A stretch of DNA of 64,000 nucleotides from Gemmatimonadota bacterium (GTDB lineage: Bacteria; Gemmatimonadota; Gemmatimonadetes; Gemmatimonadales; Gemmatimonadaceae). The position numbers were made by a program, and so were the translations under genes. Below the pieces are notes generated by a model that did no database searches, was not told the origin of the DNA, and worked only from the letters and a program-made list of their open reading frames with translations. Positions 1 to 64,000 of the stretch are shown here, one piece after another. The stretch is from NCBI GenBank assembly GCA_021324775.1, contig JAJPIM010000044.1:1-64000 (forward strand). The letters run 5' to 3'. Every line of letters starts with the position of its first letter. Within the stretch, counting starts at the first letter, position 1.

Positions 1-449
1 CAAGCCTTGCCCATGCGTTCACGATGACAATCCAAACAGCCGAGGCCTGGGCGCATGGGATTCACAGAGCCGACAGTCCCCAGGACATCGTGATCAATGC
101 CGCTGTTGGAGTCTTGCTCCTTGTAGTCCTTTTAGGCCTTCCGGCAAAAGAACCAGCACTGGCCCGCCCTGCCCCTGTCAGTGGGTCGCGCCTGGCCGAA
201 GCGTAAAGCACCTGGTCTGCCGCGGCGATTTGGGGCTCTCCGGTAATTTCGGGCATCGCGTGCGCCGGAGCTTGCCGCGCTCCCTGACTGTTGGTACGTT
301 TTTCGGTGCGCTGTAGGCTTTGTACGTCGCAGTAAAGGCTTCCGGCAAAACGACTTCGCTGACGCGCGCAGGATGCGCGGGCCTCCGCGGGTCGTTCCCC
401 TCCCCCACTCGCCGGTCGCTGCAGTCTCTCCTCCGGCACTTCCTGCGCA
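1..449. other. No convincing gene; left-edge intergenic region
   Basis: I see no gene with family features here. A 60-codon frame at 24-206 (+) has a hydrophobic centre (about residues 22-40, rich in V and L) but no Shine-Dalgarno and an unremarkable context; it could be a small membrane peptide or the edge of an older gene. Two similar sites read AGGCCTTCCGGCAAAAG near 135 and AAGGCTTCCGGCAAAACG near 335, both on the + strand, so the stretch carries a short dispersed repeat. Confidence 0.4.
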
Positions 450-1406
450 TTGCATCGGCCTATCTATTGGTCCGCTCTGATCCCCGGTCTCGTCGTCTCC
501 GGCGTGATCGTCGCGGGCGCGAGTCTCGTCCTGATCTTCGGCCGGGTCGGTGAGATGCACGGACCCACCGAACGGATCTATCTCGCAACGGACCACACTC
601 GCTCGGTCACACCCGGCACCGACGTCTGGCTCGACGGCAAACCGGTTGGCAAGGTCGAATGGATCCAGTTTCAGCCGCCCACCACTGACACCGCGTACCG
701 CATGCTCATCGCGATCGATGTCCCCGCGTCGGTCCGCCGGCGCCTTCGCCGTGACACCCGGGCGCGCATCAGCGGCGGCACGAGTTTCATCGGAGCGCCC
801 GTGATCGATCTGGCCAGCGGTTCCGCGTCGGCCCCCGAGTTGGCCGACGGCGACACGCTCCAGACGATTCCGCGTGGGGAGTTCGATGGGGCGCGCGCGT
901 CCCTCGCCATCGCCGCGCAGAACCTCCCGCAGATCGTCGACAACGTGCGCGAAGTCAAAGCGGAGGTCTTCTCGCCAAGTGGGACGATCGGCGCCGTGGG
1001 AAACGGCCACGGCGTCACACGGCCGCTGGCCTCCATCACCGACAACCTGGCGACGCTCGCCTCCCGCCTCGACCGCCGCGCGGCAATGCACCACGCCGGT
1101 GCCGAAGACCTGTCGGCCCGCGCGCGCCGCGTGATCGCCGCGGCCGACTCCGTGCGCCGGTCCGCCGCCGCCCAAGCCGCTAGCGCGAGCCGCTCACACA
1201 ACGATTCCGCCATGGTCCGCACGATTCAGGATGCGCGCGCCCAGATCGACTCGGTGCAGCGCCTCCTCGCGTCGTCCGCCGCGGACTCGGCCGGCCCGTC
1301 CCCTGCCATCGCGCGCCTGAAGCAACGGATGTCGGACCTCGACGCGCAGCTCGCCAGCCTCCTCACCGACATGATCCGGCGGCCGATGCGCTACCTCACG
1401 TTCTGA
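450..1406 (+). CDS. MlaD/MCE-domain lipid-transport protein
   Basis: An MCE (MlaD-type) protein of 318 aa, expected to be anchored in the inner membrane with its domain in the periplasm, where the family binds and carries lipids. The N-terminus has one membrane segment (about residues 8-31), then an MCE domain (about 38-115) with the typical pattern of a [14 protein letters not shown] stretch and a later [16 protein letters not shown] segment. The last 70 residues are Ala/Arg/Gln/Leu-rich and likely coiled coil. The start shown is TTG; a GTG about 18 codons downstream would cut into the membrane helix and is less likely. No mlaE or mlaF permease or ATPase gene is adjacent, so its ABC partner must be elsewhere. 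The family call is firm; the substrate is unknown. Confidence 0.85.
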
Positions 1407-1503
1407 TCCGCGATTCCACCTCCGTACGCTCGAACGACCCCTCCCTCCCTGTTGGCCGGGCTGCTCTCGCCAGCCGCGAACCGCCGTCACGCTACTCCCC
1501 CCC

Positions 1504-2757
1504 GTGGACATAGTCGATCTCAAACGCAAGAACATCGCTGAGCTGCAAGCGGTGGCCGAAGACCTCCAGATCACGAATATCTCCGGTCTTCGAAAACAGG
1601 ATCTCATCTTCCGCATCGAGCAGAAGCTGCTCGGCTCCGATGTCGCGCTCCACGCCGAAGGCGTGCTCGAGATCGTGGACGAGGGCTACGGCTTTCTCCG
1701 CAGCCAGGATTGGAGCTACCTCGAGGGGCCGGACGACATCTACGTATCGCCGTCCCAGATCAAGCGCTTCGATCTCCGGACGGGCGACACGATCGCCGGC
1801 CAGGTGCGGCCACCCAAGGAATGGGAACGCTACCTCGCGCTGCTCCGCGTCGAGACGATCAACGGAGACCCGCCGGTCGCCGGCGCGGCGCGGCCTATTT
1901 TCGATAACCTGCGCCCCCGCTACCCCGACCAGCGTCTCCACTTGGAAACCGCGGGCGGCGACATCAGCATGCGCGTCGTCGACATCGTCGCGCCGATCGG
2001 CAAAGGCCAGCGCGGGCTGATCGTCGCCCCGCCGCGCGCGGGGAAGACGATCCTCCTGCAGAAGATGGCGAACGCCATCGTCGAGAATCACCCCGAAGTC
2101 ACGTTGATCGTGCTGCTCATCGACGAACGGCCGGAAGAGGTCACCGATTTCCAGCAGAACGTGCCCGCCGCCCAGGTCATCAGCTCGACGTTCGACGAGC
2201 CGGCGACGCGGCACGTACAGGTCACCAACATGGTGATCGAGAAGGCCAAGCGGCTGGTGGAGCACGGCCGCGATGTGGTGATCCTCCTCGACTCGATCAC
2301 CCGGATGGCGCGCGCGCACAACACGATCGCTCCCCATTCCGGCAAGATCCTGTCGGGCGGCGTCGAGGCGCAGGCCCTGCAGAAGCCGAAGCATTTCTTC
2401 GGCGCGGCCCGCAAGATCGAGGGGGGCGGCTCATTGACCATCATCGGAACTGCCCTCGTGGAAACCGGCTCCCGGATGGACGATGTCATCTTCGAGGAGT
2501 TCAAGGGAACGGGCAACATGGAGCTGGTGCTCGACCGCCAGATCGCCGACCGCCGGATCTACCCGGCCATCGATGTCGCACGGTCGGGCACTCGCAAGGA
2601 GGAGTTGCTCTTCGCGCCGGTCGAGGCCAACCGGGTCTTCCTCCTCCGCAGTTTCCTCGGCGACATGCCGGAAGACGAGGCGATCTATTTCCTCCTGGAA
2701 CGCATGATGCGAACGAAGACCAATAAGGAATTCTTCGTCAGCATGGCCGAAGGCTGA
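1504..2757 (+). CDS. rho: Transcription termination factor Rho
   Basis: A hexameric RNA-dependent ATPase that ends transcription. At 417 aa it is almost the length of the E. coli protein. The Rho N-terminal helical domain covers about residues 4-45, the cold-shock-like RNA-binding domain about 50-125, and the RecA-type motor the rest. The Walker A motif APPRAGKT lies at about 175-182, followed by the conserved [12 protein letters not shown] and [20 protein letters not shown] stretches and the Q-loop segment [11 protein letters not shown]. The start is GTG. ruvX follows after 8 bp. There is no long N-terminal insertion, unlike some G+C-rich lineages. Confidence 0.98.
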
Positions 2758-2765
2758 GACACGAC

Positions 2766-3191
2766 ATGGCGGACGGCACCCGGCTCCTGGGCATCGACTA
2801 CGGCGACCGCCGGATCGGACTTGCGGTGAGCGATCCCACGGGCACGATCGCGACGCCCGCAGGCCATCTCGTGCGCCGCCCGGGGAAACGCGCCCCCGTG
2901 GCAGCCCTCGTGAAGCGGGCCGAGGAGCTGGGCGCGACTGGGTTTGTCATCGGGCTCCCGCTGGACGCCGAGGGCGGCGAACCGCCCCGTGCGGCCGAGG
3001 TGCGGGTCGTTGGCGCCGAGCTCGCGAAGCGGACGGGATACCCGGTGCGGTATGTCGATGAGCGCTTCACCACGGCGATCGCCCTGCGAGCCGTCCACGC
3101 CGTTGGCGGCTCCGCCCGCGGGCGCAAGGGAGACGTCGATGCACTCGCCGCCGCCGTGCTGCTGCAACATGCGCTCGCGCTCCCCGGCTGA
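2766..3191 (+). CDS. ruvX: RuvX/YqgF family Holliday-junction resolvase-like nuclease
   Basis: A 141-aa RNase H-fold protein of the YqgF/RuvX family, which acts in 16S rRNA 5' end maturation and has been proposed as a Holliday-junction resolvase. It has the diagnostic start LGIDYGDRRIGLAVSDP (first catalytic Asp), a central GLPLDAEGG segment, the YVDERFTT motif (acidic residue) and a DALAAAVLLQ C-terminus with the last Asp. The ATG sits 8 bp after rho. mltG starts 10 bp downstream, an arrangement (ruvX next to mltG) seen in other bacteria. Confidence 0.95.
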   Translation: MADGTRLLGIDYGDRRIGLAVSDPTGTIATPAGHLVRRPGKRAPVAALVKRAEELGATGFVIGLPLDAEGGEPPRAAEVRVVGAELAKRTGYPVRYVDERFTTAIALRAVHAVGGSARGRKGDVDALAAAVLLQHALALPG

Positions 3192-3201
3192 CCGGCACCG
3201 C

Positions 3202-4212
3202 ATGGCCGCCGCCCGCCTCCCTGCACTGGCGATCGCGATGGCCATCGCCGGGGGAATGGCCGCCGCGTGTGGCGGCGAACCGCACGGAGTCCCGGCACAC
3301 GTCGTGATTCCGATCGGCGCCTCGTTTCGCGCCGCCGCGGACTCGCTCGGACGCGCGGGCATCGTCGAGTGGCCACGGGCGTTCAGCGTCTATGCGAGCC
3401 TGACGCACCGCGATCGCGTCCTCAAGGCCGGCACCTACCTCCTGCAGCGCGGGATATCATGGTCTCAGGCTCTGGACGCGTTGACTCGCGGCAAGGGCCT
3501 CGTGCACACGATAACGATCCCCGAAGGATGGAATCTGGCCGAGATGGTGCCGGCACTGTCGCACGCGCTGCTCGTGCCCCCGGAGTCGGTCGAGGCGGCG
3601 GCACGCGATACGGCGCTCCTGTCGCGCGTCAGCGCCACGAGCGGGACGCTCGAGGGCTTTCTCTTCCCGGACACGTACTCGTTCCCCGACGGGACGACCG
3701 CGCGGGCTGCGATCGGCGAGATGGTGCACGAGTTCGAGCGCGAGTGGAAGCCGCAATGGGACGAGGAACGCGCAGCGCTCGGCATGAGCCGCAATGATGT
3801 CGTCACGCTGGCGTCGATCATCGAGAAGGAAGCGCGCCTCAGCGAGGAACGCCCGGTCATCTCCGCGGTCTATCACAATCGGCTGCGGCTCGGGATGCCC
3901 CTGCAGGCCGATCCGACGATCCAGTACGCGCTCGGACACCACGTGGGACGCGTCACGTTCAAGGACCTCGACGTCGTGTCGCCGTACAACACCTACCGGC
4001 ACCCGGGACTCCCGCCCGGACCGATTGGAAGCCCAGGCACGGCCAGTCTCGACGCGGCGGTCGCGCCGGCCGATGTCCCCTATCTGTATTTCGTCGCGGC
4101 GCCGGACGGCCATCACGAGTTCCGCACGACGTTCGCGGAGCACACCGAGGCCCGCCACGAGTTGCAGCACAAGACGGCCAAGCACAAGCCCGCGCCGTCG
4201 CCGCCATCGTGA
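3202..4212 (+). CDS. mltG: Endolytic murein transglycosylase MltG
   Basis: MltG cleaves nascent glycan strands and so sets their length. The frame is open well upstream inside ruvX, but the ATG at 3202, 10 bp after ruvX, gives a 336-aa protein with an exported N-terminus. That N-terminus has a hydrophobic stretch ending in GGMAAAC, a lipobox-like cysteine at about residue 24, so this copy may be a lipoprotein and not the usual single-helix membrane protein. The YceG domain follows, with the catalytic-site segment TLASIIEKEA (Glu at about residue 213) and the signature VYHNRLRLGMPLQADPTIQY. The stop overlaps the thiE start by 4 bp. Confidence 0.95.
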   Translation: MAAARLPALAIAMAIAGGMAAACGGEPHGVPAHVVIPIGASFRAAADSLGRAGIVEWPRAFSVYASLTHRDRVLKAGTYLLQRGISWSQALDALTRGKGLVHTITIPEGWNLAEMVPALSHALLVPPESVEAAARDTALLSRVSATSGTLEGFLFPDTYSFPDGTTARAAIGEMVHEFEREWKPQWDEERAALGMSRNDVVTLASIIEKEARLSEERPVISAVYHNRLRLGMPLQADPTIQYALGHHVGRVTFKDLDVVSPYNTYRHPGLPPGPIGSPGTASLDAAVAPADVPYLYFVAAPDGHHEFRTTFAEHTEARHELQHKTAKHKPAPSPPS

Positions 4213-4856
4213 CCGGCCCGCACGCGCCGCCTGGCCAGCCGGCTCCGATTCCGCCCTACCGCCTGATCGCGATCACCGATGACCTCAGAGACGGGCAGGA
4301 CGGCCTCGCGGATCGAGCTGCCGCCGCCGTGCGAGGCGGCGCGACCATGGTGCAGCTCCGTCTCAAGCACACCGATGCACGCGTCCTGGCCAGTGTCACC
4401 CGGGCGTTGGTCGCGCGCGTCCCGGTCCCCGTGATCGTGAACGACCGCGCGGACATCGCACTCGCCTGCGGCGCCGCCGGCGTGCACGTGGGGCCGGACG
4501 ACATCCCGGCGGCGGCGATTCGCCGCATCGCCCCGCCGGGCTTTCTGATCGGAGTCTCGGTGGGAAGCGAGAGTGAGATCTCCAACGCCGCCGGCGGCGA
4601 CTACACGGGGATCGGCCCCGTTTATGGCAGCCTTTCAAAGCTCGACGCCGGCAACGCCATCGGTCTCCTCGGATTCGCGCACCTCGCCGATGCGGCCGGA
4701 CTGCCCGCGGTCGCGATCGGCGGGATCACGACCGCGACCGCGGCCGATGTGATGGCCGCTGGCGCGTCCGGGATCGCGGTCATCGCGGCGATCTTCGGAG
4801 CCAGTGATCCGGAGGCGGCTGCACGTTCGCTCCGGCGCGCGATCGGCCGGCCATGA
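4209..4856 (+). CDS. thiE: Thiamine-phosphate synthase ThiE
   Basis: Condenses the thiazole and pyrimidine moieties into thiamine phosphate. The 215-aa TIM-barrel shows the family marks in order: YRLIAITDD near the N-terminus, GATMVQLRLK (phosphate and substrate loop), VNDRADIALACGAAGVHVGPDD, and GPVYGSLSKLDAG. The substitution SKLD for the usual TKTK or TKPD is a small local variation. The start is a GTG overlapping the mltG stop (GTGA), and the stop overlaps the next ATG (ATGA), so translation is probably coupled along this operon. No other thiamine genes and no TPP riboswitch are visible nearby. Confidence 0.95.
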   Translation: MTGPHAPPGQPAPIPPYRLIAITDDLRDGQDGLADRAAAAVRGGATMVQLRLKHTDARVLASVTRALVARVPVPVIVNDRADIALACGAAGVHVGPDDIPAAAIRRIAPPGFLIGVSVGSESEISNAAGGDYTGIGPVYGSLSKLDAGNAIGLLGFAHLADAAGLPAVAIGGITTATAADVMAAGASGIAVIAAIFGASDPEAAARSLRRAIGRP

Positions 4857-6025
4857 CCACAGGGATGGCCGCGGTCGTCTCCGCGCGCGGCGCGCACCGC
4901 ATCGCACGCGGCCACCCGTGGGTGTTCAGGAGCGACGTCACCACGCGTCCCGACGCCCCCGCCGGCGTCCTCGCGGTCCGCGACGGTCACGGCCGTCCGC
5001 TCGGCTGGGCGCTCTGGAGCCCGCGTTCCGAGATCGCGCTGCGGCTTCTCGATCGCGACCCCCGTGCGGACATCGGCCGGGCGTGGTGGCGCACCCGGAT
5101 CGGGGCCGCGCTTGCCCGCCGCGTCGCCGTGGCCCGAGACACCACGGCCTACCGCGTGGTGCACGGCGAGGCGGATGGCTGCCCGTCGCTCATCTGCGAT
5201 CGCTACGACCGCTGGCTGGTCGTGCAGCTCCTGAGCGCGGGTCTCGAGGCCTGCCGCGCTGACATCATCTCCGCACTTGCCGATGCGACCGAGCCGCTCG
5301 GCATCCTCGCCCGCCATGATGTCGCCACCCGGCGCAAGGAAGGACTCGGCGACGTCGTGGAGGTACTCGCGGGCACGGTGCCCACGGAGATCGAGGTGCT
5401 CGAGCATGGGGTCCGGTATCTGGCCGCGCCGTGGGACGGCCAGAAGACCGGTGCGTTTCTCGACCAGCGGGAGAACCGCGTGCTGGCCGGGCAGCTCGCC
5501 CGGGGACGCGCATTGGACTGCTTCAGCTATCACGGCTCCTTCGCGCTCCACCTCGCACGGCGAGCCGAGCACGTGACGGCCCTCGACAGCTCCCCCGCGG
5601 CACTCGTGCGCGCGGAAGCCAACGCCGCGCTCAACGGGGCGACGAACATCACGTGGATCGAAGAGGACGCGTTCACCTACCTCAAGGCCGCCGAGCGGCG
5701 CCGCGAACGGTTCAGCATCGTCGTGCTCGATCCTCCGGCGTTCGCGAAAACGCGTGCGTCTGCCGGGTCGGCGCTGCGCGGCTACAACGAGATCAATCTG
5801 CGCGGCATGCGCCTGCTCGAACCGGGCGGCGTGCTGCTCACCGCGAGTTGCAGCCACCACGTCAGCAAGGCGGCGTTCCTGGACATGCTCGCCGGGGCCG
5901 CGGCCGACAGCGGCCGCCGCGTCGCGCTGCGCCGCGTGCTGGGACAGGCAACCGACCACCCGGAGCTTCTCACGGTGCCCGAGACCGGTTACTTGAAGGG
6001 CGCACTCGTGGAAGCCCTGGACTAA
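4853..6025 (+). CDS. RlmI-type class I rRNA (cytosine-C5) methyltransferase
   Basis: A 390-aa SAM-dependent methyltransferase of the RlmI/YccW group, which methylates a cytosine in 23S rRNA. An N-terminal PUA-like domain begins with the typical GAHRIARGHPWVFRSDV segment, an EEHAD-like central domain follows, and the Rossmann domain carries ALDCFSYHGSFALHLA (SAM loop), VTALDSS, and the catalytic-region motif VVLDPPAFAKT. The Cys in LLTASCSHHV sits where the family's catalytic cysteine is expected. The start overlaps thiE by 4 bp. The exact target base cannot be told from sequence. Confidence 0.9.
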   Translation: MTTGMAAVVSARGAHRIARGHPWVFRSDVTTRPDAPAGVLAVRDGHGRPLGWALWSPRSEIALRLLDRDPRADIGRAWWRTRIGAALARRVAVARDTTAYRVVHGEADGCPSLICDRYDRWLVVQLLSAGLEACRADIISALADATEPLGILARHDVATRRKEGLGDVVEVLAGTVPTEIEVLEHGVRYLAAPWDGQKTGAFLDQRENRVLAGQLARGRALDCFSYHGSFALHLARRAEHVTALDSSPAALVRAEANAALNGATNITWIEEDAFTYLKAAERRRERFSIVVLDPPAFAKTRASAGSALRGYNEINLRGMRLLEPGGVLLTASCSHHVSKAAFLDMLAGAAADSGRRVALRRVLGQATDHPELLTVPETGYLKGALVEALD

Positions 6026-6052
6026 CAGCCGTCCGCCGGCCAACATCTCGCC

Positions 6053-6979
6053 GTGTACCCTCCCGCGTCGCCTTCGGCCACGCCCGCGACGCCGGATTCT
6101 GTCCCAGCGCCGCCCACGCGTGGTTTGCATCAGCCGGCCGTTCGCCGGGCCCTGGCCGTCGTCCTCTTGGTCAACGTCGCGGTCGTCGCGGCCAAGACCG
6201 CGGTCGGGTTGAAGACAAACGCCCTCACGGTTCTCGGATCGGCGCTCGAATCGGGGCTCGATCTCCTCAACATCGTCATCGGGATGACGCTCGTCACGGT
6301 CGCCGCACGCGCGCCCGACGAGGAGCACCCCTACGGTCACGAGAAGTTCGAATCGCTCGGCACGCTCGTCATCGTGGGATTCCTTTCGATATCGTGCTTC
6401 GAGTTGCTGCGCGGAGCCGTGGAACAACTGCTTCACCGCGCGACGCCGCACGCGCCGACGCTGGCGGATTTCGCCGTGATGGTCGCGACGATCGCCGCGA
6501 ACGGTTTCGTCGCGTGGTATGAACGGTCGCGAGGTCGCGCACTGGGCAGTGCGTTCCTGCTCGCCGACGCCAGGCACTCTGGCAGTGATCTGTATGTGAC
6601 GGCGCTGGCGCTCGTCTCGCTGTTCGTGACACGCGTGGGCCGCGGCGGTCTCGATGCACCGCTGGCGATCGTCGTCGCCGCGCTGATCGCGCGCAACGGC
6701 TACGCGATCCTCAAGGGCTCCGTGCCCGTCCTCGTGGACCAGCGGGCGGTCGATGCGGCGCGCATCCGCGAGTTGGTCACGCAAGTGCCACGCGTCACGG
6801 ACGTGCGACAGGTGCGCTCGCGCGCGACATCATCCGGCCTGTTGTTCGCCGAGGTCACCATCGGCGTTGCGGCCGCCACCTCGGTCGCGGAGGCACACGC
6901 GATCTCGGACGCGGTCGAGACACAGATCATCATTGGGCTGGGCGCGGCCGAAGTCACCGTGCATGTCGAGCCAGCTTAA
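6053..6979 (+). CDS. Cation diffusion facilitator family transporter
   Basis: An inner-membrane divalent-metal/proton antiporter of 308 aa. Six membrane helices can be seen between about residues 30 and 220, followed by a cytosolic C-terminal ferredoxin-like domain. The metal-site motif in helix 2 reads ESGLD (where YiiP has DSLVD), and helix 5 carries HSGSD, the conserved HxxxD. Glu replacing the first Asp in helix 2 may affect metal choice. A glutamate-tagged amphipathic linker EEHPYGHEKFESLG is the family hallmark. The start is a GTG 27 bp after the methyltransferase. Substrate (Zn, Fe, Mn or Co) is not decidable. Confidence 0.93.
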   Translation: MYPPASPSATPATPDSVPAPPTRGLHQPAVRRALAVVLLVNVAVVAAKTAVGLKTNALTVLGSALESGLDLLNIVIGMTLVTVAARAPDEEHPYGHEKFESLGTLVIVGFLSISCFELLRGAVEQLLHRATPHAPTLADFAVMVATIAANGFVAWYERSRGRALGSAFLLADARHSGSDLYVTALALVSLFVTRVGRGGLDAPLAIVVAALIARNGYAILKGSVPVLVDQRAVDAARIRELVTQVPRVTDVRQVRSRATSSGLLFAEVTIGVAAATSVAEAHAISDAVETQIIIGLGAAEVTVHVEPA

Positions 6980-6983
6980 CGAC

Positions 6984-7011
6984 TTGCGGAATTCGAGAAG
7001 GGGTCTACCTT
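6984..7011 (+). promoter_or_regulatory. Candidate promoter for the 7045 gene
   Basis: TTGCGG (6984-6989) and TACCTT (7006-7011) are separated by 16 bp, in the gap after the cation transporter and just before the next gene. The match to a housekeeping -35/-10 pair is moderate. Confidence 0.35.
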
Positions 7012-7044
7012 AGTCCCGGGAGCCGTGTCTCTAACCCCTTTCTC

Positions 7045-7809
7045 TTGCGCGATCGCTCACTCCGCCAGCAGTACGACGAAGAAGTCGACCAGGCAGTCGA
7101 GCTGTATAAGGAGTCGCTCCCTCGCAATGCGATCCTGAGCATTGGTGACGAGGCGGTGGCGGCAATCCGCCAGCAAACGCAGCTCGGGTTGACCGAGCTC
7201 CTGCTGTACGAAGAAGTGAACCGGATCATCAAGCGCCGCCTGGGTATCAAGGATTATCCCGCATGGCGGCGGCGGATGCTCCGCCTGCTCAAGGAATACC
7301 GGCGCGCCGAGCATTGGGGACTGCGCCCCGAGAGTCCCCTCGTGCGCGAGATTCAACCCGATCAGGGATCGCACGTGCTCCTCGCCGGCGAGACCGCCGA
7401 GCGCGCCGCGCTGTACCTCGCCGCGAATGGTTGCGAGGTGACGACCGTCGAACTCTCGTCGGATGCGATGGAGCGTGTGATGACGGCGGCCGGCAAGGCG
7501 GGACTCATGTCGCGCGTACATGAATGGCCCACCGGTATCGGCCACTGGCGCCCAGACTGCCCGTTGAATGCGGTCGTGTGTACCCCGTCGGCATTCGCTG
7601 GACTCACGCCGGCCGAGGTGAGCAAGGTCATCGCGCTGTTCCAGGAAGCGACGATGGATGGCGGCGTACACCTGGTCGAGACGATCGTCGCTGGCCAGGA
7701 TGCGATGTCACTCGCCGAGTTACGTTCGCGTTACGTGGGTTGGGACATCAGCATCGAGCGAGACGGCAGCGCATCCCGTTCCTTCGTCGCTCGGAAAAGC
7801 GCCGCGTAG
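7045..7809 (+). CDS. Protein with a degenerate methyltransferase-like fold
   Basis: A 254-aa protein I do not recognise as a named family. The first 100 residues are helical and charged, with many Glu, Arg and Leu. The second half looks like a Rossmann SAM-methyltransferase: GSHVLLAGETAERAALYLA stands where the glycine-rich loop should be, and EVTTVELSSDAMERV matches the acidic end of strand 2. The loop lacks the usual GxGxG, so SAM binding is doubtful. The start is TTG at 7045; no better start is in frame. A separate promoter candidate lies upstream, so it is probably its own transcription unit. Confidence 0.65.
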   Translation: MRDRSLRQQYDEEVDQAVELYKESLPRNAILSIGDEAVAAIRQQTQLGLTELLLYEEVNRIIKRRLGIKDYPAWRRRMLRLLKEYRRAEHWGLRPESPLVREIQPDQGSHVLLAGETAERAALYLAANGCEVTTVELSSDAMERVMTAAGKAGLMSRVHEWPTGIGHWRPDCPLNAVVCTPSAFAGLTPAEVSKVIALFQEATMDGGVHLVETIVAGQDAMSLAELRSRYVGWDISIERDGSASRSFVARKSAA

Positions 7810-7833
7810 CATACGGTCCAGCCGTGGCGAATT

Positions 7834-7873
7834 GACACGAACGTCTCCCGGATTCGTGTCGTATCACGACACG
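7834..7873 (+). promoter_or_regulatory. Overlapping inverted repeats, possible alternative hairpins
   Basis: GACACGAA (7834-7841) pairs with TTCGTGTC (7853-7860), and the same middle arm CGTGTCG (7855-7861) pairs with CGACACG (7867-7873) across the loop TATCA. The two hairpins cannot form at once. The site could be an attenuator-like RNA or a protein-binding palindrome; it lies between the 7045 gene and the 50-aa ORF at 8024. A further stem ACACCC/GGGTGT (7971-7976 with 7997-8002) lies just before that ORF. Confidence 0.4.
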
Positions 7874-8023
7874 TCGCGAGACAGGGCCGCGGAGCGCTGC
7901 AACTAAAGCGCACCCTGGCAAACACTTAGAAAATCCGGCGCGGTGGCACCCGAGATGCCTTGGGTCTATCACACCCGTCTCGCAACTTTGCGCGGTGGGT
8001 GTCTCACTCGGGAGTGCCCTACT

Positions 8024-8176
8024 ATGAAGAACAACATTCGGCAGCGTCCTGTTGCTGACGAGCCCGTCGGCATCGTGATTTCTGGAGGATCGCGCGACGA
8101 AGTGCTTCCCCGCGTCTGGGCCTACATCTGGGGTCCCGTGCCGGCTGAGGACGAAAACAGCTCCAAGGCGGCCTAA
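8024..8176 (+). CDS. Small hypothetical protein, 50 aa
   Basis: The frame is open from 7943, but the ATG at 8024 is preceded by a GGAG Shine-Dalgarno (8011-8014), so I place the start there. The peptide is 50 aa with no Cys, a basic N-terminus, a small hydrophobic core PVGIVISGG, and an aromatic segment VWAYIWGPVP followed by an acidic tail. It has no signal peptide. I do not know its function. Good translation signals, a structured 5' region and a strong hairpin 190 bp downstream argue that it is expressed. The conserved-looking WAYIWGP segment would make a useful search query. Confidence 0.55.
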   Translation: MKNNIRQRPVADEPVGIVISGGSRDEVLPRVWAYIWGPVPAEDENSSKAA

Positions 8177-8242
8177 CCCCGGCGTCGCCACTCGTTGAAC
8201 TGCACTTGCCGTCCGACTAAAAGCAGTCGTCGAGCGCAGTAG

Positions 8243-8286
8243 GCGCCGTTCGGGAACCGCGGGTCGGCCTGTTCGGCCAACGGCGC
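8243..8286. repeat. Structured interspersed repeat, copy 1
   Basis: An outer stem GCGCCGTT (8243-8250) / AACGGCGC (8279-8286) encloses two small stems, ACC-GCG-GGT and GGCC-TGTTC-GGCC. A second copy at 32250-32292 keeps the outer stem and changes both bases of pairs in the inner stem. Both copies lie between convergent genes, so a bidirectional terminator or RNA-processing role is possible. Confidence 0.65.
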
Positions 8287-8310
8287 ATCTCCATCGCCAG
8301 TCGCCGAAGC

Positions 8311-8376
8311 GCGAGTCGCCGAAGGCAGTAAAGGCCGGTTGCAGCGAGTCGCCGAAGGCAGTAAAGGCCGGTTGCA
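8311..8376. repeat. Exact 33-bp tandem duplication
   Basis: Two perfect adjacent copies (8311-8343 and 8344-8376), beginning GCGAGTCGCCGAAGG, with a partial third copy (AGTCGCCGAAGC) just upstream. Each unit ends in the left arm of the hairpin at 8364-8398, so either copy of that arm could pair with the right arm. Confidence 0.9.
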
Positions 8377-8407
8377 GCACGCTGCTGCAGCCGGCCTTCG
8401 CCTTTTC
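8364..8407 (+). terminator. Strong hairpin followed by T-tract, likely terminator
   Basis: A 16-bp stem (8364-8379 with 8383-8398, one G-T pair, loop CGC) is followed by CGCCTTTTCCCC. A near-identical hairpin lies at 13029-13064 after another + gene. It probably ends the 8024 transcript and may also act on the convergent peptide gene. Confidence 0.7.
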
Positions 8408-8511
8408 CCCAGATCGTGTGTCCAGGGTCGTGATGCGGTCCTTGATGCGCGTAGCGCGCGACGACGCTCCGGTCTCCTGGAGTGCCGCCGCGCGCTATGC
8501 GGAACAGTCAG

Positions 8512-8601
8512 CTAGCGACGCGCCTTTTTCCGGCCGCCCTTCTTCGCCGACTTTCTCGCCGACTTCTTGGCGCCCTTCCTCTTGCCTTTCTTGGCTGCCA
8601 T
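8512..8601 (-). CDS. 29-aa Lys/Arg-rich peptide (histone-tail-like)
   Basis: This gene is too short for ordinary gene finding. On the minus strand an ATG at 8601 opens a 29-codon frame ending in TAG at 8512-8514. A GGAG Shine-Dalgarno lies 8 nt before the ATG (8610-8613). The peptide has 11 Lys and 5 Arg in 29 residues, the rest being almost only Ala, Gly and Ser, in a repeating pattern such as KKSARKSAKK. That composition is like the tails of histone H1-like and other DNA-compacting proteins. It most likely binds DNA or RNA, but could also be a short ribosome-associated peptide. No Asp or Glu is present. Composition plus Shine-Dalgarno make a chance frame unlikely. Confidence 0.65.
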   Translation of the reverse strand: MAAKKGKRKGAKKSARKSAKKGGRKKARR

Positions 8602-9639
8602 ACAATCAGCTCCATTGGTGGAGTGAAACACCCGGCCGATCCCCCGGTGGAGCGGCAGGCGCGGTCCCATCGGATCCGGCGTGAAGCCGGACGGATGAGA
8701 GCCGAGGATGCACGGTCGCTTCAGGACCCGTGCAGCGGAAGCGCGCGGTCATCGCGCGCGAAAGTTCATGTGTGCCGAAACCGCCGTGGCGCGTGCTCAC
8801 GATCCGGCCACGCAGGCGTCTGCGCCCGGTACCGCCGTCGTCGCGAATCCGATCGAGGCGGGGATCACGCCACTCCCGCGGAGGCGAGAGAACCAGCCAG
8901 AGCGGTGGGCGCGGGTGCGCCGTCCATCTCGCCTGACCGAAGCCGTGTTCGCGCCCTGATACCTGGTGGTGCGACACTCCGCCCTTGCGGCTGGTGAGCG
9001 GCACCATCTACGCTGGCGGCGCGAGCAATCATGCAATGCGAAAACCGTGAACTGAGATATCGGACTCGCTGTGTGACTGGTGATGCGCGAACGGACCGTC
9101 GTTGTCCGCATCGCGAATATAGGACGCACCAAAATGCATTGCAATACGTAAAAGTTGTGGAATCACGATTCATGGATGCGAATCGACGTGCGATCCCGGG
9201 GTTCAGCTCGCCGGATGCAGCGCACGCATCGCGACCCCGATCGATGCGATTGCATGCGGTCACGCGGCGAATGTACATGCCGATGGACGCATCGCGCGAT
9301 CAATCGCCCGCTGCCCGATGCACGCATCGCCGGTGCGATTTCATCGCGTTTTTCATAGGAGAATCGTGCTGCGCGCGACAACGCCGCGTGCCGGCCGATG
9401 ACGCGTCGGGCGCGGCATCGCGCCGCGCAGCGCGGCCGCGCATCCGGGTCTCGTGGCGCATCGCGGGGATCGCGGGATCATACCGGTCAGCCCCGCCTCG
9501 CGCGGCCGAACCGCACGCAGATCCGCGGTGCGGCTTGGGATGACCCTTCCCGTGTATTGCGACCCTCGCGGCGTCGCGCGGCGTCGCGCGGTGCCGTTCA
9601 TCGGCTGGCGCCGCCGGTCCCGGCGTGCGAGCTTTCGGT
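8602..9639. other. About 1 kb without a recognisable protein gene
   Basis: No frame here encodes anything with family features; the longer ones are low-complexity Arg/Ser/Pro translations. The first 400 bp may hold the promoter of the basic peptide gene. From about 9030 to 9365 the DNA is richer in A+T than its surroundings and rich in CGCATCG/CGATGCG sites and short palindromes. It may hold a non-coding RNA or the leader of tdh, since a clear intrinsic terminator closes the segment at 9640. Confidence 0.5.
9335..9353 (+). terminator. Short terminator-like hairpin
   Basis: GCGAT-TTC-ATCGC (9335-9347) is followed by GTTTTT. The stem is only 5 bp, so this is a weak candidate, but it ends the motif-rich segment. 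Confidence 0.35.
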
Positions 9640-9669
9640 CCGCGCCGGTCATCTGGCGCGGTTTTTTTT
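9640..9669 (+). terminator. Intrinsic terminator just upstream of tdh (possible attenuator)
   Basis: A perfect 7-bp stem CCGCGCC (9640-9646) / GGCGCGG (9655-9661), loop GGTCATCT, is followed at once by eight T residues (9662-9669). It reads on the + strand and ends 25 bp before the tdh start, with no + protein gene within about 1.4 kb upstream. It therefore either ends an unlisted RNA or works as a regulated attenuator in the tdh-kbl leader. Confidence 0.8.
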
Positions 9670-9694
9670 CCTCTGGCTTGGAGCAGATCTCTCG

Positions 9695-10720
9695 GTGCGC
9701 GCTCTCGTAAAACGAACGGCCGGCCCCGGCCTGGTGCTCACGGAAGTCCCGACACCCACGATTCGGGCGGATGAGGTGCTCATCCGCGTCCGGCGCGCCG
9801 GTGTCTGCGGCACGGACGTACACATCTACACCTGGGATGACTGGGCCAAGGGACGCATCAAACCGCCGATCATCGTCGGTCACGAGTTCGCCGGAGACGT
9901 CGTCTCGACCGGCCCGCTCGTCACCGATGTCCAGGTCGGCGACCGCGTGACGGCCGAAGGCCATATCGTCGACGGCCACTGCCTGCTCTGCCGGACCGGC
10001 AACTCGCACGTCTGCCCCTACACCCGGATCATCGGCGTGGACCGCGACGGATGCTTCGCGGATTTCATCGCCATGCCGGCGACCAATGTCTGGCGCCTGG
10101 ATCCCGCGATCTCCTATGAAATCGGCGGCATCCACGATCCAATGGGCAATGCGTTCCATACCGCGCTGACCGCCGAGATCCCGGGCGCCAATGTGCTGAT
10201 CACGGGGTGCGGTCCGATCGGTCTGTTCGCGGTGGGAATCTGCAAAGCGGCCGGTGCCGCACGCGTCATCGCATCCGATATCAACGAGACCCGCCTGGCG
10301 CTCGCCCGCCGCATGGGCGCCGACGATGTCGTCCACCCCGGCGAAGCCGATGCCGTCGTCCGTGGCGCAACGGATGGCCTGGGCGCCGATGTCGTCCTCG
10401 AGATGTCGGGCGTGCCCGCCGCCGTTCACCAGGCGCTCGATCTTGTCCGCGTCGGCGGCCGCGTCCAGATGCTCGGCATTCCCGCCCGGCCCATGGAGAT
10501 CAACCTCGCGACGCAGGTGATCTTCAAGGGCATCACGATCTACGGCGTTGTCGGCCGGCGGATGTACGACACGTGGATCTTGATGAGCCGGTTTCTGCGG
10601 TCCGGCCGGTTCGACCCCACACCCGTCATCACGCACCGCTTCCCGCTCGAAGCCGTAGACGAGGCGATGCGCGTCATCCAGCAGGGAGAAGCCGGGAAGG
10701 TCGTCTTTGAAATCGGCTGA
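9695..10720 (+). CDS. tdh: L-threonine 3-dehydrogenase
   Basis: Oxidises L-threonine to 2-amino-3-ketobutyrate with NAD; kbl downstream completes conversion to glycine and acetyl-CoA. The frame runs open from 9398, but the GTG at 9695 with an upstream GGAG gives 341 aa, exactly the E. coli length, and aligns the catalytic zinc residues at Cys38, His63 and Glu64. The NAD-binding loop reads GCGPIGLFAVG. The structural-zinc loop is odd: Cys96, Cys99 and Cys107 are present but position 93 is Asp, so zinc would be held by Asp plus three Cys or not at all. An intrinsic terminator lies between 9640 and 9669, directly before the start. Confidence 0.96.
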   Translation: MRALVKRTAGPGLVLTEVPTPTIRADEVLIRVRRAGVCGTDVHIYTWDDWAKGRIKPPIIVGHEFAGDVVSTGPLVTDVQVGDRVTAEGHIVDGHCLLCRTGNSHVCPYTRIIGVDRDGCFADFIAMPATNVWRLDPAISYEIGGIHDPMGNAFHTALTAEIPGANVLITGCGPIGLFAVGICKAAGAARVIASDINETRLALARRMGADDVVHPGEADAVVRGATDGLGADVVLEMSGVPAAVHQALDLVRVGGRVQMLGIPARPMEINLATQVIFKGITIYGVVGRRMYDTWILMSRFLRSGRFDPTPVITHRFPLEAVDEAMRVIQQGEAGKVVFEIG

Positions 10721-10729
10721 CGCTGCCCA

Positions 10730-10735
10730 TATCAT
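10730..10735 (+). promoter_or_regulatory. -10-like box 6 nt before kbl ATG
   Basis: TATCAT with 6 nt to the ATG at 10742 and no Shine-Dalgarno, in the 21-bp tdh-kbl gap. This suggests an extra leaderless transcript for kbl in addition to read-through from tdh. Confidence 0.35.
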
Positions 10736-10741
10736 TCGCCG

Positions 10742-11959
10742 ATGGCCGCCACCACCCAGCCGACCCCGTTTGCGGCCAGCATGGCCGCGGAGATCGATCA
10801 GCTCAAGCGCGATCGGGTCTACAAGCGCCTGAATTATCTCGAGAGCCCACAGGGTCCCCGGGTCCGCATGGAAGGCCGCGGCGAGATCCTGATCCTCTCC
10901 TCCAACAACTACCTCGGCCTCTGCGATGAGCCCAGCGTCGTCCAGGCCGGCATCGCCGGGCTGCAGACCCTCGGCGCCGGTACCGCCAGCGTGCGGTTCA
11001 TCTGCGGCACATTCGCCATCCACCGGACACTGGAGGCCGAGCTCGCCCGCTTCGTGGGCACCGAATCGTCGCTGTCGTTCGTATCGGCGTGGAACGCCAA
11101 CGAGGGGTTCACCGCCACCGTCGTCGGCGAAGGCGATGCGGTCCTGTCCGATGCCCTCAACCACGCATCCATCATCGACTCGATGCGGCTGGCCAAGGCG
11201 ATCACCAAGTGCACGACCGCCGTCTACCGGCACGGGGACATGGACGACCTCGTGGCCAAGCTGGAAGCGACGCGCGGCGCCCGCCGCAGGATCATCTGGA
11301 CCGATGGCATCTTCTCGATGGAAGGCAGCATCGCCAAACTCCCGTCGATCCTCGAGATCGCCCGCCGGTTCGGCGCGATCGTCGTCGTCGACGATTCGCA
11401 CGCCACCGGCGTGATCGGCGAAACTGGCCGCGGCACGCCCGAACACTGCGGGGTCTTCGGCGAGGTCGATGTGATCACCTCCACCCTGGGCAAAGCACTC
11501 GGCGGCGCGTCGGGCGGGTTCGTCGCGGGCCCCGAAGCCGTGTGCGACATCCTCACGCAGCGCTCACGCCCACAGCTATTCTCGAACGCGCTCCCGCCAA
11601 CGGTCGCGTCGAGCGCGCTCGCCGCGGTGCAGTTCGTGGCCGCCCACCCGGAGCGCGTACGCACGCTTCGGGACAACACACGCTACTTCCGCGAGCAGAT
11701 CAGCGAGGCGGGGTTCAAGCCGCTCGCGGGTGAGACGCCGATCGTCCCGATCATCGTCGGCGAAACCGCGACCGCGATTCAGATGAGCGACATGCTGCTC
11801 GACGAAGGCGTATTCGTGACGGGGTTCGGATACCCCGTGGTGCCCAAAGGCGAAGCCCGCGTCCGCTGCCAGTTGAGCGCCGCGCATACACGCGCGGATC
11901 TGGACCAGGCCATCGCCGCCTTCAAGACCGTGGGCCGCAAAGCGGGGATCATCAAATAG
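10742..11959 (+). CDS. kbl: 2-amino-3-ketobutyrate CoA ligase (glycine C-acetyltransferase)
   Basis: A PLP enzyme of the alpha-oxoamine synthase family that splits 2-amino-3-ketobutyrate with CoA into glycine and acetyl-CoA. At 405 aa it is of normal length. Visible motifs are the SSNNYLGLC entry segment, GTGTAS-like GAGTASVRFICGT, the VDDSHATGVIGETGRGTPEH stretch with the PLP-contacting Asp and His, and STLGKALGGASGG with the Schiff-base lysine. It lies 21 bp after tdh, forming the usual threonine-degradation pair. A close relative, serine palmitoyltransferase-like synthase, is less likely given the tdh partner. Confidence 0.96.
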   Translation: MAATTQPTPFAASMAAEIDQLKRDRVYKRLNYLESPQGPRVRMEGRGEILILSSNNYLGLCDEPSVVQAGIAGLQTLGAGTASVRFICGTFAIHRTLEAELARFVGTESSLSFVSAWNANEGFTATVVGEGDAVLSDALNHASIIDSMRLAKAITKCTTAVYRHGDMDDLVAKLEATRGARRRIIWTDGIFSMEGSIAKLPSILEIARRFGAIVVVDDSHATGVIGETGRGTPEHCGVFGEVDVITSTLGKALGGASGGFVAGPEAVCDILTQRSRPQLFSNALPPTVASSALAAVQFVAAHPERVRTLRDNTRYFREQISEAGFKPLAGETPIVPIIVGETATAIQMSDMLLDEGVFVTGFGYPVVPKGEARVRCQLSAAHTRADLDQAIAAFKTVGRKAGIIK

Positions 11960-11980
11960 GGAGCCGGCCCCACCCAGTAG

Positions 11981-12014
11981 TTTCTACTTTCAACTTTCTA
12001 CTCTCTACTTTCTG
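11981..12014 (+). repeat. Heptanucleotide repeat array (TTTCTAC type)
   Basis: About five imperfect copies of a 7-bp unit related to TTTCTAC, 21 bp after kbl. The rest of the 291-bp gap up to 12250 holds no gene; CCGGG-N8-CCCGG near 12207 and TACACT at about 12231 are the only local signals before the next gene. Confidence 0.85.
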
Positions 12015-12250
12015 ATGCGGCACGAGACCGGGCGCGGCGGCACCGCTCCGGCCTCGTTTCATCCGCCTGCCGCCCCAACCCGCCCGCGACGACCGCCTCG
12101 GACAACTTGACCGAATCCGGTCAGGGTGCCCGGGCACCCTCCGTGACGCGGCCGCGTTGATCCTCGTCAGACGCTAGAAACGGCAGGGCCAACATCCCGC
12201 CGCCGGGCTTTATGACCCGGATGCGTCCATTACACTAGAGGTCTTTCGCC

Positions 12251-12967
12251 ATGCGGCTGAACCGAAGCCTGTGTGCCGGGCTCACCTTCCTCGCGCTAGC
12301 GCCCACGGCGGGTAAGGCGCAAGAAGGGCGTCTGTTCAACAACTCGTGGTTCTGGGGCCTGGGCGGCGGTGCGCTCACCTACTGGACCTCGACCACCGCG
12401 CACTCGCAGGCGCCGACGGTCAGCCTCGACTGGCTGATCACCCGCACACACTGGGCGCTGTACCTCGGGGCCGACCAGGCATTCTTCACGGCCAAGAATC
12501 TGACCTACACTGAAGTCGGCCGCCTCTACACCGACACGACGCTGACCAACTTCAACAACGTCTCCTACTACGCCCAGGCGCGCGTCCGCAACTCGCGGCA
12601 TATCGAAGGCGCGCTCATGGCGTTCCCCGGACACGGGATCCTTCGGCCGTACGCCGGCATCGGTATCAGCGCGAACTTCGTGCAGGGCGCGGAAATGACC
12701 TCCGCTCCGCCGGCACTCACGCCCGCCAACCAGTGGTTCCCGCAATTCTATCAGGATACTTACCGCCTCCAGGCCTCCGAATGGGTGTCGCCCTTGGCGA
12801 TCCTCGGACTCCAGGCGCAGCTCAGCCGCTTCTCCGTCTACGGCCAGGCGAAACTGTTCCCGCAGGACGCCGGCCAGTATAACCAGCGGTTCTTCACCGA
12901 CCAGGCGTTCTTCATGCTGCAGGCCGGTATCCGCATCAACGCGTCCACCGCAATCGGAAAGTTCTGA
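12251..12967 (+). CDS. Putative outer-membrane beta-barrel protein
   Basis: A 238-aa exported protein with a signal peptide of about 23 residues (hydrophobic LCAGLTFLALAPTAG, then an Ala-Gln cleavage site). The mature part alternates polar and hydrophobic residues, is rich in Tyr, Phe, Trp and Gly, and ends in Phe, as outer-membrane barrel proteins do. I do not recognise a named family. It stands alone between the tdh-kbl operon and a terminator-like hairpin, so it is probably transcribed by itself. Confidence 0.7.
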   Translation: MRLNRSLCAGLTFLALAPTAGKAQEGRLFNNSWFWGLGGGALTYWTSTTAHSQAPTVSLDWLITRTHWALYLGADQAFFTAKNLTYTEVGRLYTDTTLTNFNNVSYYAQARVRNSRHIEGALMAFPGHGILRPYAGIGISANFVQGAEMTSAPPALTPANQWFPQFYQDTYRLQASEWVSPLAILGLQAQLSRFSVYGQAKLFPQDAGQYNQRFFTDQAFFMLQAGIRINASTAIGKF

Positions 12968-13028
12968 CGCTGCTCTGAAGATGTTGGTGCTGGTGTAGGG
13001 CGTGGGTAGAGTTCGGGTATGACCGCAC

Positions 13029-13070
13029 GAAGGCCGGCTTGCAGCAGCGCTGCAGCCGGCCTTCGTTCTT
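13029..13070 (+). terminator. Hairpin terminator, second copy of the 8364 type
   Basis: GAAGGCCGGC-T-TGCA pairs with TGCAGCCGGCCTTC (13029-13064, one bulged T), followed by GTTCTTTCC. Its arms are almost the same as those of the hairpin at 8364-8398, so this is a recurring element placed after + genes. Confidence 0.7.
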
Positions 13071-13108
13071 TCCTGCCGCCGCACCGCACGGCCGCACCCG
13101 CGGCTTTT

Positions 13109-13187
13109 GTCTACTTTCTACTTTCTGTATTGCTACTTTCTCTTTCTGTATTGCTACTTTCTACTTTCTGTATTGCGACTTTCTGAT
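13109..13187 (+). repeat. Heptanucleotide repeat array with longer composite unit
   Basis: Copies of CTACTTT-type heptamers alternate with CTTTCTGTATTG, giving a higher-order unit repeated three times. The array supplies the last codons and the TAG stop of the minus-strand glycosylase gene. Confidence 0.85.
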
Positions 13188-13927
13188 CGTTTGCTTTCGC
13201 CGCCGAATGCCTCGGTCACGAAATGCGACGGCGTGCGCGACACGTACGGGCTGTCACGGACGTAGAAGCGGCACGGCAGTTCGGCTGCCCGCGTGATACC
13301 GATCCGCGGCGATACGACCACGAGCGAGTCCGGAATGTCATGGCCCGCACGGATCGTGAGCGGCGGCCGCAGCAGCGTCACGCCGTTCAGCCGGCCGTCG
13401 ATCCCCAGCGCCGCGCAGAGCTTGCCCGGCCCGTTGGTCAGATCCCGGTCGCGGCGACCCACGCCGTCCAGCGTTGCCGCCCGCGCACCCTTCCGCCGTG
13501 CACCACCGCGCACCCACCGGCGGCGACGCATGAGCGCAAGGCCATCCACCGGCTCGAGACCCCGGATCAGTACCGCCGTCCCCGCCCCGTGCCGGCCCGC
13601 CACGGCGTTCACGCACCAGTGCACGCCGTAGATGAAGTAGACGTACGCGGAGCCCGGCCGGCCGAAGAGGTGGCGCGTCCGCGCCGTGAGACCCGCGGCA
13701 GCATGACTCGCGGGATCGGACGGGCCGAGGTACGCCTCGGTCTCCACGATTCGTCCCGACGCCCGCCCGTCGGGGGTCTCACACTCCAGCACGGCCCCGA
13801 GCAGCGCCCGCGCCACGACCTTCGAGTCCCGTTCGTAGAACGACCGAGGGAGTGGGCGGCGCCGGGCGGCGTTCGCTACCACTCCCTCAGTTCCCGACGC
13901 CGGCCGGTGCGCGCGCGCACCGCCCAT
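13154..13927 (-). CDS. DNA-3-methyladenine glycosylase (AAG/Mpg family)
   Basis: Removes alkylated purines from DNA in base excision repair. The 257-aa reading from the ATG at 13927, 4 bp after the NYN gene, contains the family core: FYERDSKVVARALLGAVL, the catalytic-Glu segment GRIVETEAYLGPSDPASHA, the HLFGRPGSAYVYFIYGVHWC substrate pocket, and LTNGPGKLCAALGI. The length is slightly above the family norm because the last residues (a Ser/Glu/Arg-rich tail) are translated from the heptamer repeat array, which also gives the stop codon. Confidence 0.92.
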   Translation of the reverse strand: MGGARAHRPASGTEGVVANAARRRPLPRSFYERDSKVVARALLGAVLECETPDGRASGRIVETEAYLGPSDPASHAAAGLTARTRHLFGRPGSAYVYFIYGVHWCVNAVAGRHGAGTAVLIRGLEPVDGLALMRRRRWVRGGARRKGARAATLDGVGRRDRDLTNGPGKLCAALGIDGRLNGVTLLRPPLTIRAGHDIPDSLVVVSPRIGITRAAELPCRFYVRDSPYVSRTPSHFVTEAFGGESKRSESRNTESRK

Positions 13928-13931
13928 GCAC

Positions 13932-15737
13932 TCATCCGTCCGTGCTCTTGGCCGGCGTACGGGTCCGCCCGCGCTTCGCCTTCGCTGCCGGTCCGGCTGC
14001 AGCGGACCCGCTGGTCTCGGACGCACCGCCACGCTTGGTACGCGCACGCGGCCGCTTCGCCGTCGCCCGCGGCTTGGCCGCCGGTTCGTCGACCGCAACT
14101 GCCGGCTCCTCGGTCGCGACCGATACTTCACCACCGGGCGAATCCACCACGCCGACCGACAGCAGTTCCGGAGGCAGCGCTCCGCCCCGGCCGCCGAACG
14201 CGCCGCGCCGCGAGCCACGCGGCCCCAGCCCGCGCGGCGCCGCCGGTGCCGCAGCCGGAGCCGGACCATTGGCTCCCGTCCGTGCACCCGCCGCCACGTT
14301 CAGTTGCTCGGTCACGGGCGCCGCTGTCGCCGCGAGTGCGACATCGTAGTCATCGCCACGACGGCGCACATCGATCACATCCGCGTCGTGCGCGTCCCGC
14401 AGGATCCGAGAGAAGTTCCGCTCGCTCAGGCTGTCGCTGTCCCGCCCGAGTAGTTCCGCCGCCTTGGCGCGGACATCTGACGCGCGCACCGCACCGTCAC
14501 CGGCGACGAGTGCCGCCACCGCACGCCGCACCAGATCGAACGCCTCTTCACGCGTGAGGCGCTCGCCCGACACGCCGATCGCCGGCTCCGCCGGATGTGC
14601 GTTCGCCACCCGACTGTCCGCGTGGGCAGTGGACTCGGGCGCGGCCACCGTCCCGTCGATCGCACCCGCCGCGTCCTGCACCGGCGCCTCAGCCCCGACG
14701 TGACCCACCACCGGCGAGTGTGACTCCCGCCCCGCACGGCCCTCACGATCGCGCCCACGGCCACGACCACCACGCCGGCTCCGGCGCGGACGATCCTCAC
14801 TCCGCCCCTCGGCGGCGGGAGCGCCGGCGTGCCGTGCGGCCGGAGCAGGCGGACGCGTGGTATGCGTGGTGGCATGCGTGGTGGTGTGCGCCGGCGCACC
14901 GGCGGCCCCTGGTGCGCCCCCCGCAGGAGGCGCCACTTCGAGCTGGCCATTGTCCATCTTGGTCAGCGTCACGAGCCCGCGGTGGGCCGCTTCCTGCACG
15001 AACCGCGAGAACTTCGACATGCCGAGGTTCTTCTCGTCGAACGAGCTGTCGATCCCCTGCATGACTTGCTTGAGCCGGTCGGCGCGCATCACGTCGCCGT
15101 TACGCTGCATCCGGGCGATCGCCTCGCTGACGAGTTCCCACGGATCGCGCCGCGTCCCGCTCTGGTCCTCTTCGTCGCTGCGCACGAGTCCAGCCAGCGC
15201 GTTGTAGCTGAAGTACTCGTCGCAGTTCATGACCAGCAGGTCGCTCGATGATTCGCGGAGGCCGACTCCGATCACGTACTTGCCGTACTCTTTGAGCTTG
15301 ATCACCAGCGTCGAGAAGTCGGAGTCGCCCGACAGCAGGATGAACGTGCCGATCTCGGGACGCGTGAACACCAGCTCGAGCGCGTCGATCGCCAGCCGGA
15401 TGTCCGTTGCGTTCTTCTTCGACGAACCGTAGGCCGGTGCCATGATCATGTCGATCGACGACTCGGCCAGCGGGGCCACGTATTGCGGATAGCGGCGCCA
15501 ATCTGCGTAGGCGCGCCGGAGTTGCACTTTGCCCTTGATGATGTCCGACGAGAGGAGGGTCTTGAGCTCCGTTTGGAGGTCGGAGCGGATCCCCATCGTG
15601 ACGTTGTCGAAGTCGATCAGCAGGGCGGCATTGGGCGCGTAATTGATGGGCGCGGCAGCGGGTATCGTCACACTGGCAGGCCGGTGCACCGCCGTGGCAG
15701 GGCGCGCCGGCGTGTGGCGGGGTGAGCGTGGATTCAT
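13932..15737 (-). CDS. NYN-domain (LabA/DUF88) ribonuclease-like protein with OST-HTH-like segments
   Basis: A large protein (601 aa from the ATG at 15737; the frame is open to 15794, where an alternative start exists). Residues of about 40-200 form a NYN/PIN-like nuclease domain: ALLIDFDNV with the first catalytic Asp, then FILLSGDSDFSTLV with further acidic residues. Two winged-helix OST-HTH/LOTUS-like segments follow, the first containing DEKNLGMSKFSRFVQ and the second SLSERNFSRILRDAHD. Linkers are Ala/Pro/Arg-rich, including an RGG-like stretch, and the C-terminus is a basic low-complexity tail. It is likely an RNA-binding nuclease. Co-directional with the glycosylase 4 bp downstream. Confidence 0.85.
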   Translation of the reverse strand: MNPRSPRHTPARPATAVHRPASVTIPAAAPINYAPNAALLIDFDNVTMGIRSDLQTELKTLLSSDIIKGKVQLRRAYADWRRYPQYVAPLAESSIDMIMAPAYGSSKKNATDIRLAIDALELVFTRPEIGTFILLSGDSDFSTLVIKLKEYGKYVIGVGLRESSSDLLVMNCDEYFSYNALAGLVRSDEEDQSGTRRDPWELVSEAIARMQRNGDVMRADRLKQVMQGIDSSFDEKNLGMSKFSRFVQEAAHRGLVTLTKMDNGQLEVAPPAGGAPGAAGAPAHTTTHATTHTTRPPAPAARHAGAPAAEGRSEDRPRRSRRGGRGRGRDREGRAGRESHSPVVGHVGAEAPVQDAAGAIDGTVAAPESTAHADSRVANAHPAEPAIGVSGERLTREEAFDLVRRAVAALVAGDGAVRASDVRAKAAELLGRDSDSLSERNFSRILRDAHDADVIDVRRRGDDYDVALAATAAPVTEQLNVAAGARTGANGPAPAAAPAAPRGLGPRGSRRGAFGGRGGALPPELLSVGVVDSPGGEVSVATEEPAVAVDEPAAKPRATAKRPRARTKRGGASETSGSAAAGPAAKAKRGRTRTPAKSTDG

Positions 15738-15887
15738 GTATACGGGATGAAGGGATGGTCGGGGCACCGCGCGCGCTGGGCGCAAAACGGGCACTCGCGA
15801 CCTGCTAGCAGCCTACTACTACTCCAGTGGGGGAAATGTAGGAGGGGCGGAGGGCAGAGGCCAGAGGCGGGCGGAACAGCGCGGAAG

Positions 15888-15893
15888 TATACT
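15888..15893 (+). promoter_or_regulatory. -10 box placed for a leaderless kinase transcript
   Basis: TATACT with 6 nt to the ATG at 15900 and no Shine-Dalgarno. Transcription from such a box would start at or next to the A of ATG. Upstream is a purine-rich stretch (15829-15868) without a clear -35. Confidence 0.5.
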
Positions 15894-15899
15894 GGTCGC

Positions 15900-17165
15900 A
15901 TGGCGCCCCCGCGCTTTCGCACGCGCCTCTTCGTCACGCTGTCGCTCTTCGCGGTCGTGCCATCGGCCGTGTTGACGCTGCTCTGGGCTACCACCCTGAG
16001 CACGGCACTGCCGCTCCTGAGCGGGAGCGCCGCGTGGGAACGAGTCGCCGCCACCGGTGAGCGAGCGATCGCGGCCGCACGCTCTGAGCCCCTGAGCCCC
16101 GCGGCCCGCGCCGCGATGGCCGCCCACGAACAGGAGTTGACCGTTTCGGTCACCGATGCCCACCGGTACCGGTACATGGCGGTCCGCGCCGTCCCCATCG
16201 TGCTCGCCGTCGCTGGCGGCGCGCTGATCGTACTGGCCGTTGTCGCCTCTCGCGTAGCGGGCCACCTCGCGCGGCAGCTCAGCCGGCCGCTCGACGAACT
16301 GGTCGGATGGACGGACCGCATCGCACGCGCCCTACCGCTCCCCGCCGGTCCGCCCACCCGCGGCGCCCCCGAGTTCGCCGTGCTGCGGAACGGCATGCGA
16401 GTCATGGCCGCGGATCTCGACACCGGACGAGCCCGCGCGCTCGAAGCCGAGCGGCTCCGCGCGTTCCGGGAGACCGCGCGACAGGTCGCGCATGAGTTGA
16501 AAAACCCGCTGACACCCATACGCCTCGCGGTGGCCCGCCTGCAACGCGATGCCTCGCCCGCACTCGCCGATACCGTGGACGTCCTCGCGACTGAATCCGC
16601 CCGGCTCGAAGCGATGGCGCACAGCTTCTCGCAGTTCGGACGACTGCCCGAAGGTCCGCCCGCCGATGTCGACCTGGGCGAGCTCGCTCGCTACACGGCC
16701 AAGGCTGCGGTCCCGTCGCACATCCCCGTCATCGTCGACATCGATGCTGCAACGCCGCTCGTCCGCGGCCACTACGACGCGCTCGCACGCGCCCTCTCCA
16801 ACATCCTCCTCAACGCCGCTGATGCCTGCGCGGGCCGCAACGGTGCCACCATCACGCTCCGCGTCGCGCCGGTCGCCGACGTACGCCGGGATGGCGGCCC
16901 CCACCTGCCGGTCCCGGGAGCCGAGATCCTCGTCCGCGACTCCGGATCGGGGATCGCACCGGAGCACCTCGCGCATGTCTGGGAGCCGTACGTCACCCAC
17001 AAGGCCGGCGGCACGGGACTCGGGATGGCCATCGCGAGGCAGACGGTCGAGGCCCACGACGGCACGGTCGAGCTGCACAGCATCGCCGGCCAGGGTACCG
17101 AGGTCCGCTTCACACTGCCGGTCTCGGGCACCTCCGGACCACCCGCTAACGGAGCAGGTCGTTGA
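15900..17165 (+). CDS. NtrY-like sensor histidine kinase
   Basis: A 421-aa two-component kinase. The frame is open from 15747, but the ATG at 15900 gives a proper N-terminal membrane helix (about residues 10-36). A periplasmic part follows, then a second helix (about 95-120), a HAMP-type linker, and the dimerisation box RQVAHELKNPLTPIRLAVA with the phospho-accepting His. The ATPase domain has NILLNAADAC, VRDSGSGI and GGTGLGMAIARQTVEAHDG. The HELKNPLTPI form is typical of NtrY relatives. Its TGA overlaps the ATG of the response regulator, so the two form a kinase-regulator pair. Confidence 0.93.
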   Translation: MAPPRFRTRLFVTLSLFAVVPSAVLTLLWATTLSTALPLLSGSAAWERVAATGERAIAAARSEPLSPAARAAMAAHEQELTVSVTDAHRYRYMAVRAVPIVLAVAGGALIVLAVVASRVAGHLARQLSRPLDELVGWTDRIARALPLPAGPPTRGAPEFAVLRNGMRVMAADLDTGRARALEAERLRAFRETARQVAHELKNPLTPIRLAVARLQRDASPALADTVDVLATESARLEAMAHSFSQFGRLPEGPPADVDLGELARYTAKAAVPSHIPVIVDIDAATPLVRGHYDALARALSNILLNAADACAGRNGATITLRVAPVADVRRDGGPHLPVPGAEILVRDSGSGIAPEHLAHVWEPYVTHKAGGTGLGMAIARQTVEAHDGTVELHSIAGQGTEVRFTLPVSGTSGPPANGAGR

Positions 17166-20038
17166 TGGCGTCCGTTCTTATCGTTGACGACGAGCCGAAT
17201 ATCCGCCGGATGCTCGCCGCGCTCTTGGCCGGCGAAGGCTATGAGGTCCGCGACGCCCCCGACGGCGAGTCGGGCGTCGCCGCCGCGGCAGAGGTCCCGC
17301 CGGACGCGGTTCTCCTGGACCTCATGATGCCGGGTCGCCTCGACGGCCTCGCCACGCTGGCCCGGCTCCGTGACCGCGACCCGGAACTCCCGGTGATCAT
17401 GATGAGCGGACGCGCGGGATTGAGCGATGCGGTCCGCGCCACCAAGCTCGGCGCCTTCAACTTCCTCGAGAAGCCGCTGTCGCCGGAGTCGGTACTCCTC
17501 GCGCTGATCACGGCGCTCGACCTCCGCCAGGCGAGAAAGGCCGCACGTGCGCTCCGCGAAGAGTTGGGGCTCACCGGGCAGATGGTCGGCGCCAGCGCGC
17601 CGATGCGCTCAGTCGCCGAGCTCATTGCACGCGTCGCGCCGAGCGATGCGCGCGTGCTCATCAACGGGGAATCCGGCACCGGCAAGGAATTGGTCGCCGC
17701 CGCGATCCACGAAGCGAGCCCACGCCGCGACCGGCCGTTCGTGCGCGTGAATTGCGCCGCCATCCCGCGCGATCTTGTCGAGAGCGAGATGTTCGGCCAC
17801 GAGCGCGGCTCCTTCACCGGCGCGACCGCTCGGCGCATCGGTCGCTTCGAGATGGCCCACACGGGCACCCTGCTGCTCGACGAAGTCGGCGACCTGGGTG
17901 CCGAGGCGCAGGCCAAGCTGCTGCGCGCCATCGAGGCGAATGAGATCGAGCGCATCGGCGGCGCCAAGCCGATTCGCATCGATGTCCGCATCATCGCCGC
18001 CACCAACAAGGATCTCCCGCGCGCGGTCAGCGAGGGCGCGTTTCGCGAGGACCTGTACTTCCGCCTCAACGTGATCCCCCTCGCCCTCCCCCCGCTCCGA
18101 GACCGCGCGGAGGACATCCCCGCCCTCATCCACCACTTCACGGCCCTGCAGCGCGCTCGCACGGGCCGCGCGCTCGTCGCGTGGTCGCCTGACGCCATCT
18201 CGCTCATGGCGGCCTACCGGTGGCCAGGCAATGTCCGCGAGCTCGCCAACATCGTCGAGCGCCTCGCGATCCTGCACGCCGGTGAGGTCATCACCCCCCG
18301 GCACGTGCACACGGTCCTCCCGATCGATCGCGACACCCCCGCGGCGCCACTCGCCGCGGTCACCCTCCCCGCCGACGGCCGCCGCCGGCAAACGCCCGAA
18401 GCCGGAGCCCCGGAGATACCCCAGGCATACGCGCCGCCCGCACCCCTCGCAGGCGCGCTCGATGCCTACGAGCGTGAGCTCATCACGCGCGCGCTCGCGG
18501 CGGCCGACGGCAATGTCACGGAAGCAGCACGACGGCTCGAAACCGACCGGCCCAATCTGTACCGGCGGATGCGCCGGCTGGGAATCGCATTGGGCACCCT
18601 CCTGGCGTGCGTGGCCGCGGCGGCCCTCACGACACTGATCCCCGCCAGGGCATGGGCGCAGGACACGACGGCGCACCCGCCGGGCGCCGCCGATACGGGA
18701 GCCGCCAGACCGGGCGCCGATTCCGCACGTGATCAGCCGGATACCATCCCGGCGCCGTCGGACAACTGGTGGCAGCGATGGCTCCTCGGCCAGCGGCCAC
18801 CGAATTACGTGGGATTCGGAGTGTCGTCGGCGCACACGTACAATCGCGTCGAAGGATTCCCGATCTACCTCGGGCCGACCGCGCGGCGCGTCTTCCCATG
18901 GGGCGCGATCTCCGGCGATGCCGACGGCATCGTGCGGATCTCCGACAAGCTGCGCTGGGACGAGGACCACATCGGCTATGCCGCCCGCGCCGATCTGCGG
19001 ATCGGACCGGAGAACGGGCAGTCGCTGACGCTGGGCGGCCGGTTGTACGACGTCATCACCCCCGTGGAGTCGTGGGGACTCAACGATGCCGAGGTCGGAC
19101 TCTCCTCGTTCTTCCTGCACCGGGACTATCGCGACTACTTCGCGCGGCACGGTGTCACCACCTACGCCGCGCTGCGCGCGAGCGACCTGCTTCGGTTCAC
19201 GCTGTCGTACGCGGACGAGCGGTGGGCGACTCGCCCGGTGCGCGACCCGTTCACGCTGTTCGACAACACCGCCACGTGGCGGGCGAATCCGCAGGTCGAT
19301 GATGGTCTCTTCCGCCTCGTGACCGCACACGCGGAGTTCGATTCGCGCAACGATCCGAACGATCCGTGGTCTGGGTGGTACGGCACCGCCGACGTCGAGC
19401 ACGGCGATGGCAATGTCGGCACCTTCGGACCGCGGACGGACGGCGAAACGCTGTCGGTGCCCCCGGGCGGTATCAGTCCGGTGCAATACTGGAGGGGATT
19501 CTTCGACGCCCGCCGGTACAATCGCGTCGGCCCGGATGAGCAGCTCAATGTCCGCCTCGTGCTCGCCGGTTGGCTCGGTGGGGATCAGCTGCCCCTCGAA
19601 CGCCGCCTGTCCCTCGGCGGCGCGGGTACGATGCCGGGCTTCGATTTCCGGAGTACCGGCACCGGCCCCGACGTCGCCGCCTGTTCAGCTTCCCGCGAGC
19701 CGCCGCCGGGCAACCCCGCGCAATGCGACCGCCTCGCGATGGTGCAGGCCGAGTTTCGCCACGACATCAGGGTCGGGCTCGCGGACTTCATCCGCGGCGT
19801 GCCGCGCGATGGCGCGTGGATCCTCTTCGCCGACGCGGGACGCGGTTGGCTGGTCGGACCGCACGACGGTACGCTCCAGTATCCGTCGGACGCCCTCCCG
19901 GGATTGGGCACCTCGCTGGCGGATGCGGGCGCCGGCATCACGCTCGGTCCGTTCGGCGTGTACGTCGCGCAGGCCATCTCGCCGTGGAATTACGGTCACG
20001 GCCCGAAGCTCGCGATTCGCCTGCAGCAGCGGTTCTGA
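17165..20038 (+). CDS. NtrC-type response regulator in frame with an outer-membrane beta-barrel (957-codon frame)
   Basis: Residues 1-120 are a receiver domain (acidic pair Asp8/Asp9, phospho-acceptor Asp52, Lys103). Residues about 140-380 are a sigma-54-interacting AAA+ domain: Walker A GESGTGKE (168-175), GSFTGA (215-220, the sigma-54 contact loop, Ser for the usual Ala), Walker B TLLLDEVGDL. Residues about 430-474 are a Fis-type helix-turn-helix. Such regulators normally end here. In this frame there is no stop: the reading goes straight into a signal-peptide-like stretch and a roughly 450-residue barrel ending in QQRF. Either this is a genuine fusion, a second protein starts inside (see 18569), or a stop was lost by mutation or sequencing error. 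The start is the ATG overlapping the kinase stop. Confidence 0.85.
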   Translation: MASVLIVDDEPNIRRMLAALLAGEGYEVRDAPDGESGVAAAAEVPPDAVLLDLMMPGRLDGLATLARLRDRDPELPVIMMSGRAGLSDAVRATKLGAFNFLEKPLSPESVLLALITALDLRQARKAARALREELGLTGQMVGASAPMRSVAELIARVAPSDARVLINGESGTGKELVAAAIHEASPRRDRPFVRVNCAAIPRDLVESEMFGHERGSFTGATARRIGRFEMAHTGTLLLDEVGDLGAEAQAKLLRAIEANEIERIGGAKPIRIDVRIIAATNKDLPRAVSEGAFREDLYFRLNVIPLALPPLRDRAEDIPALIHHFTALQRARTGRALVAWSPDAISLMAAYRWPGNVRELANIVERLAILHAGEVITPRHVHTVLPIDRDTPAAPLAAVTLPADGRRRQTPEAGAPEIPQAYAPPAPLAGALDAYERELITRALAAADGNVTEAARRLETDRPNLYRRMRRLGIALGTLLACVAAAALTTLIPARAWAQDTTAHPPGAADTGAARPGADSARDQPDTIPAPSDNWWQRWLLGQRPPNYVGFGVSSAHTYNRVEGFPIYLGPTARRVFPWGAISGDADGIVRISDKLRWDEDHIGYAARADLRIGPENGQSLTLGGRLYDVITPVESWGLNDAEVGLSSFFLHRDYRDYFARHGVTTYAALRASDLLRFTLSYADERWATRPVRDPFTLFDNTATWRANPQVDDGLFRLVTAHAEFDSRNDPNDPWSGWYGTADVEHGDGNVGTFGPRTDGETLSVPPGGISPVQYWRGFFDARRYNRVGPDEQLNVRLVLAGWLGGDQLPLERRLSLGGAGTMPGFDFRSTGTGPDVAACSASREPPPGNPAQCDRLAMVQAEFRHDIRVGLADFIRGVPRDGAWILFADAGRGWLVGPHDGTLQYPSDALPGLGTSLADAGAGITLGPFGVYVAQAISPWNYGHGPKLAIRLQQRF
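18569..20038 (+). CDS. Possible internal gene: secreted Omp85/BamA-like beta-barrel, same frame
   Basis: Read from the ATG at 18569 (codon 469 of the long frame) the product is 489 aa. It starts with a textbook signal peptide: basic MRR, hydrophobic LGIALGTLLACVAAAALTT, and an ALA-type site at about residues 27-31 (ARAWAQ). A Pro/Asp/Ala linker follows, then a beta-rich domain with FFDARRYNRVGPDEQLNVRL, GGAGTMPGFDFR and a terminal Phe, which resemble the surface-antigen/Omp85 barrel family. Other in-frame starts are TTG 18590 and GTG 18611. The upstream bases CCGGCGG give only a weak ribosome-binding site. If used, this start yields an outer-membrane protein separate from the regulator. Confidence 0.55.
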   Translation: MRRLGIALGTLLACVAAAALTTLIPARAWAQDTTAHPPGAADTGAARPGADSARDQPDTIPAPSDNWWQRWLLGQRPPNYVGFGVSSAHTYNRVEGFPIYLGPTARRVFPWGAISGDADGIVRISDKLRWDEDHIGYAARADLRIGPENGQSLTLGGRLYDVITPVESWGLNDAEVGLSSFFLHRDYRDYFARHGVTTYAALRASDLLRFTLSYADERWATRPVRDPFTLFDNTATWRANPQVDDGLFRLVTAHAEFDSRNDPNDPWSGWYGTADVEHGDGNVGTFGPRTDGETLSVPPGGISPVQYWRGFFDARRYNRVGPDEQLNVRLVLAGWLGGDQLPLERRLSLGGAGTMPGFDFRSTGTGPDVAACSASREPPPGNPAQCDRLAMVQAEFRHDIRVGLADFIRGVPRDGAWILFADAGRGWLVGPHDGTLQYPSDALPGLGTSLADAGAGITLGPFGVYVAQAISPWNYGHGPKLAIRLQQRF

Positions 20039-20041
20039 GCG

Positions 20042-20722
20042 GTGCGCACGACCCTGGCGGCCCTCATCGGCATGGCACTCGCCGGCACCGCCGCTCGAAC
20101 GGCCGCCAGCCAGGGCACGCCGCGCCTTGCGATCGATCTGCCACCCGCCGCCGCCGATCCCACACCCGGCCAACCAGGCGCCGCGCCGGGCACCGGCCCG
20201 GCCGTCCGCGCGCTCGACGTCCTGTCGGAGGGCCAGACCCGCGACTTGATGCGCAATGGATTCCCCGCGCGCCTGCACTTTCGCGTCGAGCTGTGGCACG
20301 CGGGCGGTATTTTCAACGCCCTCGACGGCACGCGCGAGTGGGACGTCATTGCCCGCTACGATCCGCTGGACAAGCAGTACCGTGCCGCGAGGCTCGCCGG
20401 CCAGACGGTCACGGTCCTCGGCGAGTTTCCACAGTTCCCGGCGCTCGCCGCCGCCATCGGGGCGCCATACACTGTCCCGCTGGTCCCCGGACGTGGCGGT
20501 GGCAAGTACTACTACAACGCGGTCGTCGATGTGGAGATGCTCTCGCTCAACGATCTCGACGAGGTCGAGCGATGGCTCCGCGGCGAGCTGACGCCAGCCG
20601 TTCGCGGCCAGCGGAACCCCGGTGGCGTTCTGGGACGCGGGCTACGAACGCTGTTCGTGCGCCTGCTGGGAGCTGAGCGGCGGCACTACGAGGTGCGGTC
20701 GAAGACGTTCAGGGTCCACTGA
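20042..20722 (+). CDS. DUF4390 domain protein
   Basis: A 226-aa exported protein with an N-terminal signal peptide (about 22 residues, ending in ASQ), a Pro/Ala/Gly-rich linker, and a C-terminal domain with FPARLHFRVELWHAGG and WDVIARYDPLDKQY stretches typical of DUF4390. In several bacteria this family sits beside NtrY/NtrX-like two-component genes, as here. The start is a GTG 3 bp after the barrel stop, so it belongs to the same operon. Function is unknown; a periplasmic partner of the kinase or of the barrel is an inference from context. Confidence 0.8.
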   Translation: MRTTLAALIGMALAGTAARTAASQGTPRLAIDLPPAAADPTPGQPGAAPGTGPAVRALDVLSEGQTRDLMRNGFPARLHFRVELWHAGGIFNALDGTREWDVIARYDPLDKQYRAARLAGQTVTVLGEFPQFPALAAAIGAPYTVPLVPGRGGGKYYYNAVVDVEMLSLNDLDEVERWLRGELTPAVRGQRNPGGVLGRGLRTLFVRLLGAERRHYEVRSKTFRVH

Positions 20723-20764
20723 CGCGGCAGTGCGGGCCCCGGTGCCGCCCGCGATGCGGTGCCG

Positions 20765-21376
20765 TTACCTGATCGTGGCGATGGCGGTGCCGCTCCGAGC
20801 CGCCGCCCGGTGCTCCAGCTCTTCGAGGTGGTGCAAGGTATCCGCCCCGTAGAACAGCTTGATGTAGCGGGCCTGCGTGGGGGTCAGGCGGCGCACCGCC
20901 CAGCTCAGATGCACGAAGTGCGGCTCGACCGGCGGCGTGATCGGATGCATGCCGATCTCCTCCGGCAGGCGATTCGCCTTCCGCGTGTTGCACGGCGCGC
21001 ACGCGGTCACCACGTTCGACCAGTCGTTGGTGCCGCCGCGAGAGAGCGGCACCAGATGGTCACGCGTGAGTCCCTCGCGTGGCTTGAGATCCGCGACACC
21101 GCGGCCGCAGTACTGGCAGCGGTAGCGGTCGCGCGCGAAGAGGAAGGTGTTGGTCACCTGGCGCCGGAAGCGCCGCGGCACGTGGATGAACCGCGTGAGA
21201 CGGATCACGATCGGCCGCGGTAGCGTCAGACGCTCCGAGCGAATCACGCGATCGGCGTCCGACTCCACCACCTCCGCCTTGCCGTCGATGACCAGGCGCA
21301 ACGCGCGCCGCATCGGCACCATTGTCAGCGGCTCGAAGGATGCGTTGAGTGCCAGACACCCGGCGATCACACGCAC
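20765..21376 (-). CDS. HNH endonuclease family protein
   Basis: A 203-aa stand-alone HNH protein of the widespread 5-methylcytosine-restriction-like/RRXRR-adjacent type. An N-terminal region starts with LALNASFEPLTMV, as usual in this group. The HNH core has CQYCGR (zinc knuckle), TRDHLVPLSRGGTNDWSN with the catalytic His, and CAPCNTRKANR (second zinc pair). The start is GTG, 16 bp after ilvE on the same strand. It is usually a housekeeping-type gene near metabolic genes and there is no sign of an intron or mobile element here. The substrate is unknown. Confidence 0.88.
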   Translation of the reverse strand: MRVIAGCLALNASFEPLTMVPMRRALRLVIDGKAEVVESDADRVIRSERLTLPRPIVIRLTRFIHVPRRFRRQVTNTFLFARDRYRCQYCGRGVADLKPREGLTRDHLVPLSRGGTNDWSNVVTACAPCNTRKANRLPEEIGMHPITPPVEPHFVHLSWAVRRLTPTQARYIKLFYGADTLHHLEELEHRAAARSGTAIATIR

Positions 21377-21392
21377 CTCTGCCGCGCGTGGA

Positions 21393-22334
21393 TCATCTCG
21401 AGGCGACAGCGGGCTCGGGAACTGCCGTCAGCCAGCCGCGCTCGTCGGGGATTCGCCCCTTCGCGATACCGAGATACCGGTCCTGGACCGCCTTGGTAAT
21501 CGGCCCCGGCACACCGTCGCCGACCTGAATCCGATCCACGGACCGGATCGGCGTGATCTCCGCGGCGGTGCCGCTGAAGAACACCTCGTCGGCCATGTAC
21601 AGGAACTCCCGCGGGAGCGCCTGCTCGCGCACCTCGTACCCGAGATCGTGAAGCAGCCGGATCACCGTGTCGCGCGTAATGCCGCCGAGAATCGCCGCCG
21701 CCAGAGGCGGGGTATACACGACGCCCTCGCGCGCGATGAACACGTTCTCGCCGCTGCCTTCGGAGATCTGGCCGAATGAGTCGAGCATGATCCCCTCGAT
21801 GAAGCCGTTCTGCCGGGCCTCGAGGAGCGAGAGTTGCGAGTTGAGGTAGTTGCCGCCGGCCTTGGCCAACGTCGGGAACGTGTCGGGTGCCGCGCGCCGC
21901 CAACTCGATACACATACATCGACGCCTTTCGCCAGCGCGTCGTCACCGAGGTACCGGCCCCACTGGCGCACGATGATGAAGGTTTCGAGCGCCGGCTCCT
22001 TGTCCTCCGGCATGACCCCCATTCGGTCCCCGGTCCGGATCACGAGCGGCCGGATGTAACACTCATCCAGCTCGTTCACCGCGACCGTCTCGAGGCAGGC
22101 CTGAATCAGCGTGTCCGCCGAATGCCGCAGCGGCATGCGGTAGATGCGCGCCGAGTCGTGCAGCCGCCGGATGTGCTCCGGCAACCGGAACACGGCGCCG
22201 CCCTGCGGCGTCGCGTAGCAACGAATCCCCTCGAAAATGCTGGAGCCGTAATGGACGACGTGGCTGAGCACGTGGATCGTTGCGTCTGGCCAGTCCACGA
22301 ACTGGCCATCGCGCCAAATCTTGGGAGTCGGCAT
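21393..22334 (-). CDS. ilvE: Branched-chain amino acid aminotransferase
   Basis: A PLP fold-type IV transaminase for the last step of valine, leucine and isoleucine synthesis. The 313-aa protein shows VHYGSSIFEGIRCY, the YIRPLVIRTG segment, the GSGENVFIAREGVVYTPPL motif after the active site and FFSGTAAEITPIRSVD. A minus-strand TAGTTT lies 6 nt before the ATG (22341-22346) and overlaps the stop of the upstream gene, so an internal leaderless promoter is possible. It lies 9 bp after the amidohydrolase gene. A D-amino acid transaminase or ADC lyase is less likely given the IRPLVIR segment. Confidence 0.95.
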   Translation of the reverse strand: MPTPKIWRDGQFVDWPDATIHVLSHVVHYGSSIFEGIRCYATPQGGAVFRLPEHIRRLHDSARIYRMPLRHSADTLIQACLETVAVNELDECYIRPLVIRTGDRMGVMPEDKEPALETFIIVRQWGRYLGDDALAKGVDVCVSSWRRAAPDTFPTLAKAGGNYLNSQLSLLEARQNGFIEGIMLDSFGQISEGSGENVFIAREGVVYTPPLAAAILGGITRDTVIRLLHDLGYEVREQALPREFLYMADEVFFSGTAAEITPIRSVDRIQVGDGVPGPITKAVQDRYLGIAKGRIPDERGWLTAVPEPAVASR

Positions 22335-22343
22335 CGTGCAAAA

Positions 22344-23711
22344 CTAACGCGCTGGCAAGCTGTGGCGCCACGCCACGAGCGCCGCCGCGGAGTCGGTCAC
22401 CCGGCCCGCGAGCATGGGGTCGAGTCCCAGCACCGCGCCGTCCCGGACTCGCGGCTGCCCCGCCACGGTGACCAGGACCGCCGGCGTCCCCGCGATGGCC
22501 AGGGCGGCCGCCTCCGGCCCGAGCGTCGCGGCACGCACCGGGTCGAGCCGGAAGGCCGCGAGATCCGCGTCTTTGCCCACCTCGATCGATCCTACTCTCT
22601 CGTCGAGTCCGAGCGCCCGGGCGCCCCCCATCGTCGCCAGCGCGAGCGCCTCCGCCGTGGACAGCACGTCGGGACGCTGCAGCCGCGCGCTTTGCATCAG
22701 GCTCGCGAGCCGCGCTTCCCCCAGGATGTCCATCTGGTCGTTGCTCGCCGCCGAATCGGAGCCGAGTCCGACGACCGCGCCGGCATCGAGCAACTCTCGC
22801 ACCGGTGCGATGCCGTGCCCCAGGACCGCGTTAGAGGCGGGACAGTGCGCGACCGGACACCCGTAGTGCGCGATGAAGTCCACGTCCGATTCGTCGAGCT
22901 TCACGCAGTGGATGAGCAGCGGCCGCGCGAGCACCACGCCCAGCTCCACGAGCAGATGGACGGGCGAATGGGACCGCCGCTCGACCGGGAGCCCGCGCGC
23001 CCGCAGCCCCTCCGCGAACGGCCCCTCGGCCTCGCGAAGAAACGCCGTCTCGGCGTCGCTCTCGGCGAGATGGATCGCGACCGGCAGCCCGGCGCCGGCC
23101 GCGTACGCCGCTGCGTCGATCATGAGGTCTTCGTGCACGGTGTAAACGGCGTGCGGCGACACGCCGAGGTGCACCAGATCGGTCTCGAATGGGCGGAGTG
23201 CCTCCACATCACGACGGAGCTGAGCCATCGCTTCCGCGCGCTGCGCGGCGGCCGGGCCGAACACTTCCTGGTACATGATCCCGCGCACGCCCATGTCGCG
23301 CATTGCGCCCAGCACCACGCCCGACGCCGATGTGTCCGCGTATGTCGTGATACCCGCCAGCAACCCCTCGGCGACCCCCAGACACGCCGCATCGCGCATC
23401 GCGGCCGGCGTGAGCACCGCCGCGCGTGCCGCGGTCAGTGTCCGGATCCAGCTCACGAAATCGAGTCCCGTGAGCAGGCCGCGCATGGCGGTCAGCTCGA
23501 GATGGGTGTGTGCGTTGACGAGTCCCGGCAGGAGCACCGCGTCGCCCAGCTCGATGTCCTCGCCCGGCGGTGCGTCGCGCCGCGGACCCACGTACGTGAT
23601 ACGGGCGCCGGCGACCGAGACCGTCGCGCCGGCGAGCGGGGGACGCGTCACCGGTACCACCCAGCGCGCGTGGTAGTTGGTCTGTGTGTTGGTCACGGAC
23701 GCCGCACGCAC
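22344..23711 (-). CDS. Amidohydrolase (MtaD/SsnA-like deaminase)
   Basis: A 455-aa metal-dependent hydrolase. The barrel metal ligands are visible: VNAHTHLELTAMRGLL (HxH), HLAESDAET (third His, after strand 5), HCVKLDESD (fourth) and GLGSDSAASNDQMD (Asp). The family deaminates S-adenosylhomocysteine, methylthioadenosine, or aminodeoxyfutalosine (menaquinone synthesis). The sequence alone does not decide among these, and no other futalosine-pathway gene is in the window. The start is GTG, with a second GTG 5 codons later. It sits 4 bp after the DUF427 gene in the PBP1A-to-HNH operon. Confidence 0.88.
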   Translation of the reverse strand: MRAASVTNTQTNYHARWVVPVTRPPLAGATVSVAGARITYVGPRRDAPPGEDIELGDAVLLPGLVNAHTHLELTAMRGLLTGLDFVSWIRTLTAARAAVLTPAAMRDAACLGVAEGLLAGITTYADTSASGVVLGAMRDMGVRGIMYQEVFGPAAAQRAEAMAQLRRDVEALRPFETDLVHLGVSPHAVYTVHEDLMIDAAAYAAGAGLPVAIHLAESDAETAFLREAEGPFAEGLRARGLPVERRSHSPVHLLVELGVVLARPLLIHCVKLDESDVDFIAHYGCPVAHCPASNAVLGHGIAPVRELLDAGAVVGLGSDSAASNDQMDILGEARLASLMQSARLQRPDVLSTAEALALATMGGARALGLDERVGSIEVGKDADLAAFRLDPVRAATLGPEAAALAIAGTPAVLVTVAGQPRVRDGAVLGLDPMLAGRVTDSAAALVAWRHSLPAR

Positions 23712-23715
23712 GCGG

Positions 23716-24000
23716 TCAGCGCTCGACGGACACTCCGCGCCAGAACGCGACGTGATCTTTGATGTTGGCCGCCGCCGGACTGGGCGCGGGATAGTACCAC
23801 CCGGCGTCGCGATTGGTCTCGCCGTTCACGACCACGTCGTAGTAGCTCGCGATTCCTTTCCACGGACAGGTCGTATGGGTCGCGCTCGATCGTACGAACT
23901 CCCGGCGAACGGCGTCAGCGGGGAAATATGTATTCCCCTCGACCGTCTCGACGCGGTCGCTCTCGGCGATCACCGCGCCCTTCCACAGCGCTCGTGCCAT
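23716..24000 (-). CDS. DUF427 family protein
   Basis: A compact 94-aa single-domain protein matching DUF427: an N-terminal ALWKGAVIAESD, then NTYFPADAV, then the hallmark HTTCPWKGIASYYDV with a conserved Cys and Trp, and a YYPAPSPAA end. An AAGGAG Shine-Dalgarno precedes the ATG. The biochemical role of the family is not established. It is part of the minus-strand operon between the PHP hydrolase and the amidohydrolase. Confidence 0.93.
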   Translation of the reverse strand: MARALWKGAVIAESDRVETVEGNTYFPADAVRREFVRSSATHTTCPWKGIASYYDVVVNGETNRDAGWYYPAPSPAAANIKDHVAFWRGVSVER

Positions 24001-24032
24001 CCGGACACTCCTTGGAGAAAAAAACGAATGCG

Positions 24033-24863
24033 CTACCGGGCACCGCTCGCCGCGCGGCTGCTGCTGCGGGTCGCGCCGCCCGCACGGGGCCGGGTGCGCG
24101 ACCCGTGCCGCAGCGGATCATACAGATCCTCGTCACGCACGCCCACGGCCCGCGCCATGCCGAGCGGCCACACGACGTCGCCCACGGCGGCCGCCGAATG
24201 CCCGTCGGAACCGAGCGAGATTCGCGCGCCGCCGACGTGCGCCCGGCGCACGAACCGCTCGTGCGGCCGGTACCGGTTCGATATCTCGAACGCGATGCCC
24301 GCGCGCGCGAGCGCCGCCACGGCCCGGGCTTCGCGCGGTTCGGTCCAGAGGTCCTCCAGCGGCACCTGGCGCAGGGGCATAGGCAAGAGCGTCGGGTGTG
24401 CGAGAATGTCCACTGGCATCTCCGCCGCGAACCGCTCCAGCGTGGCGACATGAACGTCCATGTAGGCGTCCGGTGTCAGCCCCGCCGGCAGGTCGCCGTT
24501 GAACATGTCGAGCAGAGAGCCATCGGGGAGCACCACGGCGTGCAGCGACCCGATCCGGTGTGTGAAGCGGCGGACTACGTCGGGCGGAAGCTCACGCCAC
24601 AGCACATCGTGCCAGCAGCACTCGCCGGCGATCCCCAGGTCAGGATCTCCGAGGGATTCCAGTTCGTCGAGATACGCACGGACGAGATCCACCGAGGTCA
24701 AGCCGTGCGTGGCATCGCGCGTCACGTGATCCGAGATCGACGGGCGAACGCCGCGCGCCCGCACAGCCGCGATCACGGCCTTGACTGGCAGATCCCCGTC
24801 GGACCAGGTGGTGTGCGCGTGACAGTCGCGAGGCTGCCATGAGGGGTCGCGGGTCGGAGTCAC
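24033..24863 (-). CDS. PHP-domain metal-dependent hydrolase
   Basis: A 276-aa protein. The frame is open to 25043 but the upstream part overlaps the PBP1A gene and is Arg/Pro-rich, so I start at the GTG at 24863, 25 bp after PBP1A. The PHP marks are DCHAHTTWSDGD (motif I), SISDHVTRD (motif II), an internal GECCWHD, DILAHPTLLP and SLGSDGHS (motif IV). These bind two or three metals in phosphoesterases such as histidinol phosphatase and nucleases. The substrate is unknown. The Arg/Ser/Ala-rich tail is probably disordered. Confidence 0.88.
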   Translation of the reverse strand: MTPTRDPSWQPRDCHAHTTWSDGDLPVKAVIAAVRARGVRPSISDHVTRDATHGLTSVDLVRAYLDELESLGDPDLGIAGECCWHDVLWRELPPDVVRRFTHRIGSLHAVVLPDGSLLDMFNGDLPAGLTPDAYMDVHVATLERFAAEMPVDILAHPTLLPMPLRQVPLEDLWTEPREARAVAALARAGIAFEISNRYRPHERFVRRAHVGGARISLGSDGHSAAAVGDVVWPLGMARAVGVRDEDLYDPLRHGSRTRPRAGGATRSSSRAASGAR

Positions 24864-24888
24864 AGGGCCCGCCCCGCCCGGCCGGTGC

Positions 24889-27471
24889 TCACGGTCGCGC
24901 CCGCGTGGGCGCGCCGGGCGGTACCGCTGCCCCTCCCGGTGGCGCGACACGCACGCCGGTCGCCGGTCTGGTGGTGGGCGGCACATTGCCCGTGAGCGGT
25001 GACCCCGCGCCCGCGACGCCGGGATGCGCAGGCGCCGCCGCAACCGGTACAGCGGCGCGCGAGACAGGCTGCGCCGCGGGAACGATGATCTGCGTCACGC
25101 CGGCCGCGCCCGGCGGTGATCCACCCATGGGCTGCGGCGAGACCGCGGTCGGCGTCCCCACCGGACCGTTCGGCGGTCCGGGCCGCTCGAAGTGCATCGA
25201 GTCGCCAACCATCGTGTCGGTCGCTGAATGAACGTCGCACTCCTGCGTAGGCTCGGTGCCAGGTATGTACCACTCGGTCGTCACTACGGCCGCCGGGCAA
25301 TATGCGTTCCGCAGCATTCCGGTCGTCCGATCGATCTCGCGCGCGATCAAGCCGTCAGGACGCGGCCAGTCAGGCGGCGCCGGCTTTCGCCGGTAAACCT
25401 CGGTCATGAACGAGGTCCACGCCGGCGCCGCGAGGCGGCCGCCCTGTGCGTCCCGCATGATCTTGACCGGGCGGTCCATCCCCATCCAGACGCCCGCGAC
25501 GAGATCCGCGGTATATCCGATGTACCACACGTCGTTGCCGTCGTTGGTGGTGCCCGTCTTCCCCGCCGCGGGATAATGGAATCCGGCGCTCCACACGGAC
25601 CCGAATGCCGAGCCGTGCTGCACGACGTCCTTCATCATGTCCACCATCTCCCAGGCTTCCTGCGGCGAGAGCACCGGCGTCACGGTGACTGGCGGCTCCC
25701 AGAGCACCTCGCCCTTTGCGTTCTCCACCCGCGTGATCGCCATCGGCGTAGTGCGCTGTCCGAGATTCGCGAACGCGGTGTACGCCGCCACCAGCTCGAG
25801 GGGGTAGACGGACTCGCTGCCGATGTAGATGGAGGGATACGGGTGGATCGGCGTGGTGATGCCGAAGCGGCGCGCTTCATCGATCACACTCTCGGGGCCC
25901 AGCTCCATGCCCACGCGGATCGCCACGAGATTGCGCGAGAGATACAGGCCGCGGCGCATCGTCATGAGTCCCTGGAACGTCAGATCGTAGTTCTGAGGGG
26001 TCCAGGTCGAGCCATCGGGCTGCGGCACTTCGAGCGGCGAGTCATCGACCATGTACGACGGCGGCCGCCCGTTCTGGATCGCGTCGGCGTACACGATCGG
26101 CTTGAACGTCGACCCGGGCTGCCGGAGCGCCTGCGTCGCCCGATTGAACTTCGAGTCGTCGAAGTCGCGGCCGCCGACCATCGCGCGGACGGCACCCGTG
26201 CGCGGATCGAGCACGATGAAACACCCCTGGAGATACGGAGACGTCGCCGCGCCGTTCTGATCGCCGCCCGCGGACGCGTTCTTGGCGAGATAGTCTTCGA
26301 ACGTCGGGTGCGGAAACTTCCCGTACTTCCCGCCCTCGATGGCGCGGAGTTGCTGCTCGAGCGAACGCTCCGCCGCCCCCTGCAGATCCGGATCGAGTGT
26401 CGTGTAGACTTTGAGTCCCTGCTCGTACAGTTGCCGCCCGAACTGCGCGTCGAGCTGCTGCCTCACCCACTCGACGAAATACGGCGCCTGCTCGCCGCCG
26501 CTGCCGGGCTGCCCCTTGTGCGCGAGATCGAGAGGATAGGCACGCGCCAGGCTGGCCTCGGAGTCGCTCACCACCGCAGCGCGGCGCATGAGTTCGATCA
26601 CGGTGTTGCGGCGCGTCACGGCACGCTCCGGATACCGCCGCGGATTGTACCGCTCGGGCCCCTTCGGCAGCGCCGCCAACGTCGCTGCCTCCGCCAGGTT
26701 CAGATCGCGGGCCGACTTCCCGAAATACTGCTGGGACGCCGTCTCCACTCCATACGCCCCGTTGCCGAGATAGATCTGGTTGAGGTACAGCTCGAGGATG
26801 TGGTCCTTGGAGTACTTGTCCTCGATCGCTCTCGCGACTTTGGCTTCCTTGAGCTTACGGATCAGAGTCTTCTCGCGTGTGAGGGTCTCGGGAAAGAGAT
26901 TCCGCGCGAGCTGCATGGTGATGGTCGAAAACCCCTGCGCGTACCCGCGCGACGCGAGGTTCCGGCCGGCGGCACCCGCCACACGTACCCAGTCGATGCC
27001 GTGGTGGCGGAAGAACCGCTTGTCCTCGGTGGTCACGAACGCGTCGCGGACGCTCTTTGGGATGTCGTTGAGCGTGAGCAGGGTCCGGCGCTCTAGCCCC
27101 AGTTCGGCAATGAAGCTGCCGTCCGCCGCGTAGAGCTTCGAGGTCTGCCGCGGCTGATAGGCGTCGAGAACGTCGATCGACGGACACCGGCCGGCATCGC
27201 AGACCAGCGTCCAGGCCGCGGTCATGAATCCGAGCGCGAATGCTGTGAGTCCGACGAGGGCGAGCATCGTCGCACGCATGGCCCCCGGACGCTGGCTCCA
27301 TCGCGCCACGACATGGTCGCGGAGCAATCGGATCCAGTCCAACGGCCCGTTCGACCGGCCACCGGCACGCCGAAGCCGGAACCCGGCCCCATCGCTCGGC
27401 CGGTCTCCCCCATTGCCGCCGCCGGCGCCCCCGGGGGTGCCCGATCGGGGCGGGTTATTATTCGGCGGCAC
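24889..27471 (-). CDS. Penicillin-binding protein 1A (bifunctional transglycosylase/transpeptidase)
   Basis: Polymerises and cross-links peptidoglycan. The 860-aa protein has a Gly/Pro/Asn-rich cytosolic start, one membrane helix (about residues 65-90), a GT51 domain with FVTTEDKRFFRHHGIDW (catalytic Glu) and GFSTITMQLARNLF, and a transpeptidase domain with PGSTFKPIVYADAI (SxxK serine), SRNLV and KTGTTNDGND. The last 100 residues are Pro/Ala/Gly-rich, an extension without a known fold. The start is GTG. It heads a six-gene minus-strand run ending in the HNH gene and is divergent from the alpha/beta hydrolase. Confidence 0.97.
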   Translation of the reverse strand: MPPNNNPPRSGTPGGAGGGNGGDRPSDGAGFRLRRAGGRSNGPLDWIRLLRDHVVARWSQRPGAMRATMLALVGLTAFALGFMTAAWTLVCDAGRCPSIDVLDAYQPRQTSKLYAADGSFIAELGLERRTLLTLNDIPKSVRDAFVTTEDKRFFRHHGIDWVRVAGAAGRNLASRGYAQGFSTITMQLARNLFPETLTREKTLIRKLKEAKVARAIEDKYSKDHILELYLNQIYLGNGAYGVETASQQYFGKSARDLNLAEAATLAALPKGPERYNPRRYPERAVTRRNTVIELMRRAAVVSDSEASLARAYPLDLAHKGQPGSGGEQAPYFVEWVRQQLDAQFGRQLYEQGLKVYTTLDPDLQGAAERSLEQQLRAIEGGKYGKFPHPTFEDYLAKNASAGGDQNGAATSPYLQGCFIVLDPRTGAVRAMVGGRDFDDSKFNRATQALRQPGSTFKPIVYADAIQNGRPPSYMVDDSPLEVPQPDGSTWTPQNYDLTFQGLMTMRRGLYLSRNLVAIRVGMELGPESVIDEARRFGITTPIHPYPSIYIGSESVYPLELVAAYTAFANLGQRTTPMAITRVENAKGEVLWEPPVTVTPVLSPQEAWEMVDMMKDVVQHGSAFGSVWSAGFHYPAAGKTGTTNDGNDVWYIGYTADLVAGVWMGMDRPVKIMRDAQGGRLAAPAWTSFMTEVYRRKPAPPDWPRPDGLIAREIDRTTGMLRNAYCPAAVVTTEWYIPGTEPTQECDVHSATDTMVGDSMHFERPGPPNGPVGTPTAVSPQPMGGSPPGAAGVTQIIVPAAQPVSRAAVPVAAAPAHPGVAGAGSPLTGNVPPTTRPATGVRVAPPGGAAVPPGAPTRARP

Positions 27472-28393
27472 GCACTACTCGCATGGCGTCACAGAAGAGT
27501 ACGACCGAGCACTGGGCACGGCAACGAACGAGGCACCCATCGAGCCAGATATTCTCCGAATCCCGGTTGGTCCGGGCGCAGTCCATGTCGAACGGTACGG
27601 GCATGGAGGCACGCCGATCGTACTGTTACACGGATTCGGAACGTGTGGGTTCCTCTGGCGAACGGTCGCGGCCACTTTGGCCGAGGGCCGCCACACGGCG
27701 GTTGCGGTCGATTTGCTCGGATTCGGCGAATCCGACCGGCCGCTCGATACGGATTTCGGAATCGCGGGACAGGCCGAGTACGTGGAGCGTGCGCTCGCCG
27801 CACTCCGGATGCCCCGTGCCGCCGTCGCGGGCGTCGATCTGGGTGGCGCCGTCGCCCTGCGCCTCGCGGCCACGCACGCCGGCCGGGTGTCGCATCTGAT
27901 ACTCATCAACAGCCTCACGGCGGAATCGACGCCCGCCGATGACGTGCGCGCCCTTCAGCGGAACACCGCGCGTCATGCGCTACGCGTCGCGACCGGTGTT
28001 CTTGGCGTTACCCCGCTACTGACGCCGGTGCTCGAGCGAAGCGTCGCCGACAAGGCGCACATGCCGTGGCGGCTCGTCGCCCGGTACCTCGCGCCCTACG
28101 TCGGACAGGACGGCGTCCGCCACTTGCTCGCGCTCGCCGCCGCCGTCAACGACAGCGACCTCGAAGGCCTTGACCTCGCGGCGCTATCGATGCCCACGCT
28201 CGTCATTCGCGGCGAAGCCGATGGGTGGCTCGAGGACGCCGTCGCGGAACGCCTCGCGGCTGCGATTCCGGAGAGTCAGTTGGTCCGGCTCCCCGCAGCG
28301 GGCCGCCTGGTACCCGAAGACATGCCCGACGAGCTGGCGCGTCTGATTCTGGATTTCGTCAAGGCGCGGAAGAGCGTCACACCCACCCGTTAG
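27437..28393 (+). CDS. Alpha/beta hydrolase with Asp nucleophile and no canonical catalytic His
   Basis: An alpha/beta-fold protein (318 aa from GTG 27437, which overlaps the divergent PBP1A start by 35 bp; the start is uncertain, since no other ATG, GTG or TTG precedes the domain). The oxyanion loop is LLHGFGTCGFLW. The nucleophile elbow reads GVDLGG, with Asp where esterases have Ser, as in epoxide hydrolases and haloalkane dehalogenases. The acid could be the Asp in RGEADGW. The His expected in a GHF-type segment is Arg here (AAGRLVPEDMP). The enzyme may be inactive or use another residue. Substrate unknown. Confidence 0.8.
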   Translation: MPDRGGLLFGGTHYSHGVTEEYDRALGTATNEAPIEPDILRIPVGPGAVHVERYGHGGTPIVLLHGFGTCGFLWRTVAATLAEGRHTAVAVDLLGFGESDRPLDTDFGIAGQAEYVERALAALRMPRAAVAGVDLGGAVALRLAATHAGRVSHLILINSLTAESTPADDVRALQRNTARHALRVATGVLGVTPLLTPVLERSVADKAHMPWRLVARYLAPYVGQDGVRHLLALAAAVNDSDLEGLDLAALSMPTLVIRGEADGWLEDAVAERLAAAIPESQLVRLPAAGRLVPEDMPDELARLILDFVKARKSVTPTR

Positions 28394-28398
28394 CGATT

Positions 28399-28444
28399 TT
28401 TTCTCCTTTCTCCTTTCTCCTTTCGCCTTTCTCCTTTCTCCTTC
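28399..28444 (+). repeat. Heptanucleotide repeat array (TTTCTCC type)
   Basis: Six to seven near-perfect copies fill the 54-bp gap between two convergent genes, directly after both stop codons. Confidence 0.9.
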
Positions 28445-28447
28445 GGC

Positions 28448-29155
28448 CTATCGGCGGAGCGCCGGCGGGAAACCCAGCGCGGTGTTCAGCCAGCGCACGA
28501 ACGGGACGACAGCCGTGTACGAGCGGGCCAGCCGATCCGGCAAATCGCGCCGCTTGAGATCGGCGCCGGTGAGCGGGCGGCTCACGGTGAACGACCTGTA
28601 GCGCAGCCACGCGGCCGCAGGATGGTCCGGCTCGTACCCCCGCGGCACGCGCCGCAATACCGCCTCGTCGCTGAGCGCGCCGAATTGCCGGCGCATCCGG
28701 CGCAAGGTGCCCTCGAACCCGCGCGAATCGGCCGCCAGCGCGCGGCGAATCCGGGCGAGCGCCACCGGAGGCGGCATCCAGATGCCCGCGGCAATCATCG
28801 ACGCCCGCGGCTCGAAGTGGAAGTAGAGGCCGGCGCCCCCATGCACGACCGCCGCCGCCGAGCGGCCGAGCCCGCGATGATTGATCCAGAATCCGGCGTT
28901 GGTCTTGTAGGGCGACTTGTCCTTCGAAAACCGGATGTCGCGATGAATCCGGAATACCGAGGCCTTGGGATCGGCCACCAGTTCCGGCGCCATCGTCGCG
29001 AGCCGGACGTCGAGCTCTTCGAGTAGCTCCCGTAGCGGCCCGCGCACCTCGGTCTCGTAGACCTCCCGCCGGGCCTCGAACCACTCACGTCGGTTGTTTC
29101 GCTTCAGCCCGCGGAAGAACTCGAACGCCGCGGGCCGGAATCCCGTAAAGGCCAT
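28448..29155 (-). CDS. DUF2461 family protein
   Basis: A 235-aa cytosolic protein of the DUF2461 (TIGR02453) family. It begins FTGFRPAAFEFFRGLKRNN and contains the highly conserved FRIHRDIRFSKDKSPYKTN segment, then GLYFHFEP and a GYEPDHPAAAWLRYRSF C-terminal piece. The family is common and uncharacterised. It is transcribed alone, towards the repeat array. Confidence 0.92.
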   Translation of the reverse strand: MAFTGFRPAAFEFFRGLKRNNRREWFEARREVYETEVRGPLRELLEELDVRLATMAPELVADPKASVFRIHRDIRFSKDKSPYKTNAGFWINHRGLGRSAAAVVHGGAGLYFHFEPRASMIAAGIWMPPPVALARIRRALAADSRGFEGTLRRMRRQFGALSDEAVLRRVPRGYEPDHPAAAWLRYRSFTVSRPLTGADLKRRDLPDRLARSYTAVVPFVRWLNTALGFPPALRR

Positions 29156-29329
29156 TGGACGGTTGGCTGTCTCGGTTTTTGCGATTCCCGCTTCCCGGCG
29201 TCAGCGCTTTGGTGCCTCGGCGCGTATGCCGTGTACGGCGGGAGTGGCTTCCGTTCCGCCGGGTTCGAGCTCCCGCGGCTGTTCAACATATACGGCCGCG
29301 CACGCCCGCCAAGGGCGAGCCCGATCGAT

Positions 29330-29335
29330 TATATT
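29330..29335 (+). promoter_or_regulatory. -10-like TATATT before the 29372 gene
   Basis: TATATT stands in a locally A+T-rich stretch, 36 nt before the ATG, leaving about a 30-nt leader that carries a GGAG Shine-Dalgarno. No clear -35 is seen. Confidence 0.35.
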
Positions 29336-29371
29336 TGTGGCATCAGGAAGTCATCACATTCTCGGAGTGAC

Positions 29372-29653
29372 ATGGCCAAGCAGCGCAATCGCCGGTTCCA
29401 CGAAGTAGCGACACCAACACCGTTTGAAGAGGCGCGCGACGAGCTCTTTCGGCAGATCATACAGTGCGGAGTCATTGGAGCAGACGCGACGCACCAGGCC
29501 GAATGGTTCCACGACACGATGGCGTATCTGTCCGATCGGTACCCGGAGCTCGCACCCCCGCAAGTCGCTGAGCTCCGCACGTTGGGCGACCGGTTCGTGC
29601 AGCCGCCCAAGCGCGGTGAAGGCGGAGAGAGCAGTAGCGCCACCGCGGCGTAA
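29372..29653 (+). CDS. Small acidic/basic hypothetical protein, 93 aa
   Basis: The ATG at 29372 follows CTCGGAGTGAC, a good Shine-Dalgarno, so I prefer it to the longer frame from 29231. The product has 93 residues with no signal peptide or membrane segment. The middle is helical (ARDELFRQIIQCGVIGA, then HQAEWFHDTMAYLSDRYP) and the tail is Gly/Ser/Ala-rich. I do not recognise a family. It is convergent with the next gene, 9 bp apart. Confidence 0.7.
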   Translation: MAKQRNRRFHEVATPTPFEEARDELFRQIIQCGVIGADATHQAEWFHDTMAYLSDRYPELAPPQVAELRTLGDRFVQPPKRGEGGESSSATAA

Positions 29654-29662
29654 GGACGGCGG

Positions 29663-30187
29663 TCAGCGACGATTCGCGAGACCGCGGCGCAGGACGATAC
29701 CGGCACGCACGCCACCACCGAGTCCCAGCTCGAACGCTGGGACCACTGGGTGAGACACAGGTCCCTCGACGCCGGCCATGGCGAGGGCGTACAACCGCCC
29801 GCGCGCCCGCTCGTCAGCGCGGAAGCTGCCACCGGCGACCAGATACGGCGCCCACCGCGATTCCCCACGCGGATCCAGATGGAAACGGCCGTAGAGATCC
29901 ACACGCGAACTGAAGAAAGGTCCGCCAGTGCCGCCGGCGACCCCCGCGGCGAGATCCCCTCCCAGACGCAGATACTCCCCGGTAGGCGCCACCGCACCCA
30001 CGCCCAGTTGCACCGCTGAGGACCGCGCAGCCACCAGATCGGCTCGGAGTTCCGGCTGCACCTCGGAGCCGGCCTGTTGGGACCACGCCAGCCGCGGCCA
30101 GACACAGGCGGTCAGAAAGACCGACGCACGAACGACGGTGATGGCCGCGCGGGCAAGCGCCGCGGCACGCTGTATTCCGGCACGCAT
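29663..30187 (-). CDS. Putative small outer-membrane protein
   Basis: A 174-aa exported protein: signal peptide of about 36 residues with hydrophobic ITVVRASVFLTACVW and an AWSQ cleavage site, then a Gly/Ala/Tyr-rich domain of alternating residues (for example VDLYGRFHLDPRGESRWAPYLVAGG) typical of small beta-barrels. It ends LRRGLANRR, so it lacks the terminal aromatic residue usual in such barrels. No family is recognised. It stands alone on the minus strand. Confidence 0.6.
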   Translation of the reverse strand: MRAGIQRAAALARAAITVVRASVFLTACVWPRLAWSQQAGSEVQPELRADLVAARSSAVQLGVGAVAPTGEYLRLGGDLAAGVAGGTGGPFFSSRVDLYGRFHLDPRGESRWAPYLVAGGSFRADERARGRLYALAMAGVEGPVSHPVVPAFELGLGGGVRAGIVLRRGLANRR

Positions 30188-30335
30188 CGCCGCGAAGCTA
30201 CCCGGGCCGCCAAGCGCTTGCCAGCGTTCGGGGACGGGTCTAGCTTGCGCCCCCCAAGGTCGTGCTGTCCCGTTCCCGACGACCTCTCATGATCATCCCT
30301 GGTTCCGGGTGGCGCGGGCGCCGGGAGGACGATCG

Positions 30336-30347
30336 ATGAGCCGATGA
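30336..30347 (+). promoter_or_regulatory. Three-codon mini-ORF overlapping the SpeD-like start
   Basis: GGGAGG (30323-30328) is placed 7 nt before ATG-AGC-CGA-TGA (30336-30347), the best-positioned start for that Shine-Dalgarno. The TGA overlaps the ATG at 30344 of the SpeD-like gene (ATGA). Ribosomes may first translate Met-Ser-Arg and reinitiate. Confidence 0.45.
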
Positions 30348-30706
30348 GCATGCCGCTCGTGAGCCCGGCGCCGGCGTACGTGCATCTGATCGCCGATTTC
30401 GTTGGCGTCCCCGAAGCGCAGCTCCAGGATGCGTCGCTTCTCACCGGATTGATCATCGCCGCCGCCAGCGCGGTGGGACTCACGCCGTTGGGATCACCTC
30501 TGGTGCATGTGCTCCCCCAAGGCGGCGTGTCCGGCATCCTCCTCATGCAGGGATGCCATCTCGCCGTTCACTCCACGCCCGGCCGGCGGTCCATGCTGCT
30601 CGATGTGCTGGTACCCCGGAGCCACGACGCAGCCAAAGCGCTCGCGGTTTTCGCCCGGCGCCTCTCGGCCACACAGATCCTGACCGACCAGCGTCCGCGC
30701 GGGTGA
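30344..30706 (+). CDS. S-adenosylmethionine decarboxylase-like protein lacking the cleavage Ser
   Basis: A 120-aa protein with the outline of bacterial SpeD: HLIADFVGVPEAQLQDA, LLTGLIIAAASAVGLT, and a PQGGVSGILLMQGCHLAVH segment aligning with the SpeD cleavage region (QGVTGVVVISESHLTIH). In SpeD the Glu-Ser bond is cut and Ser becomes pyruvoyl; here the pair is Gly70-Cys71. The proton-shuttle His76 is kept, but the later active-site Cys (in DVFTCG) is absent from DVLVPRS. Pyruvoyl formation is therefore doubtful, and it may have another role. The stop overlaps the next GTG (GTGA), coupling it to a membrane protein. Confidence 0.7.
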   Translation: MSMPLVSPAPAYVHLIADFVGVPEAQLQDASLLTGLIIAAASAVGLTPLGSPLVHVLPQGGVSGILLMQGCHLAVHSTPGRRSMLLDVLVPRSHDAAKALAVFARRLSATQILTDQRPRG

Positions 30707-32208
30707 TCGTTCTCGGAGTGCTCGCGGCGGTCGTCCTCGCATGGGACGTCTTCCTCGCCGGACACATCGCGCAGCAGCGCGGCGTGCCGCGCGAGGTGGC
30801 CGCGCTCTCGGGGCTCGCCGCGTTGCTCGCCGCCCCAGCGCTCGTGATCGCGGTCGCGACCAGCTCGGCGCTCACCGGTCGCTCGGTCGCAGGCGTGGCG
30901 TGGATCTGGCCCGCCACGGTCGCCATCTTCGTGCTGCAATCCCTCTACGCGACGATCCGCCGCCTCGTGACGCCGTGGATCGGCGTTCCGATCGCGGCGT
31001 ACGATCTGCTCCTCATGGCCGTCGCGGCCACGCGCTACCTCGGCGGAGGCGGCGGGTCGCCCCCCGCGTGGGCCCTCGCACTCACCGCCGCCCATACCAC
31101 GGCCCTGGGCGCACTCGCGGGCCCATGGGTGCTCTCGTCACCCTACGCGCTCCTCGTTCCGCTCGTCGCACCGGCGTTTCCGCCGCGCTGGCGGTTGAGC
31201 CGCCCCGTACGCGCGGTGCTGGCGGCGCAGGCCGCCGCGTGGGTCGTTGCCACCGGCCTCTGGCTGCCATATGCCACGAACGCCCTGCACAGCTACGACC
31301 GGTACGCGGCGGAACCCCTTCGCGTTCGCCCCGGAGGTGATTTCTCCATCGGTCTCCGCCTGCTCCCGCCACTGGATGCCGCGCCCGCTCCGGTCGACCT
31401 CCGCAACGACCTCGCACTCCTCGACACGACCCACGCGGAGATCGCGAGTGTGGTCGTCAACCCCGCAGGCGCGCACCGGCAGACACTCGACTCGCTCGCC
31501 AGGGTCTTCGATCCGCTGCGTCGCGACAGCACGATCCTGATCGTGACGCTCGGCTACCCCGACAACGCGGGCGCCGCATACGGCCTCGATCCGGCAGCGT
31601 ACCGGGCAGCCCGCGTGGCGGACGCGGAACGGATCGCGCGCGAGTTGCACCCCGACTACCTCGTGCTCGCGGATGAGCCCTACGGCCGCGGCGCCCGCGT
31701 ACTCGGCAGACTCCCCGTCTCCGCCTGGGTCGAGTACCTCTCCGCAGCCGCGCGCGCCGTGCACGCGGCCGATCCGCATGTCAAGACCGGCATCGCCGCG
31801 TCGGCATATGATGCGCGCGATAGCGCCCTGTACCAGTGGGCCGCCGCTCCAGGCTCGCCGGTCGATGTCGTGGGCTTCACGCTGTTCCCGACGTTCGGAG
31901 GTGCGCTGTCGCTCGACGCCCGCATGCGGATCGCGGAGCGGTGGATGCAGCGGCAGCCTGCCGCGCAAAAGGAACAGTGGATCTTCGCCGCAGGCGGCAA
32001 TCCCGCCGCGCACGGCGAGGACGCACAAGCCCGCGCCGTCTGGGGTGAGGTGGTCTGGGGCGCGAGTCACGCCGCGATCAAGGGCGTGATCGTCGCCGAT
32101 GCGGCGGACTACGAGACGATCACGGGCCTGCGCGCCGCGAGCGGACGCCTGCGGCCCGCGGCGGGCATCGTGGCCCGCGCCAGCCGTGAGGTGAAGAACA
32201 GCGAGTAG
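30703..32208 (+). CDS. Membrane protein with extracytoplasmic glycosidase-like domain
   Basis: A 501-aa protein starting at the GTG that overlaps the SpeD-like stop (the frame is open to 30553, but that part overlaps the previous gene). Six to seven membrane helices fill about residues 1-195. The remaining 300 residues look like an extracytoplasmic alpha/beta barrel: TILIVTLGYPDNAG, HPDYLVLADEPYG, PHVKTGIAASAYDA, and VDVVGFTLFPTFGGA have the strand-loop pattern of glycoside hydrolases, with Glu in ADEPYG as a possible acid. I do not recognise a family. A sugar or glycan role is an inference. Confidence 0.6.
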   Translation: MIVLGVLAAVVLAWDVFLAGHIAQQRGVPREVAALSGLAALLAAPALVIAVATSSALTGRSVAGVAWIWPATVAIFVLQSLYATIRRLVTPWIGVPIAAYDLLLMAVAATRYLGGGGGSPPAWALALTAAHTTALGALAGPWVLSSPYALLVPLVAPAFPPRWRLSRPVRAVLAAQAAAWVVATGLWLPYATNALHSYDRYAAEPLRVRPGGDFSIGLRLLPPLDAAPAPVDLRNDLALLDTTHAEIASVVVNPAGAHRQTLDSLARVFDPLRRDSTILIVTLGYPDNAGAAYGLDPAAYRAARVADAERIARELHPDYLVLADEPYGRGARVLGRLPVSAWVEYLSAAARAVHAADPHVKTGIAASAYDARDSALYQWAAAPGSPVDVVGFTLFPTFGGALSLDARMRIAERWMQRQPAAQKEQWIFAAGGNPAAHGEDAQARAVWGEVVWGASHAAIKGVIVADAADYETITGLRAASGRLRPAAGIVARASREVKNSE

Positions 32209-32249
32209 GATGTCAGCCGTCCGCCGATGGCAGCTGGCCAGGACAGCAG

Positions 32250-32292
32250 GCGCCGTTCGAGAACCGTAGGTCGCCCTGTTGGGCAACGGCGC
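32250..32292. repeat. Structured interspersed repeat, copy 2
   Basis: Outer stem GCGCCGTT (32250-32257) / AACGGCGC (32285-32292), with inner stems ACC-GTA-GGT and GCCC-TGTT-GGGC. Compared with copy 1 (8243-8286) the inner stem GGCC/GGCC has become GCCC/GGGC, a paired change. It ends on the last base of the M16 stop codon, between convergent genes. Confidence 0.65.
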
Positions 32293-35015
32293 TACCCGGC
32301 GCCGCGGACGATTCCCTCGGCCACCCGCGCCGGATCGAAATACGCGCGCGCAACACGCTGCACGTCGGCCCGGGTCACCGCGCGGACCCGGCGCTCGTAG
32401 GTCTCCAGTTCCTCCAGCCCCTCACCGAACACCCACGCATCGATCACTTCCCCCAGCACGACGGCGCCGCTCTGCCGGGAGATCGCGTAAGTCCCCACTG
32501 CATACGTCTGCGCCTGCGCCAGCTCGTCCGCCGTCACGCCCGATTCGCACAGTTTCGCGAACTCGCCCAGCAGGCCGGCGCGCGCGACGTCCTCCTTGCT
32601 GGGCGATGTCGCGATGTAGCCGATGAACATCCCGGCCAGGGTCCATTCGAGCGCGAAGGCGCGGACCGTATAGGCCAGAGACTGGCGGTCGCGAAGCTCG
32701 TCGAAGAACCGGCCACCCAGGCCGCTCGCCACGGTGCCGATCAGCTCGGCCACCATCCGGTCGCCGTCGCTCCGCGCCGGACCAGGGAACGCCAGCGCCA
32801 ACGCGGTCTGTGCTTTCGCACGCTGCTCGGCGCGCACAACCGGCCGCCGCGGCCACGACGGCGCCGCGATCTCGCTGGGCACTCCCGGTCGCAGGACATC
32901 GAAGGCGCCGATGACGTCGCGAGCCACCGCATCGGGCGCTTCACCGGTCACGATGCCGATGACCGTCGGCCCCCGCAGCACCTGCGCCGCGTGCCACTCG
33001 CGAACGTCCGGGTTCGTGATGGCACGGAGCGACGTCTCGCTCCCCAACACGCCGGCCCCGTACGGGTGATCACCGAACGCGGATTGGGTCACGAGGCGGA
33101 GAGGATACCGGGACATGTCGTCGCGCAGCATCGCGAGCTCGGCCAACGCGAGCGCCCGCTCGGTCTCGAGCGCCCCCTCTTCGAGCCGCGGCTGCTGCAC
33201 GACATCCGCGAGCAGGCGCAGCGCCGGCGCCGTGAACCGCGCCGGTACCGATATCGACCACCCGGTGTTCTCGCTGCCCGTGCTCGAGCCGATGCTGCCG
33301 CCAAGCATTTCGACGGCGTCGGCGAGTTCCGGCGCTGTCCGCCCGGCCGCGCCCTTGAGTGCACAGCGCGCCATGAGCGTCGTCAGCCCACCGCGCTCCG
33401 AGCCTTCGTCGCGCGCCCCACCGAAGGCGAAGACGCCGGCGTGCGTGATCTGAGCACCGGCCTTGTGGGAGATGAGGATCGGGATCCCCGCCGCGGTCCG
33501 GTATAGGCGCACACCCCCGGCTTCCCGTTCGGCCTGGACGCGCCCACGCGTGCGGCGCACGCGAGTCGGCGTAGCCTCATCTGTGCTCTGTTCAGACGCC
33601 ACGGGCGCCAGGTCACCGGATGGCGCCGCCCCATCGCCGCCCACTACGAGCAGCATGCCGGCGTCTGCGGCGACGACCGGACTGGCTGCTGGACGGTACA
33701 CGATTGCTGACACACCGTCGGGATCGAGGTAGCGGCGGATGGCCCCGGTGACTTCACCCGGCGCGACCGAGAGGACGCGCTCGAGGTAGTGCTCCCCCAG
33801 TGCCCAGTCGCCGAGTGCTTGCCACTCGGCGAGATACGACGCCTGCCCCTCCATCGACTCCGTGCGCCGCACCCAGCGGGATTCGAGGAGCCGCTGCGCC
33901 CGCGCCAGCTCGTGGTCTCCCACTCCCCGCTCGCGCAGATCCGCCACCTGTCCCCAGATGGCCCTCGCCGCCGCTCCTGCGGAGTCGGCCGGACATTCGG
34001 CGTGAATGACGAAGACGCCCAGTTCGGTCGGCGAGTAGTCGTAGGCGCTCACGCTCGTCGCGAGTTGCCGCTCACGCACCGCGCGGAAGAGCCGCGAGCT
34101 CCGGCCCGACCCGAGGATCACCGCCGCGAGATCGAGCAACGCCGAATCGGGGTGCATCGTCGGGACCGTGTGCCAGCCGAGCGCCACCTGCGTCTGCGCG
34201 ATGTCACCACCCCACTCCCGATATCGCGCGCGCGATCCCGTCCCCGCGGGCTCCGGCGGTCCCGGCACCCGCACGGCCGGCACGTCCGCAAGAGCGCCAT
34301 ACTGCGACTCGGTCGCGCGCAGCACCGCGTCCGGATCGACATCCCCCACGATGCTGAGGATCGTGTTGCGGGGACGGTAGAAGTTGTGGTAGAACGACCG
34401 CACGCGGTCCCGCGTGAACGTCCGCAACTGTTCCGCTCTCCCGATGCGCCACCGGCGGATTCGGTGCCGGTCGAACATGAGGGCATAAAGTGACTCAGAG
34501 GCCATCGCGCCGGGTGAGTCCTCCTTGCGATGCACCTCCTGGATGATGACCTCGATCTCCTTCGCCAGCTCGACGGCATCGATCACCGACCGTGCGTACG
34601 CGTCCGCCTGAATTGCGAGTGCGTCGCCGAAGCGCGACGCGGGGACGACGGTGTAGTAGCTCGTGTGATCGTAGATCGTGTGCGCGTTGAGATAGCCGCC
34701 GCTCGCTTTGGTCTCACGCGCGATCTCGCCGACGCCACGGGACGGCGTGCCCTTGAAGTACATGTGCTCGAGCACGTGCGCGATCCCCACGACGTCGTCG
34801 GTCTCATCGAAGTACCCGGCCTTGACGTAGGTCACGATCGCGACGGCGCTTGCAGACCGGTCCCGGCGTACGAGGAGAGTGAGTCCGTTCGGCAGGACGG
34901 TGCGATGCACGCTCGCCGCCGGACCGCCGAGCGGGGACTGCCTGGAGGAATGCGTTCGGGCCCGAACCTGCGCGGTGGAGCCCCCTGCGGCGTCACCGCC
35001 GCCGGGATCGGTCAC
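32292..35015 (-). CDS. M16 family zinc peptidase, double-domain (insulinase/pitrilysin type)
   Basis: A 907-aa peptidase starting at the GTG that overlaps the TPR stop (GTGA). The N-terminal half has the inverted zinc motif HVLEHMYFKGT (HxxEH) with the distal Glu in EIEVIIQEVHRKED about 75 residues later. The C-terminal half repeats the fold without the zinc residues, ending with the ELRDRQSLAYTVRAF segment common in these proteins. Two linked M16 halves in one chain make the closed-chamber form. No signal peptide can be seen from this start, so a cytosolic place is likely unless translation begins elsewhere. Confidence 0.92.
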   Translation of the reverse strand: MTDPGGGDAAGGSTAQVRARTHSSRQSPLGGPAASVHRTVLPNGLTLLVRRDRSASAVAIVTYVKAGYFDETDDVVGIAHVLEHMYFKGTPSRGVGEIARETKASGGYLNAHTIYDHTSYYTVVPASRFGDALAIQADAYARSVIDAVELAKEIEVIIQEVHRKEDSPGAMASESLYALMFDRHRIRRWRIGRAEQLRTFTRDRVRSFYHNFYRPRNTILSIVGDVDPDAVLRATESQYGALADVPAVRVPGPPEPAGTGSRARYREWGGDIAQTQVALGWHTVPTMHPDSALLDLAAVILGSGRSSRLFRAVRERQLATSVSAYDYSPTELGVFVIHAECPADSAGAAARAIWGQVADLRERGVGDHELARAQRLLESRWVRRTESMEGQASYLAEWQALGDWALGEHYLERVLSVAPGEVTGAIRRYLDPDGVSAIVYRPAASPVVAADAGMLLVVGGDGAAPSGDLAPVASEQSTDEATPTRVRRTRGRVQAEREAGGVRLYRTAAGIPILISHKAGAQITHAGVFAFGGARDEGSERGGLTTLMARCALKGAAGRTAPELADAVEMLGGSIGSSTGSENTGWSISVPARFTAPALRLLADVVQQPRLEEGALETERALALAELAMLRDDMSRYPLRLVTQSAFGDHPYGAGVLGSETSLRAITNPDVREWHAAQVLRGPTVIGIVTGEAPDAVARDVIGAFDVLRPGVPSEIAAPSWPRRPVVRAEQRAKAQTALALAFPGPARSDGDRMVAELIGTVASGLGGRFFDELRDRQSLAYTVRAFALEWTLAGMFIGYIATSPSKEDVARAGLLGEFAKLCESGVTADELAQAQTYAVGTYAISRQSGAVVLGEVIDAWVFGEGLEELETYERRVRAVTRADVQRVARAYFDPARVAEGIVRGAG

Positions 35016-36121
35016 CGCACGATGCGCAACAGCCCCGCGTCCGCGCTTCCGCGCACGAAGCTCTCGGCGTCGTGTGTCGGGATGTGCACGCCCGTGATCG
35101 AGAGCCCCCGTCGCGCTTCGTTGAGCATGAACTCGCTCAGCGAACGGCCGGCGAACGTGCCGTTGGCATCCCGCATCGCGGAGACGATGTCGTCCCACGT
35201 CCCCACGTATTCACGGTCGTCCCGCACGACGCGGTGGGTCTCCGTGTCCCGCTTGGACGTCGCGAGATCGGTCAGCAGCGCCCCGAACAGCTCCAGTTGA
35301 TTGCGCGCTTCCCCGTTGGCCTCGTCGGTCGCCTTCTGCTCGATCTCCGCCAGCATCTCGTCGATGTCGTCGGTGTCGCCCGCCAGCTCGGCCAGCCGCG
35401 CATCCCACGGACGGAGCTCCGGGTCGTCGTCGCTCAGCCGGTACACGCTTTTCTTGAGCTCGACGAGCCGCCAGATGCCCAGCTCATCCCAGTGGTCGTC
35501 AGGCGCCGTGCGGTCGAGGTGATAGAGCGCCGCCTCGTATTCGCCCCGGTCGTAGAGGATGTTGCCCAGGTAGATCCGGGCTTCGCTGTGATCGCCGTCG
35601 AGTTGCAGCGCACGCCGGAGGGTCGTGATGGCGGAGTCGTCATCCCCGACCCGGTGCTGCGCATAGCCCACGCACGCGACGGCCTCAGCGGAGTCCGGTA
35701 CCTGGTGCGCGGCAATGTCGAAGAACTCGCGCGCCGGTTCGATCAGCGCCTCGCGGAAGAGCGCGCGCCCGGCCTGCAGCATCAACTCGACGTCGTCCCG
35801 GTACCCGAGCTCCAGAATCCTGCGGAAGTTCTTGATGGCGGCCTGATGCTGGCCGAACTTCAGGAGCGTCTCCCCGAGCCCCGCGAGCGCGTCCTCGTGC
35901 TCCGGATCGAGCACCAGCGCTTCCTCGAAGCTCTTCCGCGCCCACGCGTATTCCTCGCGAGCGAGGCGCGCGTAACCGACCCCCACGTGCAGCTCCACCG
36001 CGTTCGGGTAGAGCGTGAGTCCCTCGCGGAGCACATCGAGCGCCTCGTCATACTGGCCGTCGTTGTACAACTGATGCGCGCGCTCATCGTACTCTTCAGA
36101 ACTCAGAAATGGGGTTGGCAT
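35012..36121 (-). CDS. Tetratricopeptide-repeat protein
   Basis: A TPR protein of 369 aa. I start at the ATG at 36121, with GGAGG 11 nt upstream and GGAG closer; an ATG six codons earlier (36139) is the alternative. At least six TPR units run from about residue 15 to 230 (for example YDEALDVLREGLTLYPNAV and YAWARKSFEEALVLDPEHE). The C-terminal third is acidic and mixed. The role is likely protein binding; no partner is named by sequence, but translation of the M16 peptidase is coupled to it. Confidence 0.9.
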   Translation of the reverse strand: MPTPFLSSEEYDERAHQLYNDGQYDEALDVLREGLTLYPNAVELHVGVGYARLAREEYAWARKSFEEALVLDPEHEDALAGLGETLLKFGQHQAAIKNFRRILELGYRDDVELMLQAGRALFREALIEPAREFFDIAAHQVPDSAEAVACVGYAQHRVGDDDSAITTLRRALQLDGDHSEARIYLGNILYDRGEYEAALYHLDRTAPDDHWDELGIWRLVELKKSVYRLSDDDPELRPWDARLAELAGDTDDIDEMLAEIEQKATDEANGEARNQLELFGALLTDLATSKRDTETHRVVRDDREYVGTWDDIVSAMRDANGTFAGRSLSEFMLNEARRGLSITGVHIPTHDAESFVRGSADAGLLRIVR

Positions 36122-36156
36122 GGCTCCACGAACCTCCATCGCATGAGGGACTTCCT

Positions 36157-36186
36157 ATTGTAGCATTCCGGCATGCCCCACTTCAA
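36157..36186 (-). promoter_or_regulatory. Promoter of the TPR-M16 operon
   Basis: On the minus strand TTGAAG (36181-36186) and TACAAT (36157-36162) are 18 bp apart, a good housekeeping-type match, with the TPR start codons 18-36 nt downstream of the -10. The rest of the 298-bp gap (36122-36419) shows only short direct repeats (CCGGCGTGCA twice, GGTCTCAT twice). Confidence 0.6.
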
Positions 36187-36419
36187 CAAATATCACCGGC
36201 GTGCAGGCCGGCGTGCATCCCTCCGTCCGTCGTGAGCCAGCGCGACCGCTGACCACCGCGCCGCGCCGCAGCCGCGCCGGCGGTCTCATTCCGGTGGTCT
36301 CATAAAGGTAGACGCGCGCAAGCCGCCGGGATCACAGCCCGAACGCCGGTGCACGACTTGCGTCCGCGCAGTGGCAGCGCGCCAGCACGCGTTGGCTGCG
36401 CGCAGCCCGGCCGCAGGCC

Positions 36420-38159
36420 TCACGGCTGGGCCGCGCCGTTTGCTGCCTGCCGGTGGAACTCCGCGCCCGCACTCCACGTCGGCTGCGCCGATGCATTTGC
36501 GAGCGACGTGCCGAACCCCAGCACGATGTCGGCGAGTTGCGTCGCGCCGGAGAGATCCCAATCCGGCCGGTACTCGTCGGACGGTTGATGATAGCGGTGC
36601 GCGGTATAGTCCTCGTCCTGCTCCTTGCCCCAGCCCTCCGGCCGGCCGGCGAAATCGATCCCTGCCCCGATGGACACCGACGGCACGCCCGCCTTGGCGA
36701 AGGAGAAATGGTCCGACCGGTAGAAATGCCCCTGCTCCGGATGCGCGTCGGGCGAGAGCCGTAGCTCCATCGGCGCCACGTACCTGGCGAGCGACGGTCC
36801 GAGTGAGCTCTTGTGCTCGCCGAGCACGTTGAGATCGCGCACGCGGCCCAGCACGTTGCCGCCGTCGATGTTGAGATTCGCCACGATGTCGGTGATCGGC
36901 ACGGTCGGATGCTCCGCGAAGTACTCGGAGCCGAGTAGCCCGGATTCTTCCGCCGTCACGAAAACGAACAGGAGCGTACGGCGCGGGTGCGGCGACGCTG
37001 CGGCCACGCGGGCCATGGCCAGCACGTCCGCGACGCCGGACCCGTTGTCCACCGCGCCGTTGTAGATGGAATCCCCGTTGACGGGCGGTCCGATGCCCAG
37101 GTGGTCCCAGTGCGCCGTGAACACGACGGCCTGGTGCGAGAGCACGGGATCGCGTCCCGCCACGACGCCAATGACGTTCGCCGACTGCAGATGCTCCACA
37201 TGGTTGGCGAACGACACGTCGAACATGATCCCCGTCGGAACCGGATGGAAATCGCGCGTCGCCGCCTGATCGCGTAGCTTCGCGAGATCGAGTCCCGCCT
37301 GCGCCAGCAGCGCCGTCGCCGCGCTGTCGGTGATCCAGCCGCGCACGCCGAGCGGCGGCGGCAGGTTGGGATCCCTCGGCAACATCCGCAACGATTTGGC
37401 GAACGAGCCGACGACCGTGTGCCAGGGATATCCGGCCCGCTCTGTCGTGTGGATGATGAGCATCCCCGCCGCACCACGCCGCTCGGCCTCCTCGTACTTG
37501 TAGGTCCACCGGCCGTAGTACGTCATGGCGTTGCCGTCGAAGAGTGCCGGCTCCGCCGGGGTCGCCGGAGGGTCGTTCACCAGGACGAGCAGCATCTTGC
37601 CCTTGACGTCGAGTCCCTTGAAATCATCCCACCGGTATTCGGGCGCCGAGACGCCGTAGCCGACGAACACGATCTCGGCGTGCACTGCGCTGTTGTCGGT
37701 CGCCGACCCCGGCGCCAGGACGACGTCTTCCGGATCGCGCAGCGCCATCGTCGCCTTCCCCGACGTGGTCGGACGAATGTGGGCCTGGTCGGCCGCCACC
37801 ACGTCGATCGGTACCGGCTGAAAGTACGAGCCGTTCACGCCCGGCTTGACTCCGGCCGTCTCGAGCTCGCCCGCGATGTAGTCCATCGCCAGTTGGCCGC
37901 CGCGCGTAGCGGGCGCACGCCCCTCGAGCAGATCAGACGAGAGGAACCTGATGTGCGCGTCGATCTCGCTCGTTGTCGTGTGTGCGGTGGTAGAGGCGGT
38001 GGCGCGCGCGGCGCTGGACGGCGTGGCGCCGGCCGATGAAGTCGCGCGTGCCGCCGGTGCCGCCTGCGCGCTCTGCGCCGGCAAGGCGCGCGGATGCGCC
38101 GTGGCAAGGAGCGCACAGGTGGAGGCGGCCAAGGTCCCGAGATTCCGGATTGTCGTCAT
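36420..38159 (-). CDS. M28 family metallopeptidase (aminopeptidase-like), secreted
   Basis: A 579-aa exported peptidase. The frame is open to 38543, but the ATG at 38159 gives a signal peptide (hydrophobic LGTLAASTCALLATA, ending LPAQ) and then an Ala/Thr/Ser-rich linker. A PA-type insert lies in the middle (GAAGMLIIHTTERAG). Zinc ligands: FTAHWDHLGIG (His, Asp), TAEESGLLGSE (Glu pair), NLNIDGG (Asp), and a His in YHQPSDEY. TAACAT lies 7 nt before the ATG (38167-38172) with no Shine-Dalgarno, suggesting a leaderless message. It probably acts in the periplasm or outside on peptides. Confidence 0.93.
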   Translation of the reverse strand: MTTIRNLGTLAASTCALLATAHPRALPAQSAQAAPAARATSSAGATPSSAARATASTTAHTTTSEIDAHIRFLSSDLLEGRAPATRGGQLAMDYIAGELETAGVKPGVNGSYFQPVPIDVVAADQAHIRPTTSGKATMALRDPEDVVLAPGSATDNSAVHAEIVFVGYGVSAPEYRWDDFKGLDVKGKMLLVLVNDPPATPAEPALFDGNAMTYYGRWTYKYEEAERRGAAGMLIIHTTERAGYPWHTVVGSFAKSLRMLPRDPNLPPPLGVRGWITDSAATALLAQAGLDLAKLRDQAATRDFHPVPTGIMFDVSFANHVEHLQSANVIGVVAGRDPVLSHQAVVFTAHWDHLGIGPPVNGDSIYNGAVDNGSGVADVLAMARVAAASPHPRRTLLFVFVTAEESGLLGSEYFAEHPTVPITDIVANLNIDGGNVLGRVRDLNVLGEHKSSLGPSLARYVAPMELRLSPDAHPEQGHFYRSDHFSFAKAGVPSVSIGAGIDFAGRPEGWGKEQDEDYTAHRYHQPSDEYRPDWDLSGATQLADIVLGFGTSLANASAQPTWSAGAEFHRQAANGAAQP

Positions 38160-38295
38160 GCGGCCTATGTTAGCACCCGGATGGCGTCGCGCCAGCGGTC
38201 GTCTTTTTGCCCTAGCGCGGTCTTTGCGATAGGGGGTGGTGTCCGCTGCCGTGGCCGCATGGCCCTGGATAACGCAACTTCCGAGGAGTCGCCCA

Positions 38296-38712
38296 ATGCG
38301 CGTCGTGTCTCGTCTGCTGGTCGCCACTGCATTCGCCGCGCTCCCTGGCCCGCTGCTCGCGCAGAGCACGACGCCCGCGGCCACGCCCCTCCAAATCGAG
38401 CCGGCACCACCCGCCACGCAACCGGCCCCGGATCCCCAGCCAGCCCCCTCGTCCCCACAAGCTCCAGCCGCTACGCCAGCCGGCCCCAGCATGGATGCCG
38501 CGACCGCCGGAATCCACGCCCGCGTCGCGGATGATGGAGCCACGCGCGCCGCGGACCATCACGGTGGCGGCCTGGGCACGGGGGGCGCCCTCATGATCGT
38601 CGGCGGCGCCGCTCTGATCATTGGACTGATCATCGGCGGAGGCGCGGGACTCGTCATCGCCATCGCGGGCGCCGCCCTGGGACTCTACGGCCTCTTCCTC
38701 TACCTGCAGTAG
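38296..38712 (+). CDS. Small exported protein with Pro/Ala-rich linker and C-terminal membrane hairpin
   Basis: A 138-aa protein. The ATG at 38296 is preceded by GAGGAG and opens a signal peptide (VSRLLVATAFAALPGPLLAQ). A Pro/Ala/Thr-rich stretch spans about residues 23-65, then a short His-containing segment, then two Gly/Ile/Ala-rich membrane segments (about 95-135, for example GGALMIVGGAALIIGLIIGG) with only a tight turn. Similar Gly-zipper hairpins are common in small envelope proteins. No specific family or role is recognised. Confidence 0.7.
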   Translation: MRVVSRLLVATAFAALPGPLLAQSTTPAATPLQIEPAPPATQPAPDPQPAPSSPQAPAATPAGPSMDAATAGIHARVADDGATRAADHHGGGLGTGGALMIVGGAALIIGLIIGGGAGLVIAIAGAALGLYGLFLYLQ

Positions 38713-38776
38713 GAACCGGTCTCCGGTAGGAACCGGCCAAGTCGATAGTTAACGATCATTCATTTACTATCAATTG

Positions 38777-38814
<38 letters not shown>

Positions 38815-38860
38815 CTGATGTCGGGGTTGCTCCGGCCTTCCGCCGGGCGTCTGCTCTCGT

Positions 38861-40477
38861 ATGGGGCGCTCCGCGACACAACCGACCCGGGTGCATCACG
38901 TCTTCACCCTCGGTGCCAAAATCGCGACCGCAATGGCCGCCCTCGCGACCGTCCTGGGCTACCTCCATTCCTTTGGCCTGATCGGATCGACCACCCGCCG
39001 CACGGTAGGAACATTTGGCGCCGCCTGGGTGGGCTTGGCGCCCCCAACCGATACCGCCACCTCGATCGGTGACACGCTCCACCTCGCCGCGACCGTCACC
39101 GATCGCCACGGCACCGCCCTCGTCGGCGCCACCATCGGCTGGACGTCGAGCGACTCCGGTGTCGCCACCGTCACCGATGGCCTGGTGATCGCGAGGGCCA
39201 AAGGCGTCGCCACGATCGCCGCCGCCGTCGGTGACTTGGTCGCCCGCTCGCACATCGTCGTCCTCCCCCGCGTCGCCGCGGTCCACCTCGCCAATGACAG
39301 CAGCATCGTCGTCGCTGAGAATGCCGCGCGTCTGGTCTCGCTCCGGACGACTGATGGCCGCGGCTACGTGATGCCGGCGCCCGCGGGCACATGGCGCAGT
39401 CTCGATACCACGGTCGTGTCCGTGGATTCCGGCGGCCGCATCTCTGCGCTTGCCGCCGGACACACGACGGTCTCATGGAACATTCCTGGCGCGACCGGTC
39501 AGGTACCGGTGGCCGTGGTACCGGTTCCTGGTGCGCTCGCCGTCGTCGCCGGCGACGGCCAGGACGGCGCTGCTGGGTCGGTACTCCCGTCGCTCATCAT
39601 GGTCCGCCTCACGTCGCAGCGCGGACGATCCCTCGCCGGCCAGCTCGTACGCTTCCGGCGGATCGATGCGGCTGGCACCGCGGACGCGGGCGCCGCCACG
39701 ACCGACGCCGACGGCCGCGCCCGCATCGCGTGGCGCCTCGGCGATTTCCCCGGACGCCAGCATCTGATCGCCCGAATCGACGGCCTCGACAGCGCGGCGG
39801 TCCTGGTCGCGGAAGCTGAGCCAGTGGCTCCCAACACCCGCGCGACGTCCGGATCCGACGGACAGACCGCGCCGGTCGCGACTCGGCTCCCCAGCCGCCT
39901 GGTGGTCCACCTGGCCGACACCAGCGGCAGACCGCTCGCCGACGTGCCCGTCACCTGGACGACCCCGGACGGCGGAACTGCCACACCATCTAGCCCCCGA
40001 ACCGATGCCTCGGGGGATGCCACCGCCTCATGGGTGCTCGGCCCGTCCGCCCGTGTCCAGCAGCTCCGCGCCACCGTGGGCAACGGGCGCCTCGTCAAAC
40101 CGGTCTACTTCCACGCCACGGCGCTCCCGGGTCCAGCGGCGGTCGTTGCCGCGATCAGCGGATCGGACCAGCACGGCGTAGCAGGAAAGGAACTCGCCAA
40201 GCCGGTCGTGCTCCGGGTAACCGATGCGGCCGGCAACGCGGTACCGAACGTGCGCATCACGCTTCGGCCGAGTGCCGGGGTGCTGGCTGACAGCGCGCCC
40301 GCGACGGATGCCTCGGGTGCCGTTCGAGCCCGATGGACACTGCCGGCCGCCGCGGGGGCCACCACGTTTCACCTGTCCGCGCACGTGGATGGTATCGTCC
40401 ACCCGGTGGACGTCGTCGCGACATCGGCGGCCGCGCCGGCGCCGGCCAGCTCTCGGCGCCGACACCCGGCGGCGTGA
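38861..40477 (+). CDS. Bacterial Ig-like repeat protein (BIG2/BIG1 type), membrane-anchored
   Basis: A 538-aa surface or periplasmic protein. A membrane segment at about residues 20-42 (AKIATAMAALATVLGYLHS) could be an uncleaved anchor. A BIG2-like domain follows (ATVTDRHGTAL with GWTSSDSGVATVTDG, then VSVDSGGRISALAAGHTTVS), then three BIG1-like domains (marked by GQLVRFRRID, DVPVTWTTPDGG and NVRITLRPSAG, each followed by TDADGRA/TDASGDA/TDASGAV). Such domains act in adhesion or as spacers. The C-terminus is Ala/Pro/Arg-rich. Confidence 0.85.
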   Translation: MGRSATQPTRVHHVFTLGAKIATAMAALATVLGYLHSFGLIGSTTRRTVGTFGAAWVGLAPPTDTATSIGDTLHLAATVTDRHGTALVGATIGWTSSDSGVATVTDGLVIARAKGVATIAAAVGDLVARSHIVVLPRVAAVHLANDSSIVVAENAARLVSLRTTDGRGYVMPAPAGTWRSLDTTVVSVDSGGRISALAAGHTTVSWNIPGATGQVPVAVVPVPGALAVVAGDGQDGAAGSVLPSLIMVRLTSQRGRSLAGQLVRFRRIDAAGTADAGAATTDADGRARIAWRLGDFPGRQHLIARIDGLDSAAVLVAEAEPVAPNTRATSGSDGQTAPVATRLPSRLVVHLADTSGRPLADVPVTWTTPDGGTATPSSPRTDASGDATASWVLGPSARVQQLRATVGNGRLVKPVYFHATALPGPAAVVAAISGSDQHGVAGKELAKPVVLRVTDAAGNAVPNVRITLRPSAGVLADSAPATDASGAVRARWTLPAAAGATTFHLSAHVDGIVHPVDVVATSAAAPAPASSRRRHPAA

Positions 40478-40494
40478 GCGGGGTAGGGAGCGAC

Positions 40495-40560
40495 ATGATG
40501 CACACCACTATGGAGACCGGCATGCACGTCGCGATGATGGCTAGTGACACTGGACGCTAA
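40495..40560 (+). CDS. 21-aa Met-rich leader ORF upstream of the patatin gene
   Basis: ATG at 40495 (a second ATG follows at once) with TAGGGAG 4 nt upstream opens 21 codons ending in TAA at 40558-40560, directly abutting the ATG at 40561. Six of 21 residues are Met and two are His (MMHTT, ETGMHVAMM). The placement suggests translational coupling to the patatin-ferredoxin gene. The Met/His content could bind copper or another soft metal, or sense Met supply; both are guesses. A longer frame (40333-40560) has no start as well placed. Confidence 0.5.
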   Translation: MMHTTMETGMHVAMMASDTGR

Positions 40561-41736
40561 ATGCCCGACTCACTCGTTCCCTCGCATCGCATCGTGTCTC
40601 CTCGCATAGCACTGGTACTGGGAGGCGGGGGACTCAAGGGCTTTGCGCACATCGGCGTGCTGCAGGCACTGGCCGAAGCGGGCGTCCGCCCGTCTCTGTA
40701 CGCGGGGACGAGCATCGGCGCCCTGGTGGCGGCGGCCGGCGCCTCCGGCATGGAAACGTCCGCGATGGCGGACCGCGCCATGCGGCTCCAGCGGCGCGAT
40801 CTGTTCCGCCTCAATCACGTCGGCATGCTGCTCGAACGCCGCCGCACCTCGTCGATCTACGCCGGCGAGCCGCTCCGCGCGCTGTGCGTGGACAATGTGC
40901 CGCCCTGCACATTCAACGGACTCCCCGTCCCCGTCCTCGTCAACACGGTGGACGTCGAGCGTGGCACGCAGGTCGTCTGGGGCCTGCCCGGCCTCCGCGA
41001 TGTGCCGGTCTGCGATGCGGTGTACGCGTCGTGCGCATTGCCCGGATTCTTTCCCCCGGGCGCCGTCGGGGGCCGCCTGTGCATCGATGGCGGAACGATC
41101 GATAATCTGCCGGTTCAGATCGCGGGCCTGGAGGCCGATGCCGTCATCGCCGTCGATGTCGGCAGCACGGACCTCTCGCATTCGGGCAATGTGCTGTCCC
41201 AGGGCTTCGCGGCGATCTACATGCGGGCCGCGACGGCGATGATGCACTCGCTGCAGCTCGTGCCGCTGACGGAATGGGAAGGCCCGCCAATGCTCCTCAT
41301 CCGTCCCCGCATCGGCCACGTCGGCTGGTTGAGTTTCTCCGACACCGAAGCACTGATTGCCGAGGGCTATCGCGCCGCACGGGAAGCGCTCTCGAACTGG
41401 GAGACGGTCATTCGCGCACCGCACGGCCGCATCTTCCCCTGCCGCCACGTTCGGATCGACGTCGATCGCGCGAAATGCACGGGATGCGGTATGTGCGTGG
41501 CGCTCGCCCCCGAGGTGATGCGCCTCGATGGCTCGGGCAAGGCCCGCGCACTGGGCGACGTCCAGTGGTCCCCCGCCGACGGCGACTTCATCCACCAATG
41601 CCCCGTGAACGCGCTCTCCACGCAGACCCTCGCCACCACCGAGGCCGGACGCCGGTCCTCCGCGGAACGCCGGCGGGAGCTCGAACGGCGCAGCGGCGGC
41701 GGGGGAACGGCGGCCGGGGGCGAAGAGGTGGCCTGA
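40561..41736 (+). CDS. Patatin-like phospholipase fused to a [4Fe-4S] ferredoxin domain
   Basis: A 391-aa protein. Residues 1-285 are a patatin lipase: oxyanion loop GGGGLKG (21-27), GTSIG with nucleophile Ser51, and DGG with catalytic Asp176. Residues about 295-355 form a ferredoxin-like domain: CTGCGMC (Cys306, 309, 312) with a fourth ligand Cys347 followed by Pro, fit for one [4Fe-4S] cluster. The tail is Arg/Glu/Gly-rich. The iron-sulfur domain on a lipase suggests redox-controlled activity or an electron-transfer partner, which is an inference. A Met-rich micro-ORF abuts its start. Confidence 0.93.
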   Translation: MPDSLVPSHRIVSPRIALVLGGGGLKGFAHIGVLQALAEAGVRPSLYAGTSIGALVAAAGASGMETSAMADRAMRLQRRDLFRLNHVGMLLERRRTSSIYAGEPLRALCVDNVPPCTFNGLPVPVLVNTVDVERGTQVVWGLPGLRDVPVCDAVYASCALPGFFPPGAVGGRLCIDGGTIDNLPVQIAGLEADAVIAVDVGSTDLSHSGNVLSQGFAAIYMRAATAMMHSLQLVPLTEWEGPPMLLIRPRIGHVGWLSFSDTEALIAEGYRAAREALSNWETVIRAPHGRIFPCRHVRIDVDRAKCTGCGMCVALAPEVMRLDGSGKARALGDVQWSPADGDFIHQCPVNALSTQTLATTEAGRRSSAERRRELERRSGGGGTAAGGEEVA

Positions 41737-41741
41737 CGCTG

Positions 41742-44589
<2,848 letters not shown>

Positions 44590-44758
44590 TGTGAGGTCCC
44601 CTGGCGACGTGCCAAGCGGAGCCGGCCGGATCGGCACCCGATCGGCGCGGCGTGGATCCCGGAGCCACTGCGCGTGGGGCGCGCAGGCTGAGATGAAATC
44701 TAGTTGGTGACTCGCTTTCGTGGTCAGCCTTGGCGTCCCGCTCTCCACGCGCCACCTT

Positions 44759-44799
44759 CCAGTCCCCAATCCCCAGTCCCTAGTCCCCAGCCCCCAGCC
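44759..44799 (+). repeat. Heptanucleotide repeat array (AGTCCCC/AATCCCC type)
   Basis: About six copies of a CCCCAGT-like unit just before the M20 peptidase start, in the divergent acnA/M20 gap. It resembles the CCCCA(A/G)T short tandem repeats I recall from filamentous cyanobacteria. Confidence 0.85.
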
Positions 44800-44808
44800 T
44801 TGCGTCCC

Positions 44809-45849
44809 ATGCCTCTTCCGTTCACTCCTCTCGATCCGGTCGCACTCACGCTCGATCTCGCTCGCGTACCGTCCATCAGCGGAGCGGAGAGCGAGGTCGT
44901 CGCCACCGTCGAGCAGTTGCTGCGCGGCCGCGGCTGGGAGGTGCAGCGGATTCCCGTGTCGCCCGGACGCGACGACATCCTCGCGACCACCGGCACGCCG
45001 CCGGTTCTCACGCTGTCGACGCACCTCGATACGGTGCCCCCGTTCATCGCCCCCAGGCTGGACGGCGACCGTCTCTCCGGACGCGGATCGTGCGATGCCA
45101 AGGGGATTGCGGCCGCCATGATTTGCGCCGCCGAACGCCTGCGGGCGGATGGGACGGCCGTCGCGCTGCTCTTCGTGATCGGCGAGGAGTCGTCGCACGA
45201 TGGCGCAACCGCCGCCAATGATGTCCCGACCACGAGCCGCATCCTCATCAATGGCGAGCCGACCGAGCGCGTGCTCGCGACCGGCACCAAAGGCGCCCTG
45301 GTGGCGACGCTCCGCACGATGGGGCGCGCTGCACACTCCGCGTATCCTCACCTCGGACACTCCGCCACTCGCGACCTCGTGCGCCTGCTCGCAAGTCTCG
45401 ATGCGGTCGTCCTCCCCACCGACCCGGTGCTCGGTGCGACGACGGTCAACATCGGCATGGTGTCCGGCGGCGTCGCCGAGAATGTCGTGGCACCATCCGC
45501 GGAAGCACGCATCATGGTCCGTCTGGTCGGTCCGTCCGATACGGTGGAGTCCCGGCTGCGCGATTGGGCGGAGCCCAAGGGCAATCTCGAGTTCACGAGG
45601 CTCGTGCCGCCCGTTCTGTTACGGACAGTCCCCGGGTTTGAAACAGGCGTCGTCGCATTTGCCACGGATATCCCGAGGCTCACGAATTGGGGGACGCCAT
45701 ACCTCTTTGGCCCGGGCTCGATCCACGTCGCACACACGGACCACGAGTTCGTCTCCGCCGCCGATCTGGTGCGGGCCGTGGACGACTACGTCCGACTCGC
45801 CGGCGCGGCCCTCGCGGCCGCCGAAGCGCCCGCGGCTACGGCGGTGTAG
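44809..45849 (+). CDS. M20 family metallohydrolase (ArgE/DapE/acetyl-lysine deacetylase-like)
   Basis: A 346-aa zinc amidohydrolase or peptidase starting at the ATG at 44809. Metal ligands: [11 protein letters not shown] (His, bridging region), GRGSCDAKG (bridging Asp), GEESSHDGA (catalytic Glu-Glu) and a last His in [10 protein letters not shown]. The small dimerisation domain holds [15 protein letters not shown]. The short form is like acetyl-ornithine/acetyl-lysine deacetylases or dipeptidases. No arginine or lysine genes lie next to it, so I give no symbol. Its 3' end overlaps the convergent kinase gene by 14 bp. Confidence 0.9.
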
Positions 45850-47554
45850 GCTCGCCTGACGAGGAAGCCGGCGGCGGGGATGCCGGCGCGCCCGCGCCGG
45901 ATCCATCGGTCTCGTGGTCGGGCGCCGCACCGACTGGAGTCGTCGCCGGGATCGGCGGCGCCATGGGTTGCCGGCCGGGGTCGCGGGCCTGTCCTTCCGC
46001 GGCCGAGAGTCGTGCCGAGAAGATCGCGGCGACGGTATCGTTCGACAGGACACTGACGGAGATCTGCGCGGGCAGGAAAGCGTCGCCCGAGGTCTCCAGC
46101 GACACGAGGTGCGCCCCCGGCCCCACGCGGATGATGAGCGGCGAGAACCCGTACATGCGTCCATCGATGCGCACGCGTGCCGTGCCGCCGCGCGCGAGCA
46201 CCCGGACGTACCCGGGCGCGTCCGGCGCCGGGATGCGGTTGCGCGCCGGGAAGAGGGTGCGGTCCGCCGATACGGGCTCGCGCTCCGCCGCGGGCGCCGG
46301 CACGCCCAACGGCGTTGCCACTCGCGTTGCCGCAGGCGCCGCGCCGGGCGCGGCGGACCGGTTGACGTCGGATGCGGTATCGCTGGTGGACGACGAATCG
46401 GGGGCCGCGGCCACGGTCGATGGCGCCGGTGTCGCAATGGGCTGCGGCCTGCGGAGTTCCATGTGCCGCTCGATCATGATCGTTCCCGCAATCACGATCG
46501 CCGCGAAGATCGTGAACGCCACCACGACGTAGAGCATCATCCGCCCGGAGCCGCTCTCCGCCACCGGCTGCTCGGCGCGCGCCGCCATTCGGACCGAGGT
46601 GCGGGTCAGCCCGGATACCGGACGCCTGCCGGCCAGTGAATCGACGAACGCCGCCGCCGACGTGAATCGCTCGCCGCGGACCTTGGACATCGCCCGCCGG
46701 ATCGAGAGATCGACGAACGGGGGCAAGGCCGGCTTGATCGACGACGCGTTCGGCACGTCGGCCGAAAGGTGCAGCTTCATGAGGTCCTGAACCCGCACGG
46801 TCTCGAACGGACGGTGTCCGGTGAGCATCTCGAACGCCACGACGCCGAGCGCATACTGGTCCGCGCGCGCATCGATCTCGTCGCCCCGCCACTGCTCCGG
46901 CGACATGTAGCCCGGCGAGCCGATCACCGCGCCCGACCCGAGCGCCGAGTCGCCCAGCCCGAGCCCGCGCGCGATGCCGAAGTCGGAGACCATGACGTGG
47001 CCGCTGTCCCCGATCAGGATGTTCGCGGGCTTGATGTCCCGGTGCACGACGCCCTGGCCGTGCGCATAGTCCAGCGCCCGAGCGACTTCCCGCAGGATCT
47101 CGAGCGCATGCTGGAAGTCCAGCGCCCGATGACTGGCCAGCAGATCTTCGACCGTCCCGCCGCGCACGAGCCGCATGGTGTAGTACGCCACCGTGTTGCG
47201 CTGGCCCACCGCGAAGATCGGAACGACGTTCGGATGGTCGAGGCGCGCCGCAAGCTTGGCTTCGCGCTCGAATCGCGTGTACGCCTCCGGCGAGAGCATC
47301 GGGTCGAGCGTGAGAACTTTGAGCGCGACTTCCCGGTCGAGTGCGACTTCCCGGGCACGGAACACGATGCCCATGCCACCACGCCCCAGGAGCTCCACGA
47401 GCCGGTACGCGTCACCGATCGATTCCTGGATCCGCAGCCGGATGCGCTCCGCCTGCTCGGCCGGTTGTGATCCGGTGATCGCGGAGCCGCAGCGCGGGCA
47501 CGCGGATGACCCCGACGCCACTGTCGCTCCGCACCGCGTGCACGCCCCTGCCAT
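45836..47554 (-). CDS. Serine/threonine protein kinase with zinc ribbon, membrane anchor and PEGA-like domain
   Basis: A 572-aa kinase from the ATG at 47554 (GTG at 47572 and longer forms to 47725 are possible). An N-terminal zinc ribbon has two CxxC knuckles (Cys5/8/19/22). The kinase domain shows LLGRGGMGIVFRAR, the Lys in VALKVL, VVHRDIKPANIL, VSDFGIA and GSPGYMSPEQW. A membrane helix is near residues 340-362 (YVVVAFTIFAAIVIAGTIM). After a low-complexity linker a PEGA-like domain follows (TARVRIDGRMYGFSP), then a Pro/Ser-rich tail outside the membrane. It is the only such kinase here; a target cannot be named. Confidence 0.93.
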   Translation of the reverse strand: MAGACTRCGATVASGSSACPRCGSAITGSQPAEQAERIRLRIQESIGDAYRLVELLGRGGMGIVFRAREVALDREVALKVLTLDPMLSPEAYTRFEREAKLAARLDHPNVVPIFAVGQRNTVAYYTMRLVRGGTVEDLLASHRALDFQHALEILREVARALDYAHGQGVVHRDIKPANILIGDSGHVMVSDFGIARGLGLGDSALGSGAVIGSPGYMSPEQWRGDEIDARADQYALGVVAFEMLTGHRPFETVRVQDLMKLHLSADVPNASSIKPALPPFVDLSIRRAMSKVRGERFTSAAAFVDSLAGRRPVSGLTRTSVRMAARAEQPVAESGSGRMMLYVVVAFTIFAAIVIAGTIMIERHMELRRPQPIATPAPSTVAAAPDSSSTSDTASDVNRSAAPGAAPAATRVATPLGVPAPAAEREPVSADRTLFPARNRIPAPDAPGYVRVLARGGTARVRIDGRMYGFSPLIIRVGPGAHLVSLETSGDAFLPAQISVSVLSNDTVAAIFSARLSAAEGQARDPGRQPMAPPIPATTPVGAAPDHETDGSGAGAPASPPPASSSGEPTPP

Positions 47555-47811
47555 GGGCGCTGGGGTGGTCACCGCCGCGTTGGATCGGGCGTAGGCTACC
47601 GCCGCCTCTCTGGAGTTGTGCTGCCTGCCGGTCACGGGACTCCGCGCGCCAAAGACGCCACCGCTCAGGGCAACGTGCGACATCGCGGAGGCGCATGCTG
47701 GAACAACCGAACGCGTTCTCACCAAGACGGCCTCAGCCGCTTTGACGTCACGGTCCGGTCACAATGTCCGAAAACCGCTCCGCTCGCTCGAACTGTTCAA
47801 TCTTCGACTCT

Positions 47812-47888
47812 CCCTTTGCCTTTCGCCTCTCTCCTTTCTCCTTTCTCCTTTCTCCTTTCTCCTTTCTCCTTTCTCCTCTCTCTCCTCT
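47812..47888 (+). repeat. Heptanucleotide repeat array (TTTCTCC type), longest copy
   Basis: About ten copies, the middle ones perfect, between the kinase and glycerate kinase genes. It has no stop codon in the + frame of the next gene, so an upstream start (TTG 47815) would add a repeated LLSPFSF segment to that protein. Confidence 0.92.
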
Positions 47889-47932
47889 CGCCCCTCCCGC
47901 CCATTCCCTCCCCGCGCCGTCTCCTGACACAG

Positions 47933-49276
47933 TTGTTCGAGGCCGCGGTCGCCGGCGCCCAGCCGCGCGCCGCCACACGTGACGCCGTCGCCGCGCTGGA
48001 GATCCCGCCTGCAGCCGCCATCTGGGTAATCGCGCTCGGCAAAGCGGCGCACGCTATGGCGGCAGGCGCGGTCGAGGGATTGGCTGGCCGGCAACGCGAC
48101 TTGGCCGGCGGCGTGATCGTCGCGCCCTCCGCCACGTCCGGTCTCTCTCTCCCGCGAGCGATCGAGCCGGCACTGACACACCTGCGCGTCGTCGCGGGCG
48201 ATCACCCGATTCCCGGCGCACGATCGCTGGCCGCTGCGGACGCGATCGGCGAGACGGCGGCATCGGTCCGCGAGGGTGATCACGTCATCGTGCTGGTCTC
48301 CGGCGGCGGGACGAGTCTGGCCGCCGCCCCCGCGCCAGATGTGAAGGACTTCAGCCAGGATGATCTGGCCGAGCTCTATGCCTCGCTCGTGACGTCGGGC
48401 GCCGACATCACCGCGATCAACGCCGTGCGGAAGCGATTCGCACGCTGGGCCGGCGGCCGCCTCGCCCTGGCCCTCGCACAGGCCTGGGTGCACTGCCTCA
48501 TCGTCTCCGATGTCGTGGGCGATGACGTCGCATCGGTCAGCTCCGGCCCCTGCGTGGGTGACCCCGTCACCGCGCGCGATCTCGTGCCTCGCCTCGAACG
48601 CAGCGGAGTCTGGGCCCGTATCCCCGACGCCGCACGGCGCCACCTGTCCGCGGTCGCCAGCGGCGACGCACCCGAGACGCCCAAGCCGCACGACCCGGCC
48701 TTCGCCCACGTCGCGATCCGCGTCATCGTCAGCAACGCGAACGCCGTCAGCGCGGCGGCCGCCGCCGCCCGCACTGCCGGGATCGACGAGGTCACAGTCG
48801 CCGAGGTCCCGCTGAGCGGCGAAGCATCCATCGCCGGCGTCCGGCTCGCGAGTGAGCTCATGGCGCGCCAGAAACGCGCGCGCGGGGCCGACGCACGGAA
48901 ATCGAAATGCGTGATCTGGGGCGGCGAGACCACCGTGACGTTCGCGGGCTCCGGAACGCCATCGGAGGAGGCGCTCGGCGGCCGCAACCAGGAACTCGCT
49001 CTCGCCGCCGCCCGGTCGCTCGATGATGATGGCGAACAAATGAGCCGCATCGCGATCCTGGCCGCGGGCACGGACGGCCGGGATGGACCCACCGACGCGG
49101 CGGGCGCCATCGTGGACGGCACCACGTGGCGAGCCGTGGAGACGGCCGGCCGCGACCCCGCCGCCGACCTCGCATCCCACGCCGCACACCGCGCGCTCGG
49201 CGCCGCCGGCGCCCTGCTCACGACCGGCCCCACCGGCACCAACGTGATGGACATCGTGATCGGGCTAATTTTGTAG
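47933..49276 (+). CDS. Glycerate 2-kinase (GckA/MOFRL type)
   Basis: Phosphorylates D-glycerate to 2-phosphoglycerate. There is no ATG at the proper place; I choose TTG 47933, which gives 447 aa starting at the family's usual TQLFEAAVAGAQPR; a longer frame passes through the heptamer array. The DUF4147 domain has VIALGKAAHAMAAGAV, GDHPIPGARSLAAADA and VLVSGGGTSLAA, with INAVRKRFARWAGGRLA and SDVVGDDVASVSSGP; the MOFRL domain has GGETTVTFAG and GRNQELALAAA. It leads a + run with aguB, which starts 2 bp after its stop. Confidence 0.92.
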   Translation: MFEAAVAGAQPRAATRDAVAALEIPPAAAIWVIALGKAAHAMAAGAVEGLAGRQRDLAGGVIVAPSATSGLSLPRAIEPALTHLRVVAGDHPIPGARSLAAADAIGETAASVREGDHVIVLVSGGGTSLAAAPAPDVKDFSQDDLAELYASLVTSGADITAINAVRKRFARWAGGRLALALAQAWVHCLIVSDVVGDDVASVSSGPCVGDPVTARDLVPRLERSGVWARIPDAARRHLSAVASGDAPETPKPHDPAFAHVAIRVIVSNANAVSAAAAAARTAGIDEVTVAEVPLSGEASIAGVRLASELMARQKRARGADARKSKCVIWGGETTVTFAGSGTPSEEALGGRNQELALAAARSLDDDGEQMSRIAILAAGTDGRDGPTDAAGAIVDGTTWRAVETAGRDPAADLASHAAHRALGAAGALLTTGPTGTNVMDIVIGLIL

Positions 49277-49278
49277 CC

Positions 49279-50196
49279 ATGCACCGGACGTTCACCGTGG
49301 GTCTCATCCAGGCGGCCGTCGAGGCGGACGCCACGGCCAATGTGCGCGCCGCCGTCGCGCACGTTCGCGAGGCGGCCGCACGAGGCGCGCAGATCGTGTG
49401 TCTCCAGGAGCTCTTCAACTCGCTCTACTTCTGCAAGGCGCAGAAGGGCGAACGCTTCGATCTCGCGGAGCCAATCCCGGGCCCGGCGACGGACATCATG
49501 CGGGCGCTCGCGCGCGAGTTGTCCGTCGTCCTCATCGTCCCGCTGTTCGAGCGGCAAGCCGCCGGCGTCTACCGCAACTCGGCGGCAATCATCGACGCGG
49601 ACGGCACGATGCTCGGTGTCTACCGCAAGATGCACATCCCGGACGACCCGCTGTTCTACGAGAAGTACTACTTCACCCCCGGCGACGCGACGCAGGATGA
49701 GCGTGGCACCACGCCAGGCGCCGCCAACGGGTTCCGCGTCTGGGAAACACGGTACGCCAGGATCGGGGTCCTGATCTGCTGGGACCAGTGGTACCCCGAG
49801 GCCGCGCGAATCACGAGTCTGCTCGGTGCCGATATCCTGTTCTATCCGACCGCGATCGGATGGCACCCGTCCGAGAAGCAGGAGTTCGGCCCCGCACAGG
49901 TCGAGGCCTGGCGCACCGTCCAGCGCGGGCACGCCATCGCCAATGGCATCTATGTCGCCGCCACGAACCGCGTGGGGCACGAGCCCGAGCCGGGGACCGA
50001 TGGGCTCGAGTTCTTCGGACACTCGTTCGTGAGCGATCCGTTCGGCCGTGTCATCGCGGATGCCGGGACGTCTCCCGAGATCCTGATCGCGCAGTGCGAC
50101 ACGGCGGTACTCGAGGACACACGGCGCAATTGGCCGTTCCTGCGCGACCGGCGGATCGATGCCTACGGGCCGATCCTTCAGCGATGCCTCGGGTGA
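49279..50196 (+). CDS. aguB: N-carbamoylputrescine amidase
   Basis: Hydrolyses N-carbamoylputrescine to putrescine, CO2 and ammonia. The 305-aa nitrilase-fold protein has the Glu-Lys-Cys triad: CLQELFNSLYFC (Glu), GVYRKMHIPDDPLFYEKYYF (Lys, and a signature of AguB), and LICWDQWYPEAAR (Cys). AguA follows 10 bp downstream, giving the agmatine-to-putrescine path. A TAATTT box lies 7 nt before the ATG (49266-49271) at the end of the glycerate kinase gene, with no Shine-Dalgarno. Confidence 0.96.
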   Translation: MHRTFTVGLIQAAVEADATANVRAAVAHVREAAARGAQIVCLQELFNSLYFCKAQKGERFDLAEPIPGPATDIMRALARELSVVLIVPLFERQAAGVYRNSAAIIDADGTMLGVYRKMHIPDDPLFYEKYYFTPGDATQDERGTTPGAANGFRVWETRYARIGVLICWDQWYPEAARITSLLGADILFYPTAIGWHPSEKQEFGPAQVEAWRTVQRGHAIANGIYVAATNRVGHEPEPGTDGLEFFGHSFVSDPFGRVIADAGTSPEILIAQCDTAVLEDTRRNWPFLRDRRIDAYGPILQRCLG

Positions 50197-50206
50197 CAGG
50201 CGCGTA

Positions 50207-51259
50207 ATGCCGTACCGAATGCCCGCGGAGTGGGAGCCGCACGAGTCGACCTGGATCGCGTGGCCGCACCACGAGCCGGACTGGCCGGGGAAGCTCGAGG
50301 CGATCCCGTGGGTGTACGCGGAGATCGTTCGCGCCCTCGCGCCCACGGAGATGATCCACGTGCTCTGCCAGGACGCTGCCGTCGAGGACCAGGCCCGGAC
50401 CGCCATCTCCGCACACGGCGTCGACGCCGCCGCATACCAGCTCCACATCGTGTCCACCGACCGGGTATGGCTGCGAGATTCCGCGCCGACCACGGTACTC
50501 GGCAGCGACGGCGCGCCCGCCCTCGTCCGCTGGCACTTCAATGCCTGGGCCAAATACGACAACTACTCCCAGGACGCACGCGTCGGCGACGCCATCGCCC
50601 GCCTCGCCGGCCTGCCACTCGTCGAGGCCGCACGGCCGGACGGACAGGGTGCGGCAGTGCTCGAAGGTGGCGCGATCGACACCAACGGCGAAGGCATCGT
50701 GATGGTCACCGAGGAATGCCTCCTCGGCGACGTGCAGGTCCGGAACCCCGGCCTCACCCGCGACGGCTACGAGCAGTTGTTCCGCGACTACCTCGGTGCC
50801 CGCCAGACGGTGTGGCTCGGAGCCGGGTGCGTGGGGGACGACACACACGGCCATGTGGACGATGTCGCGCGCTTCGTGGCCCCGGACATCGTCGTGCTGG
50901 CGTTCGAACCCGACTCGGCGGACGACAATCACGCGTCGTCCGAGGACAACCTGCGGCGGCTGCAGCTCGCCGGCGGCGATGACGGCGCGCTGCAAATCGT
51001 CACACTCCCGTATCCGAGACCGGTGGTGATGAACGGACAGCGGCTGCCGGCGAGCTATGCGAATTTCTATATCGCCAACGGAACGGTCATCGTCCCGACG
51101 TTCAACGATCCCAACGATCGCGATGCGCTCGCGACGCTCGCCAGCGTCATGCCGGACCACAGGGTGGTCGGCATTCACGCGGTCGATCTGGTCTGGGGGT
51201 ACGGCACCCTGCACTGCCTCACCCAGCAACAGCCCGCGGCCGGCGCGCCCGCCCGGTAG
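50207..51259 (+). CDS. aguA: Agmatine deiminase
   Basis: Converts agmatine to N-carbamoylputrescine. The 350-aa protein starts RMPAEWEPHESTWIAWPH, as in the family, with DRVWLRDSAPT (active-site Asp), WAKYDNYSQDARVG, VLEGGAIDTNGEG, HGHVDDVARFV (catalytic His and Asp) and the catalytic Cys in GTLHCLTQQQPA. The ATG at 50207 is 10 bp after aguB. With the SpeD-like gene at 30 kb lacking key residues, putrescine from this pair may be the main polyamine product encoded here; no agmatine-forming arginine decarboxylase is in the window. Confidence 0.96.
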   Translation: MPYRMPAEWEPHESTWIAWPHHEPDWPGKLEAIPWVYAEIVRALAPTEMIHVLCQDAAVEDQARTAISAHGVDAAAYQLHIVSTDRVWLRDSAPTTVLGSDGAPALVRWHFNAWAKYDNYSQDARVGDAIARLAGLPLVEAARPDGQGAAVLEGGAIDTNGEGIVMVTEECLLGDVQVRNPGLTRDGYEQLFRDYLGARQTVWLGAGCVGDDTHGHVDDVARFVAPDIVVLAFEPDSADDNHASSEDNLRRLQLAGGDDGALQIVTLPYPRPVVMNGQRLPASYANFYIANGTVIVPTFNDPNDRDALATLASVMPDHRVVGIHAVDLVWGYGTLHCLTQQQPAAGAPAR

Positions 51260-51265
51260 CCGATT

Positions 51266-51910
51266 GTGGGCCACAGGCTGGCGGGATGGTGCTGGTTGCT
51301 GGGCACGGGCGCTGCAATCGGCAGTGCACTGGCGGTTGCGCCGGCGCGCGCCGCAGCCCAGGTACAACCGATCGCCAATCTCGTCGTGGGCGATGGCGTC
51401 ATGGTCGTCAAAGCCGGGCCGGAGAAACACGTCTACGTCGGTGCCGCCGGCGCTGACACGCACACCGTGACGCTGACTTTCGACGCGGGAGCCGTCGACG
51501 ACTTCGTCGGCGATGCGCAGGCCCTCGTCGCGCGCGGAACGCGCCCCCTGCCCACGCACGCATCCGACCGCCCGGAGATCGAAGAGTCCGCGAGCCCGCG
51601 CGCGATCTCCGTAACGCGCCACGTGGACCGCGCCCACGGCACGCAAACGGTCAGCTATCACGTCTTCGTGTCCGACGACAAGCTCGGCGGATTCACGATC
51701 GTGACGACGCCCGCCGAGATGCGGTCGATCCTTCTCGCGCTGCACAAGGCCGCGCGGGCCGCCTACGCCGCGAGCGCACCGCCGGACACCACACACCATC
51801 CGAAGCCGAAGCGGCGGCCCACGCACCCGGCAGCCGCTCCCACACCCAGCCCGGCACCCACTCCCCCAGCCACGACGCCCTCAACGACGACACAGCCGGC
51901 ACCGCATTGA
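51266..51910 (+). CDS. Exported hypothetical protein with Pro/Thr-rich tail
   Basis: A 214-aa exported protein. Signal peptide of about 32 residues (LAGWCWLLGTGAAIGSALAV, cleavage near AAAQ). The mature domain (about 33-165) has beta-type patterns such as GDGVMVVKAGPEKHVYVGA and HTVTLTFDAGAVDDFVG. The last 45 residues are Pro/Thr/Ala with a basic patch. GTG start, 6 bp after aguA. I do not recognise a family. Confidence 0.65.
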   Translation: MGHRLAGWCWLLGTGAAIGSALAVAPARAAAQVQPIANLVVGDGVMVVKAGPEKHVYVGAAGADTHTVTLTFDAGAVDDFVGDAQALVARGTRPLPTHASDRPEIEESASPRAISVTRHVDRAHGTQTVSYHVFVSDDKLGGFTIVTTPAEMRSILLALHKAARAAYAASAPPDTTHHPKPKRRPTHPAAAPTPSPAPTPPATTPSTTTQPAPH

Positions 51911-51940
51911 CGCCCCTCGCCGCCTGATCGTCGCTCTGGC

Positions 51941-53119
51941 ATGCACGTGATCCTCGCGGCGCTGTACGCTGCGCTCGTCCAGCAGGCCGGTAGCGGTGCC
52001 GCCGCGCAAGATCCCATGGCGACCGTCGATCGCGTCGCGATACGCGGGTTGCAGGCCGGCGGCTACCCCGGTATGGCGGTCCTCATCGGCCGCCGCGACA
52101 CGACGCTTCTCGAGCGCGGCTACGGACACCTCGACTGGCTGCCGGGGAGCGCCCCGGTAGACCCGGCACGCACGATGTACGACCTCGCATCGCTCACCAA
52201 GGTCGTCGGCACGACGACGGCGCTGATGCTGCTCTACGACCACCACCGCCTCGACCTCGATGCGCCCGTGAGCCGCTATCTGCCGCAATGGCGCGCCGGC
52301 GGCAAATCGCGGGTCACCATCCGAGATCTGCTCACGCACCGCTCGGGACTTCCCGCGGGCCGGGAGCTCTGGCGCATCGCGCGGACGCCTGCAGCCGCCC
52401 GGCGCGCTGTCCTGGCGACGACGCTCGCCTATCCGCCCGGAGAGCGCTACGTGTATTCGGACCTGGGCGCCGACATCCTCGGGTTCGTGGTCGAAGCCAT
52501 TACTCGCCAACGGCTCGATGACTACCTCGCGCAGCACGTCTACCGCCGCCTGGGCATGCGCAACACGCGCTTCCGGCCCACCCGCGCCGACGACCGCCGG
52601 GTCGCTCGCACAGAGGCCCCGCTCGGACGGGTCCACGACCGGAACGCCGCGACACTGGGCGGCGTCGCCGGCCACGCCGGTCTGTTTGCATCAGCGGGCG
52701 ACCTCGCGATCCTCGCGCGCATGATGCTGGACGGTGGAGTGTACCGGGGCGTCCGCATCGTGTCTGACACCACGATCGAGCGGTTCACGGCACGCGAGCG
52801 TGGGACGCGCGCGCTGGGTTGGGACACCTGCGCCGGCGGCGCGAGCTGCGGCCAGTACATGGACACCACGGCCTACGGGCATACCGGATACACGGGCACG
52901 TCGATCTGGATCGATCCGGACCACGATCTCTTCGTGATCGTGCTCGCGAATTGGGCCAGCGGCACGTACGAGCATCCGACGGGACCCGGCGCGATCCTCG
53001 CGGACGTCCGCGCCGATATCGCCGACCTCGCCGAGGCGACTGTCGCGGAGACGCACGCGGATTCGGTGGCGCGCCGTGCGGCCCTCGCCCTGCGCTCCGA
53101 CGGCGAACGCGGCTGGTAG
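51941..53119 (+). CDS. Serine hydrolase, beta-lactamase/class C family
   Basis: A 392-aa exported enzyme with a signal peptide (VILAALYAALVQQAG, cleavage after AAAQ). The serine-hydrolase motifs are DLASLTKVVG (SxxK with the nucleophile) and YVYSDLGADILG (YxN-like; Tyr-Ser-Asp here), and a late HTGYTGT box takes the place of KTG. This form is common in esterases and D-amino-acid peptidases of the Pfam Beta-lactamase family, so antibiotic resistance should not be assumed. It follows the 51266 gene after 30 bp. Confidence 0.9.
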   Translation: MHVILAALYAALVQQAGSGAAAQDPMATVDRVAIRGLQAGGYPGMAVLIGRRDTTLLERGYGHLDWLPGSAPVDPARTMYDLASLTKVVGTTTALMLLYDHHRLDLDAPVSRYLPQWRAGGKSRVTIRDLLTHRSGLPAGRELWRIARTPAAARRAVLATTLAYPPGERYVYSDLGADILGFVVEAITRQRLDDYLAQHVYRRLGMRNTRFRPTRADDRRVARTEAPLGRVHDRNAATLGGVAGHAGLFASAGDLAILARMMLDGGVYRGVRIVSDTTIERFTARERGTRALGWDTCAGGASCGQYMDTTAYGHTGYTGTSIWIDPDHDLFVIVLANWASGTYEHPTGPGAILADVRADIADLAEATVAETHADSVARRAALALRSDGERGW

Positions 53120-53160
53120 AGCGGCAGCCCCAACCTCTGACCCGCGGCGTTCGCGGTCGG

Positions 53161-53166
53161 TACTTT
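53161..53166 (+). promoter_or_regulatory. -10-like TACTTT 7 nt before queC
   Basis: TACTTT with 7 nt to the ATG at 53174 and no Shine-Dalgarno; a leaderless start of the queCED operon is likely. No preQ1-type riboswitch is recognisable in the 54-bp gap. Confidence 0.4.
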
Positions 53167-53173
53167 CCACAAT

Positions 53174-53926
53174 ATGGTCGATATCGATTTGCCGAACGGG
53201 CCCCGCGAAACGCGGGACGGCAACGCCGCGGCCGCCATCATCCTCCTGAGCGGCGGGCTCGACTCCACGACGCTCCTCGCCCAGGTGACCCGGGCAGGCT
53301 ACCGCGTCGTGGCACTCACGTTTCGCTACGGACAGCGCCACCGCCACGAAGTGGCTGCGGCAACGCGCATCGCGGCCGCATACGGCGCCACACATCGGAT
53401 CGTGGATATCGACTTGCGCGCGATCGGGGGCTCCGCGCTGACGACGGATATCGAGGTGCCCAAGGACCGTCCGGTGGCCGCGATGACCACGGGCATTCCC
53501 GTTACCTATGTCCCGGCCCGCAACACGATCTTCCTGTCGTATGCGCTCGCGTGGGCGGAAGTCGAAGGCGCACACGACATTTTCATCGGTGTCAACGCGA
53601 TCGACTGGAGCGGGTATCCCGACTGCCGTCCCGAATTCATATCGGCGTTCGAGCGCGTCGCGAATCTCGCGACGCGCGCCGGCGTCGGGGGGACGGCGCC
53701 GATTCGGATCCGCGCCCCCCTCATCGGTATGACGAAGCGCGACATCATCATGCTCGGCCGCGCGCTCGGCGTCGACTACGGGATGACCACGAGTTGCTAC
53801 GATCCGGATCCCGCCGGCGCGGCGTGCGGGCGATGCGATGCCTGCCAGCTCCGCCAGAAGGGATTTCGCGAAGCTGAGCTCACTGATCCGGCGCCGTACC
53901 AGCACGCCACGCTCACGCCTCCATGA
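53174..53926 (+). CDS. queC: 7-cyano-7-deazaguanine synthase
   Basis: Turns 7-carboxy-7-deazaguanine into preQ0 with ATP and ammonia, for queuosine. The 250-aa protein has the PP-loop [40 protein letters not shown] and [19 protein letters not shown], and the C-terminal zinc site with CYDPDP, then [10 protein letters not shown]. queE and queD follow in order. The preQ0 product may also feed archaeosine-like or DNA 7-deazaguanine pathways, but no dpd genes are here. Confidence 0.97.
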
Positions 53927-53957
53927 GCCGCGGTGCGCCGGTCCCGCAACATGGCGT

Positions 53958-54587
53958 ATGACGTATACGGTGAAGGAGATCTTCTATACGCTGCAGGGCG
54001 AGGGCGCGCAGGCCGGGCGGCCCGCGGTGTTCCTGCGCTTCACGGGTTGCAATCTCTGGACTGGACGCGAAGCGGACCGCGCGTCCGCGGTGTGCCGGTT
54101 CTGCGATACGGATTTCGTCGGTACGTCGGAGGACGGCGGCAAATTCCAGGACCCTGACGCGCTCGCCGATGCGGTTGCCGCACGATGGCCGCGGGGTCAG
54201 GATCGGCGGTTCGTGGTCTGCACAGGTGGTGAGCCGCTGCTGCAGCTCGACGAGCCGCTGATCGGCGCGCTGCACGCGCGCTCGTTCGAGGTGGCGGTCG
54301 AGACGAACGGCACGATCGAGCCGCCGGCATCGCTCGACTGGGTTTGCGTCTCGCCCAAAGCCGACGCGCCCCTCGTGGTCCACGGCGGCGATGAGCTCAA
54401 GCTCGTGTTCCCTCAGGAACGAGGCAGTCCGGAGCGCTACAGCGGGCTCGATTTTCGCAATTTCTTCCTGCAGCCGATGGACGGCCCATCCGCCACCGCC
54501 AACACCCGGCTCGCGCTGGAGTATTGTCTGGCGAACCCGCAGTGGCGCCTGAGCCTTCAGACCCACAAGCTCCTGGGCATCAGATGA
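53958..54587 (+). CDS. queE: 7-carboxy-7-deazaguanine synthase (radical SAM)
   Basis: A radical SAM enzyme that contracts the ring of 6-carboxytetrahydropterin. The 209-aa protein from ATG 53958 starts [20 protein letters not shown], as QueE does. Its cluster motif is the special CX14CX2C, with Cys in FTGCNLW and in [21 protein letters not shown] and VETNGTI mark the SAM-binding strands. It sits 31 bp after queC; its stop overlaps the queD start (ATGA). Confidence 0.97.
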
Positions 54588-54979
54588 GTACGGTTCCGTC
54601 CGGGTCCGCCATGGAGCTGTTCGCCGAGTTCCGATTCGAGGCCGCGCATCAGTTGCCGCATGTGCCGCCCACGCACATGTGCGCACGCATGCACGGGCAC
54701 TCCTACACGGTTCGGCTCACGATCGCGGGCCGCGTCGATCCGCATGCCGGCTGGGTGATGGACTACGCGCTCATCGCGGACGCGTTCGAGCCGTTGCGCG
54801 CACAGCTCGACCATTACTGCCTCAACGACATCCCGGGACTGGAGAATCCGACCAGCGAACACCTCGCCATCTGGATCTGGGATCGGATGTGTCCGGCAGT
54901 CCCGGCCCTGCGGTCTGTCGAGGTACGAGAGATGCTACATATGGGCTGCGTCTATCGTGGACCGCACTCGATCGTCTAG
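54584..54979 (+). CDS. queD: 6-carboxy-5,6,7,8-tetrahydropterin synthase
   Basis: Makes 6-carboxytetrahydropterin from dihydroneopterin triphosphate, the first committed step to queuosine. The 131-aa protein shows [10 protein letters not shown] (zinc His), [13 protein letters not shown] (catalytic Cys, two zinc His), [11 protein letters not shown] and [20 protein letters not shown]. An ATG at 54611 (start AMELF) would also give a normal N-terminus. Overlap with queE suggests coupled translation. Confidence 0.95.
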
Positions 54980-54990
54980 ATTAACCGCAC

Positions 54991-55704
54991 ATGCCCTATA
55001 GCCGAGTTCGCCTCCTCAGTGCTGTTGCCGTCGCCTGTGTGCTACCCATCCAACGGGTGCTCGCACAGGCCGACGTCGCATCATCCCTGAGAGGCAATCA
55101 GCGCCCGGCTACGCCAGCGCTCGACAACATCACGCCCACCGGGACCCCGCTTCCCCAGACACCGGTCACGACTGGCGCGGCCACAGCACGCCGCGGTGTG
55201 CCGCACCGGGATCTGTCGGAGCCCTTCGCGGCGATCTCGGCGGGCGCCCGGTCACTCGGCGATTCGCTGGTCGCCCTCGCCCGCGCGCAGATCGGGCGCC
55301 GCTATCGCTTCGGCGGTTCAACGCCGGAGCACGGCTTCGACTGCAGCGGCCTCGTTCGGTATGTGATGGCCGCGCTCAAGATCGAATTGCCGCGCACCGC
55401 TCACGAACAGGCGAAGAGCGGCCAGACGGTGCCACGCGACACCGCGGCGCTGCAGCCCGGCGACTTACTGATGTTCGGCTCCACGCGCCACATCTCGCAC
55501 GTCGGCATCTATGTCGGGAACGGCCACTTCGTGCAAGCCAGCAGCAAGGCCGGCCGTGTAGTGGAAACGCCCCTCATCCGCCCGATGGTACGCGGCGTCA
55601 AGCCGTGGCGGGCGGTCCGTCGTGTGATGCCCGAGTCTAATGCGGACTCGACGTGGGCGATACCGGAGTTGAGTCTCCCGGATGTGAGCGTCGGCGCGGG
55701 CTGA
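54991..55704 (+). CDS. NlpC/P60 family peptidoglycan peptidase
   Basis: A 237-aa exported hydrolase. Signal peptide of about 26 residues (VRLLSAVAVACVLPIQRVLAQ). A linker of 60 residues precedes the NlpC/P60 domain: RYRFGGSTPEHGFDCSGLVRYV (catalytic Cys), HISHVGIYVGNGHFVQAS (catalytic His with a second polar residue). It would cut the stem peptides of peptidoglycan. TAGATT lies 8 nt before the ATG (54977-54982), overlapping the queD stop, a possible leaderless promoter. The 3' end overlaps the convergent capA gene by 68 bp. Confidence 0.92.
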   Translation: MPYSRVRLLSAVAVACVLPIQRVLAQADVASSLRGNQRPATPALDNITPTGTPLPQTPVTTGAATARRGVPHRDLSEPFAAISAGARSLGDSLVALARAQIGRRYRFGGSTPEHGFDCSGLVRYVMAALKIELPRTAHEQAKSGQTVPRDTAALQPGDLLMFGSTRHISHVGIYVGNGHFVQASSKAGRVVETPLIRPMVRGVKPWRAVRRVMPESNADSTWAIPELSLPDVSVGAG

Positions 55705-56899
55705 TCGCTCCACTGTCGGCCGACGGGCCAACTGGGCCCCGCTCGGAGATCGCCCCGGTTGCCCTGTCGATGCGGGCTCCGGTCGCAGGAAAGTCCAGCC
55801 GGCTGAGCGAGTCGACGAGCACGCGTGCCCGGTTCGTGGAGTCGGGCAACACGGTCCCGGGCGTCGGCTGGCGCGTAGACCACATCACGGCACTACCTGC
55901 CTGCCCCGCCGAATCGAGTGTCGCGCACACGATCGCACCGCGATTCATGGGTGGGCCCAGTCCGAACGGACCGTAGTTGATCAGATTCCCCATCGAGTAC
56001 AGGATCAGCGCGCTATTCCACCACTCGATGGCGCGGAGTACGTGGGGCCCGTGACCGATGATCACATTCGCGCCGGCCTCCACCGCCGCGTGCGCGAACG
56101 CCACCGGGTTCCCGCGATCCTCTCCAAGATACCGCTCCGCCGCATCGATGGTCCGCTGTGCCGCCCGTCCTTCGGCGCCGAAATGCGCCGTCACCACCAC
56201 GCGCCCGTACCGGTCGGCCGCGTTCGACACGATCCGGCGGACGTGATCCAGGTCGTTCACGCTCGGGACCGACCACACACTGAAGCCGAGCACTGCGATG
56301 GTATCGCCGCGCGCGGTGATCGCGAGTGCCGGCACGGTATCGGCCCCCGTCACCAGCACGCCCGCGCTGTCCAGCATGGCTAGCGTCGATGCGACTCCCG
56401 CCGGGCCAGCATCATGCAGATGATTGTTCGCGACGTTGGCGACGACGATGGCGCCGCTGCCGGCAATGTGCCGGATCGCCCGCGCAGCCTCCGGCGGCGC
56501 CCGGAGCAAGTAGCAGGTCTCGTGGTCCAGATCACACTTCGGAGCGTCGACCGGACCGTCGCCGATGGTCCCCTCGGCGTTGATGACCACGATGTCGGCG
56601 TCGCGAACGAGCGCCCGGATCGGAGCGACGAGGGCGTCGGGCCGGTGGCGCTCTCCACTGGTATCACGCGTCGCGACCGCGTTGCGGCGCGACCACGCGC
56701 TGTCGAGATTCGTGCCGAGGGTCACGTCTCCGCCGGCACAGAGACGGACCGGGCCCCGCACGCCGGCCGCCGGATCGGATCGGGCAACCGCGGACGCTGG
56801 CTGATCCTGCCCCGCCGCGCGCGATCCGTACGCCACAAGGCCCGCGACGATCGCTGCCGCGCATGCCGCGGACCGCCGCGCGAGACGGCGGCCCGTCAA
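55637..56899 (-). CDS. CapA family protein (PGA synthesis/metallophosphatase-like)
   Basis: A 420-aa exported protein starting at TTG (56899). It has a signal peptide (ACAAAIVAGLVAYGSRAAG). The CapA domain shows LCAGGDVTLG, DIVVINAEGTIGDG, VVANVANNHLHDAG, DTIAVLGFSV, VVVTAHFGAEG and NVIIGHGPHVLRAIEWW: the acidic and His residues of a calcineurin-like metal site. In Bacillus CapA acts in poly-gamma-glutamate capsule. Here it may process a surface polymer, since polysaccharide genes follow; no capB or capC partner is near. The C-terminal 70 residues are low-complexity. Confidence 0.88.
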   Translation of the reverse strand: MTGRRLARRSAACAAAIVAGLVAYGSRAAGQDQPASAVARSDPAAGVRGPVRLCAGGDVTLGTNLDSAWSRRNAVATRDTSGERHRPDALVAPIRALVRDADIVVINAEGTIGDGPVDAPKCDLDHETCYLLRAPPEAARAIRHIAGSGAIVVANVANNHLHDAGPAGVASTLAMLDSAGVLVTGADTVPALAITARGDTIAVLGFSVWSVPSVNDLDHVRRIVSNAADRYGRVVVTAHFGAEGRAAQRTIDAAERYLGEDRGNPVAFAHAAVEAGANVIIGHGPHVLRAIEWWNSALILYSMGNLINYGPFGLGPPMNRGAIVCATLDSAGQAGSAVMWSTRQPTPGTVLPDSTNRARVLVDSLSRLDFPATGARIDRATGAISERGPVGPSADSGAISPRRRSHPGDSTPVSPTSSPH

Positions 56900-56921
56900 G
56901 CCCCTGACTCGCGCCGTCGCG

Positions 56922-59681
56922 TCACATCCCGGCCGGCGCTTTCATGAGCGTCGCAAATGTCCACGCGTAGTGGTGCCCGCTGGTCATGATCGGGCGGCGC
57001 TGGGCAGCGTACGCCGCGTATTGGGGATTGCCATACTGATCGGCCATCGCCTCGAACATATCATATGCCCAGTCGTCGCGCGGCCCGTTCGGGACCGTCG
57101 CGTTCTGTGCAAATGACCAGTTCGACGGCTGCTGCAGCGCATTGAACAGGTACGCGAGCGCCGCATCGATCCGCTTCCCGCTCGGCGACGTCCAGGTGAA
57201 CAGGTTCGGGCCGCCACTGTTCTCGATCACGCGTGCGGCGGCGGTCATCGGGGCCAGCGAGAAGAACGTATACCAGATGCCAGCCTGGCCGCGGGTGGTC
57301 TCGTCCGGCATGTGCCCGTCCGCCGCGATCGCCTGATCGATGTGATGCTCGAGTTTCACCGTCTCGGCCGCCAGCCCATCGGCATCGTCCAGGAAATGGT
57401 CGGCGATCACCATGCCCCATGTTCCCCACTCGCCCCAGTTGTTGGTGCGGTCCTGGATGGCGTTGGCCGCCTGCCCGATGTACACCGTCCGGACCCAGTT
57501 CTGGAATGCGGCCCGATCATCAGGTGACCAGCCGGGATAGTTGCCGAGCAATTCGCCCGCGAGGACGAGGCCCGCTCCCATGTAGGCCATGGTCAGTTGC
57601 CCGTCGTGCCCCGAGATGCCGGTATTGTTGCGCGCCCATGCGGTGAGGATCCGCTGCGAGCGGTCCGCGAGGTTCTGGTCGCCGTTCAGTTGGTACGCGA
57701 GCGCCATCATGTACGCGGCGTCGGCGTCGGCAGTCATCTCGTGCGTCGACGCGAAGAACGCTGCCTTGTCTTCGTAGTACCCGGGCACGTTGAACACCTT
57801 GGGCACGTTCGGTTGCGTGTTCTTCTTCTGCGCCACGGATCCCATGAGACGCGCATATGCCGACGTCCACGGTTCGGCGTGCGAGCTGATCTGATTCTTG
57901 ACGTAGTCGATCTGCGCCTGCGTGTAGAACCCGCCAGGATGCGGATACGGTGCCAGCCTGTCGCGCATCGTCGGCGCCGGGATGCTCATCGCGGCGAATG
58001 CGACCGGTATGACCTGTGCGGCCGGCGCTGACGCCGGAGCCGGCCGCAGCGGTGCGACGACCGCTGCCGCGAGAAGGCCCGCCGCGGCCACGCCCCGCCG
58101 GGCGGCGCGCGCCGACCGGATGCGATAGAGCACGACGTCGCCATCGCCACCGATGGAGTCGGCGTGAGCGGCGATCGTGCGGCGGGCGACGGGATTGCGG
58201 CCAGCGACGATGATGTAGTCGAAGTCGCTCGTGATGCGCCGCCAGTCGAGATTAGGCATGGAATCGGTGCCCCAGTGCTCGTCAGGGTAGTAAAGGTGAA
58301 CAGGCTCCTGGAAGTGCCCAAAGAACTTGTGCAGGAGCCGCGGTGGATTCGAATCGAATTGCGCCTCCTCCACGAGAAGCCCCGCCACGCGGCCTCCATC
58401 CTCGATCGTGTGCCACATCGCGAAGTGACGATAGGGATCGACGCGCCCATGCCGCTTGCCGTCGGCGACCAGCGGCAGCACCCTCGCGTCGGACGGGACT
58501 CCATGTAATACCCGCCGATACGCCATGAGATCGCGGTCGATCTGCCGTCCCTGCACCAGGACGAGGCCGGCGTGTAGTAAGGCCATCGTGAATGGCACCG
58601 CCAGCCACACGCGCTGCGCCGGCACCGGACCTGAGGCCGTGGCTGCGAACGGCAGCAGTATCGCGGGCAGCATCCATCGGATGTCGACGAACCCTGCGCC
58701 ATCGACCGAATAGGGGAACACCAGATACAACACCACGAACGCTGCCGCCGATCCGAGCAGCGCGTCGGCGCGCAGCGTGCGGCGGTTCACACCCAGAAAG
58801 ACGGCGAGCGACGCGAGATACCCGCCTGCCATCACCACCATCTGCGTCTTCGACAGCGAATAGAACGGGCTCGCGAGGTTCGAGATTTTGGAACCGAGCG
58901 GCCGAAACCACGGAGGGACCGACGCCGGCGCCTCGTAGCCGAGCGACAGGTGCCAGACCACCGAGTAGAGGCCGACGGCGATGCAGGCGGATGCCAGCAT
59001 GGCGAGATGAGGCGACGTGATCATCGGCCACGACAGGCGCCGGGCGGCGGACCATGACTGCCAGACGCCGATGAGCCACGCGACGGCGAGCACCACGAGC
59101 ACCGTCATCGCGCCCGCGAGGTGGACGAGGAACACCAGCGCGAGCGCCAGCGACAACCACGCGCGGGTCGTCCAGGACGCGGCATCGCGGCGCGGCCACC
59201 AGGCCGCAAGCCACAACAGCGCCGCGCCGATGCCCGCGACAAAATTGAAGAACCCGAACAGGAAGTAGAAGCTCAGACTGCATTGGACGCCGGCCAACGC
59301 CCACCCGCGGCGCGCGGGACAGGTCGCGGACACCAGCCGGTAGACACCCAGTGGCACGATGCAGATCAGTAGTGTCGCCATCGCGCGGAGCGCGGTCGCC
59401 GGGCCGAACGCGTGCACGAATGCGACGCCGATGAGATCGAGCCCGATGTACGGCGTCGGGAGCAGACGGACCCGGACAAATGGCGCCGGATGCCCGAACC
59501 ACGCGCGGTCCATCAACACGTAGCGCGCGAGGTTGTTGGTCGCGTCGTGATACGGGAAGTACTGCACCGACCACGCAACCGCGGCCGTGCAGACAGTCGC
59601 CACGACGACGAGCCAGGCCTCGAGCCCCCCGCGGCCGGTGGTGTCTCCCCCATTCGCCAGGCGGGATGTGATGCGGATCAC
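56922..59681 (-). CDS. Polytopic membrane protein fused to alginate-lyase-like domain (919 aa)
   Basis: Residues 20-375 carry 9-11 membrane helices with the DATNNLARYV loop after the first, as in GT-C-type transferases or polymer-handling proteins. About 380-520 is an extracytoplasmic domain. Around 530-546 comes a hydrophobic GVAAAGLLAAAVVAPL after RAARRG, like a signal peptide or helix. About 570-919 is an alginate lyase-like alpha/alpha domain: YPHPGGFYTQAQIDYVK, NNTGISGHDGQLTMAYMG, RTNNWGEWGTWGMVIADHFL, HMPDETTRGQAG. If both extracytoplasmic parts flank a helix the topology is workable, so one fused protein is possible; so is an internal start at GTG 58091. Start GTG 59681. Confidence 0.8.
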   Translation of the reverse strand: MIRITSRLANGGDTTGRGGLEAWLVVVATVCTAAVAWSVQYFPYHDATNNLARYVLMDRAWFGHPAPFVRVRLLPTPYIGLDLIGVAFVHAFGPATALRAMATLLICIVPLGVYRLVSATCPARRGWALAGVQCSLSFYFLFGFFNFVAGIGAALLWLAAWWPRRDAASWTTRAWLSLALALVFLVHLAGAMTVLVVLAVAWLIGVWQSWSAARRLSWPMITSPHLAMLASACIAVGLYSVVWHLSLGYEAPASVPPWFRPLGSKISNLASPFYSLSKTQMVVMAGGYLASLAVFLGVNRRTLRADALLGSAAAFVVLYLVFPYSVDGAGFVDIRWMLPAILLPFAATASGPVPAQRVWLAVPFTMALLHAGLVLVQGRQIDRDLMAYRRVLHGVPSDARVLPLVADGKRHGRVDPYRHFAMWHTIEDGGRVAGLLVEEAQFDSNPPRLLHKFFGHFQEPVHLYYPDEHWGTDSMPNLDWRRITSDFDYIIVAGRNPVARRTIAAHADSIGGDGDVVLYRIRSARAARRGVAAAGLLAAAVVAPLRPAPASAPAAQVIPVAFAAMSIPAPTMRDRLAPYPHPGGFYTQAQIDYVKNQISSHAEPWTSAYARLMGSVAQKKNTQPNVPKVFNVPGYYEDKAAFFASTHEMTADADAAYMMALAYQLNGDQNLADRSQRILTAWARNNTGISGHDGQLTMAYMGAGLVLAGELLGNYPGWSPDDRAAFQNWVRTVYIGQAANAIQDRTNNWGEWGTWGMVIADHFLDDADGLAAETVKLEHHIDQAIAADGHMPDETTRGQAGIWYTFFSLAPMTAAARVIENSGGPNLFTWTSPSGKRIDAALAYLFNALQQPSNWSFAQNATVPNGPRDDWAYDMFEAMADQYGNPQYAAYAAQRRPIMTSGHHYAWTFATLMKAPAGM

Positions 59682-59699
59682 AAAATGGAGGATGCGATC

Positions 59700-59822
59700 A
59701 TGCGGTCGGCCGGGCCGGGGCGGCTGGTGAAACCGCGGGTGAAACCGCTGGTGATGCCGGAGTGCGTGAGCAATTTCGTGGCCCGCCCGGCCGGGCGACG
59801 TCGTCCCGCCAGGAGTTTATGA
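59700..59822 (+). CDS. 40-aa basic ORF with strong ribosome-binding site
   Basis: GGAGG (59687-59691) stands 8 nt before the ATG at 59700, one of the best Shine-Dalgarno sites in the window. The 40-residue product is basic, with a repeat VKPRVKPLV, one Cys in PECVSNFV and an Arg/Pro end. It lies in the 196-bp divergent gap between the lyase fusion (-) and the GT-C gene (+) and ends 55 bp before the latter. It may be a leader peptide or an independent small protein; function unknown. Confidence 0.45.
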   Translation: MRSAGPGRLVKPRVKPLVMPECVSNFVARPAGRRRPARSL

Positions 59823-59877
59823 TAGATACCAGTCCTATCCCACCCCTCGTGAAAGCCGATTCACTCCCACTGGCCCC

Positions 59878-61563
59878 ATGACGGGCCCGGGACCATCCAT
59901 GGCCACTGGCGCCGGCTCGCTCCCCCTGCCCCCCGCCCGCGGGCAGCCACGGGCCGTGCAGGTCACCGGGGCCCTCATCGCGCTCATGATCCTGGGCACG
60001 CTGCTGCGCTGGCACCGCCTCGGCTACCAGAGCTTCTGGAACGACGAAATCGTGACCTGGCTGAGCGCCCAGGGGTCGGCGTGGAATGTGATCACGCAGC
60101 GCATCGAGAACAGCAACATCCCGCCCCTCTACTACCTGATCGCGCACGCGGCTCTCCCCCTTCGGGGGCGACTGGGCCTCGAAGAAGCCATGCGGCTGCC
60201 GTCGGTCGTCGCCGGCGTGCTCTCGATCCCACTCCTCTACATCGTCGCGCGCGCCTGGATCGGCTCCCGCATCGCGCTGCTGGCCGCCGCCCTCCTGACG
60301 GTATCGCCCTTCCACGTCTGGTACAGCCAGGAAGCCCGCCCCTACGTCGTGCTGCTGCTCGCGGCGCTCGTCGCGTTGGCGTGCGCGCAACGGGCCCTCG
60401 AATATCCCGATCGGGGATCGTGGAAAGCGGCGTTCGCGCTGGCGGCCGCCGCCACGTTCTACCTGCATACCGTTGGCGCCGCGTTCATTGGCTTCACCGT
60501 CTTCTACATCGTCATCGCCGCTGCCGTCCCTGACGCCTCCGCCAGTGGCGCACGCCAGGCGGGATCGCGATGGGCCGCGTGGCGCGCCGGCATCCGCGCC
60601 GCCGGGATGACGTATTGGCGGAGTTGGACGCTCACGTTCATCGGTGTGGCCCTGCTCTGCATCCCGGCCGTCTACCGCCTCGCATCGTTCCCCCCCACGA
60701 ACTCTGCCGATGCTGAGCGGCCCTTCTCGCCCGTGCAGTTCGGCTACGCCCTCTGGAGTTTCGGCGTCGGGTACTCGTACGGCCCGAGTCTCGGCGATCT
60801 CCACGCGGCGAATCGCGCGGCAATCATCCTGCATGACGCGTGGCAGGTCGTCCCGGCCGGCGCGGCCCTCATAGGCCTCTACGCCCTCGGCACCTGGTGG
60901 CTCGCCCGCTGGAGACCGCGCGCCCTGTGGTACGCCGGGCTCTGGTTCGTCTTTCCCATGCTCTTCGCGACACTCGGTGCCCTCGTCACTGTCCACCCTT
61001 TCAACGTGCGCTACGCGGTCATCTCGTTCTTGCCGGCTCTGATCGTCCTGGCGTGCGGGATCGATGCGCTCCCCTCCGTGGGCGCCCGCGCCATCGCCTG
61101 GGTGGGTGTGGTGTGTGTCTCCGCCCTCGCGCTCACCGGCTACTACAATGACCCCCGCTACGCGCGCGACGACTACCGCGGCGCCGCCGCCTTCCTGACC
61201 GCCCATGCGGGGCGAGGGGACATTGTCATCGCACACCGGGCGTTCACTGCGCGGGACCTTCGGTTCTACGCACGGCCGTTTCCCGTGCAGATCATCGGCT
61301 TCCCCATCACGTCCGAACCACTGGACTCGGCCCAGACGATCGCGGCGCTCGCATCCGCGATCGGCGACGCGCCGCACCTGTGGCTGTTCCTGAGCCGCGG
61401 CACGCCGGAAGAAGACGGTCCGCTCGCCGCGTACTGTGAATCGCATTTCCGCCGTACCTACACGTACACGTCCACGGGCGTGCGTCTCATCGCCTACGAG
61501 CGCGACAGTGTGTCCACGCCGGCGGCGGTCGCACCCCCACCGCCGGCAGCGAGCCGCCACTGA
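59878..61563 (+). CDS. GT-C family glycosyltransferase (GT39/ArnT-like)
   Basis: A 561-aa inner-membrane transferase with about 11-12 helices, which would use a lipid-phosphate sugar as donor. The first periplasmic loop carries the catalytic acidic pair in FWNDEIVTWL, and NIPPLYYLIAHAA with VSPFHVWYSQEARPYVV further on are the usual GT39-type segments. A C-terminal extracytoplasmic part of about 150 residues follows. The target could be a polymer or protein. Its TGA overlaps the CTG I propose as the start of the next gene. Confidence 0.9.
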   Translation: MTGPGPSMATGAGSLPLPPARGQPRAVQVTGALIALMILGTLLRWHRLGYQSFWNDEIVTWLSAQGSAWNVITQRIENSNIPPLYYLIAHAALPLRGRLGLEEAMRLPSVVAGVLSIPLLYIVARAWIGSRIALLAAALLTVSPFHVWYSQEARPYVVLLLAALVALACAQRALEYPDRGSWKAAFALAAAATFYLHTVGAAFIGFTVFYIVIAAAVPDASASGARQAGSRWAAWRAGIRAAGMTYWRSWTLTFIGVALLCIPAVYRLASFPPTNSADAERPFSPVQFGYALWSFGVGYSYGPSLGDLHAANRAAIILHDAWQVVPAGAALIGLYALGTWWLARWRPRALWYAGLWFVFPMLFATLGALVTVHPFNVRYAVISFLPALIVLACGIDALPSVGARAIAWVGVVCVSALALTGYYNDPRYARDDYRGAAAFLTAHAGRGDIVIAHRAFTARDLRFYARPFPVQIIGFPITSEPLDSAQTIAALASAIGDAPHLWLFLSRGTPEEDGPLAAYCESHFRRTYTYTSTGVRLIAYERDSVSTPAAVAPPPPAASRH

Positions 61564-62714
61564 CCGGCGTCGGGATCTTCAGGCTCCGCTATCCGGTCGG
61601 CTCCGAGACGTTCATTCGCGAGCAGGCGGGTGCCCTGAAACGCTACCAGCCCACCGTGATCACGCGGTCGCTCGTGGACGAGGCGCAATCCACTCTGCCC
61701 GTGTACGCGCTCGACGGCCGCCGGCGGACTGCTCCCGCACGGTTCCGGAGAGCGATGTATTCGCTGACCGCCGCGCCCCGCCTCTTCGGACGCAGTGACT
61801 CGTTCCCGGCTGTCGGACTGCTGCACGCTCACTTCGGACCCGATGGCACGTACGCGATGCCGCTCGCGGCCGCCCTGCACGTGCCGCTCATCACCACGTT
61901 CCACGGATGGGATGTCACCGTCCGGACCACTGCGATGCTCGCGTCGCCCAACCCGACCATCGCCCGCTATCTCCTCCGTCGCGCCGCCCTCCGCCGGACC
62001 GGAGCGGCATTCATCGCCGTCTCGGACTACGTGCGCGACAGGCTGCTCGTACTCGGATTTCCGCCCGAGCGAGTCGTGCGACACTACATCGGCGTCGATA
62101 CCACACGCTTCACACCCCTCCCGGCCTCGGCTCGCACGACGGACCGGTATGTCCTGTCCGTCGCCCGGCACGCGGGGAAGAAAGGCCTCGACACGCTGTT
62201 GCGCGCGTTCGCGCTGGTCGCACCCCGGTTTCCGGACGTTCGTCTCGTACAGGTCGGCCGCGGGCCGCACACCGCTGAACTGAAGGCCCTCGCGTCGGAC
62301 CTCGGGATCGCCGAGCGCGTCGAGTTCGCCGGTGCACAGCCATACGATCGCGTGCGGGATCTCATGCAGAACGCCACCGCGGTCGCGCTCACGTCACAGA
62401 CGGCCGTCGACGGCGATCAGGAGGCGCTCGGCATGGTCCTTAACGAAGCGAGCGCCTGCGGGATACCGATCGTCGCCACCCGCCACGGCGGGATTCCCGA
62501 AGCGGTAATCGACCGCGAAACCGGATTGCTCGCGCCCGAGCGCGATGCGCCAGCGATCGGCGAGGCGCTCGCCGCGCTGCTCGGCGACCCGGGCTACGCT
62601 GCGCAGTTGGGGCGGCGCGGGCGGGAGTTCGTCTGCGATGCCTTCGACCTCCGCGCGCAAACCGCCGCGCTGGAGCGCATCTACGACGGCGTGAGGGGCA
62701 TCACTGGCGGCTGA
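61560..62714 (+). CDS. GT4 family glycosyltransferase, apparent CTG start
   Basis: A retaining GT-B transferase. The first ATG, GTG or TTG is GTG 61656, but the reading upstream back to CTG 61560 (LTGVGIFRLRYPVGSETFI) is the conserved GT4 N-terminus, with the SETFI motif. CTG 61560 overlaps the stop of the previous gene (CTGA), the same arrangement as the ATGA and GTGA couplings elsewhere in this window. I therefore extend the gene to about 384 aa. Further marks: HAHFGPDGTYAMPLA, TTFHGWDVT, YVLSVARHAGKKGLDTLLRAF (donor domain), and EALGMVLNEASACGIPIVATRHGGIPE (E-x7-E). Donor and acceptor unknown. Confidence 0.85.
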   Translation: MTGVGIFRLRYPVGSETFIREQAGALKRYQPTVITRSLVDEAQSTLPVYALDGRRRTAPARFRRAMYSLTAAPRLFGRSDSFPAVGLLHAHFGPDGTYAMPLAAALHVPLITTFHGWDVTVRTTAMLASPNPTIARYLLRRAALRRTGAAFIAVSDYVRDRLLVLGFPPERVVRHYIGVDTTRFTPLPASARTTDRYVLSVARHAGKKGLDTLLRAFALVAPRFPDVRLVQVGRGPHTAELKALASDLGIAERVEFAGAQPYDRVRDLMQNATAVALTSQTAVDGDQEALGMVLNEASACGIPIVATRHGGIPEAVIDRETGLLAPERDAPAIGEALAALLGDPGYAAQLGRRGREFVCDAFDLRAQTAALERIYDGVRGITGG

Positions 62715-64000
62715 TCGGCCGCGGCGGGCGCTGCGGTCACCACCGGAGCCCGAAAATCCTTCAGGAGCGCGTCCCGTATCCGCAGCGCGAGCGCGACGAT
62801 TGTCAGCGTGGGGTTCGCGAACCCGCCGGTCGGAAATACGGAGCTGCCGCTCACGAACACATTGGGTGCGATGTGCATCCGGCTGTCGGCATCGACCACG
62901 CCGCGCCGCGGGTCGCTGTGCATCCGCGTCGTTCCCATGTGGTGCCAACTCCCCATGATCCGTTCGGCCCACACCGCGTCGGGATCGTCAGGCAGATATA
63001 CCGTCCCCGCACCGTTGCTGGCGAGTCCTTTGCCGATAATCTCCAGACTCTCGCGAATGTTGCGGAGGTCGGCCGGGTTCACCTGCCAGTCGAGTTGCGA
63101 CATCGGCATTCCGAGACGGTCTTGCTCCGGCCGTATCGTGACCCTGCTGTCCCGGAGGGGCGTCTGCTCACCGCGACCCATGATCTCGTAGACGACGGGA
63201 TGCCCCGCGGGGTGGTCCCCATCCTCGGCATGGAGGAAGGAGCGCGTCGATCCGGCTTCGAGGGCCGTGCGCACGAACTTGTCCACGACACGGAGACCGA
63301 AGCCGAGCACCCCGGCGCGCGCGATCGAGATCCCGTGCAGCATCCACTGGGGCGGCTGGCGGGCCTGCCGGTGCAGCACGGACGCCACCGAACGCCGGCG
63401 GGGCGGGAAAAAAGCGGCTGAGAAGCCGTAGAGTCCGCGGGCGTGGCGCTCGGGTATCGTCACCGCCAACGCACCCAGCGGGCGCCGGACGCTGCGCCGG
63501 CCCTGCACGTACAGGGAGAGGTTCGTGTCCGCGCGCGACGGCACGAAACATCCGAGCCGCACGTGGACGTGCTCCATGAAATACCGCCCCACCAGGTCGT
63601 TCTCGTTCCCGAGCCCCTCGGCCTGCACGCCGCGAGAGGCGAGGAGGATGCGCGGGTTCTCGATGCCCCCGGTCGCCAGGACGAACACGCGCGCCTCGAC
63701 GCGCCAATCGCGCCCCGACAGCGTCTTGACCGCCGCTGCGGTCACCGGTCCGCCGCGCTCCTTCCCCTCGAACGCCACCACGTTCGAGTACAGATAGACC
63801 GTGACGTTGCTCGCGGCCTCCAGGTCGGCCCGGTACGTATGGCCGAAATGGGTCGGCGGGCTGAACTCGTACATGACGGTTTGCAGCTGGGAGTGCATGC
63901 CCAGCCTCGGACGGCGCGGAATCGGCGGCCCATGGTCGAGATCACCACGGGTCACGACGAGTTGGCAGAGCGCTCGGGCTTCAGGATAGTACTTCTCCAG
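62681..64000 (-). CDS. GMC oxidoreductase, 5' end beyond the window
   Basis: The C-terminal part of a glucose-methanol-choline family flavoprotein. The frame stays open to the right edge (base 64000), so the FAD-binding GxGxxG start is missing and at least 439 residues are visible. FVLATGGIENPRILLAS (FAD-domain strand), ENDLVGRYFMEHVHV, and the catalytic-site end GSWHHMGTTRMHSDPRRGVVD then VFVSGSSVFPTGGFANPTLT are present; His in SWHHMGTTR is the likely catalytic residue. Such enzymes oxidise sugars or alcohols, fitting the nearby polysaccharide genes. It overlaps the GT4 3' end by 34 bp. Confidence 0.92.
   Translation of the reverse strand: MEKYYPEARALCQLVVTRGDLDHGPPIPRRPRLGMHSQLQTVMYEFSPPTHFGHTYRADLEAASNVTVYLYSNVVAFEGKERGGPVTAAAVKTLSGRDWRVEARVFVLATGGIENPRILLASRGVQAEGLGNENDLVGRYFMEHVHVRLGCFVPSRADTNLSLYVQGRRSVRRPLGALAVTIPERHARGLYGFSAAFFPPRRRSVASVLHRQARQPPQWMLHGISIARAGVLGFGLRVVDKFVRTALEAGSTRSFLHAEDGDHPAGHPVVYEIMGRGEQTPLRDSRVTIRPEQDRLGMPMSQLDWQVNPADLRNIRESLEIIGKGLASNGAGTVYLPDDPDAVWAERIMGSWHHMGTTRMHSDPRRGVVDADSRMHIAPNVFVSGSSVFPTGGFANPTLTIVALALRIRDALLKDFRAPVVTAAPAAADQPPVMPLTPS

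What the first reader, a model, noticed from the sequence alone, without database searches (positions are those of the whole stretch)
8512..8601. Hidden 29-residue Lys/Arg-rich peptide gene
Seen: ATG, GGAG at 8-nt spacing, 29 codons with 16 basic residues, no acidic residue, then TAG. The rest is Ala/Gly/Ser, the composition of histone-H1-like tails. Inference: a stand-alone minimal DNA- or RNA-condensing peptide, or the remnant of a longer histone-like protein. Standard gene finders would miss it.
Basis: partly seen in the sequence, partly recalled or inferred. Interest (0 to 1): 0.62.

Follow-up and report, generated by a model that had tools for sequence, protein, structure and literature searches.

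The report
Tiny lysine-rich gene with hairpin leader
A 29-amino-acid, almost purely basic peptide gene that annotation easily overlooks is real and conserved across a whole family of soil and water bacteria (Gemmatimonadaceae), always behind the same two-hairpin RNA leader, and probably makes a minimal histone-tail-like nucleic-acid-binding peptide whose translation that leader controls.

Summary
The ORF is exactly as described: 29 codons, 11 Lys + 5 Arg, no acidic residue, GGAG 8 nt before ATG, TAG stop, minus strand 8601-8512. It is a real gene: across Gemmatimonadaceae the place between a methyltransferase-like gene and threonine dehydrogenase holds a Lys/Arg-rich ORF of 14-163 aa, under purifying selection (pN/pS about 0.21).

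A covariance model finds one copy in this genome and matches in 94 of 103 sampled family genomes; all 94 copies translated run into such an ORF. In two genera a second copy precedes a SWIB-domain gene that begins with the same Lys-rich tail; there the stem differs and the loop is identical. No Rfam, Pfam or NCBIfam family matches.

Best explanation: a stand-alone, translationally controlled, H1-tail-like nucleic-acid-binding peptide. Gene and leader are shown; binding and switching are inferred. 'Remnant of a longer protein' is disfavoured: short forms are stable in most genera, long forms are confined to a few lineages.

The parts
8512..8601 (-). Coding sequence of the 29-aa Lys/Arg-rich peptide (ATG 8601-8599, TAG 8514-8512)
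   Evidence: Translation; orthologues at the same locus; pN/pS 0.21 over 14 pairs
8610..8623 (-). Shine-Dalgarno hairpin: CUCCA (8623-8619), loop CCAA (8618-8615), UGGAG (8614-8610); the SD GGAG lies in the 3' arm
   Evidence: SD pairing probability 0.97 in the window, mean 0.83 over distinct leaders against 0.61 in SD-keeping shuffles; variants CUCC/GGAG and CCUC/GAGG
8628..8662 (-). P1 hairpin of the leader with hexaloop ACCGGG (8648-8643)
   Evidence: Covariation; fold of the window's leader; covariance-model match 8673-8593, 72.3 bits
8361..8397 (-). Strong hairpin AAGGCCGG...CCGGCCUUU downstream of the gene, possible transcription terminator
   Evidence: Fold z-score -4.4; the U-run is short (UUUACU) and the terminator scan did not list it, so the role is inferred
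7045..7809 (+). Convergent neighbour: SAM-methyltransferase-like protein, the syntenic anchor (not part of the unit)
   Evidence: Alignment A1; in 163 of 179 family genomes; weak TehB-like match below cut-off

Best explanation
A genuine micro-gene with a regulatory RNA leader. Shown: a minus-strand gene encodes a 29-aa polycation, orthologous to Lys/Arg-rich proteins of 14-163 aa at the same locus across Gemmatimonadaceae; comparative data show a leader hairpin with hexaloop ACCGGG, and a second hairpin is predicted to pair the Shine-Dalgarno. Inferred: the peptide binds nucleic acid by charge, like the tail of histone H1, and helps condense or screen the nucleoid (or RNA). Translation is held down by the SD hairpin and adjusted through the ACCGGG loop, read by a trans-acting factor: perhaps the basic peptide itself (autogenous control), another protein, or RNA through the self-complementary CCGG. 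In two genera the same control sits on a SWIB-domain gene with the same tail, which points to joint control of chromatin-type proteins.
For: Synteny and orthologues; purifying selection; covariation of P1, 0 of 500 shuffles reach it; ACCGGG exact in 76 of 80 distinct leaders on 27 different stems; SD pairing above control; 94 of 103 sampled family genomes have the leader; every one of 94 translated copies leads into a basic ATG ORF, 88 without any acidic residue; SWIB genes with the same tail and loop, closing pair C-G, U-A or G-C; SWIB proteins bind bacterial DNA genome-wide (PMC6426960) and SWIB-4 with an H1 motif compacts nucleoids (PMC4154389).
Against: No transcript, protein or binding data. 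Composition alone does not separate DNA from RNA, polyphosphate or ribosome as target. Length varies tenfold, so no fixed structure is needed. The SWIB link could stem from recombination between two Lys-rich 5' ends. The energy z-score of the window's leader alone is modest. The SD hairpin's own covariation is thin (one of four pairs with changes on both sides).
Confidence: 0.6

Rival explanations
1. The peptide acts mainly on polyphosphate: it coats or tethers polyP granules, as AlgP does in Pseudomonas.
For: AlgP, a histone H1-like Lys-rich protein, localises to polyP granules and sets their spacing (PMC9239181). Gemmatimonas aurantiaca accumulates polyP (own knowledge).
Against: AlgP has an N-terminal domain and KPAA repeats that the peptide lacks. 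The SWIB partner points to the nucleoid.
Confidence: 0.13
2. It is a ribosome- or rRNA-associated mini-protein, like bTHX or the small basic proteins of some bacterial ribosomes.
For: Size, charge, single copy, family-wide presence; leaders that control ribosomal proteins are common.
Against: Low-complexity sequence and a 14-163 aa length range do not fit a fixed ribosomal site; no Pfam or NCBIfam match.
Confidence: 0.12
3. The RNA is the main product (a trans-acting small RNA with an ORF); the peptide is secondary.
For: The ACCGGG hairpin is the best conserved part; its loop holds the palindrome CCGG.
Against: pN/pS 0.21 and absence of acidic residues in 88 of 94 copies show selection on the peptide; the hairpins end at the start codon; the leader also precedes a SWIB gene.
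Confidence: 0.07
4. It is a leader peptide that senses lysine or ribosome stalling and controls a downstream gene.
For: Short, Lys-rich, next to structured RNA.
Against: No co-directional gene follows; the next gene is convergent. Orthologues of 90-163 aa are not leader peptides.
Confidence: 0.03
5. It is a decaying remnant of a longer histone-like protein.
For: Orthologues of 90-163 aa exist at the same locus.
Against: Short forms are conserved in most genera, under purifying selection, and in the sister-family outgroup; length class changes only once or twice on the tree.
Confidence: 0.05

Closest known systems
Histone H1-like AlgP / PhaF (Pseudomonas)
   Same: Lys/Ala-rich, H1-tail-like, disordered, DNA-binding tail
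   Different: AlgP carries an N-terminal domain and KPAA repeats and is 352 aa (PMC9239181); here the tail stands alone with 14-50 aa in most genera
Chlamydial histone-like Hc1/Hc2 (PF07432/PF07382)
   Same: Lys-rich, H1-like composition; Hc1 and Hc2 condense DNA
   Different: No match in Pfam even at E = 10; much shorter; Gemmatimonadaceae only
SWIB/MDM2-domain proteins with Lys-rich tail (bacterial SWIB; plastid SWIB-4)
   Same: The same MAAKKK tail and, in two genera, the same leader
   Different: The peptide has no SWIB domain; most SWIB genes, including that of this genome, lack the clear ACCGGG leader
SD-sequestering 5' leaders (autoregulated ribosomal-protein leaders, RNA thermometers, translational riboswitches)
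   Same: Shine-Dalgarno in the 3' arm of a hairpin next to the start codon
   Different: No Rfam match; extra hairpin with a fixed ACCGGG hexaloop; controls a polycationic micro-protein

Membership tests
Gemmatimonadaceae leader-plus-basic-ORF family defined here | P1 hairpin with ACCGGG loop and SD hairpin directly before the ATG | tested here: met
   R1 match 72.3 bits, E 5e-14; loop and SD hairpin read directly
Gemmatimonadaceae leader-plus-basic-ORF family defined here | Syntenic place next to the methyltransferase-like gene | tested here: met
Gemmatimonadaceae leader-plus-basic-ORF family defined here | Binds or condenses DNA or RNA | not testable with these tools
   needs synthetic peptide or in vivo work
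Chlamydial histone-like Hc1/Hc2 | Match to the Pfam profiles of the families | tested here: not met
   no Pfam match for the 29-aa or a 105-aa orthologue at E up to 10
AlgP/PhaF | N-terminal domain plus KPAA repeat tail | tested here: not met
   29-aa sequence has neither; no Pfam match
SWIB/MDM2 domain proteins | SWIB domain (PF02201) | tested here: not met
   absent from the peptide; the genome has a separate SWIB gene at C46:4576-4797
Small ribosomal proteins (bTHX and similar) | Match to curated family model | tested here: not met
   no NCBIfam or Pfam match; such short low-complexity queries are a weak test
Known structured RNA families (Rfam 15) | Gathering-score match | tested here: not met
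   none in the whole window; loose search of 8350-9000 gave only chance microRNA matches
CsrA-controlled leaders | CsrA encoded in the genome | tested here: not met
   no PF02599 match in the own genome, 98% complete

The most novel reading that the evidence does not exclude
An RNA-level regulon for chromatin-type proteins in bacteria: the ACCGGG-hexaloop hairpin marks mRNAs of polycationic tail proteins (the micro-peptide and, in some genera, a SWIB protein) for joint translational control by a dedicated trans-acting factor or by the polycation itself. It would resemble, in logic only, the stem-loop that marks histone mRNAs in animals, and its smallest products (14-15 aa) would be among the smallest conserved nucleic-acid-binding proteins.
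Probability: 0.3. Interest if true: 0.82.

Novelty: new variant of a known kind. Interest (0 to 1): 0.63.

Why it matters
It reveals a family-wide conserved protein gene, as short as 14 codons, that length and composition filters hide, and a structured mRNA leader matched by none of the Rfam families. If the control is as inferred, translational regulation of bacterial H1-like tails becomes directly testable, and nature supplies a length series (14 to 163 aa) of one orthologous polycation with which to ask how much tail is needed to condense DNA or RNA.

Tried and rejected
Rfam at loose E-value: chance microRNA matches only. A wider ACCGGG regulon in this genus: TCCACCGGGGGA occurs once per genome, only at this gene, and the covariance model has one match in the own genome at E <= 1. 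CsrA as reader of the leader: absent. A shared leader at the SWIB gene of the window's own genome: an ACCGG-containing stretch is in G000 and G002 but not in G001, so not claimed. The order-level hit G241 leads to a 28-aa ORF that is not Lys-rich and was set aside. A first methyltransferase tree gave one length change, a larger one two; one clade of long forms is not rejected (p-AU 0.15), so the number of expansions is left open. Solved-structure search: nothing significant. Promoter scan: one sigma-70-like site at 9144-9116 (minus), far upstream and near chance level, not claimed. Literature searches found no report of this gene or leader. Folding the peptide was not attempted: a low-complexity polycation gives no informative model.

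Full report
OBSERVATION. The minus-strand ORF 8601-8512 reads MAAKKGKRKGAKKSARKSAKKGGRKKARR and ends in TAG. It has 11 Lys and 5 Arg, no acidic residue, and GGAG 8 nt before the ATG. It is the only one of 702 ATG ORFs of 14-80 aa in the window with K >= 30%, K+R >= 50% and no D/E, and 30 simulated windows gave none. A longer in-frame ATG upstream (52 aa) has no support: homology and the conserved Shine-Dalgarno belong to the 29-aa start.

CONSERVATION. The genome has one copy. Both congeners keep it: G002 at 90% identity, G001 as a 30-aa version with conserved upstream DNA. The named relatives are Gemmatimonadaceae. The order methyltransferase-like gene / small basic gene on the opposite strand / threonine dehydrogenase / KBL is kept in many genera, and basic ORFs of 14 aa (MAAKKKAKKKAKKK) to over 100 aa sit at that place. 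In some genera the gap to the methyltransferase is larger, about 2.7 kb.

SELECTION. Over 14 non-overlapping pairs of short orthologues, synonymous differences are 56.5 in 193 sites and non-synonymous 46.5 in 764 sites: pN/pS about 0.21. The window against G002 gives 3.5 in 19.8 against 3.5 in 67.2. So the amino acids are kept, not only the RNA.

THE LEADER. Alignment of 36 leaders showed two hairpins. P1 has the loop ACCGGG and its stem covaries: one pair is G-C in 20, U-A in 13 and A-U in 3 sequences with none broken. Nine of ten P1 pairs have changes on both sides, 0 of 500 shuffles reach the observed covariation score, and slid versions fall far below. Among 80 distinct leaders 76 have the exact loop; their 27 distinct stems are paired at 85%, against 66% (maximum 75%) when right arms are dealt out at random. 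The second hairpin pairs CUCC (or CCUC) with the Shine-Dalgarno GGAG (GAGG) right before the ATG; pairing probability of the SD averages 0.83 against 0.61 in controls that keep the SD and shuffle the rest, and is 0.97 in the window. The fold energy of the window's leader by itself is unremarkable: the case is comparative. No Rfam family matches.

DISTRIBUTION OF THE LEADER. A covariance model (R1) finds one copy in the window's genome and matches 95 of 298 Gemmatimonadota genomes: 94 of the 103 Gemmatimonadaceae sampled and one doubtful match outside. All 94 copies that were fetched and translated (SWIB copies not counted) run directly into an ATG ORF that is Lys/Arg-rich; 88 have no acidic residue. 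A diverged leader and a 21-aa ORF MAAKKKKAAKKTAKKGGKKKK also occur at the same locus in a sister-family genome (L052), so locus and gene are probably older than the family.

SECOND COPIES. Eleven genomes of two genera (g13, g23) have a second leader, and one more shows only that copy. The eleven such copies that were examined precede a gene for MAAKKK tail plus SWIB domain. There the loop is ACCGGG in 11 of 11, while the loop-closing pair is C-G, U-A or G-C and the outer arms differ. A SWIB gene in a further genus (L314) shows GCUCG-ACCGGG-CGAGC (read by eye). The loop is what is kept, which fits a binding site. SWIB proteins bind all along bacterial DNA in Waddlia (PMC6426960), and plastid SWIB-4 with an H1 motif compacts nucleoids and complements an E. 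coli H-NS mutant (PMC4154389). This is the best functional clue, but indirect: shared control could also come from recombination between two Lys-rich 5' ends.

LENGTH. Length class (over or under 80 aa) needs one change on a first tree of the neighbour protein and two on a larger one. The outgroup is short. Long H1-like forms belong mostly to Gemmatimonas and relatives. The rooting is weak, so 'short is ancestral' is likely, not proven; 'remnant' is unlikely.

MECHANISM. Shown: coding, conservation, P1 by covariation. Predicted: SD pairing. Inferred: charge-driven binding of DNA or RNA, control through SD access, a reader of the ACCGGG loop. CsrA is not encoded in this genome. Autogenous binding by the peptide is attractive because Arg/Lys-rich peptides of this size bind RNA hairpins (lambda N and boxB, own knowledge), but untested. 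The loop holds the palindrome CCGG, so RNA-RNA pairing is another option. There is no co-directional downstream gene, so attenuation is unlikely.

NOVELTY. H1-like Lys-rich bacterial proteins are known (Hc1/Hc2, AlgP, PhaF), and so are SD-sequestering leaders. A conserved stand-alone tail of mostly 14-50 aa under an undescribed two-hairpin leader, with the same hexaloop on a SWIB gene, was not found in the libraries and open-access papers searched here; absence there is not proof of novelty.

Noticed in passing
window 8224-8378: A 33-bp tandem unit (GCGAGTCGCCGAAGGCAGTAAAGGCCGGTTGCA, 2.1 copies at 8311-8378) whose neighbourhood matches at least ten other places in the same genome (contigs C14, C37, C39, C42): a dispersed GC-rich repeat family next to the gene.
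   Followed up: no
L213-L243, upstream of SWIB genes: Ordinary SWIB genes of Gemmatimonadota share a promoter-like box TTCCCTATTG followed some 20 nt later by TACTTTG or similar (seen by eye).
   Followed up: no
L045, L070-L100, about 60 nt upstream of P1: In Gemmatimonas leaders a further hairpin (CUGCACG-CUCC-GGAG-CGUGUAG type) aligns with what reads as the 3' end of an upstream gene (…DFNFTSLSEAV stop, resembling a TldD-type protein by eye) in other genera: perhaps a gene end kept as RNA structure.
   Followed up: partly
L290, L294, L055, L052: The few leaders without the exact loop: ACCGGU twice, ACGGUG once, and a C(UUCG)G-like loop in the sister family.
   Followed up: no
window 7045-7809: The convergent neighbour is a conserved protein of 254 aa with no Pfam match and only a weak TehB-like methyltransferase match, present in 163 of 179 family genomes: an uncharacterised core protein.
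   Followed up: partly
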